64,000 nt of DNA from an uncultured Nitrosospira sp. GTDB taxonomy: Bacteria > Nitrospirota > Nitrospiria > Nitrospirales > Nitrospiraceae. The stretch's first letter is position 1. Every line of letters begins with the position of its first letter. The notes below the pieces were generated by a model. It ran no database searches. It saw only the letters and a list, made by a program, of their open reading frames with translations, and was not told the DNA's origin. This document shows, piece after piece, positions 1 to 64,000 of this stretch. The stretch is from NCBI GenBank assembly GCA_900696515.1, contig CAADGK010000112.1:1-64000 (forward strand), written 5' to 3'. A program made the position numbers and the translations under genes.

Positions 1-23
1 TTCAAATCTCGCCCCCTCCGCCA
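1..23 (+). tRNA. 3' end of a tRNA, probably tRNA-Ser (partial)
   Basis: The first 23 bases fit the 3' end of a tRNA: T-loop TTCAAAT, T-stem 3' strand CTCGC, acceptor 3' strand CCCCTCC, discriminator G and an encoded CCA. The G discriminator and the GGAGGGG acceptor 5' strand it implies suit tRNA-Ser, like the complete serine tRNA at 7443. The anticodon lies outside the window, so the isoacceptor is unknown. Confidence 0.7.
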
Positions 24-195
24 TATTTCAACAGGTTGTGAACTTTCATCCGATCTACCATCCCGCTCAACTCTTCCAGGTGTCACTGAACATGTGCCCT
101 GTTTCTCCTGGATGTACCGGTTGAGCTGCTTCTCGGCCTCACGGAAATCATCCTCACTCGTGACGTTAGACCGGTCAAAGACTGATCGGGGCTTA
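1..195 (-). pseudogene. C-terminal tail of a tyrosine recombinase (integrase), decayed
   Basis: The minus strand encodes RSVFDRSNVTSEDDF followed by an EKQLNRYIQEKQ stretch, which matches the usual tail of phage-type integrases (RSVFDRYNIVSE, then a helix). The Tyr that is normally the DNA-cleaving nucleophile (FDRY) reads Ser here, and upstream sequence no longer resembles the catalytic domain. The frame stays open into the tRNA 3' end and off the window edge. An integrase next to a tRNA 3' end is the classical integrated-element layout, so this is likely a relic of an element that used the serine tRNA. Assignment is from motif memory. Confidence 0.5.
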
Positions 196-249
196 CAAAC
201 AAAGAAGCCACACGCTCGACTCCCTGAAACCACGTTCCCATCGCCGTAC

Positions 250-402
250 GTGATAGCTCAGACCGAAGAAAAAGGCGTGAATGAGATTCTCGAGGGCTTG
301 AATCAGAACTGGATGGGCTCCAAGCAATCGGTAGAGCTGTTGGAGCATATCGGACGGATTATTGAGATGGGCATGAAGATGACCCGGGAAAGGACACAGT
401 AA
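250..402 (+). CDS. possible small ORF or gene fragment, unknown
   Basis: A GTG-started frame of 50 codons ends at a TAA. The product would be helical and polar (VNEILEGLNQNW, then SVELLEHIGRIIEMGMKM) and looks more protein-like than the sequence upstream in the same frame. There is no convincing ribosome binding site. It could be the 3' end of a lost gene in this worn region. Confidence 0.2.
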   Translation: MIAQTEEKGVNEILEGLNQNWMGSKQSVELLEHIGRIIEMGMKMTRERTQ

Positions 403-456
403 CGATCATCCTGGATCTGCCTCGCCTAATGAAATACTTAACAGGAAGGATACAAG

Positions 457-804
457 ATGGTTCATGCGCTTATTGTTGTGTTCTTGCTCGGTGGAATCTG
501 GACACAGGAAGCATCAGCGAACCCCGCCCATGGCCGTATACAGCAGATGACATCGGGAGACCGGAACACGCTCTTTGCCAAGTTTCTTCAAGGCAATGGA
601 CAACGCTGTGACTCCGTGACACGAAGCTTCTTCCAGGGGTCGACGAAATCAGGTGATGCCATTTGGAATGCGACCTGTCGCGACGGCCAGATGTTTGCTG
701 TCCTGATCTATAACGACGCCAAAGGGTCCTCCAAGATCCTCAGCTGTGCAATGCTGAAGGCGATCAACGCAGGTGACTGTTTTAGAAAAGTTCTCGGGGA
801 ATGA
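457..804 (+). CDS. small exported protein, unknown function
   Basis: The 115-residue product starts with a short signal peptide (MVHALIVVFLLGGIW, cleavage probably near the ASA at residues 19-21). The mature part has three Cys (CDSVTR, TCRDGQ, LSCAM) and a fourth near the end (GDCF), which could form disulfides in the periplasm. An AGGAAGGA ribosome binding site lies just upstream of the ATG. I do not recognise the family. It stands alone among broken genes, with no partner to suggest a role. Confidence 0.65.
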   Translation: MVHALIVVFLLGGIWTQEASANPAHGRIQQMTSGDRNTLFAKFLQGNGQRCDSVTRSFFQGSTKSGDAIWNATCRDGQMFAVLIYNDAKGSSKILSCAMLKAINAGDCFRKVLGE

Positions 805-885
805 CTTGGTACGCGTTAGAGCCACGCTTGCCACCTTCTGTTCTTTTGTACTACGAGCGAGGCCTGTGCTGACTTCATGGGGCCG

Positions 886-1028
886 GTGATCTCTTTCCTC
901 GACATCGACACTATAGAGTTCCTACACCACGGGAAGCCGAGCGTATCTGCCTGCAGGGGATAGACTGTCCGGAGAAGGCCCAGGCGTTCGGGCAGAGGGC
1001 GAAGCAAGCGAGGGAGATGGGAAACTGA
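886..1028 (+). pseudogene. thermonuclease-like (SNase) fragment, frameshifted
   Basis: One frame reads FLDIDTIEFLHHGKP and the next frame continues ERICLQGIDCPEKAQAFGQ before a TGA. Together they follow the start of staphylococcal-nuclease-like proteins (D-x-DT-hydrophobic, then R-hydrophobic-x-GIDCPE). The catalytic Asp-rich strand and the GIDCPE motif survive. A frameshift near 940 and the early stop remove the rest of the domain. Upstream there is no intact signal peptide or start. This is a dead remnant in the accessory region. Confidence 0.55.
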
Positions 1029-1202
1029 ATTGGCAGGATCCGATCGGGCTTGATCACGCGAGTCTTGCTCGTGGATACCAGGAAACTGGCCCTGGAAGCC
1101 ATTAATCTCCTGTTTACAGACTCATCTGCCAAGCGTAGCCTTACAACACTACGATTCGTCCCGCAGCTTGCCCACGACACCTTGTGAGAAGAGAGGTGAC
1201 CC

Positions 1203-1340
1203 ATGGCAGTCTCTCTCCACCTGCTTCAAAGCTCGCTCCAATGGCTTCATAATCCACTTGCGAGGGCCGCTGTACTGTGCATTATGGCAGTCCTTTGTGT
1301 CCTGTCCTTCAGCTATTTCGCGACACGGCAATGGCTCTAG
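1203..1340 (+). CDS. possible 45-residue single-pass membrane peptide
   Basis: An ATG preceded by AGAGGTGA opens a 45-codon frame. The product has an amphipathic start (SLHLLQSSLQWLHN), then a hydrophobic stretch from about residue 22 (ARAAVLCIMAVLCVLSFSYF) and a short RQWL tail, consistent with one membrane helix. No family recognised. A good binding site and clean membrane segment are the only support. Confidence 0.3.
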   Translation: MAVSLHLLQSSLQWLHNPLARAAVLCIMAVLCVLSFSYFATRQWL

Positions 1341-1642
1341 TTTCGTGCACACGGCTTCTGCTCCCTGACAAAACGCAGCGACCCGCAGAAGCTACTCTTC
1401 CTCTTGGTTAGTGGGTAGTGCCTACCATTTTGTCTTAGTACTGCTCCTTCTCCCCAATGGCCCTCAAGCCATAATAGAGTGGCATGGGCTATCCATGAAC
1501 CGCCGTTCCGCCCTGCTGGGAACCCGACAGATCACCGCCGACACCCCCGTTCGATGGGTCTTGCCACCTACCAGGGTAGTAGTCGCAGTCCCATTCTCGT
1601 ATTACCGTGCGATGACCATCGAGACATCTCTAAGGAGGCGTA
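1341..1642. other. gene-free stretch
   Basis: I see no supported gene, RNA or repeat here apart from the ribosome binding site (AAGGAGG near 1632) of the next gene. Open frames in the stretch lack start signals and recognisable products. Confidence 0.4.
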
Positions 1643-2008
1643 ATGATGATGCCCCAGGCAATGGTCTCAAAGATCGCAATCGATTGCATCCTGTCAAAAG
1701 GAAGCGAAGGGCTACAGGGCGAAGGATGTATCTATGCACTCTCCTCCTCTCCCCCCTCGATCACAGGCCCTGAAACCCTGCACCCCGGTGACTATGTCAA
1801 GTTGCGTCTGTGGCTACCTGATGATGAGGGTTCAGCCATCTACATCGACTTCGCCGAGGTTCAGTGGGTCAAACAGCATTCGGTCAAGCTCGACCTGCTC
1901 CTCACATCGCACAAAGATCAAGCCCGCTTGAGACAATTCATCGCACCGACAAGCCAGGCGCTGCCCGTTCCGCACCGGATGTGGGAGCAGATTGTGATTC
2001 GCGCATAA
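1643..2008 (+). CDS. PilZ-like domain protein
   Basis: The 121-residue protein matches the shape of short PilZ proteins: a GDYVKLRLWLPDDEG segment, then an IDFAEVQWV strand and a QARLRQFI helix at the end. PilZ domains bind cyclic di-GMP through an RxxxR and a DxSxxG motif. Neither is clearly kept here (the N-terminal part reads GSEGLQGEGCIYALSSSPP), so nucleotide binding is doubtful. A near-perfect AAGGAGG lies 5 bases before the ATGATG start. No neighbour suggests a specific pathway. Confidence 0.6.
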   Translation: MMMPQAMVSKIAIDCILSKGSEGLQGEGCIYALSSSPPSITGPETLHPGDYVKLRLWLPDDEGSAIYIDFAEVQWVKQHSVKLDLLLTSHKDQARLRQFIAPTSQALPVPHRMWEQIVIRA

Positions 2009-2210
2009 AGGGAGAGCGATCCATCAGAGAACATGATTCCCAGATGAACAGCAGAGAGGGAATAGCAAGACACGTGGGTGAAGGACGTTGTGTGCGGATG
2101 CCCACCCGTAAACAACGAAGGGTTCTTCTCCCTCCAGAAGAACCCTCCCTTCACTCATATTCTTGTGACTGTGCCTGACAGCACATCAGCCGTGAGTAGG
2201 AGGACTCAAC

Positions 2211-2411
2211 GTGGACAAACAACCGAATCCTAGAGGAACCATTCGACGGGAGCTGCATGGAAAGGCTTGTCCTTTCTGCGGAGGGACGACCTATCAATTG
2301 GTGCTTCGAACGACAGGCATTGCGGACAAGTCGGTCCTCTCTGCTCGATGCCGTCACTGTGGTCATCCGAGAAGCCTCGGGGCAGACTTCCAGAACATCT
2401 TGTGGATCTGA
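2211..2411 (+). CDS. small zinc-ribbon protein
   Basis: The 66-residue product has two Cys pairs, CPFCGG at residues 21-26 and CRHCG at 47-51, spaced as in a zinc ribbon. The rest is short and basic. The start is GTG, chosen because TAGGAGGA sits 6 bases upstream. Such proteins may bind nucleic acid or a partner protein, but I do not recognise this one and the context (a transposase relic downstream) gives no clue. Confidence 0.55.
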   Translation: MDKQPNPRGTIRRELHGKACPFCGGTTYQLVLRTTGIADKSVLSARCRHCGHPRSLGADFQNILWI

Positions 2412-2485
2412 GCGCACATCGTTCGACTCCGGATACCATGATCGAGGAGGATTCACGATAGTAGTTCGCAGTCTAAGCTCGAATC

Positions 2486-3070
2486 TCACTCTTTGAGATA
2501 GAAGATACCGGTTGCGGCAAGACAGATTGCCGAGGAGAAGGTGTGGGCACAGCGATCGTACCACATGGCAATCCGACGCCAATCCTTGATCCGGCCAAAC
2601 CTGATCTCGATTGTGTGGCGTTATTTGAGCAGGGTTTGCTATAGCGGTGTCGTGTCGTTCGGTTCTTGCGCAATGGAAGGCACGGTGTGACACCCTGCTG
2701 CTTTAGAAGGGGTGACGGCTATGCTGCGGAGTAGTGCGTGATCGGCGATAAAGTGTGGGGCGTTGGCAAGACCGGAAAACAGGCATCTCGCAGCGGTGTA
2801 AGCGCTGGTAGGCCCTGCCGTCAGCACCAGGTGCACCGGCTCGCCTGCGTTATCGCACACCCGCATGAAGCTTCGAACTCAAACCACCTTTCATGCGGCC
2901 AATACAGCGGGACAGTGCCCGGTTTTACGCAGACTCACCGCCGTTCAGCGGGCTGTCAGAGTAGGTGGCGGCAATCATCAGACCGTCTCTTGCCCCAGAG
3001 CATCGCGCCAATTCCTGGAAGATCGTGTTAAAGATCCCCGTTCAGCTTCCTCGTACAAACCGGTTGTAGC
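2486..3070 (-). mobile_element. IS5-family transposase relic
   Basis: Read on the minus strand, several frames in turn give IS5-type transposase pieces: NWRDALGQETV; a GGLSSKLHA-like piece; DNAGEPVHLVLTAGPTSAYT; then IEIRFGRIKDWRRIA and CAHTFSSAICLAATGIF before the stop at 2486. The order matches IS5-group DDE transposases (HALVDALGNP.. to IERFFNKLKHFRRIATRYDK). There are several frameshifts and stops, the DDE residues are not contiguous in any frame, and I could not find inverted repeats. It cannot make a working enzyme. Confidence 0.65.
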
Positions 3071-3370
3071 GTATCTTATGTGAGCCATAGGCCTTCAGCG
3101 CCTATTTCCATTGAAGGCCATACCGGATCACTTGCAGATCATCTACTCGCGGCACATCATGCAAAACCGGCAACAGGACTTGCTCCGATTCAACAGCTGC
3201 TGAGTCAACAGAAACATGTCCCTCGTAGCTGCCTCCAGCCATAGTAAAGCACAGATCATTGGCTGAGGAACCCCTCACACGCAATGCGTGCTCTTTACAC
3301 GGCATACCGGATATGGCCAGCCCCATGGGAGGATGATCCGGTCAGGCAGTGTGACGGGCAGCGGGAACGA
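3071..3370. other. gene-free stretch downstream of the IS5 relic
   Basis: A 74-codon minus-strand frame (3102-3326) is open but has no recognisable product or binding site. Otherwise nothing is supported. It is probably residual DNA between the dead transposase and the 3' end of the ATP-grasp gene. Confidence 0.35.
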
Positions 3371-4474
3371 TCAGGCTGAGAGAGCCGCCGCCTGAACTCC
3401 ATTAACACACCGATTGACATGATCTCCCAGCCGCGCCCAGCCTAAGTCAGCAAAGCAGGGTCCCTGTGTGGCTTCGCTGAATTTGATACCGTTGTGCTCC
3501 GCGTTCCACTCCAGCACCTGAATGTTCTCGTCTCGATCAACTGTCACATCCCAGCCTATGCATCGGGTATAGGGTGCCTTTCTATGCAACTCAGTTACAG
3601 TACGGACACAGGCTTTAAACGCAGGGATCACGTGCCCAGCAAATGCCACTTGACTCGTCGGATGAGTCATAATCTCACGATACTCTGCTGTATACCCTAC
3701 ATCTTGGAAAACCCCACTTTCCAAGTGAATTGGCACTCGGATCTCGGTCCTTGATTGGACGTGTGTCTCATCTCCACTCCCCAATCGTAAATGGCACGCC
3801 CGGACTGAAACCTCTCCATTATCCTTGTACACAGTGGTGATTCGTATGGTTGCAACAGAATGATTTGCAAACTCTGCAAACAGCCTGTGCGGTTGCACGG
3901 CGCTTTGGAATAGACCATTTCCGAGGTGCCTAATCTTTTCGACACTGAACGAGTCTCGAGAAAAAAAATGTATTCCCTTCCCTTGAAGTGAATGATCCAG
4001 CTTGAATACGACTTGCTCGTGACTCCTAAATAGCCTATCGCGCACTGCGTCAGGCGCGATAAATCGGTACGCAGTATCAAAGAATACTCCATTCGCATAG
4101 GCTAGCAAGTCCGGGAAGGCCGTACTCTGCAACATGACTGCGTTCAGGCCTCTAAGATCTGCAACCCGTCCATATCGCCCCTGCAACTTTGGAACTACAA
4201 CTGACCCATAGTAGTTTTCTGGTATCCAGCCTTCTTTAAACTTCCCTGACACAGCCGTGTACACATATAGCCATGGGGCGAAATGCTTATGTCCGAGGAC
4301 CTCCACCGCGTAATCGTCACACAAACTTAGCTCATGACTCCCCACCTTGCCTTTATAGCTCTCGATGATCTTCAGTATCCTCCTGGCATCCCGGATATCA
4401 GCAGCATGATTGTAAGTAGGTTTCAAGAAATACCGAAGAGCGGCTCGCACTGACGACTTGATCTCTAGAGACAT
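3371..4474 (-). CDS. sugar-transfer-associated ATP-grasp protein
   Basis: The 367-residue protein resembles the ATP-grasp family found in capsule and exopolysaccharide clusters. Visible landmarks are EQVVFKLDHSLQGKGIHFF (nucleotide-binding lysine and glycine loop, about residues 152-170), FANHSVATIRITTVYK (about 205-220), and CIGWDVTVDRDENIQVLEWNAEHNG (about 305-330), where the D, E and N residues would hold the metal. ATP-grasp enzymes join a carboxylate to an amine or hydroxyl through an acyl-phosphate. Ribosome binding site TTGGAGG lies 10 bases upstream. It follows the TupA-like gene with a 150-base gap, probably co-transcribed. The substrate is unknown and no glycosyltransferases are adjacent. 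Confidence 0.75.
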   Translation of the reverse strand: MSLEIKSSVRAALRYFLKPTYNHAADIRDARRILKIIESYKGKVGSHELSLCDDYAVEVLGHKHFAPWLYVYTAVSGKFKEGWIPENYYGSVVVPKLQGRYGRVADLRGLNAVMLQSTAFPDLLAYANGVFFDTAYRFIAPDAVRDRLFRSHEQVVFKLDHSLQGKGIHFFSRDSFSVEKIRHLGNGLFQSAVQPHRLFAEFANHSVATIRITTVYKDNGEVSVRACHLRLGSGDETHVQSRTEIRVPIHLESGVFQDVGYTAEYREIMTHPTSQVAFAGHVIPAFKACVRTVTELHRKAPYTRCIGWDVTVDRDENIQVLEWNAEHNGIKFSEATQGPCFADLGWARLGDHVNRCVNGVQAAALSA

Positions 4475-4628
4475 ACAGTAGTACCTCCAAAACTATTTGA
4501 GGCCAATGACTCGTGAGTGCCTGAACGGAAGAAAGGTCTCCATTCGAGTACTTTATGATGGCTCCTGCTGCTCACAGACTCTCTAGTTTCTGACGTGTAC
4601 CAGTATGGTCGAGGATCTAGAGTAAATC

Positions 4629-5567
4629 TCACCGATCCAGCGACAGATTCCATTTTTCACCAAGCATCAGATCCCAGCACTCGGGATTATACTTTAAGAT
4701 CCCTCCAGCTGGAGTGAAAGTGAGTTCGCCAAAGTAGACTCGCCCATTAACATTGTAGAGATCGACTCGGACGAATCCGAATCCGACGGAGAGCTTGGCG
4801 GCAAGTGCTGTCATTTCTTCAAGATTGGCAGGCTTTGGCACCTGCGGACGGACTGCACCTTCCTCATCCTCAAGATCGAGTAAATTCCATGCCGTGTCAA
4901 AGATTGGACAGATATCGTGTGTCTCATTACGAACTATGATCTGCTCTGGCATGCCGTTGAAACAGCAGAATTTATAATCGAATAGCTCGGCTCCATCATC
5001 GTTGCTCAAATATTCCTCAATCACGATCCGAGGGGGAATGTTATAGTATTGTGCTTCGCGGCCACCCCAGTAGTAATTATCGGCTAACCACTCCGATAGT
5101 CGACGAATAATGTTCTCCCGATCGGCTTGCCCCTTCACGATAATGACTCGTCCGGCGGCATGAGTTGGCTTGATCACATACTTAGCCGGTAACGCATCAA
5201 AAGGGATAGCCCGTGGGTCATCTCCATGCCATAGGAGTTTGACTAGGTACTCTTCCCCCACGACGTTCGCCACATACTGTCTGACCGCATACTTGTCGGC
5301 CAGTTGCGTAAATCGTGATGGTATGTCTCCGCGATTCCAAGTGACCATACGCCAAAAGAGTTTCTCCGTGAAGGTTCGAGGATTCGACAGATTGAGGGGT
5401 TTGCCATGGATCTTAAAGTATCGCCGTCGTAAAAAAACCTCCCCTTCAGATCGTCGCATCACACGGCGCTTTACCTTCCGGTATTGCTGCACAAGTTCAT
5501 GCAGTTGAGTGTTTCGTGAACTTGCCTGAAGTGCCATGAGTCCGCCAGTCTGGATAGACCATTTCAT
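4629..5567 (-). CDS. TupA-like ATP-grasp protein
   Basis: This 312-residue protein matches the TupA-like ATP-grasp family (named for teichuronopeptide synthesis). It shows RRYFKIHGKPLNLSNPRTF followed by TEKLFWRM near residues 48-74, LADKYAVRQYV, the nucleotide loop YVIKPTHAAGRVIIV (about 130-144), IVIEEYLSNDDG, DYKFCCFNG, and the metal region GFVRVDLYNVNGRVYFGELTFTPAGG (about 265-290). The likely job is adding an amino acid or similar group to a surface polymer. AAGGAG lies 9 bases upstream of the chosen ATG. An IS3 element inserted about 190 bases upstream, so the promoter or a longer operon may have been interrupted. Confidence 0.8.
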   Translation of the reverse strand: MKWSIQTGGLMALQASSRNTQLHELVQQYRKVKRRVMRRSEGEVFLRRRYFKIHGKPLNLSNPRTFTEKLFWRMVTWNRGDIPSRFTQLADKYAVRQYVANVVGEEYLVKLLWHGDDPRAIPFDALPAKYVIKPTHAAGRVIIVKGQADRENIIRRLSEWLADNYYWGGREAQYYNIPPRIVIEEYLSNDDGAELFDYKFCCFNGMPEQIIVRNETHDICPIFDTAWNLLDLEDEEGAVRPQVPKPANLEEMTALAAKLSVGFGFVRVDLYNVNGRVYFGELTFTPAGGILKYNPECWDLMLGEKWNLSLDR

Positions 5568-5753
5568 CTTCTAACTCTCCTTAATCCCAAGCACCTACGG
5601 CCTGATCGCATCGTCATTGCAAAGGTGATTTAAGCACGAGGTCGCGAAGCCAGCTATCCCACGGAAGAGAGTGCTACCTCTCAAGGAAGTAGGGGCTAGG
5701 CTTAGGACTCATTAACCTAGAAACGGCAGTCCACAGGTCAGGTCGATGCAGGT

Positions 5754-5780
5754 TGACCCTCCCCCGATTTCACAGACACC
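5754..5780 (+). repeat. left terminal inverted repeat of the IS3 element
   Basis: 27 bases pairing with 6977-7003 in inverted orientation; the outer bases TGACC and the inner GACACC are identical in both arms, with five central mismatches. Confidence 0.85.
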
Positions 5781-5798
5781 TCCATAAGTGGGAGAAAC

Positions 5799-6113
5799 AT
5801 GAAATTGGAGGGTACTATGCCAGCAACAACGCGACGTTGGTTTACCGACGAATTCAAACTTGAGGCCGTCCGGCTCATACGGGCATCGGGCAGGCCGGTG
5901 GCCCAGGTGGCCCGAGAACGCGGGATCTCAGACAATATATTGTCTCGCTGGAGGAGCGAGCAGCAACCGATCGAATCCCAGGGCGGCACGCGCCCATCGG
6001 TGCGTACCGAGCAGGATGAGTTGACACGGCTGAAACGGGAAAACGAGACCCTCCGAAAGGAACGGGATTTTTTAAAACGTGCGGCGGCGTGCTTCGCGAG
6101 GGAATCCCCATGA
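5799..6113 (+). CDS. IS3-family transposase OrfA (helix-turn-helix and leucine zipper)
   Basis: The 104-residue protein has the IS3 OrfA layout: a helix-turn-helix (RRWFTDEFKLEAVRLI, then VAQVARERGISDNILSRW) that binds the element ends, and a C-terminal coiled coil (LTRLKRENETLRKERDFLKRA) for oligomerisation. A second ATG at 5817 has the stronger ribosome binding site (GGAGG, 5 bases away) and may be the real start. It overlaps orfB by 25 bases and is expected to be fused to it by -1 frameshifting. Confidence 0.85.
   Translation: MKLEGTMPATTRRWFTDEFKLEAVRLIRASGRPVAQVARERGISDNILSRWRSEQQPIESQGGTRPSVRTEQDELTRLKRENETLRKERDFLKRAAACFARESP
6068..6074 (+). other. putative -1 ribosomal frameshift site
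   Basis: The heptamer T TTT TTA lies in the orfA frame (codons GAT TTT TTA AAA), and the -1 frame is open from here into orfB. IS3 elements normally make OrfAB by -1 slippage, more often on A AAA AAG; T TTT TTA is a known slippery heptamer in other systems. No downstream pseudoknot was checked. Confidence 0.5.
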
Positions 6114-6973
6114 GATACCGCGCGATCCAGGAGCACGCCCGTCGCTATCCCATCCGGCTCATGTGCCGCGCGCTCGCGGTTTCGGCGGCAGGCTATTACG
6201 CGTGGCGATCACGGCCCGAGAGTCTCCGGTCCATCCAGGCGCAGACCCTACGCTCTGCCATTCGAGTGGTCCACCAGGAGTCGCGGGCAACCTACGGGAG
6301 TCCCCGCATCTGGGACGCGCTGGTCAAGCAAGGCCATGGCATTGGCGAGCATCGCGTCGCACGGCTGATGCGTCTGGCAGGCCTCCGAGCCAAAACCGTG
6401 AAGAAGTGGCGGGCCCCCACCCAGTCCCAGCATCGGTTCCCCGTGGCCGCGAATACCTTGGATCGTGCCTTCACCGTCGAGGCTCCAAATCGGGTGTGGG
6501 CCGGAGACCTGACCGACGTCTGGACCCTGGAGGGCTGACTCCACTTGGCGGTCTTGCTGGATCTGTACTCACGCCGGGTGGTCGGCTGGGCCATGGGCCA
6601 GCGGTTAACCGTCGATCTGGCCGAGCGGGCTCTCACGATGGCGCTGGCGAAGCGAGCCCCCACGGCGGGGCTCCTCCACCATTCGGACCGTGGGAGTCAG
6701 TATGCGGCCACGAGCTACCAGCGCAGCCTTGCAGCCTATGGCCTCCGCCCCAGCATGAGCCGCAAAGGCAACGGCTGGGACCATGCCTGCGTCGAAAGTT
6801 GCTTTGGGACACTGAAGCGTGAGCTGGTCGATCATCGGCACTACACCACACGAGACGAAGCGAAGCAGGACATCTTCGAATTCCTCGAGGTGTTTTATAA
6901 TCGGCAACGCCGCCACTCGACCCTTGGCTATCACTCCCCGGCCGAGTACGAAGCGAGGGAGGCTGTGGCTTAA
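6089..6973 (+). pseudogene. IS3-family transposase OrfB, interrupted by one TGA
   Basis: OrfB is the DDE integrase-like subunit. All three catalytic positions survive: D in WAGDLTDVW, D in HHSDRGSQYA and E in HACVESCFGTLKRE. The frame is complete except for TGA at 6536-6538, where the family has Trp (LEGWLHLAVLLDLYSRR), a single TGG to TGA change. Restoring it gives about 294 residues, the normal length. A separate restart ATG-like codon at 6545 could make only the C-terminal part, which lacks the first Asp. Readthrough or sequencing error are alternatives to loss of function. Confidence 0.85.
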
Positions 6974-6976
6974 CCA

Positions 6977-7003
6977 GGTGTCCACGAAATTGGGGGAAGG
7001 TCA
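6977..7003 (-). repeat. right terminal inverted repeat of the IS3 element
   Basis: Inverted partner of 5754-5780, ending GGTCA at the outer edge. The two arms differ at five central positions. Confidence 0.85.
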
Positions 7004-7442
7004 CCGCATAGATCATGGCCAGAGCAGACAACAGCAGAAAACACTACACCTGCTGACACTCAGCGGAGTGGTGCGACCCAGCCACATGGGGCTCCGATAT
7101 AGGCCCATTCCCCCACAGGCAGAAGAGGAACCCACTGGTTCTCAGAACGACTCCAACGTTCCTGCTCGCGCATTCCACCACCTCCATCGAGTGATCAACG
7201 TACTGCATCGATGGAAAACGCAGCTATTGTCGAGGGAACCACAATACTTGGAGATCAGCGGTTTGGTGCTCCACCGTGCGACAACCTCGAGAATGTGTCT
7301 GCGCGGTTGAACCAAGTCCGAATGCGAATCATCCCTTGTGCCACCCCCTTGAGCTGAGGTAAGATGCCTCCGCGTCGGTGATGTCCCGCCCTGGCGACAA
7401 TTTCCGCTGTGGATGCGGCCCGATCCCTAACAGTCGTGACGT
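7004..7442. other. gene-free stretch between IS3 and tRNA-Ser
   Basis: No supported coding region. Minus-strand frames that cross the tRNA give the familiar artefactual translation of tRNA-Ser (EREGFEPSVE) and are not genes. The tRNA promoter is presumably within the last 60 bases but no clear -35/-10 pair stands out. Confidence 0.4.
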
Positions 7443-7535
7443 GGAGAGGTGGCCGAGTGGCCGAAGGCAACGGTTTGCTAAACCGTCGTAGGGACAAAAT
7501 CTCTACCGAGGGTTCAAATCCCTCCCTCTCCGCCA
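7443..7535 (+). tRNA. tRNA-Ser(GCU)
   Basis: Acceptor GGAGAGG pairs with CCTCTCC, with discriminator G and an encoded CCA. The anticodon arm ACGGT-TTGCTAA-ACCGT places anticodon GCT at 7477-7479. A long variable arm (CGTAGGGACAAAATCTCTACCG) marks a class II tRNA, as expected for serine. T-loop TTCAAAT with stem GAGGG/CCCTC. Decodes AGC and AGU. Confidence 0.95.
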
Positions 7536-7686
7536 CTATTGCTTGTATGAATGTCTCAACATAATCCACCGCTTTTCCCCTAAACCTCCGACCTCCACCC
7601 TGTGAAATATCTATTGTAGGACCGAGATCCGTATCGTATGCTTGCAAGCTTCTTTGACCTCTTATTAAGAAAGGACCAGACAACCT

Positions 7687-8367
7687 ATGCGAACCCGTAT
7701 ACTGACTATTGTGTCCGGGCTTTTCCTTCTTGCAGCCCCCTTGTGGGCGGCATCAGATCCGGTCAACGATGACCAAAAGACGTTGTATGCCCTTGGATTG
7801 GCCTTCAGCCAGCAGCTCGGAGCGTTTTCTCTCACCGAGGCTGAATTGGATATGGTCAAGAATGGGTTAACCGACGGCACGCTCAAGCGCGCTCCCAAAG
7901 TCGACCTCCAGACCTTCATGCCCAAGATCCAGCAACTTCACCAAGCTCGTGTATCCCTGGCTGCCGAAAGTGAGAAAAAAGCTGGAGCGGCATTCACCGC
8001 CAAAGCCGCTGCAGAAAAGGGCGCCGTCAAGACTGAGTCCGGCATCGTGATCACACCGATCAAGCCGGGAACCGGTGGAACACCGAAAGCCACCGATACC
8101 GTCAAGGTCCATTATCATGGCACCCTCATCGACGGTACCGTGTTCGACAGCTCCATCAAGCGAGGAGAGCCGGCCACGTTCCCTCTCGACAAAGTCATTA
8201 AGTGTTGGACGGAAGGGGTTCAGCAAATCAAGGTCGGTGGCAAAAGTCGGTTGGTCTGTCCCTCCAATCTCGCGTATGGGGATGCCAGCCCTCCCGGTTC
8301 GCCCATCAAGCCAGGGTCTACTTTGGTATTTGAAGTAGAATTGCTCGAGATCGTGGCTGCAAAATAA
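7687..8367 (+). CDS. exported FKBP-type peptidyl-prolyl isomerase
   Basis: The 226-residue protein has a signal peptide (residues 1-21, ending LWAA), an N-terminal FkpA/Mip-like dimerisation region (YALGLAFSQQLGAFSLTEAEL, then a long Ala/Lys-rich helix about 80-115) and a C-terminal FKBP domain (about 120-226). The domain has VKVHYHGTLIDGTVFDSS, EGVQQIKVGGKSRLVCPSNLAYG and PGSTLVFEVELLEI. It should catalyse proline isomerisation and chaperone proteins in the periplasm. The central Ala-rich helix is shorter than in Mip. It stands alone, followed by a strong hairpin. Confidence 0.92.
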   Translation: MRTRILTIVSGLFLLAAPLWAASDPVNDDQKTLYALGLAFSQQLGAFSLTEAELDMVKNGLTDGTLKRAPKVDLQTFMPKIQQLHQARVSLAAESEKKAGAAFTAKAAAEKGAVKTESGIVITPIKPGTGGTPKATDTVKVHYHGTLIDGTVFDSSIKRGEPATFPLDKVIKCWTEGVQQIKVGGKSRLVCPSNLAYGDASPPGSPIKPGSTLVFEVELLEIVAAK

Positions 8368-8373
8368 CGGCGC

Positions 8374-8404
8374 GAGTGCCGCCTCTGTGCAAGAGGCGGC
8401 ACTC
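8374..8404 (+). terminator. hairpin after the FKBP gene
   Basis: A perfect 12-bp stem (GAGTGCCGCCTC / GAGGCGGCACTC) with a 7-base loop lies 6 bases after the stop codon. It has no following T-run, so it may be a weak terminator or an mRNA 3' stabiliser. Confidence 0.55.
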
Positions 8405-8466
8405 CACTCATCCTGCTACTAACCGGCCGATCGTGCGAACCATCCTCACCAACTCTCGAACCTGCC

Positions 8467-9780
8467 GTGAGTAACTCGGCCCCTCTTCCTCGGGCCGATT
8501 CGTCACCCTCGCCGGTACGTTGGCTCATTCTCGGCTTACTCTTCTCCATCAGCGTTGTCACCTACATCGATCGGGTCAATATTTCCGTCACGGCACGCCA
8601 GATGATGCCTGCACTGGGACTGACCGACCAGGAGATGGGCTGGATTTTCTCCGCATTCGTCGTAGGGTACGCCCTCTTTCAAATTCCAGGTGGATGGCTG
8701 AGCGATCGCTGGGGCGTGCGTATCGTCCTCACTATCGCACTCATCTGGTGGTCCTGCTTTACTGCCTGGACGGCTGTGGCTGCCACGTCGTTCCTCGCCG
8801 GCCCATTGGGAATCGTGGGTGCACTCGCATTGATCCGTCTCCTCCTTGGTGTCGGAGAAGCGACAGCGCTGCCGACCTTTAACCGAGCGGTCACAGACTG
8901 GCTACCTCCCCAGGAACGGGGACTTGGTATCGGCATTGCCATTGGAGGAATCGGGGTGGGTGCGGCCATCACCCCTCCAATCACCGCCTGGATCATGGTC
9001 AACTATGGATGGCAGACCGCGTTTTATCTTTCAAGCGCGCTTGGCCTGGGTCTGGCCGTCATCTGGTGGCTTCTTGCCGCTGACCGTCCCAGGAGTCACC
9101 CGTGGCCTACCTCTGCTCATGGAGTGAGCGCCCCTGCACCCGTACAGAAGCCCCAGCTTCCCATTCCTTGGAATCGCATACGACACACCTCCACTGTCTG
9201 GTGGCTCATGCTGAGTTACGGATGCTTGGGCTATGTCGCCTATGTCTATATGTCCTGGTTCTATTTGTACCTCGTCAATGAGCGGGGCTTCAGCGTTTTA
9301 CGCGGCGGGCTCTTCGCCGCCGCTCCATTCCTGGCCATCCTCGTGGCCTGTCCCCTCGGCGGATGGGTCACGGATCGGCTGTCAGCCCGACATGGCATTA
9401 CTCGAGGGCGCCGGATCGTCGGCATGGCCGGTATGGGTCTGGCCGCTCTGTCCATTGCCATTGGTGCCTTGGTCGAATCAGCCTATCTCGCCATTACCTG
9501 TCTCTCCTTAGGAGCAGGATGGCTCTATTTCACCATCGGCGCCTACTGGTCATCCATCAGCGACTTGTCTCCGGCCCATGCCGGAAGCCTGTCCGGCTTG
9601 ATGAACATGGGGGCTAATCTTGGAGGGGCGGTCTCCCCGACGCTCACACCATGGATCGCGCAACAGTGGGGATGGTCTGCGTCGCTCAGCCTGGCAGCCT
9701 TCATGGCACTGCTCGGCGGATGTATATGGCTCCGCATCAATCCGGAAGAACGGCTCACGAATGCTAGTGCTGAGCACTAG
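8467..9780 (+). CDS. MFS transporter, anion:cation symporter (ACS) type
   Basis: The 437-residue protein has about twelve hydrophobic segments and the N-terminal signature of the ACS family (VTYIDRVNISV), followed by the MFS loop motif GGWLSDRWGVR between helices 2 and 3 (about residues 75-86). The second half repeats it as GGWVTDRLSARHG. These carriers usually take up organic acids such as sugar acids or phthalate with protons. The substrate is not readable here. The start is a GTG with only a weak binding site; no better in-frame start precedes the first helix. Confidence 0.85.
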   Translation: MSNSAPLPRADSSPSPVRWLILGLLFSISVVTYIDRVNISVTARQMMPALGLTDQEMGWIFSAFVVGYALFQIPGGWLSDRWGVRIVLTIALIWWSCFTAWTAVAATSFLAGPLGIVGALALIRLLLGVGEATALPTFNRAVTDWLPPQERGLGIGIAIGGIGVGAAITPPITAWIMVNYGWQTAFYLSSALGLGLAVIWWLLAADRPRSHPWPTSAHGVSAPAPVQKPQLPIPWNRIRHTSTVWWLMLSYGCLGYVAYVYMSWFYLYLVNERGFSVLRGGLFAAAPFLAILVACPLGGWVTDRLSARHGITRGRRIVGMAGMGLAALSIAIGALVESAYLAITCLSLGAGWLYFTIGAYWSSISDLSPAHAGSLSGLMNMGANLGGAVSPTLTPWIAQQWGWSASLSLAAFMALLGGCIWLRINPEERLTNASAEH

Positions 9781-9826
9781 CGGTAGTCCTTGTCACCGCG
9801 AGGATGGCCTTGTTACAGTCAGCACC

Positions 9827-10347
9827 ATGACACTGCAGTTTCAGAAAAAGGATCCTCGGATCACCATTACCACGAAACTGGGCGAGATCAAGATCCGCCT
9901 GTACCCCGACGCCGCACCGCGGCATGTCGAGAACCTTGTCAACCTGATCAAGATGGGGTCTATGACGGCACCACCTTTCATCGAGTGGTCCCTGGGTTTC
10001 TCATCCAAGGCGGCGATCCCTTGAGCAAACAGCCGGATCGCCTACTCCATGGAACCGGCGGACCAGGATACTTTCTCTCCCCTGAACCCAACGATTACCC
10101 GCACAAGCGCGGCGCGCTCTCCATGGCCAAAATGCCGCGCGAGAGCAACAGCACGCGCGATTTCAACGACAACGGCTCTCAGTTTTTCATCTGTGTGGAC
10201 GACAACAGCGGGCTGGACCGGCGCTATACCGTATTTGGAGAGGTCTTTCGCGGAATCGACGTGGTGGACAAGATCGTCGCGACGCCGCGCGATGAGTATG
10301 ATAATCCCCTCAATCCGATCAGCATGATCATGACCGTCAAGGAATAG
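9827..10347 (+). pseudogene. cyclophilin-type peptidyl-prolyl isomerase, frameshifted
   Basis: The frame from ATG 9827 encodes RITITTKLGEIKIRLYPDAA and then NLVNLIKMG, and breaks at about 9956-9960. The next frame continues YDGTTFHRVVPGFLIQGGDP to the TAG at 10347 with KRGALSMAKM, NDNGSQFFIC and YTVFGEVFRGIDVVDKI. All are cyclophilin landmarks, including the catalytic Arg (FHRV) and the NGSQFFI block. Adding one base in the GGGGTCTATG stretch restores a 173-residue protein of normal length. With such a single change, a sequencing or assembly error is as likely as a true mutation. No signal peptide, so a cytoplasmic form. Confidence 0.85.
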
Positions 10348-10392
10348 CCGGTCCCCAGCAACAAACCATCATTCAACAGCACAATCACTCCT

Positions 10393-11373
10393 GTGAAAGC
10401 TCAATTTCTCCCAGCCTCAGCACCGGAATCCATTCACCGGGCCGGCGAAACCATTCGAATGGGCGGGCTCGTGGCCTTTCCAACCGAAACGGTCTATGGA
10501 CTCGGCTGTGACGCGTTGAATCCTGACGCTGCGGCAAAGGTATTTGAAGCCAAACAACGTCCGCGATTCGACCCGCTTATCGTCCATATTACCGATCGAG
10601 GCCAGCTGGGTAACGTGGTGAGCGCCCTCCCTGCGACAGCACGGCAGCTCATCGATCAATTTTGGCCGGGACCGCTCACGCTGGTCTTGCCGAAACAGCC
10701 GACCATTCCGGATCTCGTCACCGCAGGACTGGATACCGTTGCCGTCAGAATGCCGAATCATCCGGTGGCGCAAGCACTGATTCGAGCGGCTGGAACACCG
10801 ATTGCCGCACCCAGCGCCAATCCCTTTGGCTACGTTAGCCCGACAACGGCGCAGCATGTGGCGGATGGGCTGGGGAGTGCGATCGATGTCATCCTCGACG
10901 GAGGACCTTGTTCCGTCGGTGTTGAGTCGACCATCGTCTCACTGGTAGGCCTCCAGGCTGAATTGTTGCGACCTGGGAGCATCACGCTTGAACAACTCAG
11001 CACCGTCATCGGCCCACTCAGTCGATCATCTGCCGCAGGGGATCAGCCGACCGCCCCAGGGCAACTGGCTCGCCATTACGCAACCCAAACTCCCGTCACA
11101 ATTCTGACCTCCATCAAGGCCAGGCCCACCGTGACGAAAAACGAGCGGGCTGGATTGTTGATCTTCTCGGAAGCCAGTGCGACGGACAAGCACTTTGCAG
11201 CGATCGAAGTACTTTCGACCACCGGCGACCATCGGGAAGCCGCACGCCACCTCTTTGCAGCGCTCCGACGGCTGGATGCACAAGGTTTGGATCGAATCTA
11301 TGTGGAACCGTGTCAGGAAGAAGGGCTGGGAATGGCGATCATGGACCGTCTGCGCCGTTGCGCCGCCTCATAA
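10393..11373 (+). CDS. L-threonylcarbamoyladenylate synthase (Sua5 type)
   Basis: The enzyme makes threonylcarbamoyl-AMP from threonine, bicarbonate and ATP, for the t6A base next to the anticodon of ANN-decoding tRNAs. The 326-residue length shows the long Sua5 form, not short TsaC. The YrdC domain (about 15-205) has GGLVAFPTETVYGLGCDAL, KQRPRFDPLIVHI, FWPGPLTLVL, VAVRMPNHP, APSANPFGYVSPT and VESTIVSL. The C-terminal Sua5 domain (about 225-326) starts PTAPGQLARHYATQTPV and ends GLGMAIMDRLRRCA. The start is GTG. It stands 45 bases after the broken cyclophilin. Confidence 0.92.
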   Translation: MKAQFLPASAPESIHRAGETIRMGGLVAFPTETVYGLGCDALNPDAAAKVFEAKQRPRFDPLIVHITDRGQLGNVVSALPATARQLIDQFWPGPLTLVLPKQPTIPDLVTAGLDTVAVRMPNHPVAQALIRAAGTPIAAPSANPFGYVSPTTAQHVADGLGSAIDVILDGGPCSVGVESTIVSLVGLQAELLRPGSITLEQLSTVIGPLSRSSAAGDQPTAPGQLARHYATQTPVTILTSIKARPTVTKNERAGLLIFSEASATDKHFAAIEVLSTTGDHREAARHLFAALRRLDAQGLDRIYVEPCQEEGLGMAIMDRLRRCAAS

Positions 11374-11391
11374 CAGCTGCACCATCTTCAG

Positions 11392-11799
11392 CTAGAGGAA
11401 CCGCACGCCTTTGACGGCTTTGGCGACAATGTACATGCGAATATTATTGCTTCGATCGTCTGCCGGAAAGAGGAAGAAACCAGGCCGGGTGGGGTCATAA
11501 CCGGTGGTCGTTCCCACTAGGTGTTCGCCGTCCTGGAACGTGACCTCAACTTTTCTCCCGGACAAGGGCTTGCCCGGAACGAATGACTTACCTTCCTCGT
11601 AACTCCCGTTCCCTGCAAAATCTCGCACAAAAAATACCGCCTTCAGCTCCTGCATGACCACGCGCGTGAGCGGTACCGATGTCTTGGCGCCCTCTGTCTT
11701 CACGTGAAAATATTGCGCGCCTGGCGAGAAGTCCTGGGCATAACCCTTTAACATTGATCCATTTTGATACCGCACGACAATCTTGGCCGGACCGGTCAT
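11392..11799 (-). CDS. conserved protein of unknown function
   Basis: The product (about 135 residues from the chosen start) has two similar halves that look like beta strands: AKIVVRYQNGSMLKGYAQDF near the start and RKVEVTFQDGEHLVGTTTGY in the second half. Both are followed by turns and a block of the type FLFPADDRSNNIRMYIV. The duplicated 'hhVhFQDGxxLxG' unit suggests a small repeated barrel fold. I know similar proteins as uncharacterised. The ATG at 11799 was chosen because GGAGGGGG lies just upstream; the frame is open further to a TTG at 11874 without a binding site. No functional neighbour. Confidence 0.6.
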   Translation of the reverse strand: MTGPAKIVVRYQNGSMLKGYAQDFSPGAQYFHVKTEGAKTSVPLTRVVMQELKAVFFVRDFAGNGSYEEGKSFVPGKPLSGRKVEVTFQDGEHLVGTTTGYDPTRPGFFLFPADDRSNNIRMYIVAKAVKGVRFL

Positions 11800-11910
11800 A
11801 CCCCCTCCGAGGTTCATAGTGGCTAGATGTGTTACTGTTGCAGTATCACCGCTAAGGGCGTGATTCCCAAGCAAAATATGATTCCGGTGGGTCTGGCTGG
11901 TCTACTCTGA

Positions 11911-12636
11911 TTATGTATTGAGGACCTCCCGCCACATCACGGCAAGATCGCGAAGAGCTGTACCGCCATCACCGACATAGACCGAGCCGTGCATCGTCGC
12001 GAGCCGTTTCGGCCGGAGTGCCGCCAGTCGGTTCAGCGTCGCCTCCGTCAAGGAGCATTAGGGTACATAATTCGCCAGTGGACCTTGCTGATATCCCACC
12101 AGCGTCTCCCGACATCGGCCGATCACATCCGATTCCGTCATCGGTTCAACATCCCCGTCTTGGTGAAAGAGGTCTGAACACAAGAGTGTCCGTTCAGTCT
12201 CCTCAAACAGCAGGCCCGCTTCCCAGCAATGCGGCACATGCGGCGTGGCAAGAAAGCGGAAGCGATACCGTCCAGTCTCAAGGATCTCACCATCGACCAT
12301 TCCCTTGGCAGGACGAAGCGCCAGACAATCATCGACGCTCACCATCTTGCCGACCACGCTGCACAGGACTTCTGACTGCGGAGCCAGTTGCTGCCACTCG
12401 GGCACCGTCGCACATTCATCGGACTCAAAATGGCTGAATCCGATCCACCGCAAACTCCGTGGATCAATGAGCGATGCTACCGCGGTCCTAACTTCTGAAA
12501 ACAGCGCCCGCGGACCAGTATGAAACAACAGCGGCTGATCGTCGCGCATCAAGAACTGGCTGAACTGGATATTAAACGGTTCAACAAACGTGGTAATGCG
12601 GAACAGGTCGGGAGCGATCTCGGTGATCTGTGCCAT
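11911..12636 (-). pseudogene. metallo-beta-lactamase-fold oxidoreductase-like gene cut by one stop
   Basis: The N-terminal 192 residues read as the MBL fold of the flavodiiron/ODP group: [25 protein letters not shown] (here HFESDE replaces HxHxDH), [17 protein letters not shown] and [15 protein letters not shown] at 12058-12060 follows ANYVP. The same frame then continues for 48 more codons with TLNRLAALRPKRLATMHGS and VMWREVLNT to a TAA at 11911. The lost part holds the MHG histidine that normally completes the metal site. One base (TAT or TAC to TAA) would explain the break. A start binding site (GAGGAGG) precedes the ATG. Confidence 0.75.
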
Positions 12637-12782
12637 GAAACCTCCTCAAGAGTTGGAGGAGGCGATCATACGTATGGCAAGAGGGAGGTGCAACACTGAT
12701 CAGGAGGGAAGAGGGCGGGATGGCGGAGGAGGTACGCGTCCGTCCGCAGATCTTGCACGCAGAGCTGTCCCACCCTACTCCA

Positions 12783-14411
12783 TCATTCGGCTTTCATTTC
12801 GCTATTCAGTACACGGAGCACTTCGGCAAGGCCTTGCTGAGCCCAAGGGTTGTTCGGGAATCGCTTCAAGTCTTCATGAAATACCTGCGCTGCTTCGTCA
12901 GGATAGCCCGCCTTGAGCAGCACCACACCGAGTTCCTCTCTCACCGGCACCGTCCACTCGGGTGGTTCACCATAGACGAGCGCATCTTCGAGCCGCGCGG
13001 CTTCCCGGAGATGACTGATCGCGGCGGGCAGATCGCCCTTTGCTGCGGCAATATGACCGGCAAACACCTCGACGGCAATGTCCAGCACGGCGCCGGAGGT
13101 ATTGAATTCGAGCCGCAGCGACCTCACATGAGGATGCTGCTCAATAGCACGTAATTGCACCAGCGTGGCATCGGCTGCCTTGAGATGACCACGTGCCGCC
13201 AACGCTCGCCCATGCGCGTACAGCCACATTGCACGGGCATGGGGCAGATCCTCAGGAGGTCCCTCCACATTCAGCAGTTCGTCCCATCGGCCGAACCGCA
13301 CGCGCATCTGCAGATTGCGGGTCTGATGATGTTGAAGAAAGGCCATCTCGGGCTCGTGTAACAGTTCCTGCGGCACCAAGGCCGCGATCTTGTCTGCAGC
13401 AGTAATGGCCTGCGCTTCACGGCCGATCATGCTCGCGGCAAACGCGAGGAAGTCGTAATTGTGAGGGTAATATCCCAGCACGTAGATGCCGACGGCAGGA
13501 TGGTGGTCGCGAATGTAGATTTCATCGGCATGCACGGCATGCTCGTTGGCCCTGATGGCATCCTCGTACCGACCCACTCGGATATAGATGTGGCCCGGCA
13601 TGTGCACCAGATGCCCTGCGCCAGGCATCAGGTCTGCGAGGCGTTCGGCAGCTGCGAGTGCCCATTCCGGTTCAACCGCCTCAACCGCATGAATATAAAA
13701 GTGGTTGGCGCCAGGATGATCTGGCGCGGCAGTTAAGACCTGCTCGAGCTGTGACAAAAGCGTGGTCGTACGGGACTTGGGTCTACCATCAGCAGTCCAG
13801 TAGTCCCATGGACTCAAGTCCATCAACGACTCTGCGTACAGCGTCTTGGCCTCCAGGTCATTGGTGAACCGCTGTACCACATCGGCCATCGCGCGTGAAT
13901 AGGCACCATCCAATTCCGTACGATCAGTCGACGGTTCAGCTCCATACCTCGTCGCAAGCGCCCGGATCAGGGCTTGCTCACGATCGCTCACCCCTGTTGC
14001 ATGCTGGCTGGCCTGCTGAATGGCGGCATAAGCCAGACGACTACTCGCAGCATCCATCGGCGCATTGATGTTAGGTCCGTAGGCAAGCGCGATCCCCCAG
14101 TAGCACATGGCGCAGTTCGGATCGAGCCTCGTCCCTTCTTGGAAGGACCGGATGGCTTCCTGGTGGTTGAACGCATAGTACAGCCGCAATCCCTGGTCGA
14201 AATACCGCTGCGCGAGCGGCACGCTGGTGGTGATTGGATAGTGAAGCGTGCCAAGATTGTCATAGAGCGGCACCTGAGCCGCCTCGGTCGCCTGAATCTG
14301 TGAACCAGAATCCGCATGCGTATCCTGCACCCCGGCAATCCCAAATAGGAACATAGCTAGGAGAACGGTCAGGTGTCGCCTCAGCCTCCAGCCAATGCTG
14401 CATAGAACCAT
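12783..14411 (-). CDS. large exported TPR-repeat protein
   Basis: The protein begins with a likely signal peptide (hydrophobic VLLAMFLFGIAGV, cleavage near THA) and is built of helical repeats. Clear TPR units are AQRYFDQGLRLYYAFNHQEAIRSF, with the following LDPNCAMCYWGIALAYG (about residues 50-95), a central HMPGHIYIRVGRYEDAIRAN, and a C-terminal EELGVVLLKAGYPDEAAQVF. A CAMCYWG element is typical of a family of large secreted or periplasmic TPR proteins of unknown role. The frame is open to 14555, but the ATG at 14411 places the signal peptide at the N-terminus; no strong binding site decides it. TPR proteins act as scaffolds. Confidence 0.7.
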   Translation of the reverse strand: MVLCSIGWRLRRHLTVLLAMFLFGIAGVQDTHADSGSQIQATEAAQVPLYDNLGTLHYPITTSVPLAQRYFDQGLRLYYAFNHQEAIRSFQEGTRLDPNCAMCYWGIALAYGPNINAPMDAASSRLAYAAIQQASQHATGVSDREQALIRALATRYGAEPSTDRTELDGAYSRAMADVVQRFTNDLEAKTLYAESLMDLSPWDYWTADGRPKSRTTTLLSQLEQVLTAAPDHPGANHFYIHAVEAVEPEWALAAAERLADLMPGAGHLVHMPGHIYIRVGRYEDAIRANEHAVHADEIYIRDHHPAVGIYVLGYYPHNYDFLAFAASMIGREAQAITAADKIAALVPQELLHEPEMAFLQHHQTRNLQMRVRFGRWDELLNVEGPPEDLPHARAMWLYAHGRALAARGHLKAADATLVQLRAIEQHPHVRSLRLEFNTSGAVLDIAVEVFAGHIAAAKGDLPAAISHLREAARLEDALVYGEPPEWTVPVREELGVVLLKAGYPDEAAQVFHEDLKRFPNNPWAQQGLAEVLRVLNSEMKAE

Positions 14412-14690
14412 CAGCGTATCATGGCACGTTGCCAACACACGGTGATCAACAAGGAGATGAGTACCATCATCGTGTTTCATACCGCACGCTGATGGAGAAG
14501 ATCTATAAAAAGGCAGACTATTTGCCTTCAATGATGTGCTCCAGAATCTCGCCATAGGAGCGTTGGATTAATATGCGTATTTTCCAGAATTACTTTTCGA
14601 TGAAGGGTCGGCCTTCGGTATGCGGCGATTCAATGTCGCATAATAAGACGCGATCCCCATTGAAGCTAATTACCTTCCGCTGATTCCGTC

Positions 14691-15329
14691 TCATTCCTCT
14701 ATCGGATTAAGTAAATCAATTGCCTTAAGACGGTAAGACTCAAGGTCTGATAATAGAGATTTGATTTCAGTGATCTCTATTTGCAGCTGCTTTGCAAGAA
14801 TGTCCTCCTGCTTTTGTTGCCTAATTCCTCCACTGGGTTTCAGCTTTGTTGGTGTTCGTCTTATCCCAACTTCTCCGTCGACATTGACAAAAATGTTGTA
14901 GAAAGAATGAACAATCTCGTTTCTACGAGTGGCCAGTTTTTGAACCCGAACCATGAGCTTATGAAATTCAGGATGCGGAGATTCATTGGTTAGGCCATGA
15001 AGTTGTGAAAATCTCCCAAAGATTATGTCCAAGGCGCGCGCTTTACTATTAAATTCCAGCTCAGCCGCAAGTGCCGCTATGTACTCACGGTCGGAATCCG
15101 TGAGTCTGATGATTAAATCAACCAGCGCCGCTTCAACTGATTGGAAGTCAACCACGAACTTACCAAGCTCTTCCATTATTGGTGTCGAACGCATGCTGGG
15201 ACCCCACAAGGTTATGATGCCCCCACTATCCTGTAGTCTCAAATCTCCTAAGGAAGGCTGATTAACTCGTGGTTCTAAGCAGAAACCAGTCGACCCCCCA
15301 GCACTTTGAGAGCTGGCTGAGTGAGACAT
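14691..15329 (-). CDS. HEPN-like protein, unknown function
   Basis: The C-terminal two thirds are helical and carry RNEIVHSFYN near residues 137-146, an R-N-x3-H pattern like the Rx4-6H active motif of HEPN ribonucleases. An earlier helix pair (LGKFVVDFQSVEAALVDLIIRL, then LAAELEFNSKARALDIIFGRF) fits the family. The first 45 residues look unstructured, so the start may be at an internal Met (MRSTPIM or MEELGKF). Base composition appears AT-richer than neighbours, hinting at transfer. No nucleotidyltransferase partner is adjacent, so a toxin role is only a possibility. The call rests on the motif and helix pattern. Confidence 0.5.
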   Translation of the reverse strand: MSHSASSQSAGGSTGFCLEPRVNQPSLGDLRLQDSGGIITLWGPSMRSTPIMEELGKFVVDFQSVEAALVDLIIRLTDSDREYIAALAAELEFNSKARALDIIFGRFSQLHGLTNESPHPEFHKLMVRVQKLATRRNEIVHSFYNIFVNVDGEVGIRRTPTKLKPSGGIRQQKQEDILAKQLQIEITEIKSLLSDLESYRLKAIDLLNPIEE

Positions 15330-15372
15330 AGAATTACTCAGACTTTCTATACAGCCTTATTTTCAGAGGTTC

Positions 15373-15557
15373 GTCATTTCCCCTGTCCCGCCCAGGCAAT
15401 GAGTTCTTTCAGCCCATTCAAATCCAAGGCCCCCGGCACCAGTTCGTTACCCACGATGAACCCAGGAGTTCCGGAGATGCCGAGCTCCCGGGCGAGGGCT
15501 CGATTCTTCTAAATGACGGCCTGCCACTTGGGATTGGCCATGTTGGCTTCGAGGCGA
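15373..15557 (-). pseudogene. fragment of a dsbA-like 3' end (repeat copy)
   Basis: About 185 bases align without gaps to 16252-16436, the 3' end of the intact dsbA-like gene. The translation runs KNRALARELGISGTPGFIVG on to LNGLKELIAW, with one in-frame TAG just before it. The 5' part of the gene is missing. Divergence at scattered positions shows the copy is not recent. With the intact gene it brackets the DUF2442/DUF4160 pair as direct repeats. Confidence 0.75.
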
Positions 15558-15572
15558 GCACTGTGCGATTTG

Positions 15573-15830
15573 TTATGCGGTTCTCTGCCTAGCTTCGGCT
15601 CCAACAATCTGCCACCGCGCTTCAATCGTGTCCGCCGACAAGTCGGCACCACAATTCCATTCAATAAAGTATCCACCATTCGCAACTTTCATAAATTCGT
15701 TCTGATCACGAAGCGCCTCGAACGCCTCATACTGTAGATAGGGACTCATATCAAACCGACCAATACGGCCATCATCTGCCACAACGGATAACACCCAATT
15801 CGGTTCCACCCGCAATTCCAGGATTTTCAT
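15573..15830 (-). CDS. DUF2442-family protein, likely partner of DUF4160
   Basis: The 85-residue protein has the DUF2442 pattern: MKILELRVEPNWVLSVVADD, then GRIGRFDMSPYLQYEAFEAL, and a C-terminal GGYFIEWNCGADLSADTI. This family is commonly encoded next to DUF4160 in an arrangement resembling toxin-antitoxin modules; which partner is which has not been settled to my knowledge. Its start overlaps the upstream DUF4160 stop by 4 bases, so the two are translated together. The pair lies between two copies of a dsbA 3' end, suggesting insertion as a unit. Confidence 0.75.
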   Translation of the reverse strand: MKILELRVEPNWVLSVVADDGRIGRFDMSPYLQYEAFEALRDQNEFMKVANGGYFIEWNCGADLSADTIEARWQIVGAEARQRTA

Positions 15831-16099
15831 TGGTCCAGTCCTTTGATCGGGAAAAGGGTCTTGCCGTTGATCGCCAGGTCCCAGTCCGCAAGCAAATCTT
15901 CTTGATGAATCTCAATCCAGGCAACGACCAGTTTGTGCTTATTGGGAGGTAGATTTCCGGCTAGAACCGTTCCATCAGGAATGGAATACACTGCTACTTG
16001 GCCTTGGTAGTCAGCATGTATGTGAGGCATATGATGTTTTTCGATATCTCGGAAGAACATCCGAATAAGAATCCCGTAAAACATCGAAATCGTAGGCAT
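15827..16099 (-). CDS. DUF4160-family protein
   Basis: The 90-residue protein shows the DUF4160 hallmarks: MPTISMFYGILIRMFFRD, HMPHIHADYQGQVAVYS, the KHKLVVAWIEIHQEDLLADW helix and an INGKTLFPIKGL tail. The HxPHIHA motif is the most conserved part of the family. It is first in a two-gene unit with DUF2442. A toxin-antitoxin role is inferred from the overlap, size and isolated location only. Confidence 0.8.
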   Translation of the reverse strand: MPTISMFYGILIRMFFRDIEKHHMPHIHADYQGQVAVYSIPDGTVLAGNLPPNKHKLVVAWIEIHQEDLLADWDLAINGKTLFPIKGLDQ

Positions 16100-16252
16100 A
16101 CTGTCTTGCTATTTTATCGAGAGTTCACGATGTAGGTAATTCCCATGCGTTACGAACCTCCGCTTTGCAGGCACATTCTCAGCCGGTTTGTCGGTTTCGT
16201 CAAGCGACACTGCCATGATCGTCCTTGCAGACCTAATGTCTACCAAGCTCTG

Positions 16253-17026
16253 TCATTTCCCATATCCCGCCCGCGCAATGAGTTCCTTAAGCCCATTCAA
16301 ATCCAAGGCTCCCGGCACCAGTTCGTTACCCACGATGAACCCAGGAGTTCCTGAGATGCCGAGCTCGCGGGCGAGGGCCCGATTCTTCGCGATGACGCCC
16401 TTCCACTTTGGATCAGCCATGTCTGCTTCCAGACGTTTCGCATTAAGACCGGTCTTCTCGGCAATCTTCAAAATTGATTCCTTGGTCATATCGGCATGGG
16501 AAGCCAGCAACGCCTCATGGAACGCTTGGTGCTTGCCTTGGGATTGAGACGCCAGCGCAGCCTTCGCTGCGAGCTCCGACGGTTCGCCCAGGATGGGGAA
16601 GTCTTTATAGACCACCCGCACACGGGGGTCGACCTTCTGCAGTTCCGTCACGGCTGGTGCCGCACGCTTACAAAACCCGCAACGGTAGTCATAAAACTCA
16701 ACCACGGTGATCTCGCCTTTCAGATTGCCGCTGACCGGTGACAAGGGGTCGTGCAACAACTCGTCCTGCTTAGTCTTGAGCGCGACTTTCTGACGCTCCT
16801 TCTGTTCCGCCTCACGCTTGGCTTCCATTTCCTGCAGCGATTGCTCGATCACTTCCGGATGGGCACGGATGTAGCGCTCAATCGCAGCATCGGTAGGTTC
16901 TGAAGAAAGAGTGGAAGCACTCGTCGTATTTTTAGCTGTGGTTGAACAACCCGACATGAAAAGGGTGACGATACCAAAAACAGTCAGGCAACGCGGAAAA
17001 CGAGTCAAAGAGTAGGAAGTGCTCAT
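16253..17026 (-). CDS. DsbA-family thiol-disulfide protein (lipoprotein)
   Basis: The protein starts with a signal peptide ending in a lipobox-like LFMSGC, so it is probably an envelope lipoprotein. After a helical spacer (about residues 45-95) comes a thioredoxin-like DsbA domain (about 105-257). It has EFYDYRCGFCKRAAPAV as the redox CxxC, DFPILGEPSELAAKAALAS and the cis-Pro loop GISGTPGFIVGNELV. CGFC suits the Com1/BdbD-like group that oxidises or isomerises periplasmic thiols. It ends a minus-strand run that includes the TPM, nucleotidyltransferase-like, FAD and PLD genes. Confidence 0.88.
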   Translation of the reverse strand: MSTSYSLTRFPRCLTVFGIVTLFMSGCSTTAKNTTSASTLSSEPTDAAIERYIRAHPEVIEQSLQEMEAKREAEQKERQKVALKTKQDELLHDPLSPVSGNLKGEITVVEFYDYRCGFCKRAAPAVTELQKVDPRVRVVYKDFPILGEPSELAAKAALASQSQGKHQAFHEALLASHADMTKESILKIAEKTGLNAKRLEADMADPKWKGVIAKNRALARELGISGTPGFIVGNELVPGALDLNGLKELIARAGYGK

Positions 17027-17083
17027 AGGTCGGCCTCCTCTGCAGTTACGATCGCAAAATTGGCAACTGACAACAAGTCATTC

Positions 17084-17839
17084 TTATCGATAGCCCTCCC
17101 CGCTGGTCCCGCCGCCGAAGCCGCCCCAGTTGCCGCCGAAGCCGCCTTGGCCGGTTCCCCAATACTCGCCCTTCTGAATCCGCCGATAGGGGTGCCGAAG
17201 GTCAGGACGGCTGAGCCACCAGAAGAACCCCACGATGGCGCCAGTGGTCCCAAGAGTAATCCAAATCCCAAGCCCCTTGATGCGGCGACGCGACGGAGTT
17301 TCAAGCCTCACTTCTTGCGCCGGTGTCGCCAGAGCTACCGCAGTACGGTACAACCCCTCACCGAAATGGCCCCGTTCGATCGCAGGCTGAAGATACTGAC
17401 GGCTCACTTCATGCCGAATTTCTGGAGAGACCGCCGGCAACATTTGGCGCCCCAAGGTCATCGCCGCCTGGCGCTCCTGCACGGCCACCAACACCATCAG
17501 CCCATGCTCCTGCTGTGTCGAGCCGATTTGCCACTTTGTATATAGGGCATCTGCATATTCCTTCGCAGAGGGATAGGGCTTGATACTCGGCACCGTCACG
17601 ATCACCATCTCGACGCCGCTCTTCTTTTCAAGATCGGCACAGACGGATCGGATGCGGTCTTTCCACTCTCGCTCCACAACTTGGGCATGATCGCTGACAT
17701 AGCCGATGGGATCCGGAAGCTGAACCCGTTCCTTGGGCCGATCATAGAGTGCGGCATGAGCAAGTGGTGCGCCCAGCCCGACGAGCAAGCTCACCCATGC
17801 AATCCCAAGCCATGCGGTCTTTGGTAACGCTCCGGTCAC
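17084..17839 (-). CDS. TPM-domain (YgcG-type) membrane protein
   Basis: The 251-residue protein has a signal peptide (VSLLVGLGAPLAHA), a TPM domain (about residues 40-170) starting LPDPIGYVSDHAQVV and including SGVEMVIVTVPSI and QIGSTQQEHGLMVLVAV, then one membrane helix (IWITLGTTGAIVGFFWWLS, about 193-211) and a Gly-rich tail. This topology places the domain outside the membrane. TPM proteins are tied to membrane-protein maintenance, but the biochemical role is open. The gene start overlaps the end of the nucleotidyltransferase-like gene by 4 bases. The usual LemA neighbour is not seen. Confidence 0.85.
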   Translation of the reverse strand: MTGALPKTAWLGIAWVSLLVGLGAPLAHAALYDRPKERVQLPDPIGYVSDHAQVVEREWKDRIRSVCADLEKKSGVEMVIVTVPSIKPYPSAKEYADALYTKWQIGSTQQEHGLMVLVAVQERQAAMTLGRQMLPAVSPEIRHEVSRQYLQPAIERGHFGEGLYRTAVALATPAQEVRLETPSRRRIKGLGIWITLGTTGAIVGFFWWLSRPDLRHPYRRIQKGEYWGTGQGGFGGNWGGFGGGTSGEGYR

Positions 17840-18588
17840 TTGATCCGTGCCTCTGCGGCTGTGACAAGCCGAGTCAGACCTTCGAAGTACCGATCCATGA
17901 GTCGCGGAGTCTCTTTCTGGCCAGGAGAAATCTGCCCCCGCTTGAGGAGCAGCGCATCACGGAGGCCGGCCAAATCCACTTCGAGCGCAGTCTTGAGATC
18001 CTCCAACAGCGGCTCTGCATGGGCGAGCACCGGTCGTCCAAGCAACCGCTGTAGACCTCGAAGCGCTGGGAGCAGTGCCGTAATCGAAAGTGTCAAGAGA
18101 ATGGTGATGGCCTCCTCAGTGCCTCGGCCCTCCACCAAGCGCTGCCGGAGCCGCAACAGATTGCCACGCAAGGCCTGGAGCACTTCAGCAGCCAAGTAAC
18201 GCGTATCGATCTTGAGCCCCACGAAGGGATCCTGCCCCCACAGCAACCGCCGGCAATCATGGATGTCTTGATATTCCAGCGGGAACGCTACGGAGGCGGA
18301 TTGGATGTCATCGACCGTCAAGAACAAGGGCACAACCACTTGGTCCTTGCTCCAGCGTGTGTGAAGAGTGTCGTACTTTTTTAATGTTGCCAGATCATAG
18401 GACGACATCACCAAGAGGAGATTGAGATTGGAGCGCCCCGGGAGAAACTCCCCTCGCACTGCGCTGCCATAGAGGATGATGCCTTCCAGTTCGGATCCAT
18501 AGACCTTGGTCACATCCTTCACATAGCTACGCAAGAGCTTTTGCGTCTCCTCGGGCAATCCATCGATGGTCCAATCAACCGACTGCAT
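17836..18588 (-). CDS. nucleotidyltransferase-fold protein with altered active site
   Basis: Residues 25-65 match the minimal nucleotidyltransferase motif: YGSELEGIILYGSAVRGEFL then GRSNLNLLLVM. In active members this reads GSxxRGxxxxxSDIDLLV. Both metal-binding Asp positions are Asn here (SNLNLLL), so catalysis is doubtful. The remaining 180 residues are helical. The fold call is strong; the function is unknown, possibly regulatory. It sits between the FAD enzyme (5-base gap) and the TPM gene (4-base overlap), which implies one transcript. Confidence 0.75.
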   Translation of the reverse strand: MQSVDWTIDGLPEETQKLLRSYVKDVTKVYGSELEGIILYGSAVRGEFLPGRSNLNLLLVMSSYDLATLKKYDTLHTRWSKDQVVVPLFLTVDDIQSASVAFPLEYQDIHDCRRLLWGQDPFVGLKIDTRYLAAEVLQALRGNLLRLRQRLVEGRGTEEAITILLTLSITALLPALRGLQRLLGRPVLAHAEPLLEDLKTALEVDLAGLRDALLLKRGQISPGQKETPRLMDRYFEGLTRLVTAAEARIK

Positions 18589-18592
18589 GTCG

Positions 18593-19864
18593 TTACCGAA
18601 TGCCTCCCGCTGCCATGTCGCGGGCCGAAGGATCCGGCAGAAATCCGGCCGCCATCAGGCGATCCAGCATGCCGAAGGGAGGGTCTTTACGAAGTCCGGC
18701 GGTCGTCGATAACACACGATAACGAAGGCGTGCATTGCGGTCCAGGGTGCTGAAGACGCGATCCCGGAGAAAGCCGATGAGCGGATTGGCCGTATTCCAG
18801 AACAGCACCTGCTCATCGGCCAACTGTTGCAACATTGCGACGTGAGGTCGTCGTGAATCTTCATAACGCTTGAGCGTTGCGGCATCATAGTCGTTCGTCG
18901 CGAGACATTCCGGTAACAGGTCGGCCAGCGTCATCGCATCGACCATCGCCTGCATACGGCCCTGCGAGGCATGCGGATTCATGGCATGCGCGGCATCTCC
19001 GATCAAGACCGCTCCATCGGCAACCCATGTGGGCGTACGAACCCGCCCGGTCGGCAAAAAAGCCGTCTGCTTCCAATCGACCAATGTCCGAAATATCGAT
19101 TCGCTTGATGGATCGATCGCGATCCACGCATTCTGCAGAGCGGAGAGGCCTTGCGCTTTGACCTGATCATACGAACCGGTCTTGATCATGTAGAACGCAT
19201 AAATCTTGTCGCCGGCGGCAGGAAACAAACCAAGAATCGTTCGCTTGCCGACAAAATACTTCGCTTCACTCATGGGAGTCGCCGCGTCCAACAGCGCGAT
19301 CAAGTATCCCTGCGGGTAGAGGTAGAGATCGGCCGGAATCTGCAACGCCTCGCGGACTTTCGAGAACGCTCCATCGGCCCCCACCACGATCTTTGCCTTG
19401 ATCGTCCGCTCCTGGTCCCCCTGCTTGGCGGTCAAGCCGACCACTCGTCCGTGTTCACGAAGCAATCCTGTAAAGGTCGCTCGGTACCGTAACGAGACGG
19501 AGGGTTCTCGTTCGACTGCATCCACAATGGCATGATGCGCCACATTCGGCAGGGTCACCACCGCCTGATTATACGGGGGCGGCAAGTCACGATAGTCGAT
19601 GGTGCAGAGCCGCCGGCCACCTACCCGGCAAAAATGAAACTGATGCACGGTCCGCGTGGAGGATCCCGGCAGTTTATTCAGCAGTCCCAAACGATCGAGC
19701 ACTTGTTGCCCGTTCGGCTGGAGAATTTCTCCCCGCAACCCCTGCGGCGGGCCCGGCGCCTGTTCCAAAACAATGGTCTTGATCCCCTTCTGCGCCAACG
19801 CAAGGGCCAGCACAGCGCCGCCGCCACCTGCGCCCACAACCGCAATGTCGGTTTCTTCGACCAT
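18593..19864 (-). CDS. FAD-dependent aromatic monooxygenase-like oxidoreductase
   Basis: The 423-residue protein belongs to the PHBH/UbiH-like group. It has the dinucleotide-binding start DIAVVGAGGGGAVLALALAQ (residues 6-25), the Arg-rich GLRGEILQPNGQQVL, VVGADGAFSKVREAL (about 160-174), and the second FAD motif VLIGDAAHAMNPHASQG (about 288-304). Family members hydroxylate rings of quinones, flavins or aromatic acids with NAD(P)H and oxygen. The substrate is not evident and no ubiquinone or menaquinone genes are near. It is co-directional with PLD and nucleotidyltransferase-like genes. Confidence 0.85.
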   Translation of the reverse strand: MVEETDIAVVGAGGGGAVLALALAQKGIKTIVLEQAPGPPQGLRGEILQPNGQQVLDRLGLLNKLPGSSTRTVHQFHFCRVGGRRLCTIDYRDLPPPYNQAVVTLPNVAHHAIVDAVEREPSVSLRYRATFTGLLREHGRVVGLTAKQGDQERTIKAKIVVGADGAFSKVREALQIPADLYLYPQGYLIALLDAATPMSEAKYFVGKRTILGLFPAAGDKIYAFYMIKTGSYDQVKAQGLSALQNAWIAIDPSSESIFRTLVDWKQTAFLPTGRVRTPTWVADGAVLIGDAAHAMNPHASQGRMQAMVDAMTLADLLPECLATNDYDAATLKRYEDSRRPHVAMLQQLADEQVLFWNTANPLIGFLRDRVFSTLDRNARLRYRVLSTTAGLRKDPPFGMLDRLMAAGFLPDPSARDMAAGGIR

Positions 19865-19913
19865 AGTTCCTCAACGACGACGCGACGGAGCCACCTTACC
19901 CCCAACGTTCAAG

Positions 19914-20477
19914 TTATTTCCACTCCCGGAATCGTTCCTGGTCTTTCCACAGCGACAGAAACTTTTCTCGGGCTTTCACGGTAATGGCATGGTCTCTGAT
20001 GATGTCCAGCCGCTCGTCGTTGTACTGATTACCGCTTGTCGTCTGATTCATCGAACCGCTCGTATTGACCTCATCATCGACCACGACCTGCTTCAGATGC
20101 ATAAGGCTGTCGTGTTGATTGATCTTGATGGAAATCCCGGCCTCACGCAACGCGGAGAGCGCCGCCCGTTGCTTCGGATCGTTGAGGCGTTCTCGATCCG
20201 TGAGGATCCGAACATCGACCCCCCGTCGTGTCGCCTCGACCAATGCCTTGACCGAGAGCGGCGACGTGAACCCATAACTCGCGACAAAGATATATCGTTT
20301 GGCACGATCATAGACCCGCACAAGATGTTCAAGCGGCCGATCCTCCGGGCCATACCAGACCTCGATCGATCCTGCTGAAACTGTTCTGCCCGCCCCAAGC
20401 AGGACAGTAGCCAGCAGCCAGATCATGACCAGCCGGTAACACCACGTGAGTAAAGAGGACGGTGACCCCCGGATCAT
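19914..20477 (-). CDS. phospholipase D-like (Nuc-type) exported protein
   Basis: The 187-residue protein has a signal peptide or anchor (LVMIWLLATVLLGAG) and one PLD active motif, MHLKQVVVDDEVNTSGSMN (HxKx4D then GSxN, about residues 125-145). The family also has the earlier IFVASYGFTSPLSVKALVEA helix. A single HKD motif means it would work as a dimer, like the endonuclease Nuc; both nuclease and phospholipase activity are possible. It starts inside the stop of the upstream gene (ATGA overlap), so the two are coupled. Confidence 0.85.
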   Translation of the reverse strand: MIRGSPSSLLTWCYRLVMIWLLATVLLGAGRTVSAGSIEVWYGPEDRPLEHLVRVYDRAKRYIFVASYGFTSPLSVKALVEATRRGVDVRILTDRERLNDPKQRAALSALREAGISIKINQHDSLMHLKQVVVDDEVNTSGSMNQTTSGNQYNDERLDIIRDHAITVKAREKFLSLWKDQERFREWK

Positions 20478-20929
20478 TCCAGCTCAAAGAGGTCGCGGAA
20501 GTGATCATCCGACGACTCCCAGGCCTGTGGGGCTTGGACCTGAAGCCATTGTCGAAGAAACTGTTTTTGGTCCGGCGTGAGCAATTGCTTGATCTGAAGG
20601 GAGCGCCCTTGAAGCGGCTGTAGAAGACTGATGCGTTTCTTCACATCCAGCATCGCGGTTCGCACATACAGGCTCGTATAGGCCGACGGCTGCTCTTCGG
20701 TCCCGTCACCCTGCACCCATACCGAGAGGAATTTGTCCAGCACGAGGCCGGCGCTGTCCAGTGCCGGTTCTGTATCATGGAACAGCTCGTTCTCAGATTC
20801 GGCGAGTGGCGTTGACTCTGCGGCACGAAACAGAAAATTCTTTTTCCACATCTCGACGGGTGATGTCCTGAGAGTTCTTATCAGAAAAAGCCGCTCATTC
20901 AGCTTCTCCCTCTCACGTGCAGGCGGCAT
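20474..20929 (-). CDS. hypothetical protein coupled to the PLD gene
   Basis: The 151-residue product is mostly helical and polar, with PALDSAGLVLDKFLSVWVQG in the middle and LLTPDQKQFLRQWLQVQ near the end. I do not recognise it. The end overlaps the PLD start by 4 bases. The ATG at 20929 has no binding site, and an internal Met (MWKKNFLF, residue 27) may be the true start. No signal peptide is seen. Confidence 0.5.
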   Translation of the reverse strand: MPPAREREKLNERLFLIRTLRTSPVEMWKKNFLFRAAESTPLAESENELFHDTEPALDSAGLVLDKFLSVWVQGDGTEEQPSAYTSLYVRTAMLDVKKRISLLQPLQGRSLQIKQLLTPDQKQFLRQWLQVQAPQAWESSDDHFRDLFELE

Positions 20930-21052
20930 AGTGGCGATGGGACGGAGCGAATGTCAAGCAATCCTCTCAGGATCTCCTCCGCCTAGACACGCGCCGGTAC
21001 GAAGCGGTGAATCCTTTTGCCTATTCCGGTCTCTCATAGGCATAACGCAGCC

Positions 21053-21081
21053 TTGACAAGCAACGCCTGCCTTTGTTAGCT
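21053..21081 (+). promoter_or_regulatory. putative sigma-70 promoter of the sulfur-carrier cluster
   Basis: TTGACA at 21053-21058, a 17-base spacer, and TTAGCT at 21076-21081 as a partial -10 box. It lies 40 bases before the first gene. The -35 is perfect, the -10 only half matches. Confidence 0.4.
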
Positions 21082-21120
21082 TCGAAATTCTTTAATCTCT
21101 AAGCCAACTTGGGAGAATCC

Positions 21121-21321
21121 GTGCAGGTCAAAATCAATGGAAAGCCTGAAGAAGTCCAGGGAGGAACCGTTCTCGATTTACTCAAGGCCAAGAATATCGA
21201 ACCACAGATGGTCGCCGTTGAAGTAAACGACAAAGTGCTGGATCGTGACCATCTGGCCACGACTCACCTCAACGAAGGGGACCACGTCGAGTTCCTCTTC
21301 TATATGGGAGGCGGTTGTTGA
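21121..21321 (+). CDS. ThiS/CysO-like sulfur-carrier protein
   Basis: The 66-residue protein has the beta-grasp carrier form (VQVKINGKPEEVQGGTVLDL near the start) and ends EFLFYMGGGC. In these proteins the C-terminal Gly-Gly is adenylated by an E1-like enzyme and converted to a thiocarboxylate sulfur donor. The extra Cys after the glycines means it would need trimming first; carriers with such tails are paired with JAMM peptidases, and one is encoded 4.5 kb downstream. The GTG start was chosen over TTG 21109 because GGGAG lies 5 bases upstream. Its stop overlaps the next start. Confidence 0.85.
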   Translation: MQVKINGKPEEVQGGTVLDLLKAKNIEPQMVAVEVNDKVLDRDHLATTHLNEGDHVEFLFYMGGGC

Positions 21322-22247
21322 ACACGACTTTACATCACGATATCACGGAACTAATCGGTAAGACTCCCCTTGTACGATTGAACCGTCTCTCGAGAGAGGG
21401 GTCGGCCACGATCTACGGGAAGGTCGAATTCTTCAACCCCGGAGGCAGCGTCAAGGACCGGATCTGCCTTAACATGATCAATGAGGCGGAACGGCAAGGA
21501 AAGCTCAAACCGGGCGGAACCATCGTAGAACCGACCAGCGGCAACACCGGGATCGGACTGGCCCTCGTCGCGGCCGTGCGCGGATACAAGCTGATTCTCG
21601 TCATGCCGGAAAGCATGAGCATGGAGCGGGCCAGCTTGTTGTCGTCATATGGCGCACAGCTCGTCCTGACACCGGCTTGGGAGGGTATGAAAGGGTCCAT
21701 CAAGGAAGCCGAGAGCATCTTGGCCCAGAATCCATCGTACTTTATGCCGGATCAATTCTCGAACCCGGCCAACCCGGCCATGCATAAGATGACGACGGCA
21801 CCTGAAATCTGGGACGCACTCGAAGGAAAGATCGACGCGTTCGTCGCCGCAGTCGGGACCGGTGGGACCATTACCGGATGCGGCGAATTCCTGAAAGAAA
21901 AGAATCCACAGGTCAAAATCATTGCCGTGGAACCGGCGACGTCACCGGTGTTGTCCGGTGGCGATCCGGGACCACATAAGATTCAAGGGATCGGAGCCGG
22001 TTTTATTCCCAAGGTGCTCAATCGGAAAACACTCGACCGCGTGGTGACGGTAACGGATGACGAGGCCTATCAGACCGCGAAGCAGCTCTCAAAGAAAGAA
22101 GGCCTGCTGGTCGGCATTTCCGCCGGCGCCAATGTATTTGCGGCGCGGAAGATCGCCGAGGAACTAGGACCGGGCAAGAATGTCGTCACCATCCTATGCG
22201 ACACCGGCGAGCGCTATATCAGCATTGAGAAATATTTTAATATCTAG
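21318..22247 (+). CDS. cysteine synthase (PLP-dependent, CysK/CysM family)
   Basis: The enzyme replaces the leaving group of O-acetyl- or O-phosphoserine with sulfur. The 310-residue protein has the PLP Lys in NPGGSVKDRICLNM (about residue 40), the substrate loop TSGNTGIGLALVAAV, the phosphate loop VGTGGTITG (about 173-181) and SAGANVFAARKIA. It starts at TTG (21318, or 21315), overlapping the carrier stop; GGGAGG lies 6 bases before. Coupling to a carrier gene suggests protein thiocarboxylate as sulfur donor, as in the mycobacterial CysO-CysM pair, rather than free sulfide. That preference is inferred. Confidence 0.88.
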   Translation: MNTTLHHDITELIGKTPLVRLNRLSREGSATIYGKVEFFNPGGSVKDRICLNMINEAERQGKLKPGGTIVEPTSGNTGIGLALVAAVRGYKLILVMPESMSMERASLLSSYGAQLVLTPAWEGMKGSIKEAESILAQNPSYFMPDQFSNPANPAMHKMTTAPEIWDALEGKIDAFVAAVGTGGTITGCGEFLKEKNPQVKIIAVEPATSPVLSGGDPGPHKIQGIGAGFIPKVLNRKTLDRVVTVTDDEAYQTAKQLSKKEGLLVGISAGANVFAARKIAEELGPGKNVVTILCDTGERYISIEKYFNI

Positions 22248-22253
22248 CAGTTT

Positions 22254-22302
22254 CAAGTTTAAGGTTTCTTGTTTCATGTTTGAACTTGAAACCTGAAACT
22301 TG
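22254..22302 (+). repeat. inverted repeat of simple words (GTTTCA type)
   Basis: Arms CAAGTTTAAGGTTTC and GAAACCTGAAACTTG (15 bases, one mismatch) enclose 19 bases that also contain GTTTCA and GAACTTG words. It lies between the synthase and E1 genes and may be a dispersed intergenic repeat or a weak terminator. Confidence 0.6.
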
Positions 22303-22333
22303 GAACTAGAAACTCAAGATCGCGAGCGACGCG

Positions 22334-23152
22334 ATGGAATTTACCGAAGAACAAATAAACCGCTACAGCCGGCACATCCTGTTGCCCGAGGTCGGCGGCA
22401 AGGGACAGAAGAAAATCGCCAAGTCCCGCGTTCTGCTCGTCGGTGCCGGAGGACTTGGTTCACCGGCAGCGTTGTATTTGGCTGCCGCGGGCGTCGGGAC
22501 GATCGGATTGATCGACAGCGATGTGGTGGATCTGACCAACCTGCAACGCCAAGTGCTGCATCATACTCCCGATGTGGGACGCCCCAAGGTGCTCTCGGGC
22601 AAAGAAAAAATCCAGGCGTTGAACCCCGATGTGACCGTCTCGATGTACGAAGAGCGACTCACCGCTGGCAACGCGCTCAAGATTTTCAACGACTACGATG
22701 TCGTTATCGACGGTGTGGATAATTTCCCCGCCAAGTTTTTGATCAACGATGCCTGCTTCTTCGCAAATAAACCGTTGGTCCATGGCGGCATTCTTCGATT
22801 TGACGGACGCGTCACGACCATCATCCCGAAAAAGTCGGCCTGCTATCGCTGCGTATTCAAGGCCCCTCCTCCACCAGGTCTTGTCGCCTCCTGCCAGGAA
22901 GCCGGCGTGATCGGTGTCCTGGCGGGTATTATCGGGACGATTCAGGCCACGGAAGCCTTGAAGCTGATCCTCGGCATTGGGCGGCCGTTGACCGACCGTA
23001 TGCTGGACTTCGATGCCAAGAAAACGCAGTTCCGAGAAATCAAAGTCCGCCGGAACCCGAATTGTGCACTGTGCGGAGAACATCCGACGATTACCGAATT
23101 GTTTGACGATGGGGACCCCTATGCGGGATGTGCAGTGCGTCCCTCTGCATAG
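22334..23152 (+). CDS. ThiF/MoeB-family E1-like enzyme (first copy)
   Basis: The 272-residue enzyme should adenylate the C-terminal Gly of a carrier. It has YSRHILLPEVGGKGQKKI near the start, the nucleotide loop VLLVGAGGLGSPAALYLAAAG (about 33-53), DVVDLTNLQRQVLHHT (about 63-78), DNFPAKFLINDACF and two Cys pairs (CYRC and CALC) for structural zinc. The LVASCQEAGVIGVLAG stretch includes the Cys of the crossover loop. There is no C-terminal rhodanese domain, so sulfur comes from another donor. It could serve the carrier at 21121 or the MoaD-like one at 24422. A second E1 lies at 25031. Confidence 0.9.
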   Translation: MEFTEEQINRYSRHILLPEVGGKGQKKIAKSRVLLVGAGGLGSPAALYLAAAGVGTIGLIDSDVVDLTNLQRQVLHHTPDVGRPKVLSGKEKIQALNPDVTVSMYEERLTAGNALKIFNDYDVVIDGVDNFPAKFLINDACFFANKPLVHGGILRFDGRVTTIIPKKSACYRCVFKAPPPPGLVASCQEAGVIGVLAGIIGTIQATEALKLILGIGRPLTDRMLDFDAKKTQFREIKVRRNPNCALCGEHPTITELFDDGDPYAGCAVRPSA

Positions 23153-23174
23153 GATTTGAGAAGGTGGTGCCGCG

Positions 23175-24425
23175 ATGAGCAAGATGAAAGCGCTGGTATG
23201 CCGCGAATGCGGGAAAGAATATCCGACCAAGGCGATCCACGTCTGCGAAATGTGCTTCGGTCCGCTGGAAGTGAAGTACAACTATGACGAAATCAAGCAG
23301 GCGATTTCGCGCAAGAAGATCGAGGATGGGCCGGACAGCATGTGGCGCTATCTCGATCTGTTGCCGGTCGAAGGGACCAACTTCGTGGGTCCACATGCGG
23401 GATTTACCCCGCTGGTACGAGCGAAAAACCTCGGTGCCTATCTCGGCATCGACGAACTCTACATTAAGAACGACACGGTCAATCATCCGACTCTGTCGTT
23501 TAAAGACCGCGTCGTTGCCGTTGCTCTCACCAGGGCACGCGAGCTCGGTTTTGAAACCGTCGCCTGCGCCTCGACCGGCAATTTAGCCAATTCCGTGTCG
23601 GCCCACGCCGCCTCCGCGAATCTGCATTGCTACGTCTTCATCCCCGGTGACCTTGAAGCCGCCAAGGTGCTCGGCAACCTGATCTATAAGCCGCACGTCG
23701 TGGAGGTGGAAGGGAACTATGATGACGTCAACCGGCTGTGCAGTGAGATCGCGGGTGAACATGGCTGGGCGTTTGTGAACATCAATATTCGTCCCTATTA
23801 TGCCGAAGGCTCCAAGACGTTGGCCTTTGAGACGGTCGAGCAATTAGGCTGGAAGACCCCCGATCAAGTCGTGATCCCGATGGCCTCTGGGTCGCTTCTC
23901 ACCAAGATCTGGAAGGGTCTGCATGAGATGAAATACGTCGGGTTGATCGACGAGGTGCGCACGAAGATCAACGGAGCCCAGGCCGAAGGCTGCTCACCGA
24001 TTTCGACGGCCTTTCAGGCCGGTCGTGACTTCTTCAAACCGGTGAAACCCAAAACAATCGCCAAATCGCTCGCAATCGGCAATCCGGCGGACGGCTACTA
24101 CGCGCTCAAGGCCACGGCCGAGAGCAAAGGGGCCATGGACATGGTGACGGATGAGGAAGTAGTGGAAGGGATCCAGCTGCTGGCCCAGACCGAAGGCATC
24201 TTCGCCGAAACAGCCGGTGGAGTCACGATCGGCGTGCTGAAGAAGCTGGTCAAGCAAGGGATTATCAAGAAAAACGAGGTAACGGTCGCCTATATTACGG
24301 GCAATGGGTTAAAGACGCAGGAAGCGGTGATCGATGCCGTTGGTCGGCCGACCCGCATTCAACCCAGTCTCGTCGCCTTCGAGAAAAACTTCAAACTCGG
24401 TAAAAATGGTGGTGGTGATTCATGA
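23175..24425 (+). CDS. thrC: threonine synthase with N-terminal zinc ribbon
   Basis: Converts O-phosphohomoserine to threonine with PLP. The 416-residue protein starts with a Cys4 ribbon ([20 protein letters not shown]) and has the PLP Lys in [14 protein letters not shown] (about residues 105-118), the [16 protein letters not shown] loop and the TAGGVTIG-type stretch near 350. It is followed by a carrier gene that overlaps its stop by 4 bases. A threonine synthase inside a sulfur-carrier cluster is a repeated arrangement in several bacteria as I recall, but its link to sulfur transfer is unproven. Ordinary threonine synthesis is the conservative reading. Confidence 0.88.
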
Positions 24426-24694
24426 TTAAAGTCCGTATTCCAACTCCGCTGCGTCCCTTGACCAAGAACCAGGGAGAAGTCGACATCGCAGCCGGTTCGA
24501 TCACTGATCTAGTCGATACGCTGGAAGCCTCGTACCCCGGCATTAAGTCCCGCCTCTGCGACGACAGCGGAGAGTTGCGCCGGTTTGTCAACATCTACGT
24601 CAACGAGGAAGACATCCGTTTCCTCAAAGGCAAAGATACCGCCTTGAAAACCGGCGACGAAGTCTCGATCGTGCCGGCGATCGCGGGAGGGTAA
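24422..24694 (+). CDS. MoaD/ThiS-family carrier protein
   Basis: The 90-residue beta-grasp protein starts [20 protein letters not shown] and ends [10 protein letters not shown] with the free Gly-Gly tail needed for activation. [15 protein letters not shown] and [10 protein letters not shown] are typical of the family. It overlaps the thrC stop (ATGA). Unlike the carrier at 21121 it needs no trimming. A molybdopterin role is less likely, since no other moa gene is nearby, and sulfur amino acid synthesis fits the cluster. Confidence 0.88.
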
Positions 24695-24696
24695 TC

Positions 24697-24936
24697 ATGG
24701 CGCATTTGCGGTTCCATATTCGCTTTCCTGAAGAGGGGATTCGGCAGCCGATCATCTATCAGATCGGCCGCGAGTACAACGTCGTCACAGACGTCAGGCG
24801 AGCCGATGTGCGAGACACGACGGGCTGGGCGGATGTCGAATTTACAGGTGACACAGCAGAAATCGAGCGCGCGCTCGAAGGCCTGCGTAAAAAAGGTTGC
24901 AGCGTCGACCCGATTGAATTGAATGTGGTGGAATAA
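24697..24936 (+). CDS. NIL-domain protein
   Basis: The 79-residue protein is a stand-alone NIL domain (RFHIRFPEEGIRQPIIYQIG, then WADVEFTGDTAEIERALEGL). NIL domains bind small amino acids, such as methionine in MetN transporters, and also occur with ferredoxin-like domains in sulfur assimilation. The gene starts 3 bases after the MoaD-like stop, so the two are surely co-translated. A regulatory or substrate-sensing role in sulfur amino acid synthesis is inferred. Confidence 0.85.
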   Translation: MAHLRFHIRFPEEGIRQPIIYQIGREYNVVTDVRRADVRDTTGWADVEFTGDTAEIERALEGLRKKGCSVDPIELNVVE

Positions 24937-24939
24937 AGG

Positions 24940-25028
24940 GATAGCGTCTAGCAATCAGCATCCAGCTCTCAGGTCCTGAAGTAGGCCCGAAACTGATAGC
25001 TGAAGGCTGACAGCTGATAGCTTTTAAG
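24940..25028. repeat. intergenic repeat of simple words (AGCTGATAGC type)
   Basis: The spacer has CTGATAGCTGAAGGCTGACAGC followed by TGATAGC, with repeated CTGATAGCT and AGCTGA units and the mirrored AGCATCCAGCT words. It separates the NIL gene from the second E1. It resembles the other low-complexity intergenic repeats at 22254 and 35660. Confidence 0.5.
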
Positions 25029-25030
25029 CA

Positions 25031-25834
25031 ATGCAACTCTCCGAATCAGAAATTCAACGCTACAGCCGGCACATCATCCTTCAGGATGTGGGCGGCAAGG
25101 GCCAACTCAAGCTGAAGCGGGCCAAGGTCTTGTTGATCGGTGCCGGTGGTTTAGGATCGCCGGCTGGTCTCTATCTCGCTGCGGCCGGTGTCGGGACTAT
25201 CGGCTTGGTCGACGGCGATGTGGTTGACCTGTCGAACCTCCAACGGCAGATCATGCACTCGACTGCCACGCTCGGGAAGCCAAAAGTCGAGTCCGGAAGA
25301 CAGACGCTCTCGGCCATCAATCCTGAAATTACCGTCAACGCGTATCACCAGCTGGTCGACGCCGACAATATTATCCCGCTCATCTCGCAATACGACATCG
25401 TACTCGATGGCTCGGATAATTTCACGACTCGCTTCTTGGTCAACGACGCCTGCTTCTTCGCGAAGAGAACGCTGATCTCCGCCAGCATGTTCCGGTTCGA
25501 AGGTCAGCTCACGGCGATCAAGCCGCACCAAGGCTATCCCTGCTACCGCTGCCTCTATCCCGAGCCGCCTCCGGCTGGGCTGGTCCCGAACTGCCAAGAA
25601 GCCGGTGTGCTTGGTGTCTTAGCTGGTACGATGGGGATCCTCCAGGCCTCGGAAGCGATCAAGGAAATTCTTGGGATCGGCGAGACCATCGCGGATAAGC
25701 TGGTGATCTACGACGCGCTCGAGATGAAATTCCGCAAAGTCAGTCGCCCCAAAGATCCGGCCTGTCCTCTGTGCGGGCCGAATCCGAAAATCAAAGACCT
25801 GAGTCTGGACTACACAGTCAGCTGCACCATTTGA
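25031..25834 (+). CDS. ThiF/MoeB-family E1-like enzyme (second copy)
   Basis: The 267-residue enzyme is a paralog of the one at 22334. It has IQRYSRHIILQDVGGKGQLK, the loop VLLIGAGGLGSPAGLYLAAAG, DVVDLSNLQRQIMHST, FVxSxNFTTR-type DGSDNFTTRFLVND, CYRC and CPLC pairs and PNCQEAGVLGVLAG. No rhodanese domain. Two E1 copies and two carriers in one operon suggest each carrier has its own activator; which pairs with which cannot be read from sequence. Confidence 0.9.
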   Translation: MQLSESEIQRYSRHIILQDVGGKGQLKLKRAKVLLIGAGGLGSPAGLYLAAAGVGTIGLVDGDVVDLSNLQRQIMHSTATLGKPKVESGRQTLSAINPEITVNAYHQLVDADNIIPLISQYDIVLDGSDNFTTRFLVNDACFFAKRTLISASMFRFEGQLTAIKPHQGYPCYRCLYPEPPPAGLVPNCQEAGVLGVLAGTMGILQASEAIKEILGIGETIADKLVIYDALEMKFRKVSRPKDPACPLCGPNPKIKDLSLDYTVSCTI

Positions 25835-25878
25835 CAACCCCGTGAAGCGTCACTCGTCCTTCGATAGAATTCAGGGCC

Positions 25879-26430
25879 GTGAGCCTGCCGAACGGTGAAA
25901 CCGGAAGCGTAAAGACTACCGTGGCAGACCTCATTATTCCCAAAGCAATTCTTGACGACATCATCGCCCATGCGAAGGAACTGACTCCCTACGAATGTTG
26001 CGGGCTCTTGGCTGGAAATAACGGCGTGGTCAGCCGTCTCTATCGCATCAAGAACATTGTTGCGATGGAAGGCGCGCAAAACCTCTCGTCGTTCGATTCG
26101 GCAAAGGCGGCGCATCTGGAGCGCCTCTCTCCTGAAGAGCGAGCAGAGATCGCCTTCGTCATGGACATGCAAGACTTCTCATCCGCAAAGAAAGATATGC
26201 GGAACAACGGACTCGATCTCCAAGTCGTGTATCACTCACACCCACACGATCCGGCTCGTCCCTCTGTCACCGACATCAAGATTGCCACCGACTACGAAGA
26301 AATTTGGCCTAAGATCAATCTCCCTCTCCCCGCCTATCTCATCGTTTCGCTTATGAATGCGGAACCGGACGCGAAGACCTATTGGATTAAGTCCGGTCAG
26401 GTCTCCATTGCCAAGGTCATCATCCGCTAA
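25879..26430 (+). CDS. JAMM/Mov34-type metallopeptidase (Mec-like)
   Basis: The 183-residue protein has the JAMM motif: the catalytic Glu in YECCGLLAGNNG (about residue 36-40), and the zinc ligands in YHSHPHDPARPSVTDIKIA (H-x-H-P with Ser and Asp about 117-130). In M. tuberculosis Mec removes the cysteine adduct from CysO; in other systems HcyD/QbsD-like JAMM proteins trim carrier tails. Either reaction fits here, given the carrier ending GGGC. GTG 25879 is used; GTG 25921 is possible. It closes the cluster. Confidence 0.88.
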   Translation: MSLPNGETGSVKTTVADLIIPKAILDDIIAHAKELTPYECCGLLAGNNGVVSRLYRIKNIVAMEGAQNLSSFDSAKAAHLERLSPEERAEIAFVMDMQDFSSAKKDMRNNGLDLQVVYHSHPHDPARPSVTDIKIATDYEEIWPKINLPLPAYLIVSLMNAEPDAKTYWIKSGQVSIAKVIIR

Positions 26431-26505
26431 GCCTACTTTTCCGGTTCACATTCCACTTCAAAATATACTAATGTTCCTCAAGCACCTAGACGAGGAGCAT
26501 CGCTC

Positions 26506-26835
26506 ATGAAACTATTGAACTTCAGCCTCTTGCTATTTTTTCTAACCATGACAGCTGTACCTGTCTTCGCCGAGGACCGCAGCTTCTACAGTCCCGTCAT
26601 CTACATCGATAAGGAAAAGAGTCAGATCCTCATCTCGACCAGCGCCACGGTGTTTTATATCGAAGTCCCGGAGGCCGCCAAACCGCACATGGAAAAGCTT
26701 CCCATCTCCGGCCTCGTGGATTTTGTTGTGGAGATGCGCGGCGAAGACAAACTACCGTTGATCAAAACCTGGAAGGTCAAATCAGGTGAATCGACCTGTA
26801 TGTACTTTAATGGGAAGGAGTGCAAGGAACGATAA
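26506..26835 (+). CDS. small exported protein, unknown
   Basis: The 109-residue protein has a clear signal peptide (LLLFFLTMTAVPVFAED, cleavage near residue 22) and a mature part with beta strands (SQILISTSATVFYIEV) and a C-terminal CMYFNGKECKER holding two Cys that may form a disulfide. GAGGAG precedes the ATG by 9 bases. Not recognised. It may end the sulfur operon region but is separated by about 75 bases. Confidence 0.65.
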   Translation: MKLLNFSLLLFFLTMTAVPVFAEDRSFYSPVIYIDKEKSQILISTSATVFYIEVPEAAKPHMEKLPISGLVDFVVEMRGEDKLPLIKTWKVKSGESTCMYFNGKECKER

Positions 26836-27287
26836 CTCTCGCCGTTTCTCTGCCAAGATCATACGCCTCATTCAGCAGAACACCGTTTTCCGCTTATCCA
26901 CGCGTCGAGAGCGCTCATCCCCTTCGGCTTACCAATGACTAACTGGTCGCTGCATCTCTCTTTCCTCAGACTGTTCTTGCTTTGATGCTCCAAGAGGCAA
27001 ATCCTGCATTCCACGACGACCTCCTCGTTCTGCCTCAATGACCGCGCGACCCATCAACGCAGCAGCCAGTCTCCCTACTCATCCCATGTGCGCTCACCGA
27101 ATATAGACATGCAGCTTGTCGGAAATCCGTTGATCATCCGGTAGAGTCGCCCACGATGCCGGAAAATTGAGGAATCCATATTTCCACCGACCGGGTTGAA
27201 TCATGTCGAGAACATTTTACTCGCGGCGCAAACTCTGCTATATCACACACACTAACAATCACCATTTTACAGTCGAAGGGAGGTGAC
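26836..27287. other. gene-free stretch
   Basis: No supported gene. A 48-codon minus-strand GTG frame (26868-27014) has a good GAGGAGG binding site and a CRIC start, but nothing else supports it. Confidence 0.4.
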
Positions 27288-27356
27288 ATGCTCATGGCGA
27301 CGAAGAAAGCAGCAGCGAAGAAGCCAGCCAAAAAGGCGGCCAAGAAAAAGAAGTAA
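27288..27356 (+). CDS. very small lysine/alanine-rich basic protein
   Basis: ATG 27288 (or the in-frame ATG 27294) opens a 22-residue frame, MLMATKKAAAKKPAKKAAKK ending KK, with a strong AGGGAGGTGA binding site 4 bases upstream. The K/A/P repeats resemble the tails of bacterial histone H1-like and AlgP-type proteins that bind DNA without sequence choice. It is too short for a typical gene finder. A hairpin follows 13 bases downstream. Confidence 0.6.
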   Translation: MLMATKKAAAKKPAKKAAKKKK

Positions 27357-27369
27357 TCGTTCACACCGC

Positions 27370-27397
27370 GAGGAGGCGCCGACCAGGTCGCCTCCTC
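27370..27397 (+). terminator. hairpin after the lysine-rich peptide gene
   Basis: A perfect 9-bp stem GAGGAGGCG / CGCCTCCTC with a 10-base loop, 13 bases after the stop. No T-run follows. Confidence 0.5.
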
Positions 27398-28251
27398 ATC
27401 ATCCCTCGTTCTCGATCCTTCTCAGGCCTATACCGCAGTGCAAGAGTCCCTGTCCGATCAAATGCGCCTCGTCGACACGTCCGAAAGACTCTTCCCCCCC
27501 GCAAGATTCCGCATGACTGATGAGACCTCACTTCGACCGACCAGCCCTCCAGCGGAATGAAATCGGCAACAGCGTCCAGATCCAACTGGTTATAGTAACG
27601 ACCGACACTTTATGAGATAGGGAACCTGGCCAAAGCGGACAGAACGACCGAAGCGATCATGACAAGGAAGGAGGTAGGCAAAAAAAAAGGGGAGGTGATA
27701 GCCCTATCACCTCCCCACTTCCTCATCACCAGGAGAGACTCCATGGCGTAAAGAAAGCAGCGGGGTGAATCTTAGCACGAACACCTCAATGAAAAAAGAA
27801 ATAAATTACCAATACAATCAATAACTTGTGATATTCTATCGAGAATGCGGCATTGAGAGGCTATGTGATCAACTTGCCTACTCACCCATCGACCAGGAGA
27901 TTCACCGGTTCTGAGATCAGCCTGTAGAAGAAATCCATGACCAGGGATCGGTAGAGGAAAGAGCAGGTCGCTGGAGCGTTCAAGAGCGCCCAGACGGGTA
28001 TCGAGGTCTAACGCCCCCTGAACTCACATGTCCCCGTCGGTTTTAAGCAGGGAACAGACATCCTAACCCCAGGATGTTCCTGATCCCCGGTTGAAGCATG
28101 CGGGAATGACGAGAAGAGCCGGGGTCAACTGCGGAATCCTGGTTCAATGTAAAGAGTATCGGCGTCTTCGAAATAACTCACGTTCATAGCAACTACTCGA
28201 TCATAGAACAGTGGACACTTGCTTCGAGTCTGATCGCTTCACGACCGTTTA
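27398..28251. other. long stretch without a gene
   Basis: About 850 bases with no supported coding region on either strand, apart from the terminator at 27680. Composition at 27790-27850 is AT-rich (AAAAAAGAAATAAATTACC), which may mark a promoter. A short start-stop, ATGGCGTAA near 27742, looks like a decayed copy of the lysine-rich gene start but cannot be confirmed. Confidence 0.35.
27680..27716 (-). terminator. Rho-independent terminator read on the minus strand
   Basis: A perfect 13-bp stem (GGGGAGGTGATAG / CTATCACCTCCCC, 2-base loop, 27689-27716) is flanked on the left by nine A at 27680-27688, which gives a U-run for minus-strand transcripts. The nearest upstream minus-strand gene starts at 28461 and ends at 28252, about 530 bases away, so either that transcript has a long tail or an unannotated RNA ends here. 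Confidence 0.6.
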
Positions 28252-28461
28252 TTATTCCCCACTCCCGGCCATGTCGTCGATGAGGGGGCGGTTGATATCG
28301 GTGCATCCGCAGCAGATGGTATCAAAGAGGGTATCCGCGTCTGCGACAAAATTCTTTTCATCGGTGAGCTTGTCCGCAATGACCTGGGCATAACAGATGT
28401 CGCAGAGCATCATTAAGCCACGCGACACTCCGACTGTTTTTCGTCCCGTACTTGTAGCCAT
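28252..28461 (-). CDS. small Cys-rich protein, unknown
   Basis: The 69-residue product carries CDICYAQVI and CCGCTDINR, two Cys groups that could bind zinc. The ATG at 28461 was chosen because it begins just 5 bases past the upstream gene stop, giving translational coupling. Not recognised as a known family. It forms a unit with the zinc-ribbon gene at 28466. Confidence 0.5.
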   Translation of the reverse strand: MATSTGRKTVGVSRGLMMLCDICYAQVIADKLTDEKNFVADADTLFDTICCGCTDINRPLIDDMAGSGE

Positions 28462-28465
28462 AGGG

Positions 28466-28660
28466 CTATACCGATCCTTTCTGAAGAGCCATAAAGAAAT
28501 CTTCGGCTTCGAGGTCAATCCCACACTCTGGGCACTCGTAGGGCCGATCTGGTTCTGGAACATTCAAGGGAGTCTGATCAACGCGCCCCCGGCAGACATG
28601 ATAAAATCGCCCGCGCGCATGTTCGTCGTCCAGTGGATCGCTTTCGTACACCAACACCAT
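28466..28660 (-). CDS. small zinc-ribbon-like protein
   Basis: About 64 residues from ATG 28660. The C-terminal PYECPECGIDLEAEDFFMAL has a CxxC and one more Cys (HVCRGR) lies in the middle. The frame is open to a TTG at 28720 without a binding site; GAGGGAA precedes the chosen ATG. Pairs with the gene at 28252. Confidence 0.5.
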   Translation of the reverse strand: MVLVYESDPLDDEHARGRFYHVCRGRVDQTPLNVPEPDRPYECPECGIDLEAEDFFMALQKGSV

Positions 28661-28712
28661 AGGATTCCCATTCCCTCGTTCTTCTGCAGAAGTATAACGA
28701 GTCCTGATTTCT

Positions 28713-28754
28713 AGCCGCAACCGCCGTTCTACAGGAAAGGTTGCGGTTGCGGCT
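28713..28754 (-). terminator. GC-rich inverted repeat between convergent-end regions
   Basis: Arms AGCCGCAACC and GGTTGCGGCT with a 22-base loop, and a second partial GGTTGCGG copy. It lies after the minus-strand ABC gene, in front of the next minus-strand gene, so it may end the ABC transcript. No T-run follows. Confidence 0.4.
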
Positions 28755-28829
28755 AAGATTGAGCAAGAATCTGCTGACCCTTGACCTTGATCTTAACCTC
28801 AGCTTACCCCTCTACCCTCCAACCTTCGG

Positions 28830-30554
28830 CTATGTCTGAAACTGTGCTTCGTACAAGCCTGCATACACTCCGCCCCGGCTCAACAACTCCTCATGGCGAC
28901 CATCCTCAACTAACCGTCCGTTCTCAAGTACGAGAATCCTGTCCACATCGTGCAAGGTCGAGAGGCGATGGGCGATAATGAAGGTGGTTCGTCCGGCGGT
29001 CAGTTCGTTCAAAGCCTCCCGGATTTTGACCTCGGTCTCCGTATCGATGTTAGAGGTCGCCTCATCAAAAATGACGATCGGCGGGTCTTTCAGCAACACC
29101 CTGGCAATTGAGACCCGCTGTTTTTGCCCGACTGAAAGTTTGACCCCTCGTTCACCGATCCAGGTCTCATACCCTTCAGGCAATGACGCAACAAACTCAT
29201 GGGCTCGAGCCGCTCGCGCCGCCGCTTCCAATCGATCTTGATCTGCCAGCAGATCACCATAGAGCAGGTTGTCTCGAACAGTCCCATTGAACAGAAACGG
29301 TTCCTGCTGAACGAACCCGATCTGCCGGCGGAGGTAGGAAAGAGGCAGATCGCGAAGATCCTTCCCATCGATCAGGATCGTTCCGTCTGTAACGTCATAA
29401 AACCGCATCAATAGCTTTAAGAGGGTACTCTTCCCTGCTCCGCTCATCCCTACCAACGCCACACGTTCGCCCGCGGAAACTCTCGCTGAGAACCCCTTGA
29501 GAACCGGCACGTCAGGCCGATAGTGGAACCGCACTTGCTCGAATCGCACGTCACCCTGCGCACGATCACCCGGGGCGGCCAGGCCCGGACGATCAGCCAC
29601 GTCGGGCACCGTATCCAATACGTCGAAGACCCGTTCGCTCGCGGCCAAGGCATGCTGCAGCATATGATTGACCGAGTGGATCTGGTTGATGGGCACATAG
29701 AACATCGCCAGGTACGAAAGAAACAGGACCAACTCGCCCAGTGTGAGACGCCCGTCCATCACCTCGCCGGCACCATACCAGAGAATCAAAACAGTCCCGA
29801 AGGCGCCGATGAGAATCATCCCCGGCGAATACATCGACCATAAGACCATTGCCTTGAGATTCTTGTCACTGTAGGCCTGGCTCAACCGGTCGAATCGTGC
29901 TTGCTCGTGCCCCTGACGACCAAACCCCATCGTTTCCCTGATACCGGACAGGGCATCTTGCAAGTAGCCGTTCAGCTCCGCGGCACTCTGGCGGGTCTCC
30001 CGATAGTAGCCGTGCACTTTGGATGTGAACCAACTGGCCGAGAGGGCGAGCAGCGGGATCGGTAACAGCGCAAGCGCCGCCAATTTCCAATTCAGCATGA
30101 ACAAGAGTCCCGTGATGCCGACCAGAGTCAACGATGCCGTCATCATCCCTTCAAGTCCATCGATAAAAATCCGCTCGACATGCTCGGTATCGTTGGTCAC
30201 GCGGGACATAATCTCGCCCGTCGAGCGATTCTCGAAATAGGTGATCGACAGACGTTGCAGCGCGGCGAAAATATGCCGTCGAAGATCGTGCACCACCGTC
30301 TGCTCCAGTTGGTTATTGAGCCGGATACGCAACGAAGCAAAGAGGTTCTTGAGTACATAGGCGCCGACCAGAAGCCCGATCACCCCCGGCAGCAACGAGG
30401 CCTGCTTGGCTTGGATCACGTCGTCAATAATGATCTTGATGACCCAGGGAGGCACCAGCTCCATCGCCGTTGCACAAGTGGCGCAGAGCAAAGTCAGAAC
30501 GGCCAGCGTACGATGGGGTCGCAGATATTGCAGGACACGAAGAAGGGCTTTCAC
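28830..30554 (-). CDS. ABC exporter, MsbA-like half transporter
   Basis: The 574-residue protein has an N-terminal membrane domain with about six helices (residues 15-300) and a C-terminal nucleotide-binding domain. The latter has Walker A GMSGAGKSTLLKLLMRF (about 368-384), Q-loop FVQQEPFLFN, signature LSVGQKQRVSIARVLL (about 472-487), Walker B IVIFDEATSNID (about 492-503) and the H-loop IIAHRLSTL. As a homodimer it would export lipid, lipid A or a hydrophobic compound. Substrate is unknown. It follows def by 22 bases, suggesting one transcript with def and the HEAT gene. Confidence 0.9.
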   Translation of the reverse strand: MKALLRVLQYLRPHRTLAVLTLLCATCATAMELVPPWVIKIIIDDVIQAKQASLLPGVIGLLVGAYVLKNLFASLRIRLNNQLEQTVVHDLRRHIFAALQRLSITYFENRSTGEIMSRVTNDTEHVERIFIDGLEGMMTASLTLVGITGLLFMLNWKLAALALLPIPLLALSASWFTSKVHGYYRETRQSAAELNGYLQDALSGIRETMGFGRQGHEQARFDRLSQAYSDKNLKAMVLWSMYSPGMILIGAFGTVLILWYGAGEVMDGRLTLGELVLFLSYLAMFYVPINQIHSVNHMLQHALAASERVFDVLDTVPDVADRPGLAAPGDRAQGDVRFEQVRFHYRPDVPVLKGFSARVSAGERVALVGMSGAGKSTLLKLLMRFYDVTDGTILIDGKDLRDLPLSYLRRQIGFVQQEPFLFNGTVRDNLLYGDLLADQDRLEAAARAARAHEFVASLPEGYETWIGERGVKLSVGQKQRVSIARVLLKDPPIVIFDEATSNIDTETEVKIREALNELTAGRTTFIIAHRLSTLHDVDRILVLENGRLVEDGRHEELLSRGGVYAGLYEAQFQT

Positions 30555-30576
30555 AAGCGGTTCGGCACGGCAGGCA

Positions 30577-31122
30577 TCAAATGACGTTACTCGATTCTTT
30601 CTGCCAATATCGTGAGAATTCTTCCAACTGGGTAAGGGTAGACATATCCGTCATACGATCAAGAAAAACCTTGCCGATCAGATGATCAAGTTCGTGCTGG
30701 ATACAGACCGCATATAAGTCCGTCGCTTCAAAATCCAAGGCCTTGCCTTTCCGGTCCAACCCCTTGACCCGCACCAGTGACGGTCTGGTGACTTTCCCCC
30801 TCAAGCCGTCAACGCTCAGACACCCTTCCCAATTCTCCACCTGTTCAGGTCCATAATAGACGATTGATGGGTTGATGAGGACCGTTTCGGGAAAGCCTCC
30901 TTCCCCTCTGCAGCCCATGACGACCAATTGAATCGAGCGTGAGACTTGAGGCGCCGCCAGCCCGATACCCGGTTCGTCATACATCACTTCGAACATGTCG
31001 TCGATCAACCGCTGGATCTCCGAGGACTTGATCTCTCGCGGATCGATCGGCGCCGCTACCTTCCGGAGGATCGGATTCCCAAGTTTGGCGATCTTCAGCA
31101 TGGTTCCTGTCTTCAATTTCAT
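30577..31122 (-). CDS. def: peptide deformylase
   Basis: Removes the formyl group from the N-terminal fMet of new proteins, using Fe(II). The 181-residue protein has all three family motifs: GIGLAAPQV (about 53-61), EGCLSV (about 99-104, Cys ligand) and QHELDHL (about 140-146, two His ligands and the catalytic Glu). An internal ATG (MLKIAKLG, residue 8) preceded by AGGA is an equally likely start. The gene stop is 22 bases from the ABC start. Confidence 0.95.
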   Translation of the reverse strand: MKLKTGTMLKIAKLGNPILRKVAAPIDPREIKSSEIQRLIDDMFEVMYDEPGIGLAAPQVSRSIQLVVMGCRGEGGFPETVLINPSIVYYGPEQVENWEGCLSVDGLRGKVTRPSLVRVKGLDRKGKALDFEATDLYAVCIQHELDHLIGKVFLDRMTDMSTLTQLEEFSRYWQKESSNVI

Positions 31123-31181
31123 AATCTCTACAGTATTCGTAACATAGCCGTCTTTGACCCCGCAACCTCCTCAGCCTCCCG

Positions 31182-32009
31182 TCACAGGCTCCGTTTGGGT
31201 CGGCGAGGTTCCGGAATCTCAAAGGTCTCCTTGTTGATGTCCCACCACTCGACCCATTCACTCGACCAAGCCGCACGATCCTGTTTCGTCGAAGTGTCCC
31301 AATCGTGAAATTCCGTTTCATGGCGAGTCAGAATCCAGAGCGATTGCAGCGCCGACAGCGCCACAAACCGTTCCTCATCGCTGACCATGGGAATCAGGAT
31401 CGGAATGACGGCCTTCTGGCGGATATACCGCGACTCAAATGCAGCGGCCTTTCTCACGGACGGATTGGAATCTTTGGCCATGACATCCAGGGCTTCGGAG
31501 GCTTTCGTCGCATCCAGACGAACGGCCACGCGTAACGCATGTTCCCGCACTCGTGACAGTTCGCCCGGCTCCTTCGCGGTCTCGACAAGAGCCGGCACGC
31601 CGGCCACTCCCTTCATCATCAACAACGTTTCAATCGCATTGTATCGGATTCTTGGACTGGACATGGTCAAGGCCTTGACCAGCACCGGAACAGAGGATTC
31701 ACCCAAATGTACGAATTCCCCCATGGCCCAAAACTCTTGTTTCCCTTCCAGCAACGGCAACAACGCCTCGGCTCGCTTGAGCTCTTCCGGGCCGAGCGGA
31801 GTTTTGTTGGGGGGAATTGAGACATCCGGCACATCCGGACTGACCGGTGGAGCATCATAGGGCACCTGAACGGGCCACGCCCGAGTCTGATCCGTCCATG
31901 CATACAGAGGGTCTGCGACCCCTGTCACGCTGAGCAATCCCACCATGGCGAGTCGGAACACAAGACACAATGGCTTCACGATAACGGCGCTCCTCTGCAA
32001 ATTGTTCAA
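31182..32009 (-). CDS. exported HEAT-repeat protein
   Basis: The 275-residue protein has a signal peptide (CLVFRLAMVGLLSVTGVA), a Pro-rich linker, then helical repeats: VHLGESSVPVLVKALTMSSPR, IRYNAIETLLMMKGVAGVPA, and LDVMAKDSNPSVRKAAAFES. These are HEAT-like units that mediate protein contacts. The tail is Trp-rich (WSSEWVEWWDINKETFE). It lies between a coiled-coil gene and def. No enzymatic motif seen. Confidence 0.75.
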   Translation of the reverse strand: MNNLQRSAVIVKPLCLVFRLAMVGLLSVTGVADPLYAWTDQTRAWPVQVPYDAPPVSPDVPDVSIPPNKTPLGPEELKRAEALLPLLEGKQEFWAMGEFVHLGESSVPVLVKALTMSSPRIRYNAIETLLMMKGVAGVPALVETAKEPGELSRVREHALRVAVRLDATKASEALDVMAKDSNPSVRKAAAFESRYIRQKAVIPILIPMVSDEERFVALSALQSLWILTRHETEFHDWDTSTKQDRAAWSSEWVEWWDINKETFEIPEPRRPKRSL

Positions 32010-32157
32010 TACGTCTCGCAGTCACGCATCGATGAAATCATCGATGCGCCGAGGACATGCGGATAATGGACCCCATGTCGTTGGTGAGGTTCCGACCGGA
32101 ATGTAGCGGGAGCGCTCTCCCTGGCTGCCCGCCTCAGACCAGCGAGCTGCGCCGACC

Positions 32158-32442
32158 TTATGAACTGAGGGCTCGAAGATGCTTCCGTACCCGAACCTTC
32201 TCATGATGTTTTCGAAGCAACTGCTGACGAACCACATCCTGGTTCTCGGCCACGATGCGAACCAGTCGATCCATGTCCTCCGCATGATCACGCACCAGTT
32301 CCGACAACTTCTGGATCTGCTCCTCCAACTTTTCCAGCCGCCAGGCCATATTATGCAGTGGGTCCGAGGTTTTCTCCCCCAGCTTCGTGACACGCCTGGA
32401 ATCGACTCGTGGCAAAGCCGCGATGACGACATCTCGCTTCAT
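32158..32442 (-). CDS. small coiled-coil protein
   Basis: About 94 residues, mainly one long helix: AWRLEKLEEQIQKLSELVRD, then HAEDMDRLVRIVAENQDVVRQ, with leucines at heptad spacing. A strong AAAGGAGTG lies 4 bases upstream of ATG 32442, which decides the start over the in-frame ATG at 32460. Unknown role. It is divergent from glgC, with about 135 bases between them for both promoters. Confidence 0.6.
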   Translation of the reverse strand: MKRDVVIAALPRVDSRRVTKLGEKTSDPLHNMAWRLEKLEEQIQKLSELVRDHAEDMDRLVRIVAENQDVVRQQLLRKHHEKVRVRKHLRALSS

Positions 32443-32577
32443 GCTCACTCCTTTGGTCATGGCCGACCGAGCCGAGCGGCTCAGTCCGGCGATCTGGGGG
32501 CTAGTATTATCCGCATGGCACGGGAAGTCAACGATTCCGCTTTCTTTCTATTTCAAGACGGTCCTGATAGAATCGAG

Positions 32578-33819
32578 ATGATGAAGAATATCTTCACGAT
32601 GGTCCTGGCCGGCGGCAAAGGTGAACGACTCAATCCCCTCACGGCACAACGGGCCAAACCCGCTGTTCCCTTCGGCGGAAAATATCGTATCATCGACTTT
32701 ACTCTCAGCAATTGCTTGAACTCCGGACTCCGTAAAGTTGCCGTCCTCATTCAGTATAAATCCCATTCACTCGATCGCCATATTCGAGCCGGCTGGAACA
32801 TTCTCAGCGCCGACCTCGACGAATACATCGCCTCGGTTCCTCCTCAGCAACGCATCAGCGAAGACTGGTATCGCGGCACGGCCGACGCGGTGTATCAGAA
32901 CATGTTCTTGATCGATGATGAACACCCGGAGTTCCTGCTGATTCTCGCGGGCGACCACATCTACAAGATGAACTACGCGGAGATGTATCACTGGCTCATC
33001 GCGACGAGTGCGGATGCGGTCGTGGGCGCCATCGACATCCCGATCCAAGAAGCGTCTCGCTTCGGCGTGATTGCCGTGAACGAAGATTATCGGATTACCC
33101 GATTCGATGAAAAGCCGGCGAATCCCACTCCGCTCCCCAACGATCCGGACCATGCCTTTGCCTCGATGGGTATCTACCTCTTCCGTACCAAGGTGATCCG
33201 TGAATACCTCCTCGCCGATGCCAAAGAGGGCAGCGCGCACGACTTCGGGAAAAATATCATCCCGAAGATGATTGCCGATAAACGGGTCTATGCCTTCAAA
33301 TTTCAAGACGCGAACAAGAAAGCAGTCAAGTATTGGCGAGATATCGGAACGCTCGACGCCTACTGGGAAGCCAATATGGACCTGGTCTCCGTGGATCCGC
33401 AGTTCAATTTTTACGACGCGGAGTGGCCGATCCGAACCTATCAGGGGCAGTTTCCACCGGCCAAGTTCGTCTTCGCCCAGGATTTTCAGGGAGGCCGCAT
33501 GGGTGTCGCGCTTGACTCAATCGTGTGCGGCGGCTGCATCATCTCGGGTGGGCGGGTCCAGAATTCGGTCTTGTCCCCGAACGTGCACGTACAGGACCAT
33601 GCTGATATCCGTGAATCCGTCGTGATGGAAAATGTCACGATCGGAGCACAGAGTCGGATCAGGCGCGCCATCATCGACAAGGATGTGACGATCCCTCCCC
33701 AGACAGAGATCGGGTATAACCGAGAGGCCGACGCGCAACGATTTACCGTCACGGAATCGGGCCTCGTGGTCATCTCAAAAGGAATGAAGCTGCATGCCTC
33801 CGTCGATCCATCCGGTTGA
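32578..33819 (+). CDS. glgC: glucose-1-phosphate adenylyltransferase
   Basis: Makes ADP-glucose from glucose-1-phosphate and ATP, the first step of glycogen synthesis. The 413-residue protein has [22 protein letters not shown] near the N-terminus (nucleotide loop and catalytic Arg), [10 protein letters not shown] (about 101-110), [15 protein letters not shown] (about 122-136), [12 protein letters not shown] and the C-terminal left-handed beta helix ([28 protein letters not shown]). ATG 32578 and 32581 are equivalent starts; upstream codons in frame are not conserved. The last residues (HASVDPSG) come from sequence shared with the helicase start, see findings. Other glycogen genes are not adjacent. 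Confidence 0.93.
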
Positions 33820-35653
33820 CCTGATTTCCGCGCTCCGTCAGAAACATCTCACTCCCGCGATCGTCTTTCTCACTTCACGGCGAGCCTGTGATGAGGCCAT
33901 GGAAGCCTTCGACCATGCCAACTTCGTCCTGCCGTCCGTACGGCAAGATGCGATTGCGAAGGCACTCGAGCGGGTCATGGCTCAACATCCCAGCATTGCC
34001 GAACACCCACTGATTCCCATCGTGCAACGCATCGGCGTGGCTGCCCATCATGCCGGGCATCTGCCGACCTGGAAAATCGCCGTCGAAGAATTGATGCGTC
34101 AAGGGCACCTTGATGCGGTCTTTGCCACCACGACCCTGGCGGCCGGTGTCGATTTTCCGGCGCGCACGGTCGTGATCACGCAATCCAGCATCCGCAAATC
34201 CCGCGACTTCACCGACTTGACGGCCGGCGAAGTCCAGCAGATTGCGGGGCGAGCCGGACGCCGAGGGAAAGACCATGTCGGATTTGCCGTGATCACTCCT
34301 TCGCCCTATATCGATCTGTCGGTGCTGACCAAGGGGTTGACCGGGCAGCCGGAAGCCATCGACAGCCAGTTTACCATCAGCTATCCGATGGTCTTGAACC
34401 TCTTGAAAGCCCATCCCCATGAACACATCCAGGGGATCCTGGCCAAGAGTTTTGCTCAGTTTCAGTTGAATCAGCGGGCCGAGGTCCTCGAACAGAAGCT
34501 CGACGCCCTCCACATCAAGATGGAACCGTTCGGCCCTCGCGTCTGTACGGACTGGATCACTCAATGGCACACCTTCGACCATGCGCGAAGACACCGCCAT
34601 ACGCGCCATCCAACCTATCGCACTGAACCACCGGAGATTGCCGCGCGGCTGCCGTTTCTGACGCCGGGGCGGGTCGTCGGATTCAGCAGAGGACGGGGCA
34701 TCGTGCTTCGCCAATACCGGAGCAAAGGCCAGAGGAATTCAATGCTCACCGTGTTGAGGCTGGAAAGCGCCGTCACGGAATGTCCGGTCACCAGCGTGAA
34801 GGAAGTCTACGACCGCACCTATGACTGTCCGGAAACATCGGCCTATCCCTGGTGTTCCACCGACACATTCGATCGGCTCAGCCACCAGCTGGACGAACTG
34901 CCGCTCCGGTTGCCCCTGCTTCCCATCCTGGTGTCCACCGATGGCGAGCCGCTCCCCGACGCCGTCGTCCAATCACTCGAAGACTTTCCTTGTCCGACCT
35001 GTTCGTCGCGGTCGGCCTGCCAAAAGGACTTCCTCACCGCGTCACGTCTCCGGCAGGAGCAACAGCGACATACCAAATCCATTCAGGCCCTGCGCACCAG
35101 TTTATGGCATCGATTCCAGGAACGCGTCGAAGTCTTGCAGAAATTCGGCTATCTCACCCTGACGACGCAGCTGACGGCGGAAGGAGAATGGGCGCGACTG
35201 ATCCGAATCGACCATTCGTTGCTCATCACCGAATTGATTCGCGCCGAGGCCTTCACCGGCGCAGACCCGTCCCTCCTCGCCGGCATTCTAGCCAGCCTGG
35301 CCCACGATGATGATCGCCCCGGGGCCTTTCCTCGCATCACTCCGGGATTGAGTTCCTTGCTCGGGCAAGTTCGAAAACTCGCGGAAAGCCTGTCGCCCTA
35401 CGAAGATCCTCCGCTCCTCCGTGCGGATGTGGCTGCCCTGGTAGAGCGCTGGGTGGCAGATCCAAGTCTCACCTGGATCGGACTCTGTCGGCTGACCACC
35501 ATGGCTGAAGGCGACATCTATCGACTGCTGGCCAGGACCTTGGAATATTTGTCGCAGGTGCAAACCCTTAAGACCACACACCCCGGCCTCGCCGAATCCG
35601 CTGCCCACGCAATCACCTTGATCCGGCGCGGCGTGTTGGAGGAACTGCCATGA
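33794..35653 (+). CDS. C-terminal half of a Ski2-like helicase (separate ORF)
   Basis: The 619-residue protein holds only the second RecA domain and beyond of a Ski2/Mtr4-like RNA helicase. It has PAIVFLTSRRACDEA, GVAAHHAGHLP (motif IV-V region), FATTTLAAGVDFPARTVV (motif V) and QIAGRAGRRG (motif VI, about 152-161). A C-terminal helical domain with a Cys-rich patch (FPCPTCSSRSACQK) follows. Walker A and B are absent. They are in the next ORF downstream (35739), so the normal order is reversed. The ATG overlaps the end of glgC by 26 bases. Probably acts with the downstream half. Confidence 0.8.
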   Translation: MPPSIHPVDLISALRQKHLTPAIVFLTSRRACDEAMEAFDHANFVLPSVRQDAIAKALERVMAQHPSIAEHPLIPIVQRIGVAAHHAGHLPTWKIAVEELMRQGHLDAVFATTTLAAGVDFPARTVVITQSSIRKSRDFTDLTAGEVQQIAGRAGRRGKDHVGFAVITPSPYIDLSVLTKGLTGQPEAIDSQFTISYPMVLNLLKAHPHEHIQGILAKSFAQFQLNQRAEVLEQKLDALHIKMEPFGPRVCTDWITQWHTFDHARRHRHTRHPTYRTEPPEIAARLPFLTPGRVVGFSRGRGIVLRQYRSKGQRNSMLTVLRLESAVTECPVTSVKEVYDRTYDCPETSAYPWCSTDTFDRLSHQLDELPLRLPLLPILVSTDGEPLPDAVVQSLEDFPCPTCSSRSACQKDFLTASRLRQEQQRHTKSIQALRTSLWHRFQERVEVLQKFGYLTLTTQLTAEGEWARLIRIDHSLLITELIRAEAFTGADPSLLAGILASLAHDDDRPGAFPRITPGLSSLLGQVRKLAESLSPYEDPPLLRADVAALVERWVADPSLTWIGLCRLTTMAEGDIYRLLARTLEYLSQVQTLKTTHPGLAESAAHAITLIRRGVLEELP

Positions 35654-35659
35654 ACCGTG

Positions 35660-35735
35660 CAGGACTGAGGGACAAGGCTTCAGGACTGAGTGTGGCTGCG
35701 ACTCCGCCCTCAGCACTCACTTCTCAGCACTTCAA
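35660..35735. repeat. intergenic repeat (GGACTGAG / CTCAGCACT words)
   Basis: Two copies of AGGACTGAG and two of CTCAGCACT in opposite senses fill the 85-base gap between the helicase halves. It looks like the other simple-word intergenic repeats in the window. Confidence 0.45.
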
Positions 35736-35738
35736 AAT

Positions 35739-36794
35739 ATGACCACCGACGAACTCGAAAAGCTTTTGGCTCAACAACCCGTCGCGGTGCTGCATCGTCT
35801 GGCCCGCGGCCGTGTCCAGCGCCATTTTCGTGCCGGGAAGCGGCGTCTGATTGAGCTGCTGCTCCAACATTCGAGCCAGAATCGCGCCGGCTTCGAATCC
35901 GATCTGCTGACGCTGATTGGAGAACGTCAATCCGGCCCGACCCCTGGATCATCGAGAAGACCGGGGGCTCCACCGGGCGCTCATAAGCACGTTGCACCAA
36001 GGTCTTCGGACACGGAGCCATCGGATCCTCCTGTCTCCCTCACAGAGTGGCTGCAGGGGCTCGGTGTGCCGGCTCCACAACCCTTCGTCCAGGACCCCTG
36101 GCAAGTTGAAGCCCTGGCCGCAGTCAGTGAGACCGATGTGGTAATCAGCGTCCCGACCGGAAGCGGGAAGACCTATGTCGCAATTGAAGCGGCACGACGG
36201 GCCATGGAGGACAATCGCAGTGTCATTTACACTTCGCCGCTCAAGGCCTTGTCGAACACCAAGTATGCGGAGTTTTCGAAGATCTTCGGACCGGACAAGG
36301 TCGGTATTCTCACCGGTGATCGCCAGGAAAACGGACAGGCCCCGTTGCTCGTCATGACCACGGAAATTCTCCGCAATCTGCTCTACGATGCCGCGAGTGG
36401 TGAGATCGATGTCCGATTGGACACGCTCGGCTTGGTCATCCTGGACGAGTCCCAGTATCTGGCTGATCCGGAACGTGGCGTCGTGTGGGAAGAAACGATT
36501 ATCTTCTGCCCCTCCCAGGCGAGGCTCTTGTTACTCTCTGCCTCCATCGGCAATCCTCAGGACATCGCCGATTGGCTGACGTCGATCCGGGCAACCCCCT
36601 GTCGACTGGTGCGACACAGCAAACGCACCGTGCCCCTGAGAGCCGGCTATCTGCATCCCAATGGACGACTCACCCCCTTGTTTCGCACGCTTGGCATTCC
36701 ACAGGGACATCCCGGCCACCTCCATCCCGAGGCCAAACACCTCTTCATCGAATACGAAGAAGAGACTCTACCCTCCGGACGTGCAAGGCGTTAA
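35739..36794 (+). CDS. N-terminal half of a Ski2-like helicase (separate ORF)
   Basis: The 351-residue protein holds the first RecA domain: Q-motif-like PFVQDPWQVEALAAV, Walker A SVPTGSGKTYVAIEAARRAM (about 139-158), motif Ia TSPLKALSNTKY, motif II VILDESQYLADPERGVVWEE (DESQ in place of the usual DEVH, about 233-252) and motif III LLLLSASIGNPQDIADW. It stops after the LPSGRARR element, which in one-piece relatives leads straight into the PPSIHPVD start of the other half. The first 100 residues are a low-similarity extension. The start has only a weak binding site. Confidence 0.8.
   Translation: MTTDELEKLLAQQPVAVLHRLARGRVQRHFRAGKRRLIELLLQHSSQNRAGFESDLLTLIGERQSGPTPGSSRRPGAPPGAHKHVAPRSSDTEPSDPPVSLTEWLQGLGVPAPQPFVQDPWQVEALAAVSETDVVISVPTGSGKTYVAIEAARRAMEDNRSVIYTSPLKALSNTKYAEFSKIFGPDKVGILTGDRQENGQAPLLVMTTEILRNLLYDAASGEIDVRLDTLGLVILDESQYLADPERGVVWEETIIFCPSQARLLLLSASIGNPQDIADWLTSIRATPCRLVRHSKRTVPLRAGYLHPNGRLTPLFRTLGIPQGHPGHLHPEAKHLFIEYEEETLPSGRARR
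36693..36794 (+). repeat. tandem repeat copy 1 (3' end of the helicase N-half)
   Basis: 102 bases repeated in frame at 36831-36932 with a 36-base spacer. It encodes GIPQGHPGHLHPEAKHLFIE and YEEETLPSGRARR, including the stop. Confidence 0.8.
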
Positions 36795-36830
36795 TGGTTC
36801 CCCGAATCCCCATACTCTGCACAACCACTG

Positions 36831-36932
36831 GGCATTCTACAGGGACATCCCGGCCACCTCTATCCCGAAGCCAAACACCTCTTTATCGAATACGAAGAAG
36901 AGACCCTGCCGTCTGGACGACCGAGACGGTAA
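36831..36932 (+). repeat. tandem repeat copy 2 (downstream of the helicase N-half)
   Basis: Second 102-base copy of 36693-36794, encoding GILQGHPGHLYPEAKHLFIE and YEEETLPSGRPRR then TAA. It has no start of its own and is a remnant of a duplication. Confidence 0.8.
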
Positions 36933-36953
36933 CTCTTCTGCCATCCAAGCAGT

Positions 36954-37949
36954 TTAAAAGGAGCCTGTCAGTCCGACCATCACACCGTGACGGATGGTTT
37001 GGAATCCAGTGAGAGGAGCCGTTTCTGATCCGGCACCGATAGGATGATTCTCCCACTCACCGGCATAGGTGCGGTTCCACATGACGCGATAGCCTCCCGT
37101 CAAGGCTAGATGTCGTGTCACGAGGAATTTGAGGCCAACGCCTGCATTGGCGCTCACCCCGACTCCCCACATGGAAAAACTCGGGCCTTGCTGAAGATCC
37201 GAGCGTAGATGATGCACATCCTCGTTATAGAGGACGCTGACCGGGCTGACAGCCGCTGTGAGGTCGAGGCTGACACGCGGAATGAGGCGGTATTCACTGT
37301 TAAACCCAACATGAATCGGAGTGAACCAGTGCGTCGTATTGCTGATGGCCAGCACACCCGGAAGAGTGAAGTTCGGTGTGCAGGATAGACCGGGAATTCC
37401 CGAGGAGTTACAGACGACTTGCCGCACACCGATCGCCTCATATTTCGTTCTCCAGTATTGCAGCCCTCCGAACACTTCGAGATAGCCTCGCGATTCTGCA
37501 AACTCGAGGGCGCGAACGCCGAGATTGAGCGTCACATATTGAGTGCCTGACCCCGAGAGATCGCTGTGCGTTCGTGAGAAAAGGTGCTGTCCCCCCACGG
37601 CCGTGTGGTCATCGTCTACAAGAAGGCCACGATCAAAGGAAACGGAGAATCCTCCTTCGGCTTGGAGAAACCCGCGACGTCCAAAATTCAGCCGCCCTCC
37701 CAGTTCGATAATATGAGTATCGTTGTCTTTATACATGAGCTCGGACGTCGGATCACCCAGTCGTGGGTCAAGTCCGGATGCATCATGGCTCCATGTGGTT
37801 TTGCCGGTCGTAAACATCCATGACCTGACTGAGAGTTCCACTCGCGGTCTGGCTTGCGGTTCGGCGTCCTGCCCCCAACTCGTTGCGGCCGGAGCCATCA
37901 GTACGAATAGAGCAAGAGCCGTGCATGCCCGATACAGCCTCTTCCTCAT
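36954..37949 (-). CDS. outer-membrane beta-barrel protein
   Basis: The protein (331 residues from ATG 37949) has a signal peptide (LALFVLMAPAATSWGQ) and long alternating strands: VELSVRSWMFTTGK, HIIELGGRLNFGRRGFLQAE, YVTLNLGVRALEFAE, and a terminal GVMVGLTGSF ending in Phe, the usual barrel C-terminus. The start was moved from 37991 because AGGAGGGATC precedes ATG 37949 and the signal peptide then begins correctly. It overlaps the TM gene upstream by 4 bases. Ligand unknown. Confidence 0.75.
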   Translation of the reverse strand: MRKRLYRACTALALFVLMAPAATSWGQDAEPQARPRVELSVRSWMFTTGKTTWSHDASGLDPRLGDPTSELMYKDNDTHIIELGGRLNFGRRGFLQAEGGFSVSFDRGLLVDDDHTAVGGQHLFSRTHSDLSGSGTQYVTLNLGVRALEFAESRGYLEVFGGLQYWRTKYEAIGVRQVVCNSSGIPGLSCTPNFTLPGVLAISNTTHWFTPIHVGFNSEYRLIPRVSLDLTAAVSPVSVLYNEDVHHLRSDLQQGPSFSMWGVGVSANAGVGLKFLVTRHLALTGGYRVMWNRTYAGEWENHPIGAGSETAPLTGFQTIRHGVMVGLTGSF

Positions 37950-38215
37950 CGCTTGATCCCTCCTCGCTGAATGATCACCGTATCGAAACATCGGTCAGCC
38001 GTTTCCGGCATAGCCCGTTGACAAGCTTCCCGCACACCTTCTTCCTGAAGGTTGTGCTGAATAAACGCCGAAAACCAGACCAACCACGTACCGATGGCGA
38101 TGACCAGCATTGCGCTCACGACAATGTAGCGCCAGACAGTGCCCGGAGAGACGGAAACACTCGAAAGAACAGTAGAGGATGTCTCCTCGTCCTTTAGGAG
38201 ATGAATCGACGGCAT
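37946..38215 (-). CDS. small single-pass membrane protein
   Basis: The 89-residue protein has one helix (VWRYIVVSAMLVIAIGTWLVWF, about residues 26-47) and a C-terminal domain with two Cys (REACQRAM, DRCFD). Its stop overlaps the start of the outer-membrane protein (ATGA), so the two are translationally coupled. Unknown function, perhaps an assembly or anchoring partner. Confidence 0.6.
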   Translation of the reverse strand: MPSIHLLKDEETSSTVLSSVSVSPGTVWRYIVVSAMLVIAIGTWLVWFSAFIQHNLQEEGVREACQRAMPETADRCFDTVIIQRGGIKR

Positions 38216-38439
38216 AGTCTAACCCTGCCAAGATGATAGAAGCCCACCGTACAGCCGCATAAATCATATCTGACATGAGGCTGACAGCCCAGGCTTTTCC
38301 CAATCTCCATGGCTCAGGCCGAGCCGATTATCTTTGCCGCACAAAATATGTGGAACTTCGACTACCGACCTTGGTAAGATGCGCCGATCAATTGTTATTG
38401 ATCGTGCCTGTGTCCCTCGCAAGCCGCATCCCCCACCGT

Positions 38440-38515
38440 GCCGAGGTAGCTCAGTTGGCAGAGCACAGCCCTGAAAAGGCTGGTGTCGACAGTTCGATTC
38501 TGTCCCTCGGCACCA
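38440..38515 (+). tRNA. tRNA-Phe(GAA)
   Basis: Acceptor GCCGAGG pairs with CCTCGGC, discriminator A and encoded CCA at 38513-38515. Anticodon arm CAGCC-CTGAAAA-GGCTG gives GAA at 38473-38475. T-arm ACAG-TTCGATT-CTGT. It is the insertion site of the element that follows. Confidence 0.95.
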
Positions 38516-39062
38516 TATTTCGCATAGTTACAGGATTCACGTTTTGAACAACTGGCACCCAAGTGGCAGTAACTGGCACCTGAACGTCGTTTTCCCCGTT
38601 TAGAACCGCCTTCGTAAACGCTTCCAGCCTGGTCACAGCATCCCGCAATCGCGCGTTCCAATTGTAAATGTAGTACTTCGCCGAACCAGGAAGCGGCTCT
38701 CCTTTTAACGTCTGGATCACAGCGTAATCCACGCCACATTGTGTGAGCCAGGTCGTGAAGGTATGACGAAGATCGTGGAAGTGCAGATCGTGCACCCCTG
38801 CCCGCTCGCAGGTTCGCATCCAGGTATGCTTGAAAGAATTCCCGTCTTTCCAGTGATGGAAAAAGCGCCCACCGATTCGTGGAGTTTTTCCGAACAACGC
38901 CTCGTACGCCAGACTATTCAGGGGAACCATTTTAGGCACCCCTTTGATTTTTGTCTGGCCGGGCGAGGGAACCACCCACCAGCCGTCTCCCCGCTGCATC
39001 AGCCACTCTTCATGGATCTCGATCAGCTTGTTTTCCCGAAGCCCGATCTGCAGTGCGGCAGG
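38451..39062 (-). pseudogene. tyrosine recombinase, N-terminally truncated
   Basis: The open frame holds the catalytic domain from about LPAALQIGLRENKLIEI onwards: PKMVPLNSLAYEAL, VHDLHFHDLRHTFTTWLTQ (the conserved HxLRH) and a GVDYAVIQTL helix. The following LGH motif is replaced by KGEP, and the nucleophile is likely one of the Tyr in AKYYIYNW. A TGA at 39063 blocks extension upstream, so the DNA-binding N-terminus is gone. The frame runs into tRNA-Phe, giving the well-known RDRIELSTP artefact at its end. It sits beside the att site as expected. Confidence 0.8.
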
Positions 39063-39424
39063 TCACCGGCCGTCCATGGCCGAACAATTACCATCAACCG
39101 ACGACAACAAACAGATGAACGCACCGGTTTCGGATCGGTAAGACCTCGACGGAGTAACGTAAATCAGCAGAGCAAAGAGAATCAGAACGAGCAGACCCGT
39201 TAATGTCGAACCGAGAATGAGTCGAGTGATCGGACGATTGCATGGATTGCTGACTAAGCGCGAGAAGCGCTGATAGGCTCACAGCACCGTCACGCATCGC
39301 GGGCACCTATGTGCCACGCACCTTTACTCGACTTGATACACCGGTCAGACTGGGACAACGCCTTTTCAAGGCTGCCCTATGACGCTGGCCTGTCGATCCC
39401 GAAGACCGTGACGGTCGTTCGTTC
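39063..39424. other. gene-free stretch inside the element
   Basis: About 360 bases between the truncated integrase and the toxin-antitoxin pair. No supported gene or repeat; probably the remains of lost cargo. Confidence 0.4.
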
Positions 39425-39763
39425 CTATGCGGCTGAACTGCGAGACCGTGGTCTCGGAAGAATGCGGATCAGGCGGCGTTGGCCGCGCTTCTTCTCACGG
39501 GCATAAATTTCAAGTTCACAGTCCATCGCCTGGACATAGTCCTGAAGGGTCGAGAGGCGCCAGTCGCTTCGGTTCTCGAGCCGTGACACCGCAGCTTGTT
39601 GAAGACCAAGCGTCTTCGCCATAGTGACTTGCGATCGTTTGAGGGCACGACGCAACTCCTGAAGCGTCATTTCCTCGGCGAGGATTTGCGCCGCTCGTGC
39701 CTCAATGGCCCGACGGCGTTTCTTTGGGAGCCTGTTCATCACATCTCGATGCGTGATCATCAT
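39425..39763 (-). CDS. XRE-family antitoxin (HigA-like)
   Basis: The 112-residue protein has a helix-turn-helix in RRALKRSQVTMAKTLGLQQA followed by AVSRLENRSD (about residues 40-69), as in Xre antitoxins and the phage-type CI fold. It starts within the toxin stop (ATGA overlap), toxin first, as in higBA modules. It should bind the toxin and repress the operon through the palindrome at 40182. The basic C-terminus is unlike most HigA. Confidence 0.8.
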   Translation of the reverse strand: MMITHRDVMNRLPKKRRRAIEARAAQILAEEMTLQELRRALKRSQVTMAKTLGLQQAAVSRLENRSDWRLSTLQDYVQAMDCELEIYAREKKRGQRRLIRILPRPRSRSSAA

Positions 39764-40143
39764 GAGTCCTCCTTGCGACGTGTTGACCGCTGCTCCATCT
39801 GCATGGTCCGTACATGGACACTAAATTCGCGATCCGCGAGCGGAATGTTTCGGCGGTACCACTGCTTATCGCCAGTTTTGGTGCCTCCTAAAAGCAAGAC
39901 TGCGCGGCGCGCTGGATCGAACGCGAACAAGATGCGCACAGGGTCACCTTTGAACTGAACGCGAAGCTCTTTCATATTTGGATGTGTGGAAGCTTTGATA
40001 TGATCCACCCGTGGCCGTCCGAGGTTCGGACCCAATCTGCTGAGCACCTCTACATGTGCGAGAACTTCTGTTTGTAGGGCCATTGTACATTGCTCAAGCC
40101 ACGCTGAGAATCGCGGGCGATAAATAATGGTCCACTCTTTCAT
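39760..40143 (-). CDS. RelE/HigB-like toxin (Gp49 type)
   Basis: The 127-residue protein matches the phage-derived Gp49/HigB-like group: WTIIYRPRFSAWLEQ, RPRVDHIKASTHPNMKELRV, then VRILFAFDPARRAVLLLGG and TKTGDKQWYRRNIPLADREF. Family members cut mRNA, often on the ribosome. The key motif KELR plus RILFAFDP and the KTGDKQWY block are present. First gene of the pair. In this decayed element it is the only cargo still intact. Confidence 0.85.
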   Translation of the reverse strand: MKEWTIIYRPRFSAWLEQCTMALQTEVLAHVEVLSRLGPNLGRPRVDHIKASTHPNMKELRVQFKGDPVRILFAFDPARRAVLLLGGTKTGDKQWYRRNIPLADREFSVHVRTMQMEQRSTRRKEDS

Positions 40144-40181
40144 CTTCTCAACATCTCTTCGTCAAAAATATTACAAACCGA

Positions 40182-40205
40182 ACATATTCCACAAGCGGAA
40201 TATGT
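40182..40205 (-). promoter_or_regulatory. palindromic operator upstream of the toxin-antitoxin pair
   Basis: ACATATTCC and GGAATATGT, 9-base perfect arms with a 6-base spacer, 39 bases upstream of the toxin start. This is where an Xre antitoxin would bind for autoregulation. Inferred. Confidence 0.6.
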
Positions 40206-40327
40206 ATCCCCTCACGAAGAGAACTTGATTTACGTCACCCTTCCCTCTGTTCCCATTTTCACCGGCTGCACGAGGCCCACGCCAGGCAGGAGCCGGTGCA
40301 TCACGGCAAGGATCAGTTGCTGCTTTT

Positions 40328-40351
40328 TGTCCCTCGGCACCACATTCCGCA
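40328..40351 (+). repeat. att site: copy of the tRNA-Phe 3' end
   Basis: TGTCCCTCGGCACCA is identical to the last 15 bases of tRNA-Phe, and the next 9 bases match with two differences. It marks the far edge of the element. Confidence 0.8.
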
Positions 40352-40475
40352 CCCGGTCGAATTCTTCTGTATCAGGAGATCATCGGACGTATGGGAAGCC
40401 CTCAGCCCCTCACACTTCGCATAACCCGAAGCGTTTGAAAGACTCTCGCGTACTGTACGGAAACTGGTGAGAGGG

Positions 40476-40832
40476 TTATTTCTTCAGCGCCCGGATGTAG
40501 GCTAGGACCGCTCGACTCTCGTCTTCGGAGAAGCGGCCCTTCCATGACGGCATATTGGGCTTGCCTTCATGGATTGTCTGAAGCAACAGTGCATCGGGCT
40601 TTTTCTTGGTGGTGAGTCTCGTCAGATTGGCCGGGTCAGGCCCTAGTAACAGGTACCCGTCTCCCTTTCCCTCCGACCCATGGCAACCGGCGCAATGTTT
40701 CGCAAAAATCTTTCTCCCTTTGACCTGATCGATATCCGGCCGAACGGTCTCTGTCGGCGCTGCTATGGCAAGCTGACTGCCCACAATGACGGCGGCTACG
40801 CCGAAAACCATTTGAAGAAATCTCTTCCGCAT
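40476..40832 (-). CDS. exported c-type cytochrome
   Basis: The protein has a signal peptide (MVFGVAAVIVGSQLAIA) and one heme site, FAKHCAGCHGSEGKGDGYLL (CxxCH), with a distal Met probably in PNMPSWKGRFS. Class I cytochrome c, about 119 residues from the chosen start. The ATG at 40832 begins the signal peptide; the frame is open to 40859. It follows the RND gene by 33 bases, so the same transcript is likely. The electron partner is unknown. Confidence 0.88.
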   Translation of the reverse strand: MRKRFLQMVFGVAAVIVGSQLAIAAPTETVRPDIDQVKGRKIFAKHCAGCHGSEGKGDGYLLLGPDPANLTRLTTKKKPDALLLQTIHEGKPNMPSWKGRFSEDESRAVLAYIRALKK

Positions 40833-40865
40833 ATCACAACAATCCTTCCCCGAATCCATTGTCCA

Positions 40866-43800
40866 TCACGCCGATGGGATCTCGCCGGGATGGCGTGTGA
40901 AGCGAGGCTCGCCGTCCCCATGATGCCGGTCGCCCGCCGCCTGTGATAACTCACGCGATCCCGATCCGCTCGGCGGCTCTCCTGTTTGACGTGAACCCTG
41001 TCCACGGCCTTCCAGCCACCGATAGAGCACCGGCAACATGATCAGGGTCAGGAGTGTCGAACTCACCAATCCGCCGATGACGACGATAGCCAACGGGCGC
41101 TGCACCTCCGAGCCGATTCCCTGAGCAAACGCAAGCGGCACAAGGCCCAACAGTGCGACCAAGGCCGTCATTAAGACCGGGCGCAACCGAAGCAAGGCTC
41201 CGGATGTCACCGCCTCATCCAAGCTGTGTCCGTCTTCGCGCAACTTGTTCATATACGACACCAGCACGATGCCGTTCAGCACGGCCACACCGAAGAGATT
41301 GATGAATCCGATCGACGCCGGCACACTGAGATACTCCTTGGTCAACCACAGCGCCACCACTCCCCCGATCAACGCAAACGGCAAATTCAAGATGATCAGC
41401 GTCGCCTGCCGGAGAGAGTTGAATGTGGAGTATAAGAGAAAGAAAATCAGTCCGATGGTGATCGGCACGATGACTTTCAGCTTCGCCATCGCCCGCTCCA
41501 TGTTCTCAAATGACCCACCCCAGGTCACCCGATACCCGGTCGGCAGCGCCACACGCTCATCAATTTTCTGCTGCGCCTCGGCCACGAGGCTTCCGATATC
41601 TCGTCCAAGGGTATTGAATCCGATCGACACATACCGTTGCAGCTGATCACGGCTGATACGCCCCGGCCCCTCTTCCAACTGAACGGTACCAAGATCTGCC
41701 AACGGGATCAGCGCCCCGGCCTGATCACTCACCTTGATATTACTGATCGTTTCCACACTGTCCCGATATTGCTCAGGAAATCGCACGACAAGATCAAAGC
41801 GCTGCTGGCCTTCATAAACGCGCGTCGCGGCCTCTCCACCGATGGCAGTGGTAATAATCTCCCGTACATCCGCGACATTGATCCCATGGCGGGCAATCTT
41901 GCTGCGGTCGATATCGATCGTCAGATAGGGCTGACCGAACAGCTGTTCCACCTTGATATCCCGGACACCCCTCACGGACTCAAGTACCTCGGCGATCTCT
42001 TGCGCTTTGTTCCGAAGGGTCTCCAGATCGTCGCCGAACAGCTTCACCGTGGCTTCCGTACGGACACCCGAAATCAATTCATCGACCCGTTGCTGGATCG
42101 GCTGACTGATCAAAAAGGTCGCGCCGGAGACCGAGGTCAACCGTTCACGGAACTTCTGCATCAACTCCGGCATGGTCCGAGCCGTCGTCCATTGATCCAA
42201 CGGCTTAAGCCGAACGACGGGGTCGCTTTCATTCGGTTCTTGCGGATCGTTGCCCAGCTCCGTTCGCCCGATCTTGGAAACGACCATCTCCACTTCCGGG
42301 AATTCCATGATCGCCTGCTGCATCCGCTTCTCGATCTCGATGGAGGCGGGCAGCGACACACTGGGAAGCCGAATCGTCTGTGGGGCCACTGACCCCTCGT
42401 TCAGAATCGGGATAAATTCCGTCCCCAATGACGGGACCAATGACAATGCCCCGATGAGCGCCCCAATGGCCATTGCCAAGACAGTCACCCGATGTCCAAG
42501 AGCCCACCGAAGCGTAGGCGCATAGAGCCCCTTCGCCACTCTCACGATCCACGGATCTTCTTCACTGCCTTGCCTCAGGGCAAGCGAACAGAGTACCGGC
42601 GACAGCGTCAGGGAAAGAAGGAGTGACACGAGAAGCGCAATCATGATGGTATAGGCCAGCGGCTTGAACATCTTGCCTTCCATGCCATGGAGCGACAGGA
42701 GCGGGAAGAACACCAGAATAATGATGAGAATGCCGAACACGACCGGTTGGCCGACTTCCTTCACGGCATTGGTAACAAGCTGCAACCTCGGCATGGTGGC
42801 GGCCGAATGGTGCGAGAGATGGCGGTAGACGTTTTCAACGACGACGACCGAACCATCGACGATCATCCCGATCGCGATCGCGAGTCCTCCGAGCGACATC
42901 AGATTGGCGGTCAACCCGATCTGCCCCATGACGATAAATGTGGCCAGCGGTGCCAAGACCAGCGTTCCCACCACAATGAGCGCACTGCGGATATTGCCGA
43001 GAAATAAGAACAGGACGACCACGACCAGCACGACTCCTTCCGCCAGCGACTTGTAGACGGTGTTCAATGCTTCGGTGATCAGTTCGATACGATCGTAGAA
43101 CGGGACAATCCGCAATCCATTCGGCAAGAGGCCCTTGGCGTGAATCTCGTCCACACGCGCCTTCAAGCCTTGAACAACATCCCGCGCATTCCCTCCCCGC
43201 AACATCAAGACGATGCCGCTCACCACCTCTTGCTCCCCATTGAGAACCGTCGCGCCATGCCGCACGGCGTGGTCGATCACGACTTGCGCCACGTCGGAGA
43301 CGTAGACCGGCGTCCCGCCGGTCTCTTTGACCACGATCCGCTCGATGTCCTGTAGAGAGCGAATCAATCCGTTCCCCCGCACGATATATTTCTCCGCATG
43401 TTTTTCCAGAATATTTCCACCGGCGTTGGCGTTGTTCCTCGACACCGCATCGAAGACGTCGCGAAGTGTCAAATTGAACTTCCGCAACATGCCCGGTTCG
43501 ACGAGTACTTGATATTGTTTCACGTACCCGCCCATCGAATTGACGTCGATGACTTCCGGCGTGCTTTTCAGAATCGGTCGAATGACCCAGTCTTGGATCG
43601 TGCGCTGCGCGATCAAGTTTTGATGGTCCACTTCCGCGTCGACTGCGGCTCCCTGAGGCGCTTGCAAGTAATACTGAAACACTTCGCCTAAGCCGGTACT
43701 GTTCGGCACCAGCATGGGTTCGGCACCGGGGGGAAGCTGTTCTTCCACTTCAAGCAATCGCTCCAGCACCAATTGCCTGGCCAAGTTGATGTCCATGGAG

Positions 43801-44096
43801 TCGTCGAACACGATCGTAATGAGCGAGAGCCCGACTTTCGTGAGAGAACGCATTTCCGTGAGCGCGGGAACGCCCGTGAGCTGAAGCTCGATCGGATAGG
43901 TCACCAACCGCTCCACCTCGGCCGGGGAAAGCCCTGGGGCCTTGGTCACCACCTGGACCAATACACTGGTCACGTCCGGAAAGGCATCGATCGGGATCGT
44001 CCGAAAGGCATAGACCCCTCCGGCCCCGATCATGAGGGCGCAGATGATGATCAACATCCGCTGCCGCAAGGACATGTCAAGGAGACGAGAGACCAT
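40866..44096 (-). CDS. heavy-metal RND efflux transporter (CusA/CzcA family)
   Basis: The 1076-residue protein is an HME-type RND pump. It begins LDMSLRQRMLIIICALMIGA, has LSPAEVERLVTYPIELQLTG, the fourth helix GGLAIAIGMIVDGSVVVVEN (about 400-419, proton relay Asp and Glu) and the second repeat with FINLFGVAVLNGIVLVSYMN. From memory, the GGLAIAIGMIVD form is closer to CusA (copper/silver) than to CzcA (which has an extra Asp), so Cu or Ag is favoured. It starts at the stop of the MFP gene. Also near: cytochrome c downstream. Confidence 0.92.
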   Translation of the reverse strand: MVSRLLDMSLRQRMLIIICALMIGAGGVYAFRTIPIDAFPDVTSVLVQVVTKAPGLSPAEVERLVTYPIELQLTGVPALTEMRSLTKVGLSLITIVFDDSMDINLARQLVLERLLEVEEQLPPGAEPMLVPNSTGLGEVFQYYLQAPQGAAVDAEVDHQNLIAQRTIQDWVIRPILKSTPEVIDVNSMGGYVKQYQVLVEPGMLRKFNLTLRDVFDAVSRNNANAGGNILEKHAEKYIVRGNGLIRSLQDIERIVVKETGGTPVYVSDVAQVVIDHAVRHGATVLNGEQEVVSGIVLMLRGGNARDVVQGLKARVDEIHAKGLLPNGLRIVPFYDRIELITEALNTVYKSLAEGVVLVVVVLFLFLGNIRSALIVVGTLVLAPLATFIVMGQIGLTANLMSLGGLAIAIGMIVDGSVVVVENVYRHLSHHSAATMPRLQLVTNAVKEVGQPVVFGILIIILVFFPLLSLHGMEGKMFKPLAYTIMIALLVSLLLSLTLSPVLCSLALRQGSEEDPWIVRVAKGLYAPTLRWALGHRVTVLAMAIGALIGALSLVPSLGTEFIPILNEGSVAPQTIRLPSVSLPASIEIEKRMQQAIMEFPEVEMVVSKIGRTELGNDPQEPNESDPVVRLKPLDQWTTARTMPELMQKFRERLTSVSGATFLISQPIQQRVDELISGVRTEATVKLFGDDLETLRNKAQEIAEVLESVRGVRDIKVEQLFGQPYLTIDIDRSKIARHGINVADVREIITTAIGGEAATRVYEGQQRFDLVVRFPEQYRDSVETISNIKVSDQAGALIPLADLGTVQLEEGPGRISRDQLQRYVSIGFNTLGRDIGSLVAEAQQKIDERVALPTGYRVTWGGSFENMERAMAKLKVIVPITIGLIFFLLYSTFNSLRQATLIILNLPFALIGGVVALWLTKEYLSVPASIGFINLFGVAVLNGIVLVSYMNKLREDGHSLDEAVTSGALLRLRPVLMTALVALLGLVPLAFAQGIGSEVQRPLAIVVIGGLVSSTLLTLIMLPVLYRWLEGRGQGSRQTGEPPSGSGSRELSQAAGDRHHGDGEPRFTRHPGEIPSA

Positions 44097-45310
44097 CAGA
44101 CGGGTTTCTTCAACAACTCGGACTTCAAGACAAAGGCGCCGTGCGTCACCACCTGCTCTCCTTCGTTCAGTCCTCCGAGAATGGACGTCAGCGTGCCGTT
44201 CGACTCGCCGATGTGCACATCGCGCATTTCATACTCGTTCGCGCCTCGTTGCACAAAGACGAAGGTGCGCCCCTGATCCCGTTGCAGCGCCGCCTCCGGC
44301 ACCGCCAATCGATCCGGTTGTGACTCGGAAAAGAGCCGAATGGTGGCAAACATCTCCGACTTCAGCCGCCCGTCCTGGTTCGGCAGTTCGATCCGCAGCT
44401 GCATGGTCCGCGTGATCGGATCCAGCACATCGCCGACATACGTGATCGTCCCCTTGAAGACTTCCTTTGGATAGGCGTTGATCCGGACATCGACCTGCGT
44501 GCCACCGGACGCATGCACGGAATGGACGAAGGGAATGTCTTTCTCCGGAATGTTCGCGAGCACCCAGACCTCCGACAGGTCCGCGATCACGAACAGATTT
44601 TCGGTGGTCTCGACGACTTCCCCGCGAGTCAGTTTCCGCCCGATAATCCGTCCTCCGAAGGGCGCCACGATCGGCACCACCGACCGGATCTGCCGGCTGC
44701 GTTCCAGGCGGCGGAACTCTTCGTCGTTCATCCCGAGCAACTTCAGCCGATCATGCGATTCATTGCCCTCGGCTTGGGCGCTCAACAATTCCGCTTGCCG
44801 CCGTTGCAACTCGGCCTCGCCGATCACCTGCTCTTGCAACAGAAATTGCGCACGATTGAAGGCTTGCTCGGCCACATGGAGCTTGGCTTTGGCCTTGAGG
44901 TACGCGGACTGCGCCAGTCCCAGCTCGCTGCTGTACAGAATGGCCAACGGCGCGTTCGCCTTCACTTCCTGTCCGAGATCGGCATACACCTCCACCACTC
45001 GGCCTCGGACCAGAGTGGTGATCTCCGCCATATTCCGCTGATTGGGTTGCACGATCGCCGGGAAATCCCGGTGCGTGCGGAAGTCACTGCGGACGACGGG
45101 TTGAACCACCAGCCCCACCCGTGTCGACTCTTCCGCCGACAACGTAATGCGTCCCGGCGTGGAAGCCGGCGTCGGCGTCTTACTGGCCACGACATCACTC
45201 GGGGTGCCGTCACAGCCTGCCTCCAGGATCATGACGCTGAACAGCACGGTCCACAGCCCTCGCCTCAGGCATGACGACGGAAGTCGGATGGTATGACACT
45301 GCATATTCAC
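44096..45310 (-). CDS. membrane fusion protein of the RND pump (lipoprotein)
   Basis: The 404-residue protein has a signal peptide with a lipobox-like LEAGC, a beta-barrel/lipoyl start (IVQPNQRNMAEITTLVRGRV), a coiled-coil hairpin (QSAYLKAKAKLHVAEQAFNRAQ) and VWVLANIPEKDIPFV in the beta-barrel. It links the inner pump to the outer channel. Its start overlaps the end of the outer-membrane gene by 4 bases and its stop overlaps the pump start. No CusF-like metal-binding domain is seen. Confidence 0.9.
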   Translation of the reverse strand: MNMQCHTIRLPSSCLRRGLWTVLFSVMILEAGCDGTPSDVVASKTPTPASTPGRITLSAEESTRVGLVVQPVVRSDFRTHRDFPAIVQPNQRNMAEITTLVRGRVVEVYADLGQEVKANAPLAILYSSELGLAQSAYLKAKAKLHVAEQAFNRAQFLLQEQVIGEAELQRRQAELLSAQAEGNESHDRLKLLGMNDEEFRRLERSRQIRSVVPIVAPFGGRIIGRKLTRGEVVETTENLFVIADLSEVWVLANIPEKDIPFVHSVHASGGTQVDVRINAYPKEVFKGTITYVGDVLDPITRTMQLRIELPNQDGRLKSEMFATIRLFSESQPDRLAVPEAALQRDQGRTFVFVQRGANEYEMRDVHIGESNGTLTSILGGLNEGEQVVTHGAFVLKSELLKKPV

Positions 45311-46629
45311 AAGGTTCCCCCTACCGCTTGTTCCAGCCTGGCCAGTGACACGGAGAGGTCATGCCGCGCCAGGGCATAGTCCAGCAAGATTTGTCGTTGC
45401 ACCCGCTGGGCATCCAGCACTTCCAAAAGACTGGAGGCTCCCTGCTGAAAACTGAACTGCGCCAGCCTCAGCGCTTCCTGCGCCTGCTTCAGCAACCCCT
45501 TGTCGAACACATCAATCAATTCGGCGGTCGTACGGACATCTTGATAATGCTGATAGACAGCGCGCCCGAGCTCATTGCGCGTCCGAAGCAGCTCTGCCTC
45601 ATCTCGACGCTTCGCCCCTAATGACGCAGCAATCTCTCCCTGACGTCGATACCACAGCGGCATCGGGATTGAGAGTCCGCCTTGAAACGCTTCTCGCCCC
45701 ATTTCACGCCAGTAGCTGCCATTGACCGTGACCGACGGCACACGCGCCTGTCGTTCGAATTCAATCTTCCAGTCCGATTGTTCCACGGACTTCAGCAAGC
45801 GCTGGATAGTTGGATGCTGGTCCATCATCCGAGCCATAAGCCCCTCAATCTGCAAGTCCCGAGGAAGCATTCGGAATTCACCATGCACCATGTACGTGGG
45901 CCCCAGCGCACCGCCGGCCAACGTATCGACGGCAACACGGCTGATCCGAACAAGATTATCCGCACGGGCCAGTTGCTGACGAGCTTTCAGGACTTCGACT
46001 TCCGCCTTGATGGATTCAAACTGTGGAGCTTCTCCGGACTTGACCCGTGCCTTCACGATCCGGGCTACGCCTTCGACGGTATCGAGATTTTGCTTCGCCA
46101 GATCGGCATCCTGTTGCGCCAGCAGTAGATCATAGAAGGCAACCTTGACCTGTGAGGTCAGGTTCAAGCGGGTCTCCAACATGCCGACATTGGCCGTCGC
46201 CAATCCAAGGTCCGCTACCCGTTGGCGCGCCGCACGCAACGCCGGCCATTCGACCGGTTGTCCAACCACGACGTTGTATTCCGTCAGCGACTGGCGATCC
46301 AGACTCGACCCGCTACCTGCCCGATTGGTGTCTCGAAGCATACCGTGGCCGCCACCTCCTCCAACGGTTGGGTTGGGATAGGCCCCGGCCGCCGTCTGCT
46401 GACCTTTTTGCTGCTCAATCGTGCCTTCTGCAAGCGAGACGACCGGATTCTTGGCCAAGGCCAGATCGACGATCGTATCAAGACCATAGACCTGATTCCC
46501 TGATTCCGAAGACACCGACATTGCGGCCAATCCAACGGATCCGACGTTCACCGTGCCCAGGAGCAGTAAAGCTTGTACTACCCACATCCTCATTCCGTAC
46601 CTCAACGTCACCACCCTTCCCTCAGTCAT
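45307..46629 (-). CDS. TolC-like outer-membrane factor of the RND pump
   Basis: The 440-residue protein has the OEP layout of duplicated helices: LDTIVDLALAKNPVVSLAEG, LLAQQDADLAKQNLDTVEGV, and LLKQAQEALRLAQFSFQQGA, which leads into SSLLEVLDAQRVQRQ. A signal peptide is visible near residues 14-38. It is the first gene of the outer-membrane factor, fusion protein, pump, cytochrome order. No regulator is adjacent. Confidence 0.88.
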   Translation of the reverse strand: MTEGRVVTLRYGMRMWVVQALLLLGTVNVGSVGLAAMSVSSESGNQVYGLDTIVDLALAKNPVVSLAEGTIEQQKGQQTAAGAYPNPTVGGGGGHGMLRDTNRAGSGSSLDRQSLTEYNVVVGQPVEWPALRAARQRVADLGLATANVGMLETRLNLTSQVKVAFYDLLLAQQDADLAKQNLDTVEGVARIVKARVKSGEAPQFESIKAEVEVLKARQQLARADNLVRISRVAVDTLAGGALGPTYMVHGEFRMLPRDLQIEGLMARMMDQHPTIQRLLKSVEQSDWKIEFERQARVPSVTVNGSYWREMGREAFQGGLSIPMPLWYRRQGEIAASLGAKRRDEAELLRTRNELGRAVYQHYQDVRTTAELIDVFDKGLLKQAQEALRLAQFSFQQGASSLLEVLDAQRVQRQILLDYALARHDLSVSLARLEQAVGGTL

Positions 46630-46660
46630 CCTAGGCCGAACCTATCTGATTTTCAAATAG

Positions 46661-47506
46661 CTAGACCGACCGTGGCGGCTTCCCGCCGTGAGCCCTTGAG
46701 TCAATCGGCAATCCGCTGAAGTAGAAGGCCGAGATCGCCACCGTCGCCGCCACGTTCAATGACTCAACCCCTTCAGCCAGTGGAATGGAAAACCTGACCT
46801 GAGAAGCCTGCATGACTTCCGATGACAGCCCCGCACCCTCGTTACCGACAGCAACCAGGAGCCGGCTGGGTGTGGTTCGAATCTCTCTAATGGGGACTTT
46901 ATCAGCTGATGACAGAACCGCTGAATATATTTCACATTCAGACAACGTCACGGTCCGAAGATCCGCGGTTCTAAAAGTGGGCAGACTCAGGAGCGTACCA
47001 GCAGTGGCACGAACAACCTTGGGACTGAAGTGATCAGCGGAATCGGCACTCAACCAGACGCCGGACAGATTCAGCGCGGCAGCGGTCCGAATAATCGCTC
47101 CGACATTCGCCGGATCTTGCAACCGATCCCCGTAGATGCCCAATATCCTCGATCGTCCAAGCAGCTGCCCTTCGTCCCATCGTGGTTGTTGAACGACTGC
47201 TAAAATCCCCTGTGGCACCTCGACGTCGGTTAATTTTGCAAATACAGAATCCGCACACAAGAACTGTCTGGCGCCCAGGCTGGAACGCCTTTTCCTCTCC
47301 GCATCGGTTTCAACCCGGAGATAGCTCGGCGACACAAGCAAGCTCCGTATCGCCTGGGGATGTCCGGAGATCACATCATGGCAGGATTTGGCTCCCTCGA
47401 CGACAAAGGCTTCCTCGCTCGATCTGACTCTTTTTTCACGAAGCAATTGTCGAATCAGAGAGCCCTGCGCGCGAGTCAGGGTCTGAAGATGCGGCCCTGT
47501 CCCCAC
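46661..47506 (-). CDS. TrmH/SpoU-family RNA methyltransferase
   Basis: Ribose 2'-O-methyltransferase with a trefoil knot, using SAM. The N-terminal substrate domain (about 1-110) has LTRAQGSLIRQLLREKRVRS and EEAFVVEGAKSCHDVI. The catalytic domain has LGIYGDRLQDPANVGAIIRTAA (motif 1, Asn-Arg-Arg-like contacts), LLVAVGNEGAGLSSEV (motif 2) and IPLAEGVESLNVAATVAIS (motif 3, about 245-263). The RlmB-like 23S rRNA methyltransferases share this form; the target nucleotide is not readable. Stands alone, downstream of the RND operon promoter region on the same strand. Confidence 0.9.
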   Translation of the reverse strand: MGTGPHLQTLTRAQGSLIRQLLREKRVRSSEEAFVVEGAKSCHDVISGHPQAIRSLLVSPSYLRVETDAERKRRSSLGARQFLCADSVFAKLTDVEVPQGILAVVQQPRWDEGQLLGRSRILGIYGDRLQDPANVGAIIRTAAALNLSGVWLSADSADHFSPKVVRATAGTLLSLPTFRTADLRTVTLSECEIYSAVLSSADKVPIREIRTTPSRLLVAVGNEGAGLSSEVMQASQVRFSIPLAEGVESLNVAATVAISAFYFSGLPIDSRAHGGKPPRSV

Positions 47507-47556
47507 CTAGCCTCCCGACATCATATCGGGAGGACATGGCCTACCAAGACCGTCGC

Positions 47557-47898
47557 TCACCGACGCCTTCGTTCGGACGCCGCTTCCGCCGCGCGAATCC
47601 GCTGAGCGCGAGCTTTCGCCCGCTTCAACGCCGTCAATTTGCCACGAGTCCTGGTCTGCTCAAATTGGAGTTGCTCCAGCTGAGATTTCAAGTGGGCCTT
47701 TTCCTGCTTATGCAGACTGGCACATTCCGCCTTAGAAAGTTGTGTCCAATCCCCGCTGTTTCTGGCCCGCTTGATTCGATCATCTAACGATTCTCGAAGC
47801 TGCCTGGCTCTCATCGTCATGAGTGATTTGAGGGCCTCTTGACGACGTTGCACCTCTTCCTCTTCAGCCATGATCCCGCGAATATCGGTTCCTAACAT
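47557..47898 (-). CDS. small basic coiled-coil protein
   Basis: The 113-residue protein is almost all charged helix: EEEVQRRQEALKSLMTMRAR, then LHKQEKAHLKSQLEQLQFEQ and a basic ALKRAKARAQRIRAAEAA tail. A strong AAGGAGGTTGGATCC precedes the ATG. Not recognised. The basic helices could bind nucleic acid or membrane surface. Confidence 0.6.
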   Translation of the reverse strand: MLGTDIRGIMAEEEEVQRRQEALKSLMTMRARQLRESLDDRIKRARNSGDWTQLSKAECASLHKQEKAHLKSQLEQLQFEQTRTRGKLTALKRAKARAQRIRAAEAASERRRR

Positions 47899-48059
47899 GG
47901 ATCCAACCTCCTTACAGGTACTCTGGAACGAGAGCGCGCATTATACCCGATCTCACAGCGAATCGGGAATGCCCTGCAACTCATTGTTATTAAATGGAAC
48001 TTAATCCATGCGGTGAGCCGTTCCTTGAAGCAGTTTGCTTCATTGTGTATGATCAGCCC

Positions 48060-48521
48060 ATGCCGATTGGGCCATATATTCAGGGTTGGAGGCTCGAGCG
48101 AAAGCGGTCGATCGAATCCCTCTCAGACGCCGCTGGTATTCCCCCCAGCCTTCTGGAGCAGATCGAATCGGACCAAGCGGACCCGACGGCCTGTACCATC
48201 GAAGCACTCGCCTGCGCCCTGCATATTCCCCCGTCCTGGCTATTTGACAGTCCCAAATCATTTGAATACCTGTTCACAGACCAAGATGAACAAGAGGAAC
48301 CTGACGGCACTCAGCTTGATCCGGTGACCGACCGAATCCTGTCTGGTTCACGAACAGATCGGTCGCTCTATGTTCTCCTCACGACGCTCATGCAATCCGG
48401 CGATCCAAAATTATTACGAGCGGCCGAGATGAGCCTCCGAAGTCTCGCCAAACAGTCGCGGCAAGCAACCGTCCCCTGGCAACAACGCCCCTCCGGACAC
48501 TTCGAACCGCCGAGCGACTAG
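48060..48521 (+). CDS. XRE-family helix-turn-helix regulator
   Basis: The protein (153 residues from ATG 48060) has an N-terminal HTH: YIQGWRLERKRSIESLSDAAG, then PPSLLEQIESDQADPTACTI and EALACALHIPPSWLF (about residues 7-60), the classic Xre/Cro arrangement. The C-terminal half is acidic then helical (LYVLLTTLMQSGDPKLLRAAE) and may sense a ligand or bind a partner. The frame is open to 47994 but the earlier part does not look like the family. No clear target is adjacent. Confidence 0.75.
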   Translation: MPIGPYIQGWRLERKRSIESLSDAAGIPPSLLEQIESDQADPTACTIEALACALHIPPSWLFDSPKSFEYLFTDQDEQEEPDGTQLDPVTDRILSGSRTDRSLYVLLTTLMQSGDPKLLRAAEMSLRSLAKQSRQATVPWQQRPSGHFEPPSD

Positions 48522-48740
48522 GCCGCATAATCCAGGAACACTTCTCCTGCAACCGCCGATACACCGCTGCGACACAATCCGTCGCTCACCGTTCGTGAAG
48601 CGTGAAGCGCCCAGACCAAGAGCCGAACCAGCCTTCCCACCCATTTCGTGAAACAAACTGTTCCTGCGCGATCTCTATTGATACACTTCAGGAATGAGCA
48701 CGCCGACCAGGTTCGCCTGTGATCCAGTAGTGAGGATCTG

Positions 48741-50735
48741 ATGCGCGAACTTTTGATGCTGGTCCTTCTGTTACCGCTTGTCGGATGCAGCAGCCATCAC
48801 ATCCCTTCCTCGTTCCTCCCGTCGTCCGCTTCCTCACCGGCCGCAAGGGAACGGGTGATCGATCGGGTTGGTCCGGTTGTCCAGAGCCTCCTCTCTCCCA
48901 CATCGCATGAAGCCCACAACACTCTCATCGTCTCCCATCAGACGGTGGGGACAGTGCCGGCCAGATACAAGCAACGAGCCGTCACGGATACGCTGAAGGA
49001 CCCTTGGATCGGCATGAGAAATCTTGAACGCCATGGACTCCTGGCCGCAGAACTGGCGGGAGCCACGCCCCTGGATCTTCCAACCCTCCTGGATAGGCTT
49101 GAAGCCATCATGGATAGCCCCTCGGCATCTGCGCCACAGCTCTCCATCCCTACCGGCACACATCGCCAGGATGCCATTGGCTTCATCCTTGAAGCTTTTC
49201 ACCAGGCTGCGCTCCAGCGAGAACTTGCACTGGCCGACCTTTCAGCAGAGGACCGTGTCTTCCTCTTCGAGCACGGACAGGCACTGGCAGAATCCTATAC
49301 CCCGCAAATTTCCGTGCTCTCGGATGTCGCAAAGTCCCAGATCCACGCGAACGCCCGATTTGCAAAGCTCTTGGGCGAGCACGTGCGGTATGAGCATCTC
49401 CTTTCGGCAGGCCGAATCCTGGCACAGTTGACCGATGCACGGTGGCTTGAAGCGCTCGCAACGGCATTTCCGGATTCCGTCCCTCCTGCGCAGGTTCCCC
49501 CCGGTATCACCGGTGAGGTTAGGTTTGTCCGGAATGCGCCGGAAGGACTCATTGTGATCGGAGGCCCAGGTCCCAACAGCTATGAATCAGATGGACCTGT
49601 TGCCCTCATTCTTGATCTTGGAGGGGACGATTCGTATCGCGGGGTCGTCGGGGCATCGCGCGACGTCCGACATGGCAATGCCGTCGTCATCGATCTGGCC
49701 GGCAATGACCGTTACACCGGAGCTCCGTTGGGATTAGCCACGGGCCGACTCGGCGTCGGTCTTCTCTTCGACCGGTCCGGTGACGATACGTATGAACTTG
49801 CCCCGGGGTCGGGCGGAGCGGGCTTCGGGGGACTTGGCATCTTGATCGATGCACAAGGACAAGACCGGTACCATGGCAACCGATTGACGCAGGGTGCGGC
49901 CATCGGCGGGCTAGGGCTCTTGATCGATAGGGCCGGCGATGATCGCTACATCAGCCATGGGTTTGCCCTCGGGTTTGGAGGGCCTCTTGGACTCGGCGCC
50001 GTCATTGATAGTGACGGCGATGATCAATACCAATGCGGGGATGTCCTTCCCAGCGCCTACAACGCTCATGAGGCGCCGGAGGCGAACCCAGGGGATCCGG
50101 AGTTTCAATATGATTGTTTCGGCCTCGGCGCAGGCGCCGGCTTGCGCGTCCTGACGACACAGCTCCAATGGGTCGAGCAGAGCTTAGCCGGTGGCATGGG
50201 TCTGCTGTTGGATCTAAACGGACATGATCGCTATCAAAGCGCAAATTTCTCACAGGGAATGGGATATTTTTTTGGTGCAGGAATCTTGCTCGACCTGAAC
50301 GGCGAGGATGAATATCGGGCCGCCCGTTATGGGCATGGGGCCTCCGCCCACTATGGCGTCGCACTTTTCATTGACTATCTGGGGAACGATCGGTATGAGT
50401 CACCTGGGCCTTTTTACAACGCAGGAGTGGCGTGGGACAATGGCGTCAGCTTGACCATCGACGCGGGAACCGGTCATGACACCTATCGATTTGATCACAC
50501 AACCGGCCTTGGAAAAGCTGACTACCACGGCTGGGCCGTCTTTGTGGACGAAGGCGGTAACGACCACTACACCATCCAATCCGGTTTCGGTGAAGTCTCC
50601 AAACGAAGCCTTGCGGGTTTCATCGATCTCACTGGTGAGGACCAGTACCGTCTCCTCTCACCATCGCCTAAGTTCCATCCAACAAACAGCATGGTCGATT
50701 CCCCTGAGCCGGGGAGCCTTTTCCAAGACCGGTAA
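48741..50735 (+). CDS. lipoprotein with repeated G-x-D-x-Y units
   Basis: The 664-residue protein has a lipobox signal peptide (LLMLVLLLPLVGCSS). After a helical region (about residues 30-260) comes a row of some eleven repeats of about 30-35 residues, each centred on a pattern like ILDLGGDDSYRGVVG, VIDLAGNDRYTGAP, LFDRSGDDTYELAPG, LIDAQGQDRYHGN or LIDRAGDDRYISHG. The first hydrophobic D and the G-x-D-x-Y group are nearly invariant. The repeats recall RTX/hemolysin-type calcium turns but are longer and end in Tyr. A calcium-binding beta solenoid on the cell surface is a reasonable guess; I do not recognise a named family. Confidence 0.7.
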   Translation: MRELLMLVLLLPLVGCSSHHIPSSFLPSSASSPAARERVIDRVGPVVQSLLSPTSHEAHNTLIVSHQTVGTVPARYKQRAVTDTLKDPWIGMRNLERHGLLAAELAGATPLDLPTLLDRLEAIMDSPSASAPQLSIPTGTHRQDAIGFILEAFHQAALQRELALADLSAEDRVFLFEHGQALAESYTPQISVLSDVAKSQIHANARFAKLLGEHVRYEHLLSAGRILAQLTDARWLEALATAFPDSVPPAQVPPGITGEVRFVRNAPEGLIVIGGPGPNSYESDGPVALILDLGGDDSYRGVVGASRDVRHGNAVVIDLAGNDRYTGAPLGLATGRLGVGLLFDRSGDDTYELAPGSGGAGFGGLGILIDAQGQDRYHGNRLTQGAAIGGLGLLIDRAGDDRYISHGFALGFGGPLGLGAVIDSDGDDQYQCGDVLPSAYNAHEAPEANPGDPEFQYDCFGLGAGAGLRVLTTQLQWVEQSLAGGMGLLLDLNGHDRYQSANFSQGMGYFFGAGILLDLNGEDEYRAARYGHGASAHYGVALFIDYLGNDRYESPGPFYNAGVAWDNGVSLTIDAGTGHDTYRFDHTTGLGKADYHGWAVFVDEGGNDHYTIQSGFGEVSKRSLAGFIDLTGEDQYRLLSPSPKFHPTNSMVDSPEPGSLFQDR

Positions 50736-50911
50736 GACACCGGTCGCCTCACCATCCACACATCTCCGAACATGGATGATGGGGCCCCGTATCCACGGAA
50801 TCTGCTGACCAAATAGACAGAAGGGGGTTGTTTTTTCTCTTTCAGACGTAGAAAATACCGGCGCTTTCTCAGTATTGGCCTAATCATCCACATTCTATAG
50901 AGAGGGATACC

Positions 50912-51325
50912 GTGAGGCTGCGTAATCTTGTACAGCTGGTTCTGGCAGTTACTATCTGGAGCGTAGGAAGCCACGTCTGGGCCTACGACGCCAGCCCGAA
51001 TATCGGTACCGCGGAGGGCTCCTGTGCGGACGTGATCTTTTCCGCTTTTACGCCCCCCCCATATTCCTATGAAAAGGGCAATGAGGCGGCACCGAAGTCG
51101 GACTTCTCATTTCTGGCGTCGAAGGCAACCCGTATTGATAGCCTCAAGGTCACCGTCAAGGATGAGAAGGTCCCGGTTACCATCACGCCACAAGGGAATG
51201 GATATCTGGTCAAAGGCAAATTGCCTGCCAGCGCAACAGGGTCCTACGTCCGGGTCGACATCTTCGCTGAAGGGCTGACCCTCTGTCAGCGTGCGGACGG
51301 GTGGCTTTTAAAAGTTGCGAAGTAA
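50912..51325 (+). CDS. exported protein, paralog of 59747
   Basis: The 137-residue protein starts at GTG with GAGAGGGATACC upstream. It has a signal peptide (VQLVLAVTIWSVGSHVWA) and a mature domain with SCADVIFSAFTPPPYS, APKSDFSFLASKATRIDSLK, KVPVTITPQGNGYLVKGKLP and LCQRADGWLLKVAK. The protein at 59747 shares this order, including the two Cys and the end DGWLLKVxK. The mature part looks like a small Ig-type or SoxZ-like beta sandwich, but the family is not known to me. A hairpin follows. Confidence 0.7.
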   Translation: MRLRNLVQLVLAVTIWSVGSHVWAYDASPNIGTAEGSCADVIFSAFTPPPYSYEKGNEAAPKSDFSFLASKATRIDSLKVTVKDEKVPVTITPQGNGYLVKGKLPASATGSYVRVDIFAEGLTLCQRADGWLLKVAK

Positions 51326-51343
51326 TTTGATCTCGCTGAGGGA

Positions 51344-51368
51344 GTGGGCAGGCTGTTCTCCTGCCCAC
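51344..51368 (+). terminator. hairpin between convergent small genes
   Basis: GTGGGCAGG / CCTGCCCAC, 9-bp perfect stem with 7-base loop, 19 bases after the stop of the plus-strand gene and 32 bases before the stop of the minus-strand one. It could serve both; no U-run. Confidence 0.5.
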
Positions 51369-51399
51369 CTCGCACCGGTGATCGCTGGCCAAGACGGCC

Positions 51400-51549
51400 T
51401 TACGGTTCCTGTTCTTCAACAGACTCAATCGCTTCCCGCAGCTTCGCCACAAAGGCCACCGGCTGGCTGAGGGCATTCTCCGTCAATTGAAATTCGCTGA
51501 CGAGCACACCATCCTTATCGACCAGGACAAGACGATACCCCTGCTTCAT
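51400..51549 (-). CDS. 49-residue small protein
   Basis: ATG 51549 to TAA 51400 gives MKQGYRLVLVDKDGVLVSEF, QLTENALSQPVAFVAKLREA and a short acidic tail. The first part looks like a beta hairpin (YRLVLVDKDGVLVSE) followed by a helix. GAAAGG lies 8 bases upstream. Too short for most gene callers. Not recognised. Confidence 0.55.
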   Translation of the reverse strand: MKQGYRLVLVDKDGVLVSEFQLTENALSQPVAFVAKLREAIESVEEQEP

Positions 51550-51627
51550 AGAATACCTTTCGTCTCCCAGGACCAGGTGAGGATATGGAAGTAACTTCCG
51601 GCAAGGAGCCGTTTAGCCGGGAATCGA

Positions 51628-52080
51628 TCAAAACGGAACGCGCACGCCGAGGTGAACTTCGTTTGGGATAAGATGGGGCCCAAAGAAGTTCCTCAGTCCG
51701 AGCGCGGTTGAAGGCGGAACTGATGAGATCAATGGCACGGCATGAAGGGCCCGATCCAGCTCCGTGATATAGCCACCGCCAAACCCTGCTGCAACATAGG
51801 GTACCACCCTCAGACCACTTACCGAAACCTGCGCCGAGAGGCTCGGGATGGTCCGTAAAACCATCGCGCTCTCTCCAGCCGGTAACGCGGATGGCGTTTG
51901 CTTCCGTTCTACTTCCCCTCCCCCTTCAAGCACAGACGGTCCCGTGATCTCGGAATGTGCCGATCCCATCGGAACGGGTCCGTCTTTCATCGCCCCTGCA
52001 TAGGAGAATCCACCCCACAGGCTCACTGCGATCATGATGCTCGCGCCGAGAGACTCGCTGACGGTACACACTGACCTCAT
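51628..52080 (-). CDS. exported protein, possible outer-membrane protein
   Basis: From ATG 52080 (preceded by AAGGTGGAAG) the protein has a signal peptide (SIMIAVSLWGGFSYAGA) and a mature part of about 120 residues with alternating strands (LRVVPYVAAGFGGGYITE, then NEVHLGVRVPF). The C-terminal Phe suits an outer-membrane protein but the length is short for a barrel. The first 18 codons of the longer frame are unlikely to be translated. Unknown function. Confidence 0.55.
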   Translation of the reverse strand: MRSVCTVSESLGASIMIAVSLWGGFSYAGAMKDGPVPMGSAHSEITGPSVLEGGGEVERKQTPSALPAGESAMVLRTIPSLSAQVSVSGLRVVPYVAAGFGGGYITELDRALHAVPLISSVPPSTALGLRNFFGPHLIPNEVHLGVRVPF

Positions 52081-52149
52081 GACTTCCACCTTACAACCTG
52101 CCGCACTTCGATTCAAGCGGTCTTCAGGGCGCACTGCAATGCCAACACA

Positions 52150-52716
52150 TTATATCGAGACACGCGTGAGCGTATTCTCATCCGTATGGTGAAATAGATC
52201 CTTCCGTCCCGGCATTCGGAGTTGCGTATCCTCTTCGTAGTGAAATCGATTCGCATCAAGAATCGTCACAGTGAGTTCATAGCGCACCGTCTTGAACTCC
52301 CTGGTGAGAAATCGGTTCGAACAGATCCCATAGGTCTCCGACCCGCCTTCTGCCACAAGCGTAAAGGTTGTGGCCGAAGGCTCCACCGTACCGCCGGCCA
52401 TCACGGTCACCCCACGCGGCACGATGAAGCAACGTAATACTTGTCGCTCTCCAGGATCCCACAGCCAATACCCGACCTCCTCATGGAATGGATCCGTCTC
52501 TCCGATTCGATGCGCAATTGTCGCATAGCGTAAACCGTAGAGCACCTGTTCATGATTGCGCACTGCCCCAATCGGAGCAAATGTGATTCGCTCACGAAAC
52601 CTATTCTGCTCCGTCCCGCGGTCATCCGATGGCGCCTCATCAGCGCCCTTTTCTCCCTCCCAGATACCCGCCAAGACCGCCAATGGCCCAAGCTGTCTCA
52701 CCACATCTGGTTCCAT
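52150..52716 (-). CDS. nitrobindin-like heme-binding beta-barrel protein
   Basis: The protein (188 residues from ATG 52716, preceded by AGGAGGAGAGC) matches the THAP4/nitrobindin-like barrel: LAVLAGIWEGEKGA (the usual GxWxGxG), NRFRERITFAPIG, and YWLWDPGERQVLRCFIVPRG. The C-terminal strand VRYELTVTILDANRFHYEED includes a histidine that could be the axial heme ligand. Such proteins bind ferric heme and react with NO or peroxynitrite. Start at 52761 is unlikely because no binding site precedes it. Confidence 0.72.
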   Translation of the reverse strand: MEPDVVRQLGPLAVLAGIWEGEKGADEAPSDDRGTEQNRFRERITFAPIGAVRNHEQVLYGLRYATIAHRIGETDPFHEEVGYWLWDPGERQVLRCFIVPRGVTVMAGGTVEPSATTFTLVAEGGSETYGICSNRFLTREFKTVRYELTVTILDANRFHYEEDTQLRMPGRKDLFHHTDENTLTRVSI

Positions 52717-52983
52717 GCTCTCCTCCTGCCGGATACTGAATCTGAACCATGCCTTCCACAAAGGACCAGCCGTCGAACAAATAGAGCAGTCTGTTACCCA
52801 TTGTAAGAGGATCAGAACAACCGGTGCAAATCGGGAGCATGGAGTAAGGCTGTCTCTGAATTCACCCTCGCGTAACAGTCACTCAAGGAGCGGATTCGCA
52901 CATCGTCTATTTTCTTGGCGAGAAGACACCTCCACGATATCGTACCCGCAATACACTCGTGGACCCGATGCAGGTGCCCCTGT

Positions 52984-54384
52984 ATGCGTTCCTATGACAT
53001 GGTGGTCGTCGGCAGCGGACCGGCAGGCCAGAAGGCGGCGGTCCAAGCGTCGAAACTGTCCAAGCGCGTGGCTATCATTGAGAAGGCCCGGCAACTTGGC
53101 GGCGCCTCGCTCAACACCGGCACATTACCCAGCAAAACTCTCAAAGATACCATCGAGTATCTCCATGGCTTAAGTCGGAGAGGGCTGGCTCAATTGGGCG
53201 CAGCACTCACCAGGCAACTGACACTCCCCGATTTGATGACCCGCAAAGATCAGGTCATTGAGACCGAAGTCGGGGTGATCACTCATCAGCTGCAGCGCAA
53301 CCATATCGACATCCTTCCAGGTACGGCCGCTTTTCTCGACCCGCATACCCTCAGCGTGACGCGATCGGATGGGCAGATCGAGCAGGTTCAGGCCTCAGCC
53401 ATCGTACTGGCCACGGGCTCACGACCACGCCGACCCTCGGACATCCCGTTTGATGACCTGATTATTTGCGACTCCGACTCCTTCCTCCGCACCACCATGA
53501 ACCCGACCAGCATCATCGTGCTCGGAGGGGGCGTCATCGGAACCGAGTACGCCTCGATGTTGGCTGCGTTCGGAATCAACGTCACTCTGATCGATCGACG
53601 GACGCAGATGTTGCGGTTCCTGGACCTGGAAATCGCGCAGGCCCTTGAGGCACAGATGCGGCAGAATGGGGTCACGATGCGACTCGGACATGATTGTTCA
53701 AACGTCACGGTGAATGAGGCGGGCCGCCCGTCGGTTCACCTTGAAAATGGAGAAACCCTCACCGCTGATATGCTCCTCTACACAATGGGGCGAATCGGCA
53801 ACACCGAAGCGCTGAATCTGGGAGCAATCGGCCTTGCAACGGACCAGCAGGGACAGCTATCCGTCAATGCCCACTACCAAACACTCATCCCCCACATTTA
53901 CGCGACCGGGGATGTCATCGGGTTTCCCGCGCTGGCCGCAACCGCAATGGAACAAGGACGACTCGCAGCCTGCCATGCGTTTCAACTACCCGCCACACAT
54001 AGGCCCAAAGTGATTCCGTATGGCATCTACAGCATTCCCGAAGTCTCGATGGTGGGCCTCACCGAGGAGGAGCTCACCACCGCACACGTCCCGCACGCCA
54101 CCGGAAGAGCTTTTTTCCGGGAGATGGCGCGGGGGCACATCAGCGGCGACCTCCATGGTCTCTTAAAGGTGATCTTTCACCGCGAGACGCACGCGTTGCT
54201 GGGCGTCCACATCATTGGAGCCGGAGCGACGGAGCTGATTCACATCGGCCAATCGGTCCTCACCTATGGAGGAGCCATCGAGTACTTCATCCATAACGTC
54301 TTCAATTATCCCACGATGGCCGAGTGCTATCGCACCGCAGCCCTCGATGGGTTGAATCGGCTGCACCATCCCCACTCGCAGTAG
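52984..54384 (+). CDS. soluble pyridine nucleotide transhydrogenase-like flavoprotein
   Basis: The protein (466 residues from ATG 52984) is of the SthA group in the disulfide reductase family. It has MRSYDMVVVGSGPAGQKAAV (FAD loop), LGGASLNTGTLPSKTLKDTI (position of the redox disulfide in relatives, here without Cys), IIVLGGGVIGTEYASMLAAF (NAD loop) and YATGDVIGFPALAATAM (second FAD motif). The lack of the CxxxxC pair fits SthA-like transhydrogenases, which pass hydride between NADPH and NAD. The frame is open to 52915 but ATG 52984 has GCAGGTG upstream and starts the FAD loop. No gene partner. Confidence 0.85.
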   Translation: MRSYDMVVVGSGPAGQKAAVQASKLSKRVAIIEKARQLGGASLNTGTLPSKTLKDTIEYLHGLSRRGLAQLGAALTRQLTLPDLMTRKDQVIETEVGVITHQLQRNHIDILPGTAAFLDPHTLSVTRSDGQIEQVQASAIVLATGSRPRRPSDIPFDDLIICDSDSFLRTTMNPTSIIVLGGGVIGTEYASMLAAFGINVTLIDRRTQMLRFLDLEIAQALEAQMRQNGVTMRLGHDCSNVTVNEAGRPSVHLENGETLTADMLLYTMGRIGNTEALNLGAIGLATDQQGQLSVNAHYQTLIPHIYATGDVIGFPALAATAMEQGRLAACHAFQLPATHRPKVIPYGIYSIPEVSMVGLTEEELTTAHVPHATGRAFFREMARGHISGDLHGLLKVIFHRETHALLGVHIIGAGATELIHIGQSVLTYGGAIEYFIHNVFNYPTMAECYRTAALDGLNRLHHPHSQ

Positions 54385-54649
54385 CCTTATATCAGGCCGC
54401 CAGACTGGCCTCTTCTCGCCCTGAGTGACCACGCGCTGGGAGAGCTCAAGGCAATGGGCCTCTCGCAGATTTGCTAAAACCGTTAAAAGGAATATACTCA
54501 CCGTATACCTGCCGGTCGTCATGAGCTACATGGAGTCGTAGTCATGAAGATGATTCCGACCATCGTTTCCGCATCTTCCAGGAGTTCCTTCGCCGTATTC
54601 CCCACCAGCGATTTCCATCTGGGAATCGACCACCACAGGAGGTCTGGCC

Positions 54650-55132
54650 ATGCCTATTCCACGCACCCTGAAGTCACGCCTTGATCGCGAACATGTCCAT
54701 TACGATATCTTGGCTCACGCTCACACGGATCGTGCGCGCGCGGTTGCCGAAACGCTTCATCTCCCGGAACAGTCCATGGCCAAGGTAGTCATCGTGAAGG
54801 TCAAGGAACGATTCGTGACCATGGTCCTGCCTGCCACGACCAAGGTCGATTTCCAACGCCTGCGAGGAATCTTTGGCACCCACCGCGTCCGACTTGCGAC
54901 CGAGGGAGAACTGACACGGCTCTTCCCCGACTGCGAAGTCGGCGCGATGCCGCCGCTCGGCACCCTCTACGGCCTTCCGGTCTATGTTGACCGTTCGCTC
55001 ATCGGGGACGAAGACATTCTCTTCGAAGCAGGGACTCACTCGGAAGCGATCCGGATGCGTTATTGGGATTTTGCGGCACTCGTGTTTCCCACAGTCGCGG
55101 AATTCAACCGGACGCCGACAGCCAGCTGTTGA
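54650..55132 (+). CDS. YbaK/EbsC-type aminoacyl-tRNA deacylase-like protein
   Basis: The 160-residue protein matches the YbaK fold: RLDREHVHYDILAHAHTDRA, SMAKVVIVKVKERFVTMVLPA (with the K near residue 45 used in this family), and MPPLGTLYGLPVYVDRSLIG, followed by EDILFEAGTHSEAI. Members remove wrong amino acids from tRNA (Cys-tRNA-Pro for YbaK). The exact substrate is not readable. ACAGGAGG precedes the ATG by 8 bases. Confidence 0.85.
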   Translation: MPIPRTLKSRLDREHVHYDILAHAHTDRARAVAETLHLPEQSMAKVVIVKVKERFVTMVLPATTKVDFQRLRGIFGTHRVRLATEGELTRLFPDCEVGAMPPLGTLYGLPVYVDRSLIGDEDILFEAGTHSEAIRMRYWDFAALVFPTVAEFNRTPTASC

Positions 55133-55348
55133 TAGGGATACACTCCATGGGGGTTGGAGCACGACGTACAGACCCATCATCGCTCCACGTGGCACCCGCT
55201 GTTCATCTCCGGTGTGAATACCAGGCTCCACGAAGCTGACCGACCATCTCCTTGAGTCTCCCGGCACGTGTGCGGCTTTTTCTGCTCAAAACTGTTAGGA
55301 TGGGTGCGACTTCTCCGCATGTGCCACCCAGTCATGAAAGGACATCAC

Positions 55349-56380
55349 ATGGTGAAACATTCGCACCTCATCGCGATCAGTCTTATCGCTGCGCTACTGC
55401 TCGTGCCAACCCTCTCAATGGCGAAGGCACGGGGATCAGGCGGAGGGTTCTCCGGCGGATCACACGGAGGAAATTCATCGATGGGTTTTGGAAGCCGTGG
55501 CTCACGGACCCACCAGGACAACGGGGCCAGACCCATCGAACAGTCGGCCACGCCCAGACCATCGGCGACACCGCCGCCGCATCAGACAACGAATAGTCCC
55601 ATATCTCAACCGGTGCCTGCCTCATCTGGGTCCTGGTTCCAACGCCATCCCCTCCTGGCCGGGATCGCCGGTGGGTTAGCCGGAACATGGCTGGGCCATA
55701 TGCTCTTCGGTGCGACCGAGAGCAGCGCCAAGACCACGGAGACAGAGTCGGGATCCGGTTCAGGACCGACATCGACATCAGGGAACTCCTTTGGACTCAT
55801 TCTCCTCTTGATGGCGATCGGAGCCGGCATCTTCTACTTTTTCAGAAAGTCCAAACAGACTCCTGCACCGGTATTTACCGGACTCTCACGCAGTTCCACG
55901 ACCAGAGGAAGCCTCCTCGACGTATCGGCCAACCGGTCGGTCGACCAAGCAGACACTGGTACCTACAGCGTGACCACTGAAGACAAAGCCACATTCCAGC
56001 AACTGCTGACGGATATTCAATCCGCATGGAGCACACAAGATGTGGCGGCATTACGACGCTGTGTGACGCCGGAAATACTGAGCTATTTCAATACGGCGTT
56101 GGCTGAGGACAACAGTCGAGGAGTTCAGAACCGGGTGGAAGATGTGATCTTGCTCAAGGGTGATGTACGCGAGGCCTGGTCCGAAGACACCACGGACTAT
56201 GCAACGGTCGACCTCCGCTGGAATGCCCGTGACTACACCGTCTCCGCAACGATCCCGCGTGGGGAACCGGGCTATCTCATCGAAGGGAGTGAAGAGACCG
56301 CGACAGAAGCCTGCGAAACCTGGACCTTCATGCGCGTGCAGAATGGTCGATGGATCCTCTCGGCCATCCAGCAACAATAA
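55349..56380 (+). CDS. Tim44-like domain membrane protein
   Basis: The protein (343 residues from ATG 55349, preceded by AAAGGACATC) has a signal peptide (LIAISLIAALLLVPTLSMA), a Gly/Ser-rich low-complexity segment (about 25-75), a Thr/Ser/Pro-rich segment, one membrane helix region (FGLILLLMAIGAGIFYFFRK, about 170-190) and a C-terminal Tim44-like domain (FQQLLTDIQSAWSTQDVAAL to the end). The layout is that of a common bacterial Tim44-domain family found in many envelope clusters. Function is unsettled; membrane-associated binding is likely. Confidence 0.75.
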   Translation: MVKHSHLIAISLIAALLLVPTLSMAKARGSGGGFSGGSHGGNSSMGFGSRGSRTHQDNGARPIEQSATPRPSATPPPHQTTNSPISQPVPASSGSWFQRHPLLAGIAGGLAGTWLGHMLFGATESSAKTTETESGSGSGPTSTSGNSFGLILLLMAIGAGIFYFFRKSKQTPAPVFTGLSRSSTTRGSLLDVSANRSVDQADTGTYSVTTEDKATFQQLLTDIQSAWSTQDVAALRRCVTPEILSYFNTALAEDNSRGVQNRVEDVILLKGDVREAWSEDTTDYATVDLRWNARDYTVSATIPRGEPGYLIEGSEETATEACETWTFMRVQNGRWILSAIQQQ

Positions 56381-56411
56381 GGGACGACAGAGGGCGGCTG
56401 GCTCAGCCGAG

Positions 56412-56669
56412 TCAGCCGCCAATCCATCTCGAAAGACAAGGCGCGAGCACATAGGCTGCAGCAGAAACCAACACGCCGACCACCACCCCTAGCAGTCCTG
56501 CCACATAGAGTCCTGCAAACGGTGCCATCAACACGACGACAAGCATATACAGAGCTATCGAAGGATGAGCCTCATAAAACACCCGGCGGGAGTCAGCTGT
56601 AAACGAATTGGTGACGCGGGATTCAGAAGACCGAACCATGTTTCTTCTCTCACCGCTTCCAGATCCCAT
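56412..56669 (-). CDS. small membrane protein
   Basis: The 85-residue protein has two hydrophobic stretches: LYMLVVVLMAPFAGLYVAG and LLGVVVGVLVSAAAYVLAP. It directly abuts the SDR gene (TAGATG). The Met at residue 11 preceded by GAGAGAAG may be the true start. Unknown role; translational coupling suggests it works with or follows the SDR. Confidence 0.55.
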   Translation of the reverse strand: MGSGSGERRNMVRSSESRVTNSFTADSRRVFYEAHPSIALYMLVVVLMAPFAGLYVAGLLGVVVGVLVSAAAYVLAPCLSRWIGG

Positions 56670-57278
56670 CTAGAGACCTGCAAGCCTTCGTGGATCGAGT
56701 GTCTGGCCCGTCATCGTACCTTCGGCACTGGAGAGATAGGCCTTCGCCACTACTGCGGCAGGCATGCCGTGCGTAGAGTCCATCTTGCGCGCAACAAGGG
56801 TTTCCGTCACCCAGGGTGGACTCACCACATTGACTCGGATCCCATATGGCAGTTCCAGAGCAGCCGCCCGGACAAAACCTTCAAGCCCGGCATTCACCAT
56901 ACTAATCGAAGCGCTGCCCTTGATCGGCTCCTGACCGAGCACCCCGCTCGTGAGCGTAAACGACCCGCCATCGGCGATGAATTGCCGGCCGATCCGCACG
57001 AGGTTGGCTTGCCCCATCAGCTTGTTCGAGAAACTGAAGGCATAGTCTGCCTCAGTCAAATCATCGAGACTTCCAAACTTCGCTTGCCCAGCCGCACAGA
57101 CGACCGCATCGAATTTTCCCACTGATTGAAACATCGCACGGATCGAATCCGGCGACGCCAGATCGACAGTTACGGCTCCAGTCTTCCTCCCAGCCACGAC
57201 GACCTCATGCCGAGGTAGCAGTGCAGCCACCACTGCTGACCCGATGGTTCCCGCACCCCCAACGACAATCACCCGCAT
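56670..57278 (-). CDS. atypical short-chain dehydrogenase/reductase
   Basis: The 202-residue protein has a Rossmann start MRVIVVGGAGTIGSAVVAAL (about residues 1-20), DAVVCAAGQAKFGSL, FTLTSGVLGQEP and INVxSPPWV-type RVNVVSPPWVTETLV. The classical YxxxK catalytic pair is not seen: the position reads ASISMVNAGLEGFVRAAALE, with Met in place of Tyr. Such short SDR-like proteins are a known divergent group, of unsure activity. Next to a small membrane protein. Confidence 0.78.
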   Translation of the reverse strand: MRVIVVGGAGTIGSAVVAALLPRHEVVVAGRKTGAVTVDLASPDSIRAMFQSVGKFDAVVCAAGQAKFGSLDDLTEADYAFSFSNKLMGQANLVRIGRQFIADGGSFTLTSGVLGQEPIKGSASISMVNAGLEGFVRAAALELPYGIRVNVVSPPWVTETLVARKMDSTHGMPAAVVAKAYLSSAEGTMTGQTLDPRRLAGL

Positions 57279-57311
57279 GAATCACTCTCCTTCCGGTGCT
57301 CCACACTCAAA

Positions 57312-57349
57312 TACAAACGGGCAGGGAAGTACTTCCCTGCCCGTTTGTA
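57312..57349 (-). terminator. 38-bp perfect palindrome, terminator of the SmbP-like gene
   Basis: TACAAACGGGCAGGGAAGT is followed directly by its exact reverse complement. It lies 30 bases past the stop of the minus-strand SmbP-like gene, and its minus-strand 3' side continues TTTGTATTTG, so a Rho-independent terminator is likely. Its symmetry also permits a cruciform. Confidence 0.75.
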
Positions 57350-57379
57350 CACACTCACAACCGCTGGAGGTACGAACGC

Positions 57380-57727
57380 TTACTTGGCCTCGTTCAAATG
57401 TGTCAGCGCTGCCTCGGCATGCTGCGTGGCCACATCGGCGTGGCCTGCCTTGCCATGCTCGATGGCTTCCGTCAAATGCTTGATCCCTTCGCCCAAGTGC
57501 GGATTTTTCCCTCCCCGCTCGGCATGGTTCCGCGACTTCTCCGCATGGGCCGCCACCGCGTCGGCATGCCCCTGCTTGCCATGCTCCACCGCCTCTTTCG
57601 CGTGCGCAATGGAGTCCAACACGTTCCCGGCTGGAGACGGCTGAGCGTTGAGCACCGGAACACTCACCAACATCCCAAGTGCTCCAAGAATGAATGCCCC
57701 GCGATAGAATTTGCTCTTCATATTCAT
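57380..57727 (-). CDS. smbP: SmbP-like small metal-binding protein
   Basis: The 115-residue protein has a signal peptide (FILGALGMLVSVPVLNA) and a His-rich mature helix with repeats: HAKEAVEHGKQGHADAVAAH, then GIKHLTEAIEHGKAGHADVA and TQHAEAALTHL. Repeated HxxxH and HGKxGHAD units are the mark of SmbP from Nitrosomonas, a periplasmic four-helix bundle that binds copper and other divalent metals. The family is associated with nitrifiers, which fits a Nitrospira-like host. Monocistronic, with a strong palindrome terminator. Start at MNMKSKF or MKSKF. Confidence 0.88.
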   Translation of the reverse strand: MNMKSKFYRGAFILGALGMLVSVPVLNAQPSPAGNVLDSIAHAKEAVEHGKQGHADAVAAHAEKSRNHAERGGKNPHLGEGIKHLTEAIEHGKAGHADVATQHAEAALTHLNEAK

Positions 57728-57816
57728 GCCCCTCCCTGGTTAAGAGTATGTGCCGAACACGACCGGCTGCAATCTCAAGTTTACCTTAGCACAGCATTTC
57801 TGTAGTCTGTCAAGAA

Positions 57817-58050
57817 ATGGACGCTCAACAACCTCACCCTCGCGATCCCTTGCACGGAATCACATTGGAAACGATCGTCACCACCCTGGTTGCACGGCAT
57901 GGATGGCCTGAGTTGGGTCGGCGCGTCCCCATCCGCTGCTTCCGCCACCACCCGACGATCAAGTCGAGCCTGACCTTTCTGCGCAAGACTCCGTGGGCGC
58001 GCACGCGCGTCGAGCAACTGTTCGTGAAGGGCCTCCCCTCGCCCCACTGA
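57817..58050 (+). CDS. VF530-family (DUF2132) protein
   Basis: The 77-residue protein matches the VF530 family: [40 protein letters not shown] and [16 protein letters not shown]. Members resemble DNA-binding domains in structure but have no settled role. It lies 4 bases before the YaeQ-like gene on the same strand, so it is likely co-transcribed. Confidence 0.88.
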
Positions 58051-58054
58051 CGCT

Positions 58055-58600
58055 ATGGCAACGAACGCAACCATCTATAAAGCCGTCCTCCAGGTTTCCG
58101 ATCTCGACCGTCACTACTTCCAGGACCATACGCTGACCCTGGCACGACATCCATCCGAGACCGAGGAGCGCATGATGGTACGCGTACTCGCTTTCGCACT
58201 CCACGCACATGAGGCCCTGTCATTTGGCCGTGGGGTCGACACCGAGGATGAACCGGCCCTGTGGCAACGGGATGCCACCGGGGCCATCGATCTCTGGATT
58301 GAAATCGGTCAGCCGGATGAAAAAACCATTCGTCAGGCATGCGGTCGTTCCAAGCAGGTCGTTGTCTATGTCTACGGAGCTCGCGGTGCGGAAGCCTGGT
58401 GGGAGAACCAGCGTACCTCGCTTGACCGTCTAAAGAATCTCGTTGTGATCCTGCTCCCGATAGAGAGCGTTCGATCTCTCGCCGGAATGGCAAATCCCGG
58501 CATGCAGTTACAATTGACGATTCAAGACGAACAGGTTTGGATTGCGGACGGCACACAGACGCTCCACGTAGAACTACAACGATTGAAGAGCGGAGGATGA
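58055..58600 (+). CDS. yaeQ: YaeQ-family protein
   Basis: The 181-residue protein matches YaeQ: MATNATIYKAVLQVSDLDRH, LARHPSETEERMMVRVLAFA, ALHAHEALSFGRGVDTEDEP, then RSKQVVVYVYG and QLQLTIQDEQVWI. YaeQ proteins have a PD-(D/E)XK nuclease-like fold; the E-E and D-L-W-IE region (DLWIEIGQPDEK) fits. Activity is not established. Follows VF530 by 4 bases. Confidence 0.88.
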   Translation: MATNATIYKAVLQVSDLDRHYFQDHTLTLARHPSETEERMMVRVLAFALHAHEALSFGRGVDTEDEPALWQRDATGAIDLWIEIGQPDEKTIRQACGRSKQVVVYVYGARGAEAWWENQRTSLDRLKNLVVILLPIESVRSLAGMANPGMQLQLTIQDEQVWIADGTQTLHVELQRLKSGG

Positions 58601-58686
58601 TGTCTCTCTGGAGATCTGTTTGGCCCCACTGGCAAAGAATATTGGCAACCTGATCGGCGCGAATGTTTCCTGATAAGGAGAATCGT

Positions 58687-59412
58687 ATGAAGCTGTTCAC
58701 TCATTGCTTGATCAGGATGCGTAGCCCTATACCGCACGATGCCGTGTCGGCCTGCACCAGGAACAGGCGTCATCTCTTGAGCCACGCCTGTCTGGCAACC
58801 GTCTGGCTACTGACAATCGCGATCGTCACTCAGTCGGTCTATGCCGCAGACAGGGGTCAGACGAAGTTCAGGCGTATTTCGACACAGTACATTGCGGCGT
58901 TGGGCGATCCAGGTACGACATCCGGGAGCGGCGCGCAGTTATGGGGTCTGTGGCCGCTGGACCCAGGGCCTCGAGGCGTGAAGCTGAACCGTTATCAATC
59001 GCTGAGGGAGGCCGGCGGCGTTGCCCCGGCGCGTTGGAAGTTCAACGAAGCAGACTGGTGGCTGGAGGAGCACGGCCTCATCATGGAGCAACCAACTGTT
59101 CCGCTCCCTCCCGGAAAATATGTGGTCACCGGCGCTCAAAAGGTAACAGCAGTGTTGACGATTCATCCTCCCGACAGCCACGGCGACGGGCGCTGGGAAC
59201 TCGATCAAGGCGCGACGCTCTACGACGTGACCCACCTCGCCTGCCGGTCCGCACGCTATACCCCAGCGACGGCCGGGAGTTCGTGCTCACCGGCCAAAGC
59301 AAAACAAACGGCGTTTCCCGTTGCACCAGGGGGAGCGATGCCTCCGGTCGAGGGCTGCGCGAAACAGGATTACGCGGTGCTCATTGTGATTGGCATGGGC
59401 GTGGAAAACTGA
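58687..59412 (+). CDS. exported protein, unknown
   Basis: The 241-residue protein starts at ATG 58687, with AAGGAG 7 bases upstream. A signal peptide is visible further in (CLATVWLLTIAIVTQSVYA, about residues 35-53), so cleavage is after a long n-region. The mature part has GSGAQLWGLWPLDPGPRGVK, RWELDQGATLYDVTHLACRS and a C-terminal CAKQDYAVLIVIGMGVEN. Its 3' third is repeated in a remnant at 60299. I do not recognise the family. Confidence 0.6.
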   Translation: MKLFTHCLIRMRSPIPHDAVSACTRNRRHLLSHACLATVWLLTIAIVTQSVYAADRGQTKFRRISTQYIAALGDPGTTSGSGAQLWGLWPLDPGPRGVKLNRYQSLREAGGVAPARWKFNEADWWLEEHGLIMEQPTVPLPPGKYVVTGAQKVTAVLTIHPPDSHGDGRWELDQGATLYDVTHLACRSARYTPATAGSSCSPAKAKQTAFPVAPGGAMPPVEGCAKQDYAVLIVIGMGVEN

Positions 59413-59746
59413 TCTGCGGTGGCGCCTCGACAACTTGCGCGGCGACTGCAATACAAGACTCCCGATTTATTCTATCCATCCCAAGCCGCTCGTCACATCC
59501 TCCGGTACAGCTTGATCCACCGACGGATCGGCCACTGTCAGGGCTTGGTTCGAAGGAAACAGTCAGCCCGACTCGCGATGCTCCCGTCAGCAACGTGCAG
59601 AGTCTCCAGAACGAGGAAACCGCCCACCCCTGTCTTTGCAAGTCATCCGATGTTTGCTTTTCATCTCCCCGGGACTACACAATAGGCAATACTCATTGAC
59701 CTCCGCCATCCCGGCCACTATCAACAACCAACAGCGAGGTGTCATC
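59413..59746. other. gene-free stretch before the secreted paralog
   Basis: No supported coding region. The binding site GCGAGG for the next gene lies near 59735. Otherwise nothing stands out. Confidence 0.35.
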
Positions 59747-60166
59747 GTGAATGTTCGACATGCCCTAGCAATCGTTATGGTACTGAGTGCCTTCGGCAAC
59801 ATCGGCGAGGTCTGGGCCGGCTATGATTCCCCCCCTCCCGGCTCTAGCAGCGCTGGTGGTTGCGGCGTCGTATCGTTTTCCACGTTCATGCCGAAGCCAT
59901 ACTCACAAGCAGACAACAATACAGAAGTCGCGCCGCAATCGGCATTTTCGTTTGTGGCATCCAAGGGGACGTTTCCCAAAACCATTACCGTGATGATCAA
60001 GGACGAAAACGTCCCCGTCACCGTGACGCCTCACTTCGATGGGTTTCTCGTCAGCGGCAAGATCCCCGCCTCGGCCAAAGACACCTTCATCAGAGTGGCT
60101 ATTACGGCGAAAGGCCCCAATCTCTGTGAGCGTGGCGACGGATGGCTCTTGAAAGTAGGAAAATGA
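59747..60166 (+). CDS. exported protein, paralog of 50912
   Basis: The protein (139 residues from GTG 59747, GAGG 7 bases upstream) has a signal peptide (ALAIVMVLSAFGNIGEVWA) and the same domain as 50912: CGVVSFSTFMPKPYS, APQSAFSFVASKGTFPKT, NVPVTVTPHFDGFLVSGKIP and LCERGDGWLLKVGK. The two Cys are conserved. Two related genes in one window point to a secreted family duplicated in this lineage. Confidence 0.7.
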   Translation: MNVRHALAIVMVLSAFGNIGEVWAGYDSPPPGSSSAGGCGVVSFSTFMPKPYSQADNNTEVAPQSAFSFVASKGTFPKTITVMIKDENVPVTVTPHFDGFLVSGKIPASAKDTFIRVAITAKGPNLCERGDGWLLKVGK

Positions 60167-60239
60167 TTAAGGGCAGGAGAGAGATGGCTCCGGTTGGTTG
60201 GCCAGTGTAGGCCATTCCTATCGTGACTCTTGGTAGATT

Positions 60240-60272
60240 GCTGACGACATGGCGGTGCGCCGTGTCGTCAGC
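60240..60272 (+). terminator. hairpin downstream of the secreted paralog
   Basis: GCTGACGACA / TGTCGTCAGC with an inner GGCG/CGCC stem, 73 bases after the stop. No T-run. Confidence 0.4.
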
Positions 60273-60298
60273 GTGCCATCCCCGTAATCTGAGAAGCT

Positions 60299-60522
60299 GA
60301 ATCAAAGGGGTCGGGCATCTTTCTTTATACTCGGTTGACCATGAAGCAGCCAACCAGCCGACGCGCGACGCACCGGCGACGGTGGGTGGTGCGTGCTCAC
60401 CGGCTAATGCGAAGCAGGCGGCGTTTCCCGTTGCACCAGGAGGCGCGATGCCTCCAGTCGAGGGCTGCACGAAGCAGGACTATGCGGTGCTCATCGTGAT
60501 TGGCATGGGCGTGGAAGACTGA
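60299..60522 (+). pseudogene. 3' fragment of a paralog of the 58687 gene
   Basis: The frame begins after a stop near 60298, runs HLSLYSVDHEAANQPTRDA, PATVGGACSPANAKQAAFPV, and ends in CTKQDYAVLIVIGMGVED and TGA at 60522. It matches the C-terminal part of 58687, including ACSP-type Cys, FPVAPGGAMPPVEGC and the last 20 residues. DNA identity is strong only from about 60372 on. It has no start and is a remnant of a second copy of that gene. Confidence 0.7.
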
Positions 60523-60714
60523 ACTGCGTGGCGCGCCAACAGCTTTCTCGTGAACCTCACCAAGAACCTCCCGCTGCAGCCTTTATCCCTCAACAACAGG
60601 CAGGATACACCCTGAATATCGGGTACTTGAATCCAATGAAGGCAAGGCTGTCAATAAAACACCCCGATCGCTTGATGATGTTCCTGACAGTTGAGTTTCA
60701 CGCGAAAATGTTTA

Positions 60715-61587
60715 CTACGATGACTTCTCTCCATAGATCTTTTCCGCAGTAATTTGTAGCTTGAAGTGATTGCAGCTAAGCAACGCCAGCTCTGCCACAG
60801 ACCTACCTAAGCCATCAACACCAGGAAATAGAGCATTTGATGTTACATTCATGAATCTGAGACAACGCAGGAATTCAATTTTCCTCGCTGCGGGAATTAT
60901 CAACTTTCTAAAAGGGTTGCCCTTGCTTGACTCATTGCCTGACAAAACGCTGCAGACTAGTTCTCCGTGATCTGCTAACGGTGCTGTAGAAACGGAATGC
61001 ATTGTCTGCTGAGCAACCATCCGAGCTGTTTGAGTATTTCTTTCAATGAACTCTAAAAAATCTGGTCCAGACGAAGAGTGGTAGTATTGCTGCTGTCGAG
61101 CCCTAGTCGCATAACCAGCGCAATCTGGGAACCTTTCAACCATCTGGTCTGAAATGAACCTGGATGCAACCATCCAGACTGCCCCTTCCTGACGATCAAG
61201 TTGTTCGCAAGCAAAATATAGTGCGATGAAGGGCGAATAGGTCCAGTCTAGAAGTCTAGTCGGTGCGTGATGGTGCTGCATTAAAGTCCACCAGCTCAAT
61301 AAGTCTCCCTTAGCTGGAAGTATTTCCGGAGAAAGATGCAAATGAGCTTGCTTCATAAATTCCTGCAATAGCTGAGCTTCAAGTTGGCTAACATGCTCGT
61401 TTCCGAGAGCAGAGCGGTTTGCCATTCTTACTAAGGAAGGAACAAGTGGCCAATCTGAATCGGCCTGACCACGGAAGAGAAAGATCGGCTGGTGTGGTGG
61501 ACCCATATCATAGTTGTCAACAATAGCGACGAAGTGCTGCCAGTTTTTTATGACCTCATGTTCAACTCGTCCAGCCATGCGTTCCAC
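60715..61587 (-). CDS. FRG-domain protein
   Basis: The 290-residue protein carries the FRG domain, named for its FRG motif: IFLFRGQADSDWPLVPSLVR (about residues 35-54), then SWWTLMQHHHAPTRLLDWTY and SPFIALYFACEQL (about 98-130), which is the rest of the conserved core. FRG proteins occur in phages, islands and defence regions; the enzymatic role is not established. Its base composition looks AT-richer than neighbours, a sign of transfer. It stands alone with no partner, facing the RlmI-like gene. Confidence 0.82.
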   Translation of the reverse strand: MERMAGRVEHEVIKNWQHFVAIVDNYDMGPPHQPIFLFRGQADSDWPLVPSLVRMANRSALGNEHVSQLEAQLLQEFMKQAHLHLSPEILPAKGDLLSWWTLMQHHHAPTRLLDWTYSPFIALYFACEQLDRQEGAVWMVASRFISDQMVERFPDCAGYATRARQQQYYHSSSGPDFLEFIERNTQTARMVAQQTMHSVSTAPLADHGELVCSVLSGNESSKGNPFRKLIIPAARKIEFLRCLRFMNVTSNALFPGVDGLGRSVAELALLSCNHFKLQITAEKIYGEKSS

Positions 61588-61870
61588 ACTGTTTAGTCGG
61601 CATGAAATAATAAGTTAACTTCGTTTAATCTAGTGAGATAATTCTGGTTCTACAAGGAGCACCACAACCTCTCTTTTTCTACCAATGAGACCACATTACC
61701 GAGGAATTTTCGTGTAAACAGACAAGACAGAGTCCCACATCCCAATCACAGGCCGCCCATCAGATCCTCTTTTTCCGCCCAACCTTTAACACTCAACTGT
61801 TTAGTTGTGCAAAGACCAACCAATGCCTATCAATCCAGCTCTTACAAATGAACGGGTCCCGTGTGCTCCG
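61588..61870. other. spacer between FRG gene and methyltransferase gene
   Basis: About 280 bases without a supported gene. AT-rich parts (GAAATAATAAGTTAAC near 61604) may hold the FRG promoter. Confidence 0.3.
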
Positions 61871-63046
61871 CTACAACGCCTGCACAATGAAACATTTTAA
61901 ATACCGCGTCTCTGGCATGCTGGCGAGGATGGGATGGTCGGCGCTCTGGCCTCGTTGTTCGATCAGTCTGATGTCTCGCTTGGCATCGCGGGCTGCGAGG
62001 CGGATACTCTTCCAGAGATCTGCCTCTGAGACAGGATGGGAACAGGAGCTGGTGACGAGAAATCCTTCCGGCTTCAGCAGCTTCAAGCCCAAGAGATTAA
62101 CATCCTTATACCCGGTTAAGGCACCAGCGAGGGCCTGTTGACTGCGCGCGAAGGCCGGAGGATCAAGCATCACGACATCATAACGTCTCCCTGCCTTCAC
62201 TAGCTTGCGCATCTCCTCAAAGGCATCGGCTTGGCGATAGGTGCAGCGATCCTCGACCTGATTCATTTTGGCGTGCGTGTTCGCCATGGCTAGTGTGTCT
62301 AAACTGACATCGAGCCCCTCCACTGATACGGCTCCTGCCAACGCGGCATGGATCCCGAAAGCGCCGGTATGACAAAAGACTTCCAACACTTCGGCCCCTG
62401 CCGCAAGCTTGGCCGCCGCCAACCGATTCTCCCGTTGATCGCAAAACCAACCGGTCTTCTGCCCCTTCTCCACATCGACGAGAAACTTGGGGGCCCCTTC
62501 CTGAATCTCGACTTGAGTCGGACCACTGCCTCGAAGAAATCCTCGTTCAAGCGGTAATCCTTCAAGTTGTCGACTCTTGGCTTCGTTCCTCAGATAGACC
62601 CTTGTTACATTCAATTCCTTCATCAGCAGGTCAGCGATGAGTTCTTTCCGGCTATCCATACCGAACGAGAGGCACTGCATGACCAACAGCTGATCATACC
62701 GATCCACGATCAATCCCGGCAGTCGATCACCCTCAGCATAAATCAGTCGATAGGCATTAGACTGTGTGACGACTCGCTGCCGGAGCCGGATCGCCTGCTG
62801 AATTCTTCCTCGCCAGAACGTTTCGTCGATTGGTTCATCCTCAAAGGTCAGGAGGCGAACGCGGATCTTCGACCCAGGGTTATAGAGACCACGTCCATAG
62901 AATTGTCCGTTGGGAGTCAGCACATCAACCAGATCCCCGGCAGCGGCCTGACCGACGAGCGGTCCGACATGCCCGGCAAAGAGCCAGAGAGGCCGCCCTT
63001 CCGGGACGCGGAGTGACGTGAGGCGGACGTGAGCGATCGGTGTCAT
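61871..63046 (-). CDS. RlmI-like 23S rRNA cytosine methyltransferase
   Basis: SAM-dependent methyltransferase with N-terminal PUA-like domain. From ATG 63046 (ACAGGAGAACAGACG upstream) the protein has 391 residues. N-terminal IAHVRLTSLRVPEGRPLWLF and NGQFYGRGLYNPGSKIRVRL are typical of the PUA/beta part. GWFCDQRENRLAAAKLAAGA and VLEVFCHTGAFGIHAALAGA (about 213-250) are the RlmI-type motifs for binding, then YDVVMLDPPAFARSQ. The last conserved Cys, in TSSCSHPVSEADL, is the usual nucleophile region. The target is probably 23S rRNA m5C; the exact site is inferred by family. Confidence 0.88.
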   Translation of the reverse strand: MTPIAHVRLTSLRVPEGRPLWLFAGHVGPLVGQAAAGDLVDVLTPNGQFYGRGLYNPGSKIRVRLLTFEDEPIDETFWRGRIQQAIRLRQRVVTQSNAYRLIYAEGDRLPGLIVDRYDQLLVMQCLSFGMDSRKELIADLLMKELNVTRVYLRNEAKSRQLEGLPLERGFLRGSGPTQVEIQEGAPKFLVDVEKGQKTGWFCDQRENRLAAAKLAAGAEVLEVFCHTGAFGIHAALAGAVSVEGLDVSLDTLAMANTHAKMNQVEDRCTYRQADAFEEMRKLVKAGRRYDVVMLDPPAFARSQQALAGALTGYKDVNLLGLKLLKPEGFLVTSSCSHPVSEADLWKSIRLAARDAKRDIRLIEQRGQSADHPILASMPETRYLKCFIVQAL

Positions 63047-63208
63047 CGTCTGTTCTCCTGTAACATAGTGGAGCGACCTTTGTACGTGAATGGTCACCGA
63101 GCGAGCGTCGTCGTCACGATCACCACACGTTCATTGCTTGACGAACCTCGGTCAGTATGTTTTCCTGATGACAAAGCTGATTCACTGTCGGTGTGAGGAT
63201 AAAGAAGA

Positions 63209-64000
63209 ATGGGTGACAAAGCCACCATTGGTTCTGCGGTCTTGGATCGCCTGCATCGCCTTGGGGTGCGCCATATCTTCGGCATTCCCGGCGACTATGT
63301 CCTCTCGCTCTATCAGCTGATCGAAGCCTCGCCCATCAAACATGTCGGAACCACGCGCGAGGATTGCGCCGGGTTTGCGGCAGACGCCTATGCACGCATC
63401 AACGGCATCGGAGCGGTCTGCGTCACCTATTGCGTCGGCGGGCTCAACACCGTCAATGCCATTGCCTGTGCCTATGCGGAACGATCGCCGGTGGTGCTCC
63501 TGACCGGCTCACCCGGTCTGTCCGAACGCACTCGCACGCCCTATCTGCATCATATGGTCCGCGACTTCGGGACGCAACGGGAAGTCTTTGAGCGGATGAC
63601 CGTTGCCGCGGTCACGCTGGATGATCCCTTGACCGCCGAGCGCGAAATGGATCGCGCCTTTGCCGCCCTCCTACGCTACCGCCGCCCCATCTATATCGAG
63701 ATTCCCAGGGACATGGTCCACTGTCCGCTTACCGACGGAATAAGACCGATGTGCATCGAGGATACACCAAGTGACCCGGCCGCGTTGGAAGAAGCCCTCA
63801 GTGAAGTGCGGATCATGCTGGCGTCGGCCAAACGCCCGGCCATGCTCGTGGGGGCTGAAGTCGGTCGATTCGGGCTGCAAGATGATCTCACCAGGCTCGT
63901 CGAGCAACTCAACATCCCCATTGCCTCAACGCTGCTCGGGAAATCAATCATTCGCGAGGACCATCCGCTCTATGTCGGCGTGTATGGCGGCCTGATTGCC
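63209..64000 (+). CDS. ThDP-dependent decarboxylase-like enzyme (partial)
   Basis: ATG 63209 opens a frame to the window end (264 residues shown). It has the N-terminal PYR domain of pyruvate/indolepyruvate decarboxylase-like proteins: LGVRHIFGIPGDYVLSLYQL, TTREDCAGFAADAYARINGI (catalytic Glu-like site), GAVCVTYCVGGLNTVNAIAC and ERSPVVLLTGSPG, then RPIYIEIPRDMV and part of the middle domain. The rest, including the ThDP-binding GDG motif, is outside the window. Substrate cannot be set from this part. Confidence 0.8.
   Translation, partial: MGDKATIGSAVLDRLHRLGVRHIFGIPGDYVLSLYQLIEASPIKHVGTTREDCAGFAADAYARINGIGAVCVTYCVGGLNTVNAIACAYAERSPVVLLTGSPGLSERTRTPYLHHMVRDFGTQREVFERMTVAAVTLDDPLTAEREMDRAFAALLRYRRPIYIEIPRDMVHCPLTDGIRPMCIEDTPSDPAALEEALSEVRIMLASAKRPAMLVGAEVGRFGLQDDLTRLVEQLNIPIASTLLGKSIIREDHPLYVGVYGGLIA

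Follow-up and report, generated by a model that had tools for sequence, protein, structure and literature searches.

The window (the whole 64,000-nucleotide stretch of DNA that was analysed; genomes, contigs and loci are cited by handle, with G000 for the genome of the window itself) contains a tRNA-Phe gene and, 1.8 kb away, a second copy of its 3' end. Between the two copies lie the remaining part of a tyrosine integrase gene, a complete toxin–antitoxin (TA) pair, and pieces of the transfer region of an integrative conjugative element (ICE), joined at junctions J1–J3:

38440–38515, + strand: tRNA-Phe (GAA), integration site on the attL side (ARAGORN)
38498–38524, + strand: attL repeat copy, tRNA 3' end plus 9 nt (repeat comparison, pattern search)
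38516–39059, − strand: 3' portion of the gene for a tyrosine integrase, encoding the C-terminal catalytic part with an open frame of 182 aa (PF00589)
39055–39059: junction J1, integrase to radC spacer, shared word GCGGC
39055–39294: spacer that adjoins radC in the ICE, matching radC–virB2 intervals of many relatives at 66–75%
39425–39763, − strand: antitoxin, 112 aa, Xre/HigA-like (PF01381, HTH_3)
39760–40143, − strand: toxin, 127 aa, RelE/HigB-type (Gp49), upstream gene of the pair (PF05973, E 1.6e-19)
40144–40210, − strand: toxin promoter region with the inverted repeat ACATATTCCGCTTGTGGAATATGT, probable operator
40244–40251: junction J2, virB2 deleted (~535 bp), shared word TCCC near 40250
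40251–40281, + strand: virB3 codons 6–16, 90–94% to the virB3 5' end in 12 loci
40272–40325: piece of the right end of an island, matching G012:C1:571351–571404 at 85% over 54 bp
near 40275: junction J3, virB3 to island right end, shared word GAGGCCC
40325–40351, + strand: truncated attR, corresponding to the final 27 nt of the longer repeat in relatives; host DNA and a cytochrome c gene follow

By similarity search, the tRNA-Phe gene is the sole complete one of the genome, and among 79 genomes of the same genus (Nitrospira) tRNA-Phe is a recurrent integration site. The two repeat copies agree at 24 of 27 nt with a spacing of 1827 bp, and the final 15 nt of the tRNA, TGTCCCTCGGCACCA, are identical in both. 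The sequence-only reading had reported these 15 bases as duplicated 1.83 kb away, which is correct to within a few bases, and the repeat is not a product of chance, since with up to three mismatches the pattern occurs at two places in the window, both of them the known copies, against 0.00 expected from shuffles. The empty tRNA-Phe site that an insertion implies is present in six relatives (G043, G044, G019, G003, G005, and G092), where the cytochrome c gene located beyond 40351 in the window comes immediately after the tRNA. The empty site of G043 reads CACATTCCGC, and the right-hand copy in the window is identical there. With a duplicated tRNA 3' end, an empty site in relatives and an integrase adjacent to the tRNA, the locus has the anatomy of a tRNA-integrated island or ICE.

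In full islands, the far repeat consists in most relatives of the tRNA 3' half from the anticodon loop on (44–58 nt), and in several it is preceded by a conserved island end of ~150 bp; the far repeat of the G012 element is also short, ~24 nt. Because the copy in most relatives is at least 44 nt long and begins at the anticodon loop, the 27-nt right-hand copy in the window has probably itself been cut on its left side, so that it starts only at 40325. The tRNA anticodon arm and positions 39360–39381 form an inverted repeat, which was considered as a further relic of an att site and rejected; it also occurs in the G092 block, away from tRNA-Phe, and is attributed to chance. Elsewhere in the same genome, at the end of contig C9 (G000:C9, L131, 4315–4353, − strand), a tRNA-Phe 5' half of 39 nt (97%) runs into unrelated DNA with GGCACT repeats like those beside the integrase, near an RND efflux gene of the CzcA/CusA type. 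ARAGORN identified no complete tRNA in this half, which is possibly a tRNA split at another insertion.

The integrase next to the tRNA had been read as truncated, and the comparison with relatives confirms this: the PF00589 match is retained in 182 aa of what is a frame of ~390 aa in relatives, with the 5' half of the gene, and hence the N-terminal half of the protein, missing and an in-frame stop just upstream. The remaining piece is 92–96% identical in DNA to the intact tRNA-Phe integrases of about ten relatives (found at tRNA-Phe in G018, G063, G077, G052, G044, G006, G013, G011, G060, G016, and others), and in every full-length match the similarity ends at 39059. Compared with the five closest copies, it carries five window-specific changes in 543 bp, of which three are synonymous and two nonsynonymous; one of the changes replaces His by Tyr in the motif YYIHN, adjoining the probable catalytic tyrosine. 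Because these are the only changes specific to the window, the decay of the element appears to be recent.

As for the TA genes, the sequence-only reading of an intact HigBA-like pair near the far end agrees with the PF05973 and PF01381 matches and with the two open frames, which overlap by 4 bp, with the toxin first and the Xre-type antitoxin second. Neither protein scores above the curated cut-off of an NCBIfam TA model, and the pair is therefore referred to as HigBA-like and not as a HigBA equivalog. The best PDB sequence matches of the antitoxin are HigA2 and HigA3 antitoxins (E 1.3e-4). A sequence search of the PDB with the toxin gave no match, and matches were obtained by fold comparison alone: the predicted structure (mean pLDDT 87.5) assumes a RelE fold, and the best Foldseek matches are the HigBA2 complex (PDB code 5jaa, E 8e-4) and RelE (PDB code 2khe). 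Contig searches with the toxin returned matches only in Nitrospira/Nitrospirales relatives. In seven of seven homologues, the toxin start is preceded at ~60 bp by an inverted repeat, and the palindrome ACATATTCCGCTTGTGGAATATGT, its version in the window, is a probable operator for autoregulation.

The toxin is 97% identical in protein sequence to its counterpart in G082 and 94% identical to that in G092, at synonymous distances of 0.42 and 0.60, respectively. Against these two genomes, dN/dS is 0.04–0.05 for the toxin and 0.05–0.10 for the antitoxin, and the window-specific changes in the pair (28 synonymous, 5 nonsynonymous) differ from a neutral expectation of 72% nonsynonymous at p 1.6e-11. 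These values indicate strong purifying selection on both proteins. The signal is largely older than the decay of the element, and sequence alone cannot show present maintenance of the pair.

The origin of the DNA that surrounds the pair can be traced in detail. Positions 39055–40244 match G092:C44:397–1586 in a single alignment at 87% identity, in which the spacer at 39055–39294 is continuous with the TA pair. In G092 and G082 the gene order is intact, with radC (PF04002), the spacer, the TA pair on the opposite strand, virB2 (PF04956), virB3 (PF05101), and virB4 (TIGR00929), and the block in the window is collinear with this order in both genomes. The window lacks virB2 and nearly all of virB3. 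In the 54 bp at 40272–40325 no gene was identified, and the sole convincing match is in another tRNA-Phe element, that of G012, close to its right end. The possibility that the TA pair was the original cargo of small tRNA-Phe islands was considered and ruled out, since its flanks match the radC–virB2 interval of the ICE. Another copy of the ICE transfer region, with virB2, virB3 and onward, is found in the same genome at G000:C66:15651–16181, on a contig that ends just upstream of virB2, in the cargo slot described next.

The interval between radC and virB2 is a cargo slot of the ICE, and it holds different TA pairs elsewhere. In 23 of the 24 virB2 loci examined, radC lies upstream, and the remaining locus is that of G000:C66, which ends at the contig edge. 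The interval measures ~600–920 bp in most loci, and extra DNA is found in G092/G082, G052, G094, G060, G077 (8.9 kb), G004, G093, and G053. The slot is occupied in G092/G082 by the TA pair of the window, in G052 by a HigB (PF05015) with a HigA-like protein, in G094 by a Gp49 protein and its partner together with a HigA-like gene, and in G060 by a Gp49 toxin. The interval of G006 has no TA pair, and ~72 bp take the place of ~1165 bp of G092.

Based on these correspondences, we consider it likely that the locus is a Nitrospira ICE at tRNA-Phe that has eroded to 1.8 kb, in which the TA pair is intact, probably works, and may have survived since deletions removing it would be selected against. The designation as a minimal integrative element, proposed in the sequence-only reading, is replaced by that of a relic, a patchwork left from a much larger ICE: no mobility gene of the element is intact, and the surroundings of the TA pair come from a type IV secretion operon. 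Nor is this a functional ICE, as the integrase lacks its N-terminal half and virB3 codons 6–16 are all that remains of the virB genes. The ancestral element, estimated at several tens of kb, would have carried radC, a VirB-type transfer region and cargo, with a TA operon of the HigBA2/RelE type in the slot between radC and virB2, and would have entered at the 3' end of tRNA-Phe by means of its tyrosine integrase. After integration, at least three illegitimate deletions would have followed: one ending at J1 that took the integrase 5' half together with all DNA as far as the radC spacer, one at J2 that took virB2, and one at J3 that took everything from virB3 to the right end, with most of attR also lost. 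Because the joints sit in short shared words of 4–7 bp, we infer that they are deletions by illegitimate recombination, whichever order they may have taken. The TA pair is the only module that came through these deletions whole.

The remnant would no longer be able to excise or transfer by itself, and the TA operon with its operator would probably still be working. The toxin is expected to act on mRNA as a ribosome-dependent interferase and to be neutralised by the Xre antitoxin, with autoregulation of the operon by the antitoxin. Loss of the pair by deletion would then release the longer-lived toxin and be selected against. That the pair keeps the remnant in place by such addiction is plausible but unproven. 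A rival account, which concerns the retention of the pair and not the anatomy of the locus, is that the deletions happened to end around the TA genes, which are now neutral cargo; this may well be so, although we lean against it. The few changes in the integrase piece fit such an account, and over that divergence both TA frames would escape nonsense and frameshift changes under neutral drift with a probability of ~0.5–0.8, so that the survival of open frames is uninformative because the decay is too recent. Furthermore, a 3.8-kb relic at the same tRNA in G082, with an equally truncated integrase, was found to contain no TA genes of the searched families and no RelE-type toxin. On the other hand, at least three deletions have spared exactly the TA operon and its operator and cut all other genes, and by a rough, post hoc estimate a random 1.19-kb internal fragment of an element of 40–75 kb would span the TA pair in ~0.5–1% of cases.

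Chance survival is also at odds with a second relic, in G017 (L053, G017:C1, 583–1994), which likewise keeps a HigBA pair. As in the window, an integrase of the same family (88% in DNA) is truncated at its 5' end beside the same tRNA, and the HigBA pair directly adjoins it. Unlike the pair in the window, that of G017 is of another HigBA type (PF05015 with HTH_3), and it belongs to a 6.8-kb element with other genes; the two relics are independent.

The presence of ICE backbone inside tRNA-Phe islands makes it possible to derive all parts of the locus from a single ICE. On a single contig of G077, virB2 is found at 40.2 kb and tRNA-Phe with the integrase at 74.1–74.7 kb, with the relative orientation seen in the window. 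In G006, the tRNA-Phe attR (contig C40, 112.1 kb) comes after an ICE backbone at 69.0–109.6 kb that is collinear with those of G092 and G082. The middle block could nevertheless have reached the tRNA-Phe island by recombination and not in the same integration, because the ICE with the closest TA pair is not at tRNA-Phe in G092 and G082. In its full form, this alternative is a composite, in which a short tRNA-Phe island received a piece of a different ICE (radC–TA–virB3) by recombination or nested insertion and was then reduced by deletion. The ICE is indeed away from tRNA-Phe in G081, G082 (~250 kb from it), and G092 (where the tRNA-Phe site is empty), virB2 of this ICE is absent from genomes such as G018 that do have tRNA-Phe islands, and the resident ICE of the present genome, that of G000:C66, is another copy. 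Set against the backbone found in the tRNA-Phe islands of G077 and G006, in the same orientation, we regard a composite origin as unlikely, though deserving of some weight.

A self-sufficient minimal integrative element, in which the repeats and the TA pair form a unit mobilised in trans, is largely refuted and in our judgement very improbable. The flanking repeats are real, and intact integrases of the same family in relatives could act in trans, but attR lacks the anticodon-side half as well as the ~150-bp right end conserved in most other islands, the same 1.8-kb unit is found in no second genome, and cut fragments of virB genes are recognisable in the interior. It is equally improbable that unrelated contigs were joined in assembly at shared short words: the genome is a draft of 144 contigs and the joints do sit in such words, but 4–7 bp is far below usual assembler overlaps, the right side runs into the host gene order of empty sites, and none of the pieces has an identical copy elsewhere in the genome.

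A wider role of the slot can be considered. In this Nitrospira ICE family it could be a dedicated socket for exchangeable TA operons, as the different TA types of G092/G082, G052, G094, and G060 suggest, with the socketed TA pair acting as a deletion guard while the ICE decays around it, leaving in the end no more than the TA pair and the attachment ends, as at this locus. The G017 relic, which keeps its own HigBA pair, bears comparison with this idea, which we regard as doubtful at present.

The tRNA-Phe islands are rich in TA genes beyond this locus. Within ~309 kb of islands that lie on single contigs, eight RelE-superfamily toxins were found against 0.55 expected from the genome-wide density, a strong enrichment that favours retention of the remnant by its TA pair, with the caveat that islands are generally rich in TA genes. 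These counts are from Pfam-based genome searches; a seed-based survey was dropped as biased, since part of its seeds had been taken from the islands themselves. RelE-type toxins lie ~0.2–4 kb from the attR end in five further tRNA-Phe islands (G081:C1:3549844–3554000, G016:C16:8002–9964, G006:C40:110093, G060:C2:250787, and G052:C64:4263), and because of these five cases TA genes seem to be concentrated towards the distal island end. A 5.0-kb tRNA-Phe element in G063 (G063:C204, L128, 3837–8965) combines an intact integrase and an excisionase-like gene with a Gp49/HTH_37 pair, a HigA-like gene, and a DUF433/DUF5615 (PIN-like) pair, and is nearly a pure TA carrier. The G012 element (G012:C1:561500–573000, L132; 9.4 kb) encodes an integrase of its own along with a radC-like gene and phage packaging/capsid-like genes, and by eye looks like a phage satellite.

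Several known systems share features with the locus. The SXT ICE of Vibrio cholerae carries the TA pair mosAT, which was shown to reduce loss of the element and had no similarity to previously characterised genes (PMC2654960). A TA pair carried in an ICE is common to both cases, but SXT is intact and mobile, whereas here the ICE has been cut to 1.8 kb and the TA pair is of the RelE/HigB superfamily. TA loci of the V. cholerae superintegron have been proposed to act against large deletions, and in the stabilisation model chromosomal TA pairs resist the deletion of otherwise dispensable DNA (PMC2654758). Similar to the pair in the window, HigBA2 combines a RelE-fold toxin with an Xre-type antitoxin, and 5jaa is the closest solved fold of the toxin; the differences are that HigBA2 is located in an integron cassette array and not in an ICE slot, and that sequence identity to 5jaa is 18%. 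With islands and ICEs at tRNA 3' ends, the locus shares the distal duplication of the tRNA end, the integrase beside the tRNA, VirB-type genes, and accretion and decay at one tRNA. Unlike in those elements, the integrase, the transfer genes and most of attR have been deleted here.

A review of 2009 urged that islands and remnants be surveyed for stabilisation by TA pairs (PMC2654758). The present locus is a new and well-resolved case of a decayed ICE at a tRNA with a TA pair as sole survivor, to which the TA slot of Nitrospira ICEs is added; in the available portions of the literature, these ICEs and their TA systems seem to be little described. The locus represents a natural end-point of known ancestry, in which all parts except the 54-bp scrap can be traced to a place in an intact element, the lone intact module is the TA pair, and sister genomes supply both empty sites and full islands. 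On a small scale, the idea that TA pairs resist deletion can be tested here, and the G017 relic and the ICE slot with its varying TA pairs make a comparative test possible.

Outside the element, a helicase-like ORF of the window (35739–36794) appears truncated, and its 3' end coincides with a 105-nt direct repeat (36690–36932, 87%, spacing 138 bp).
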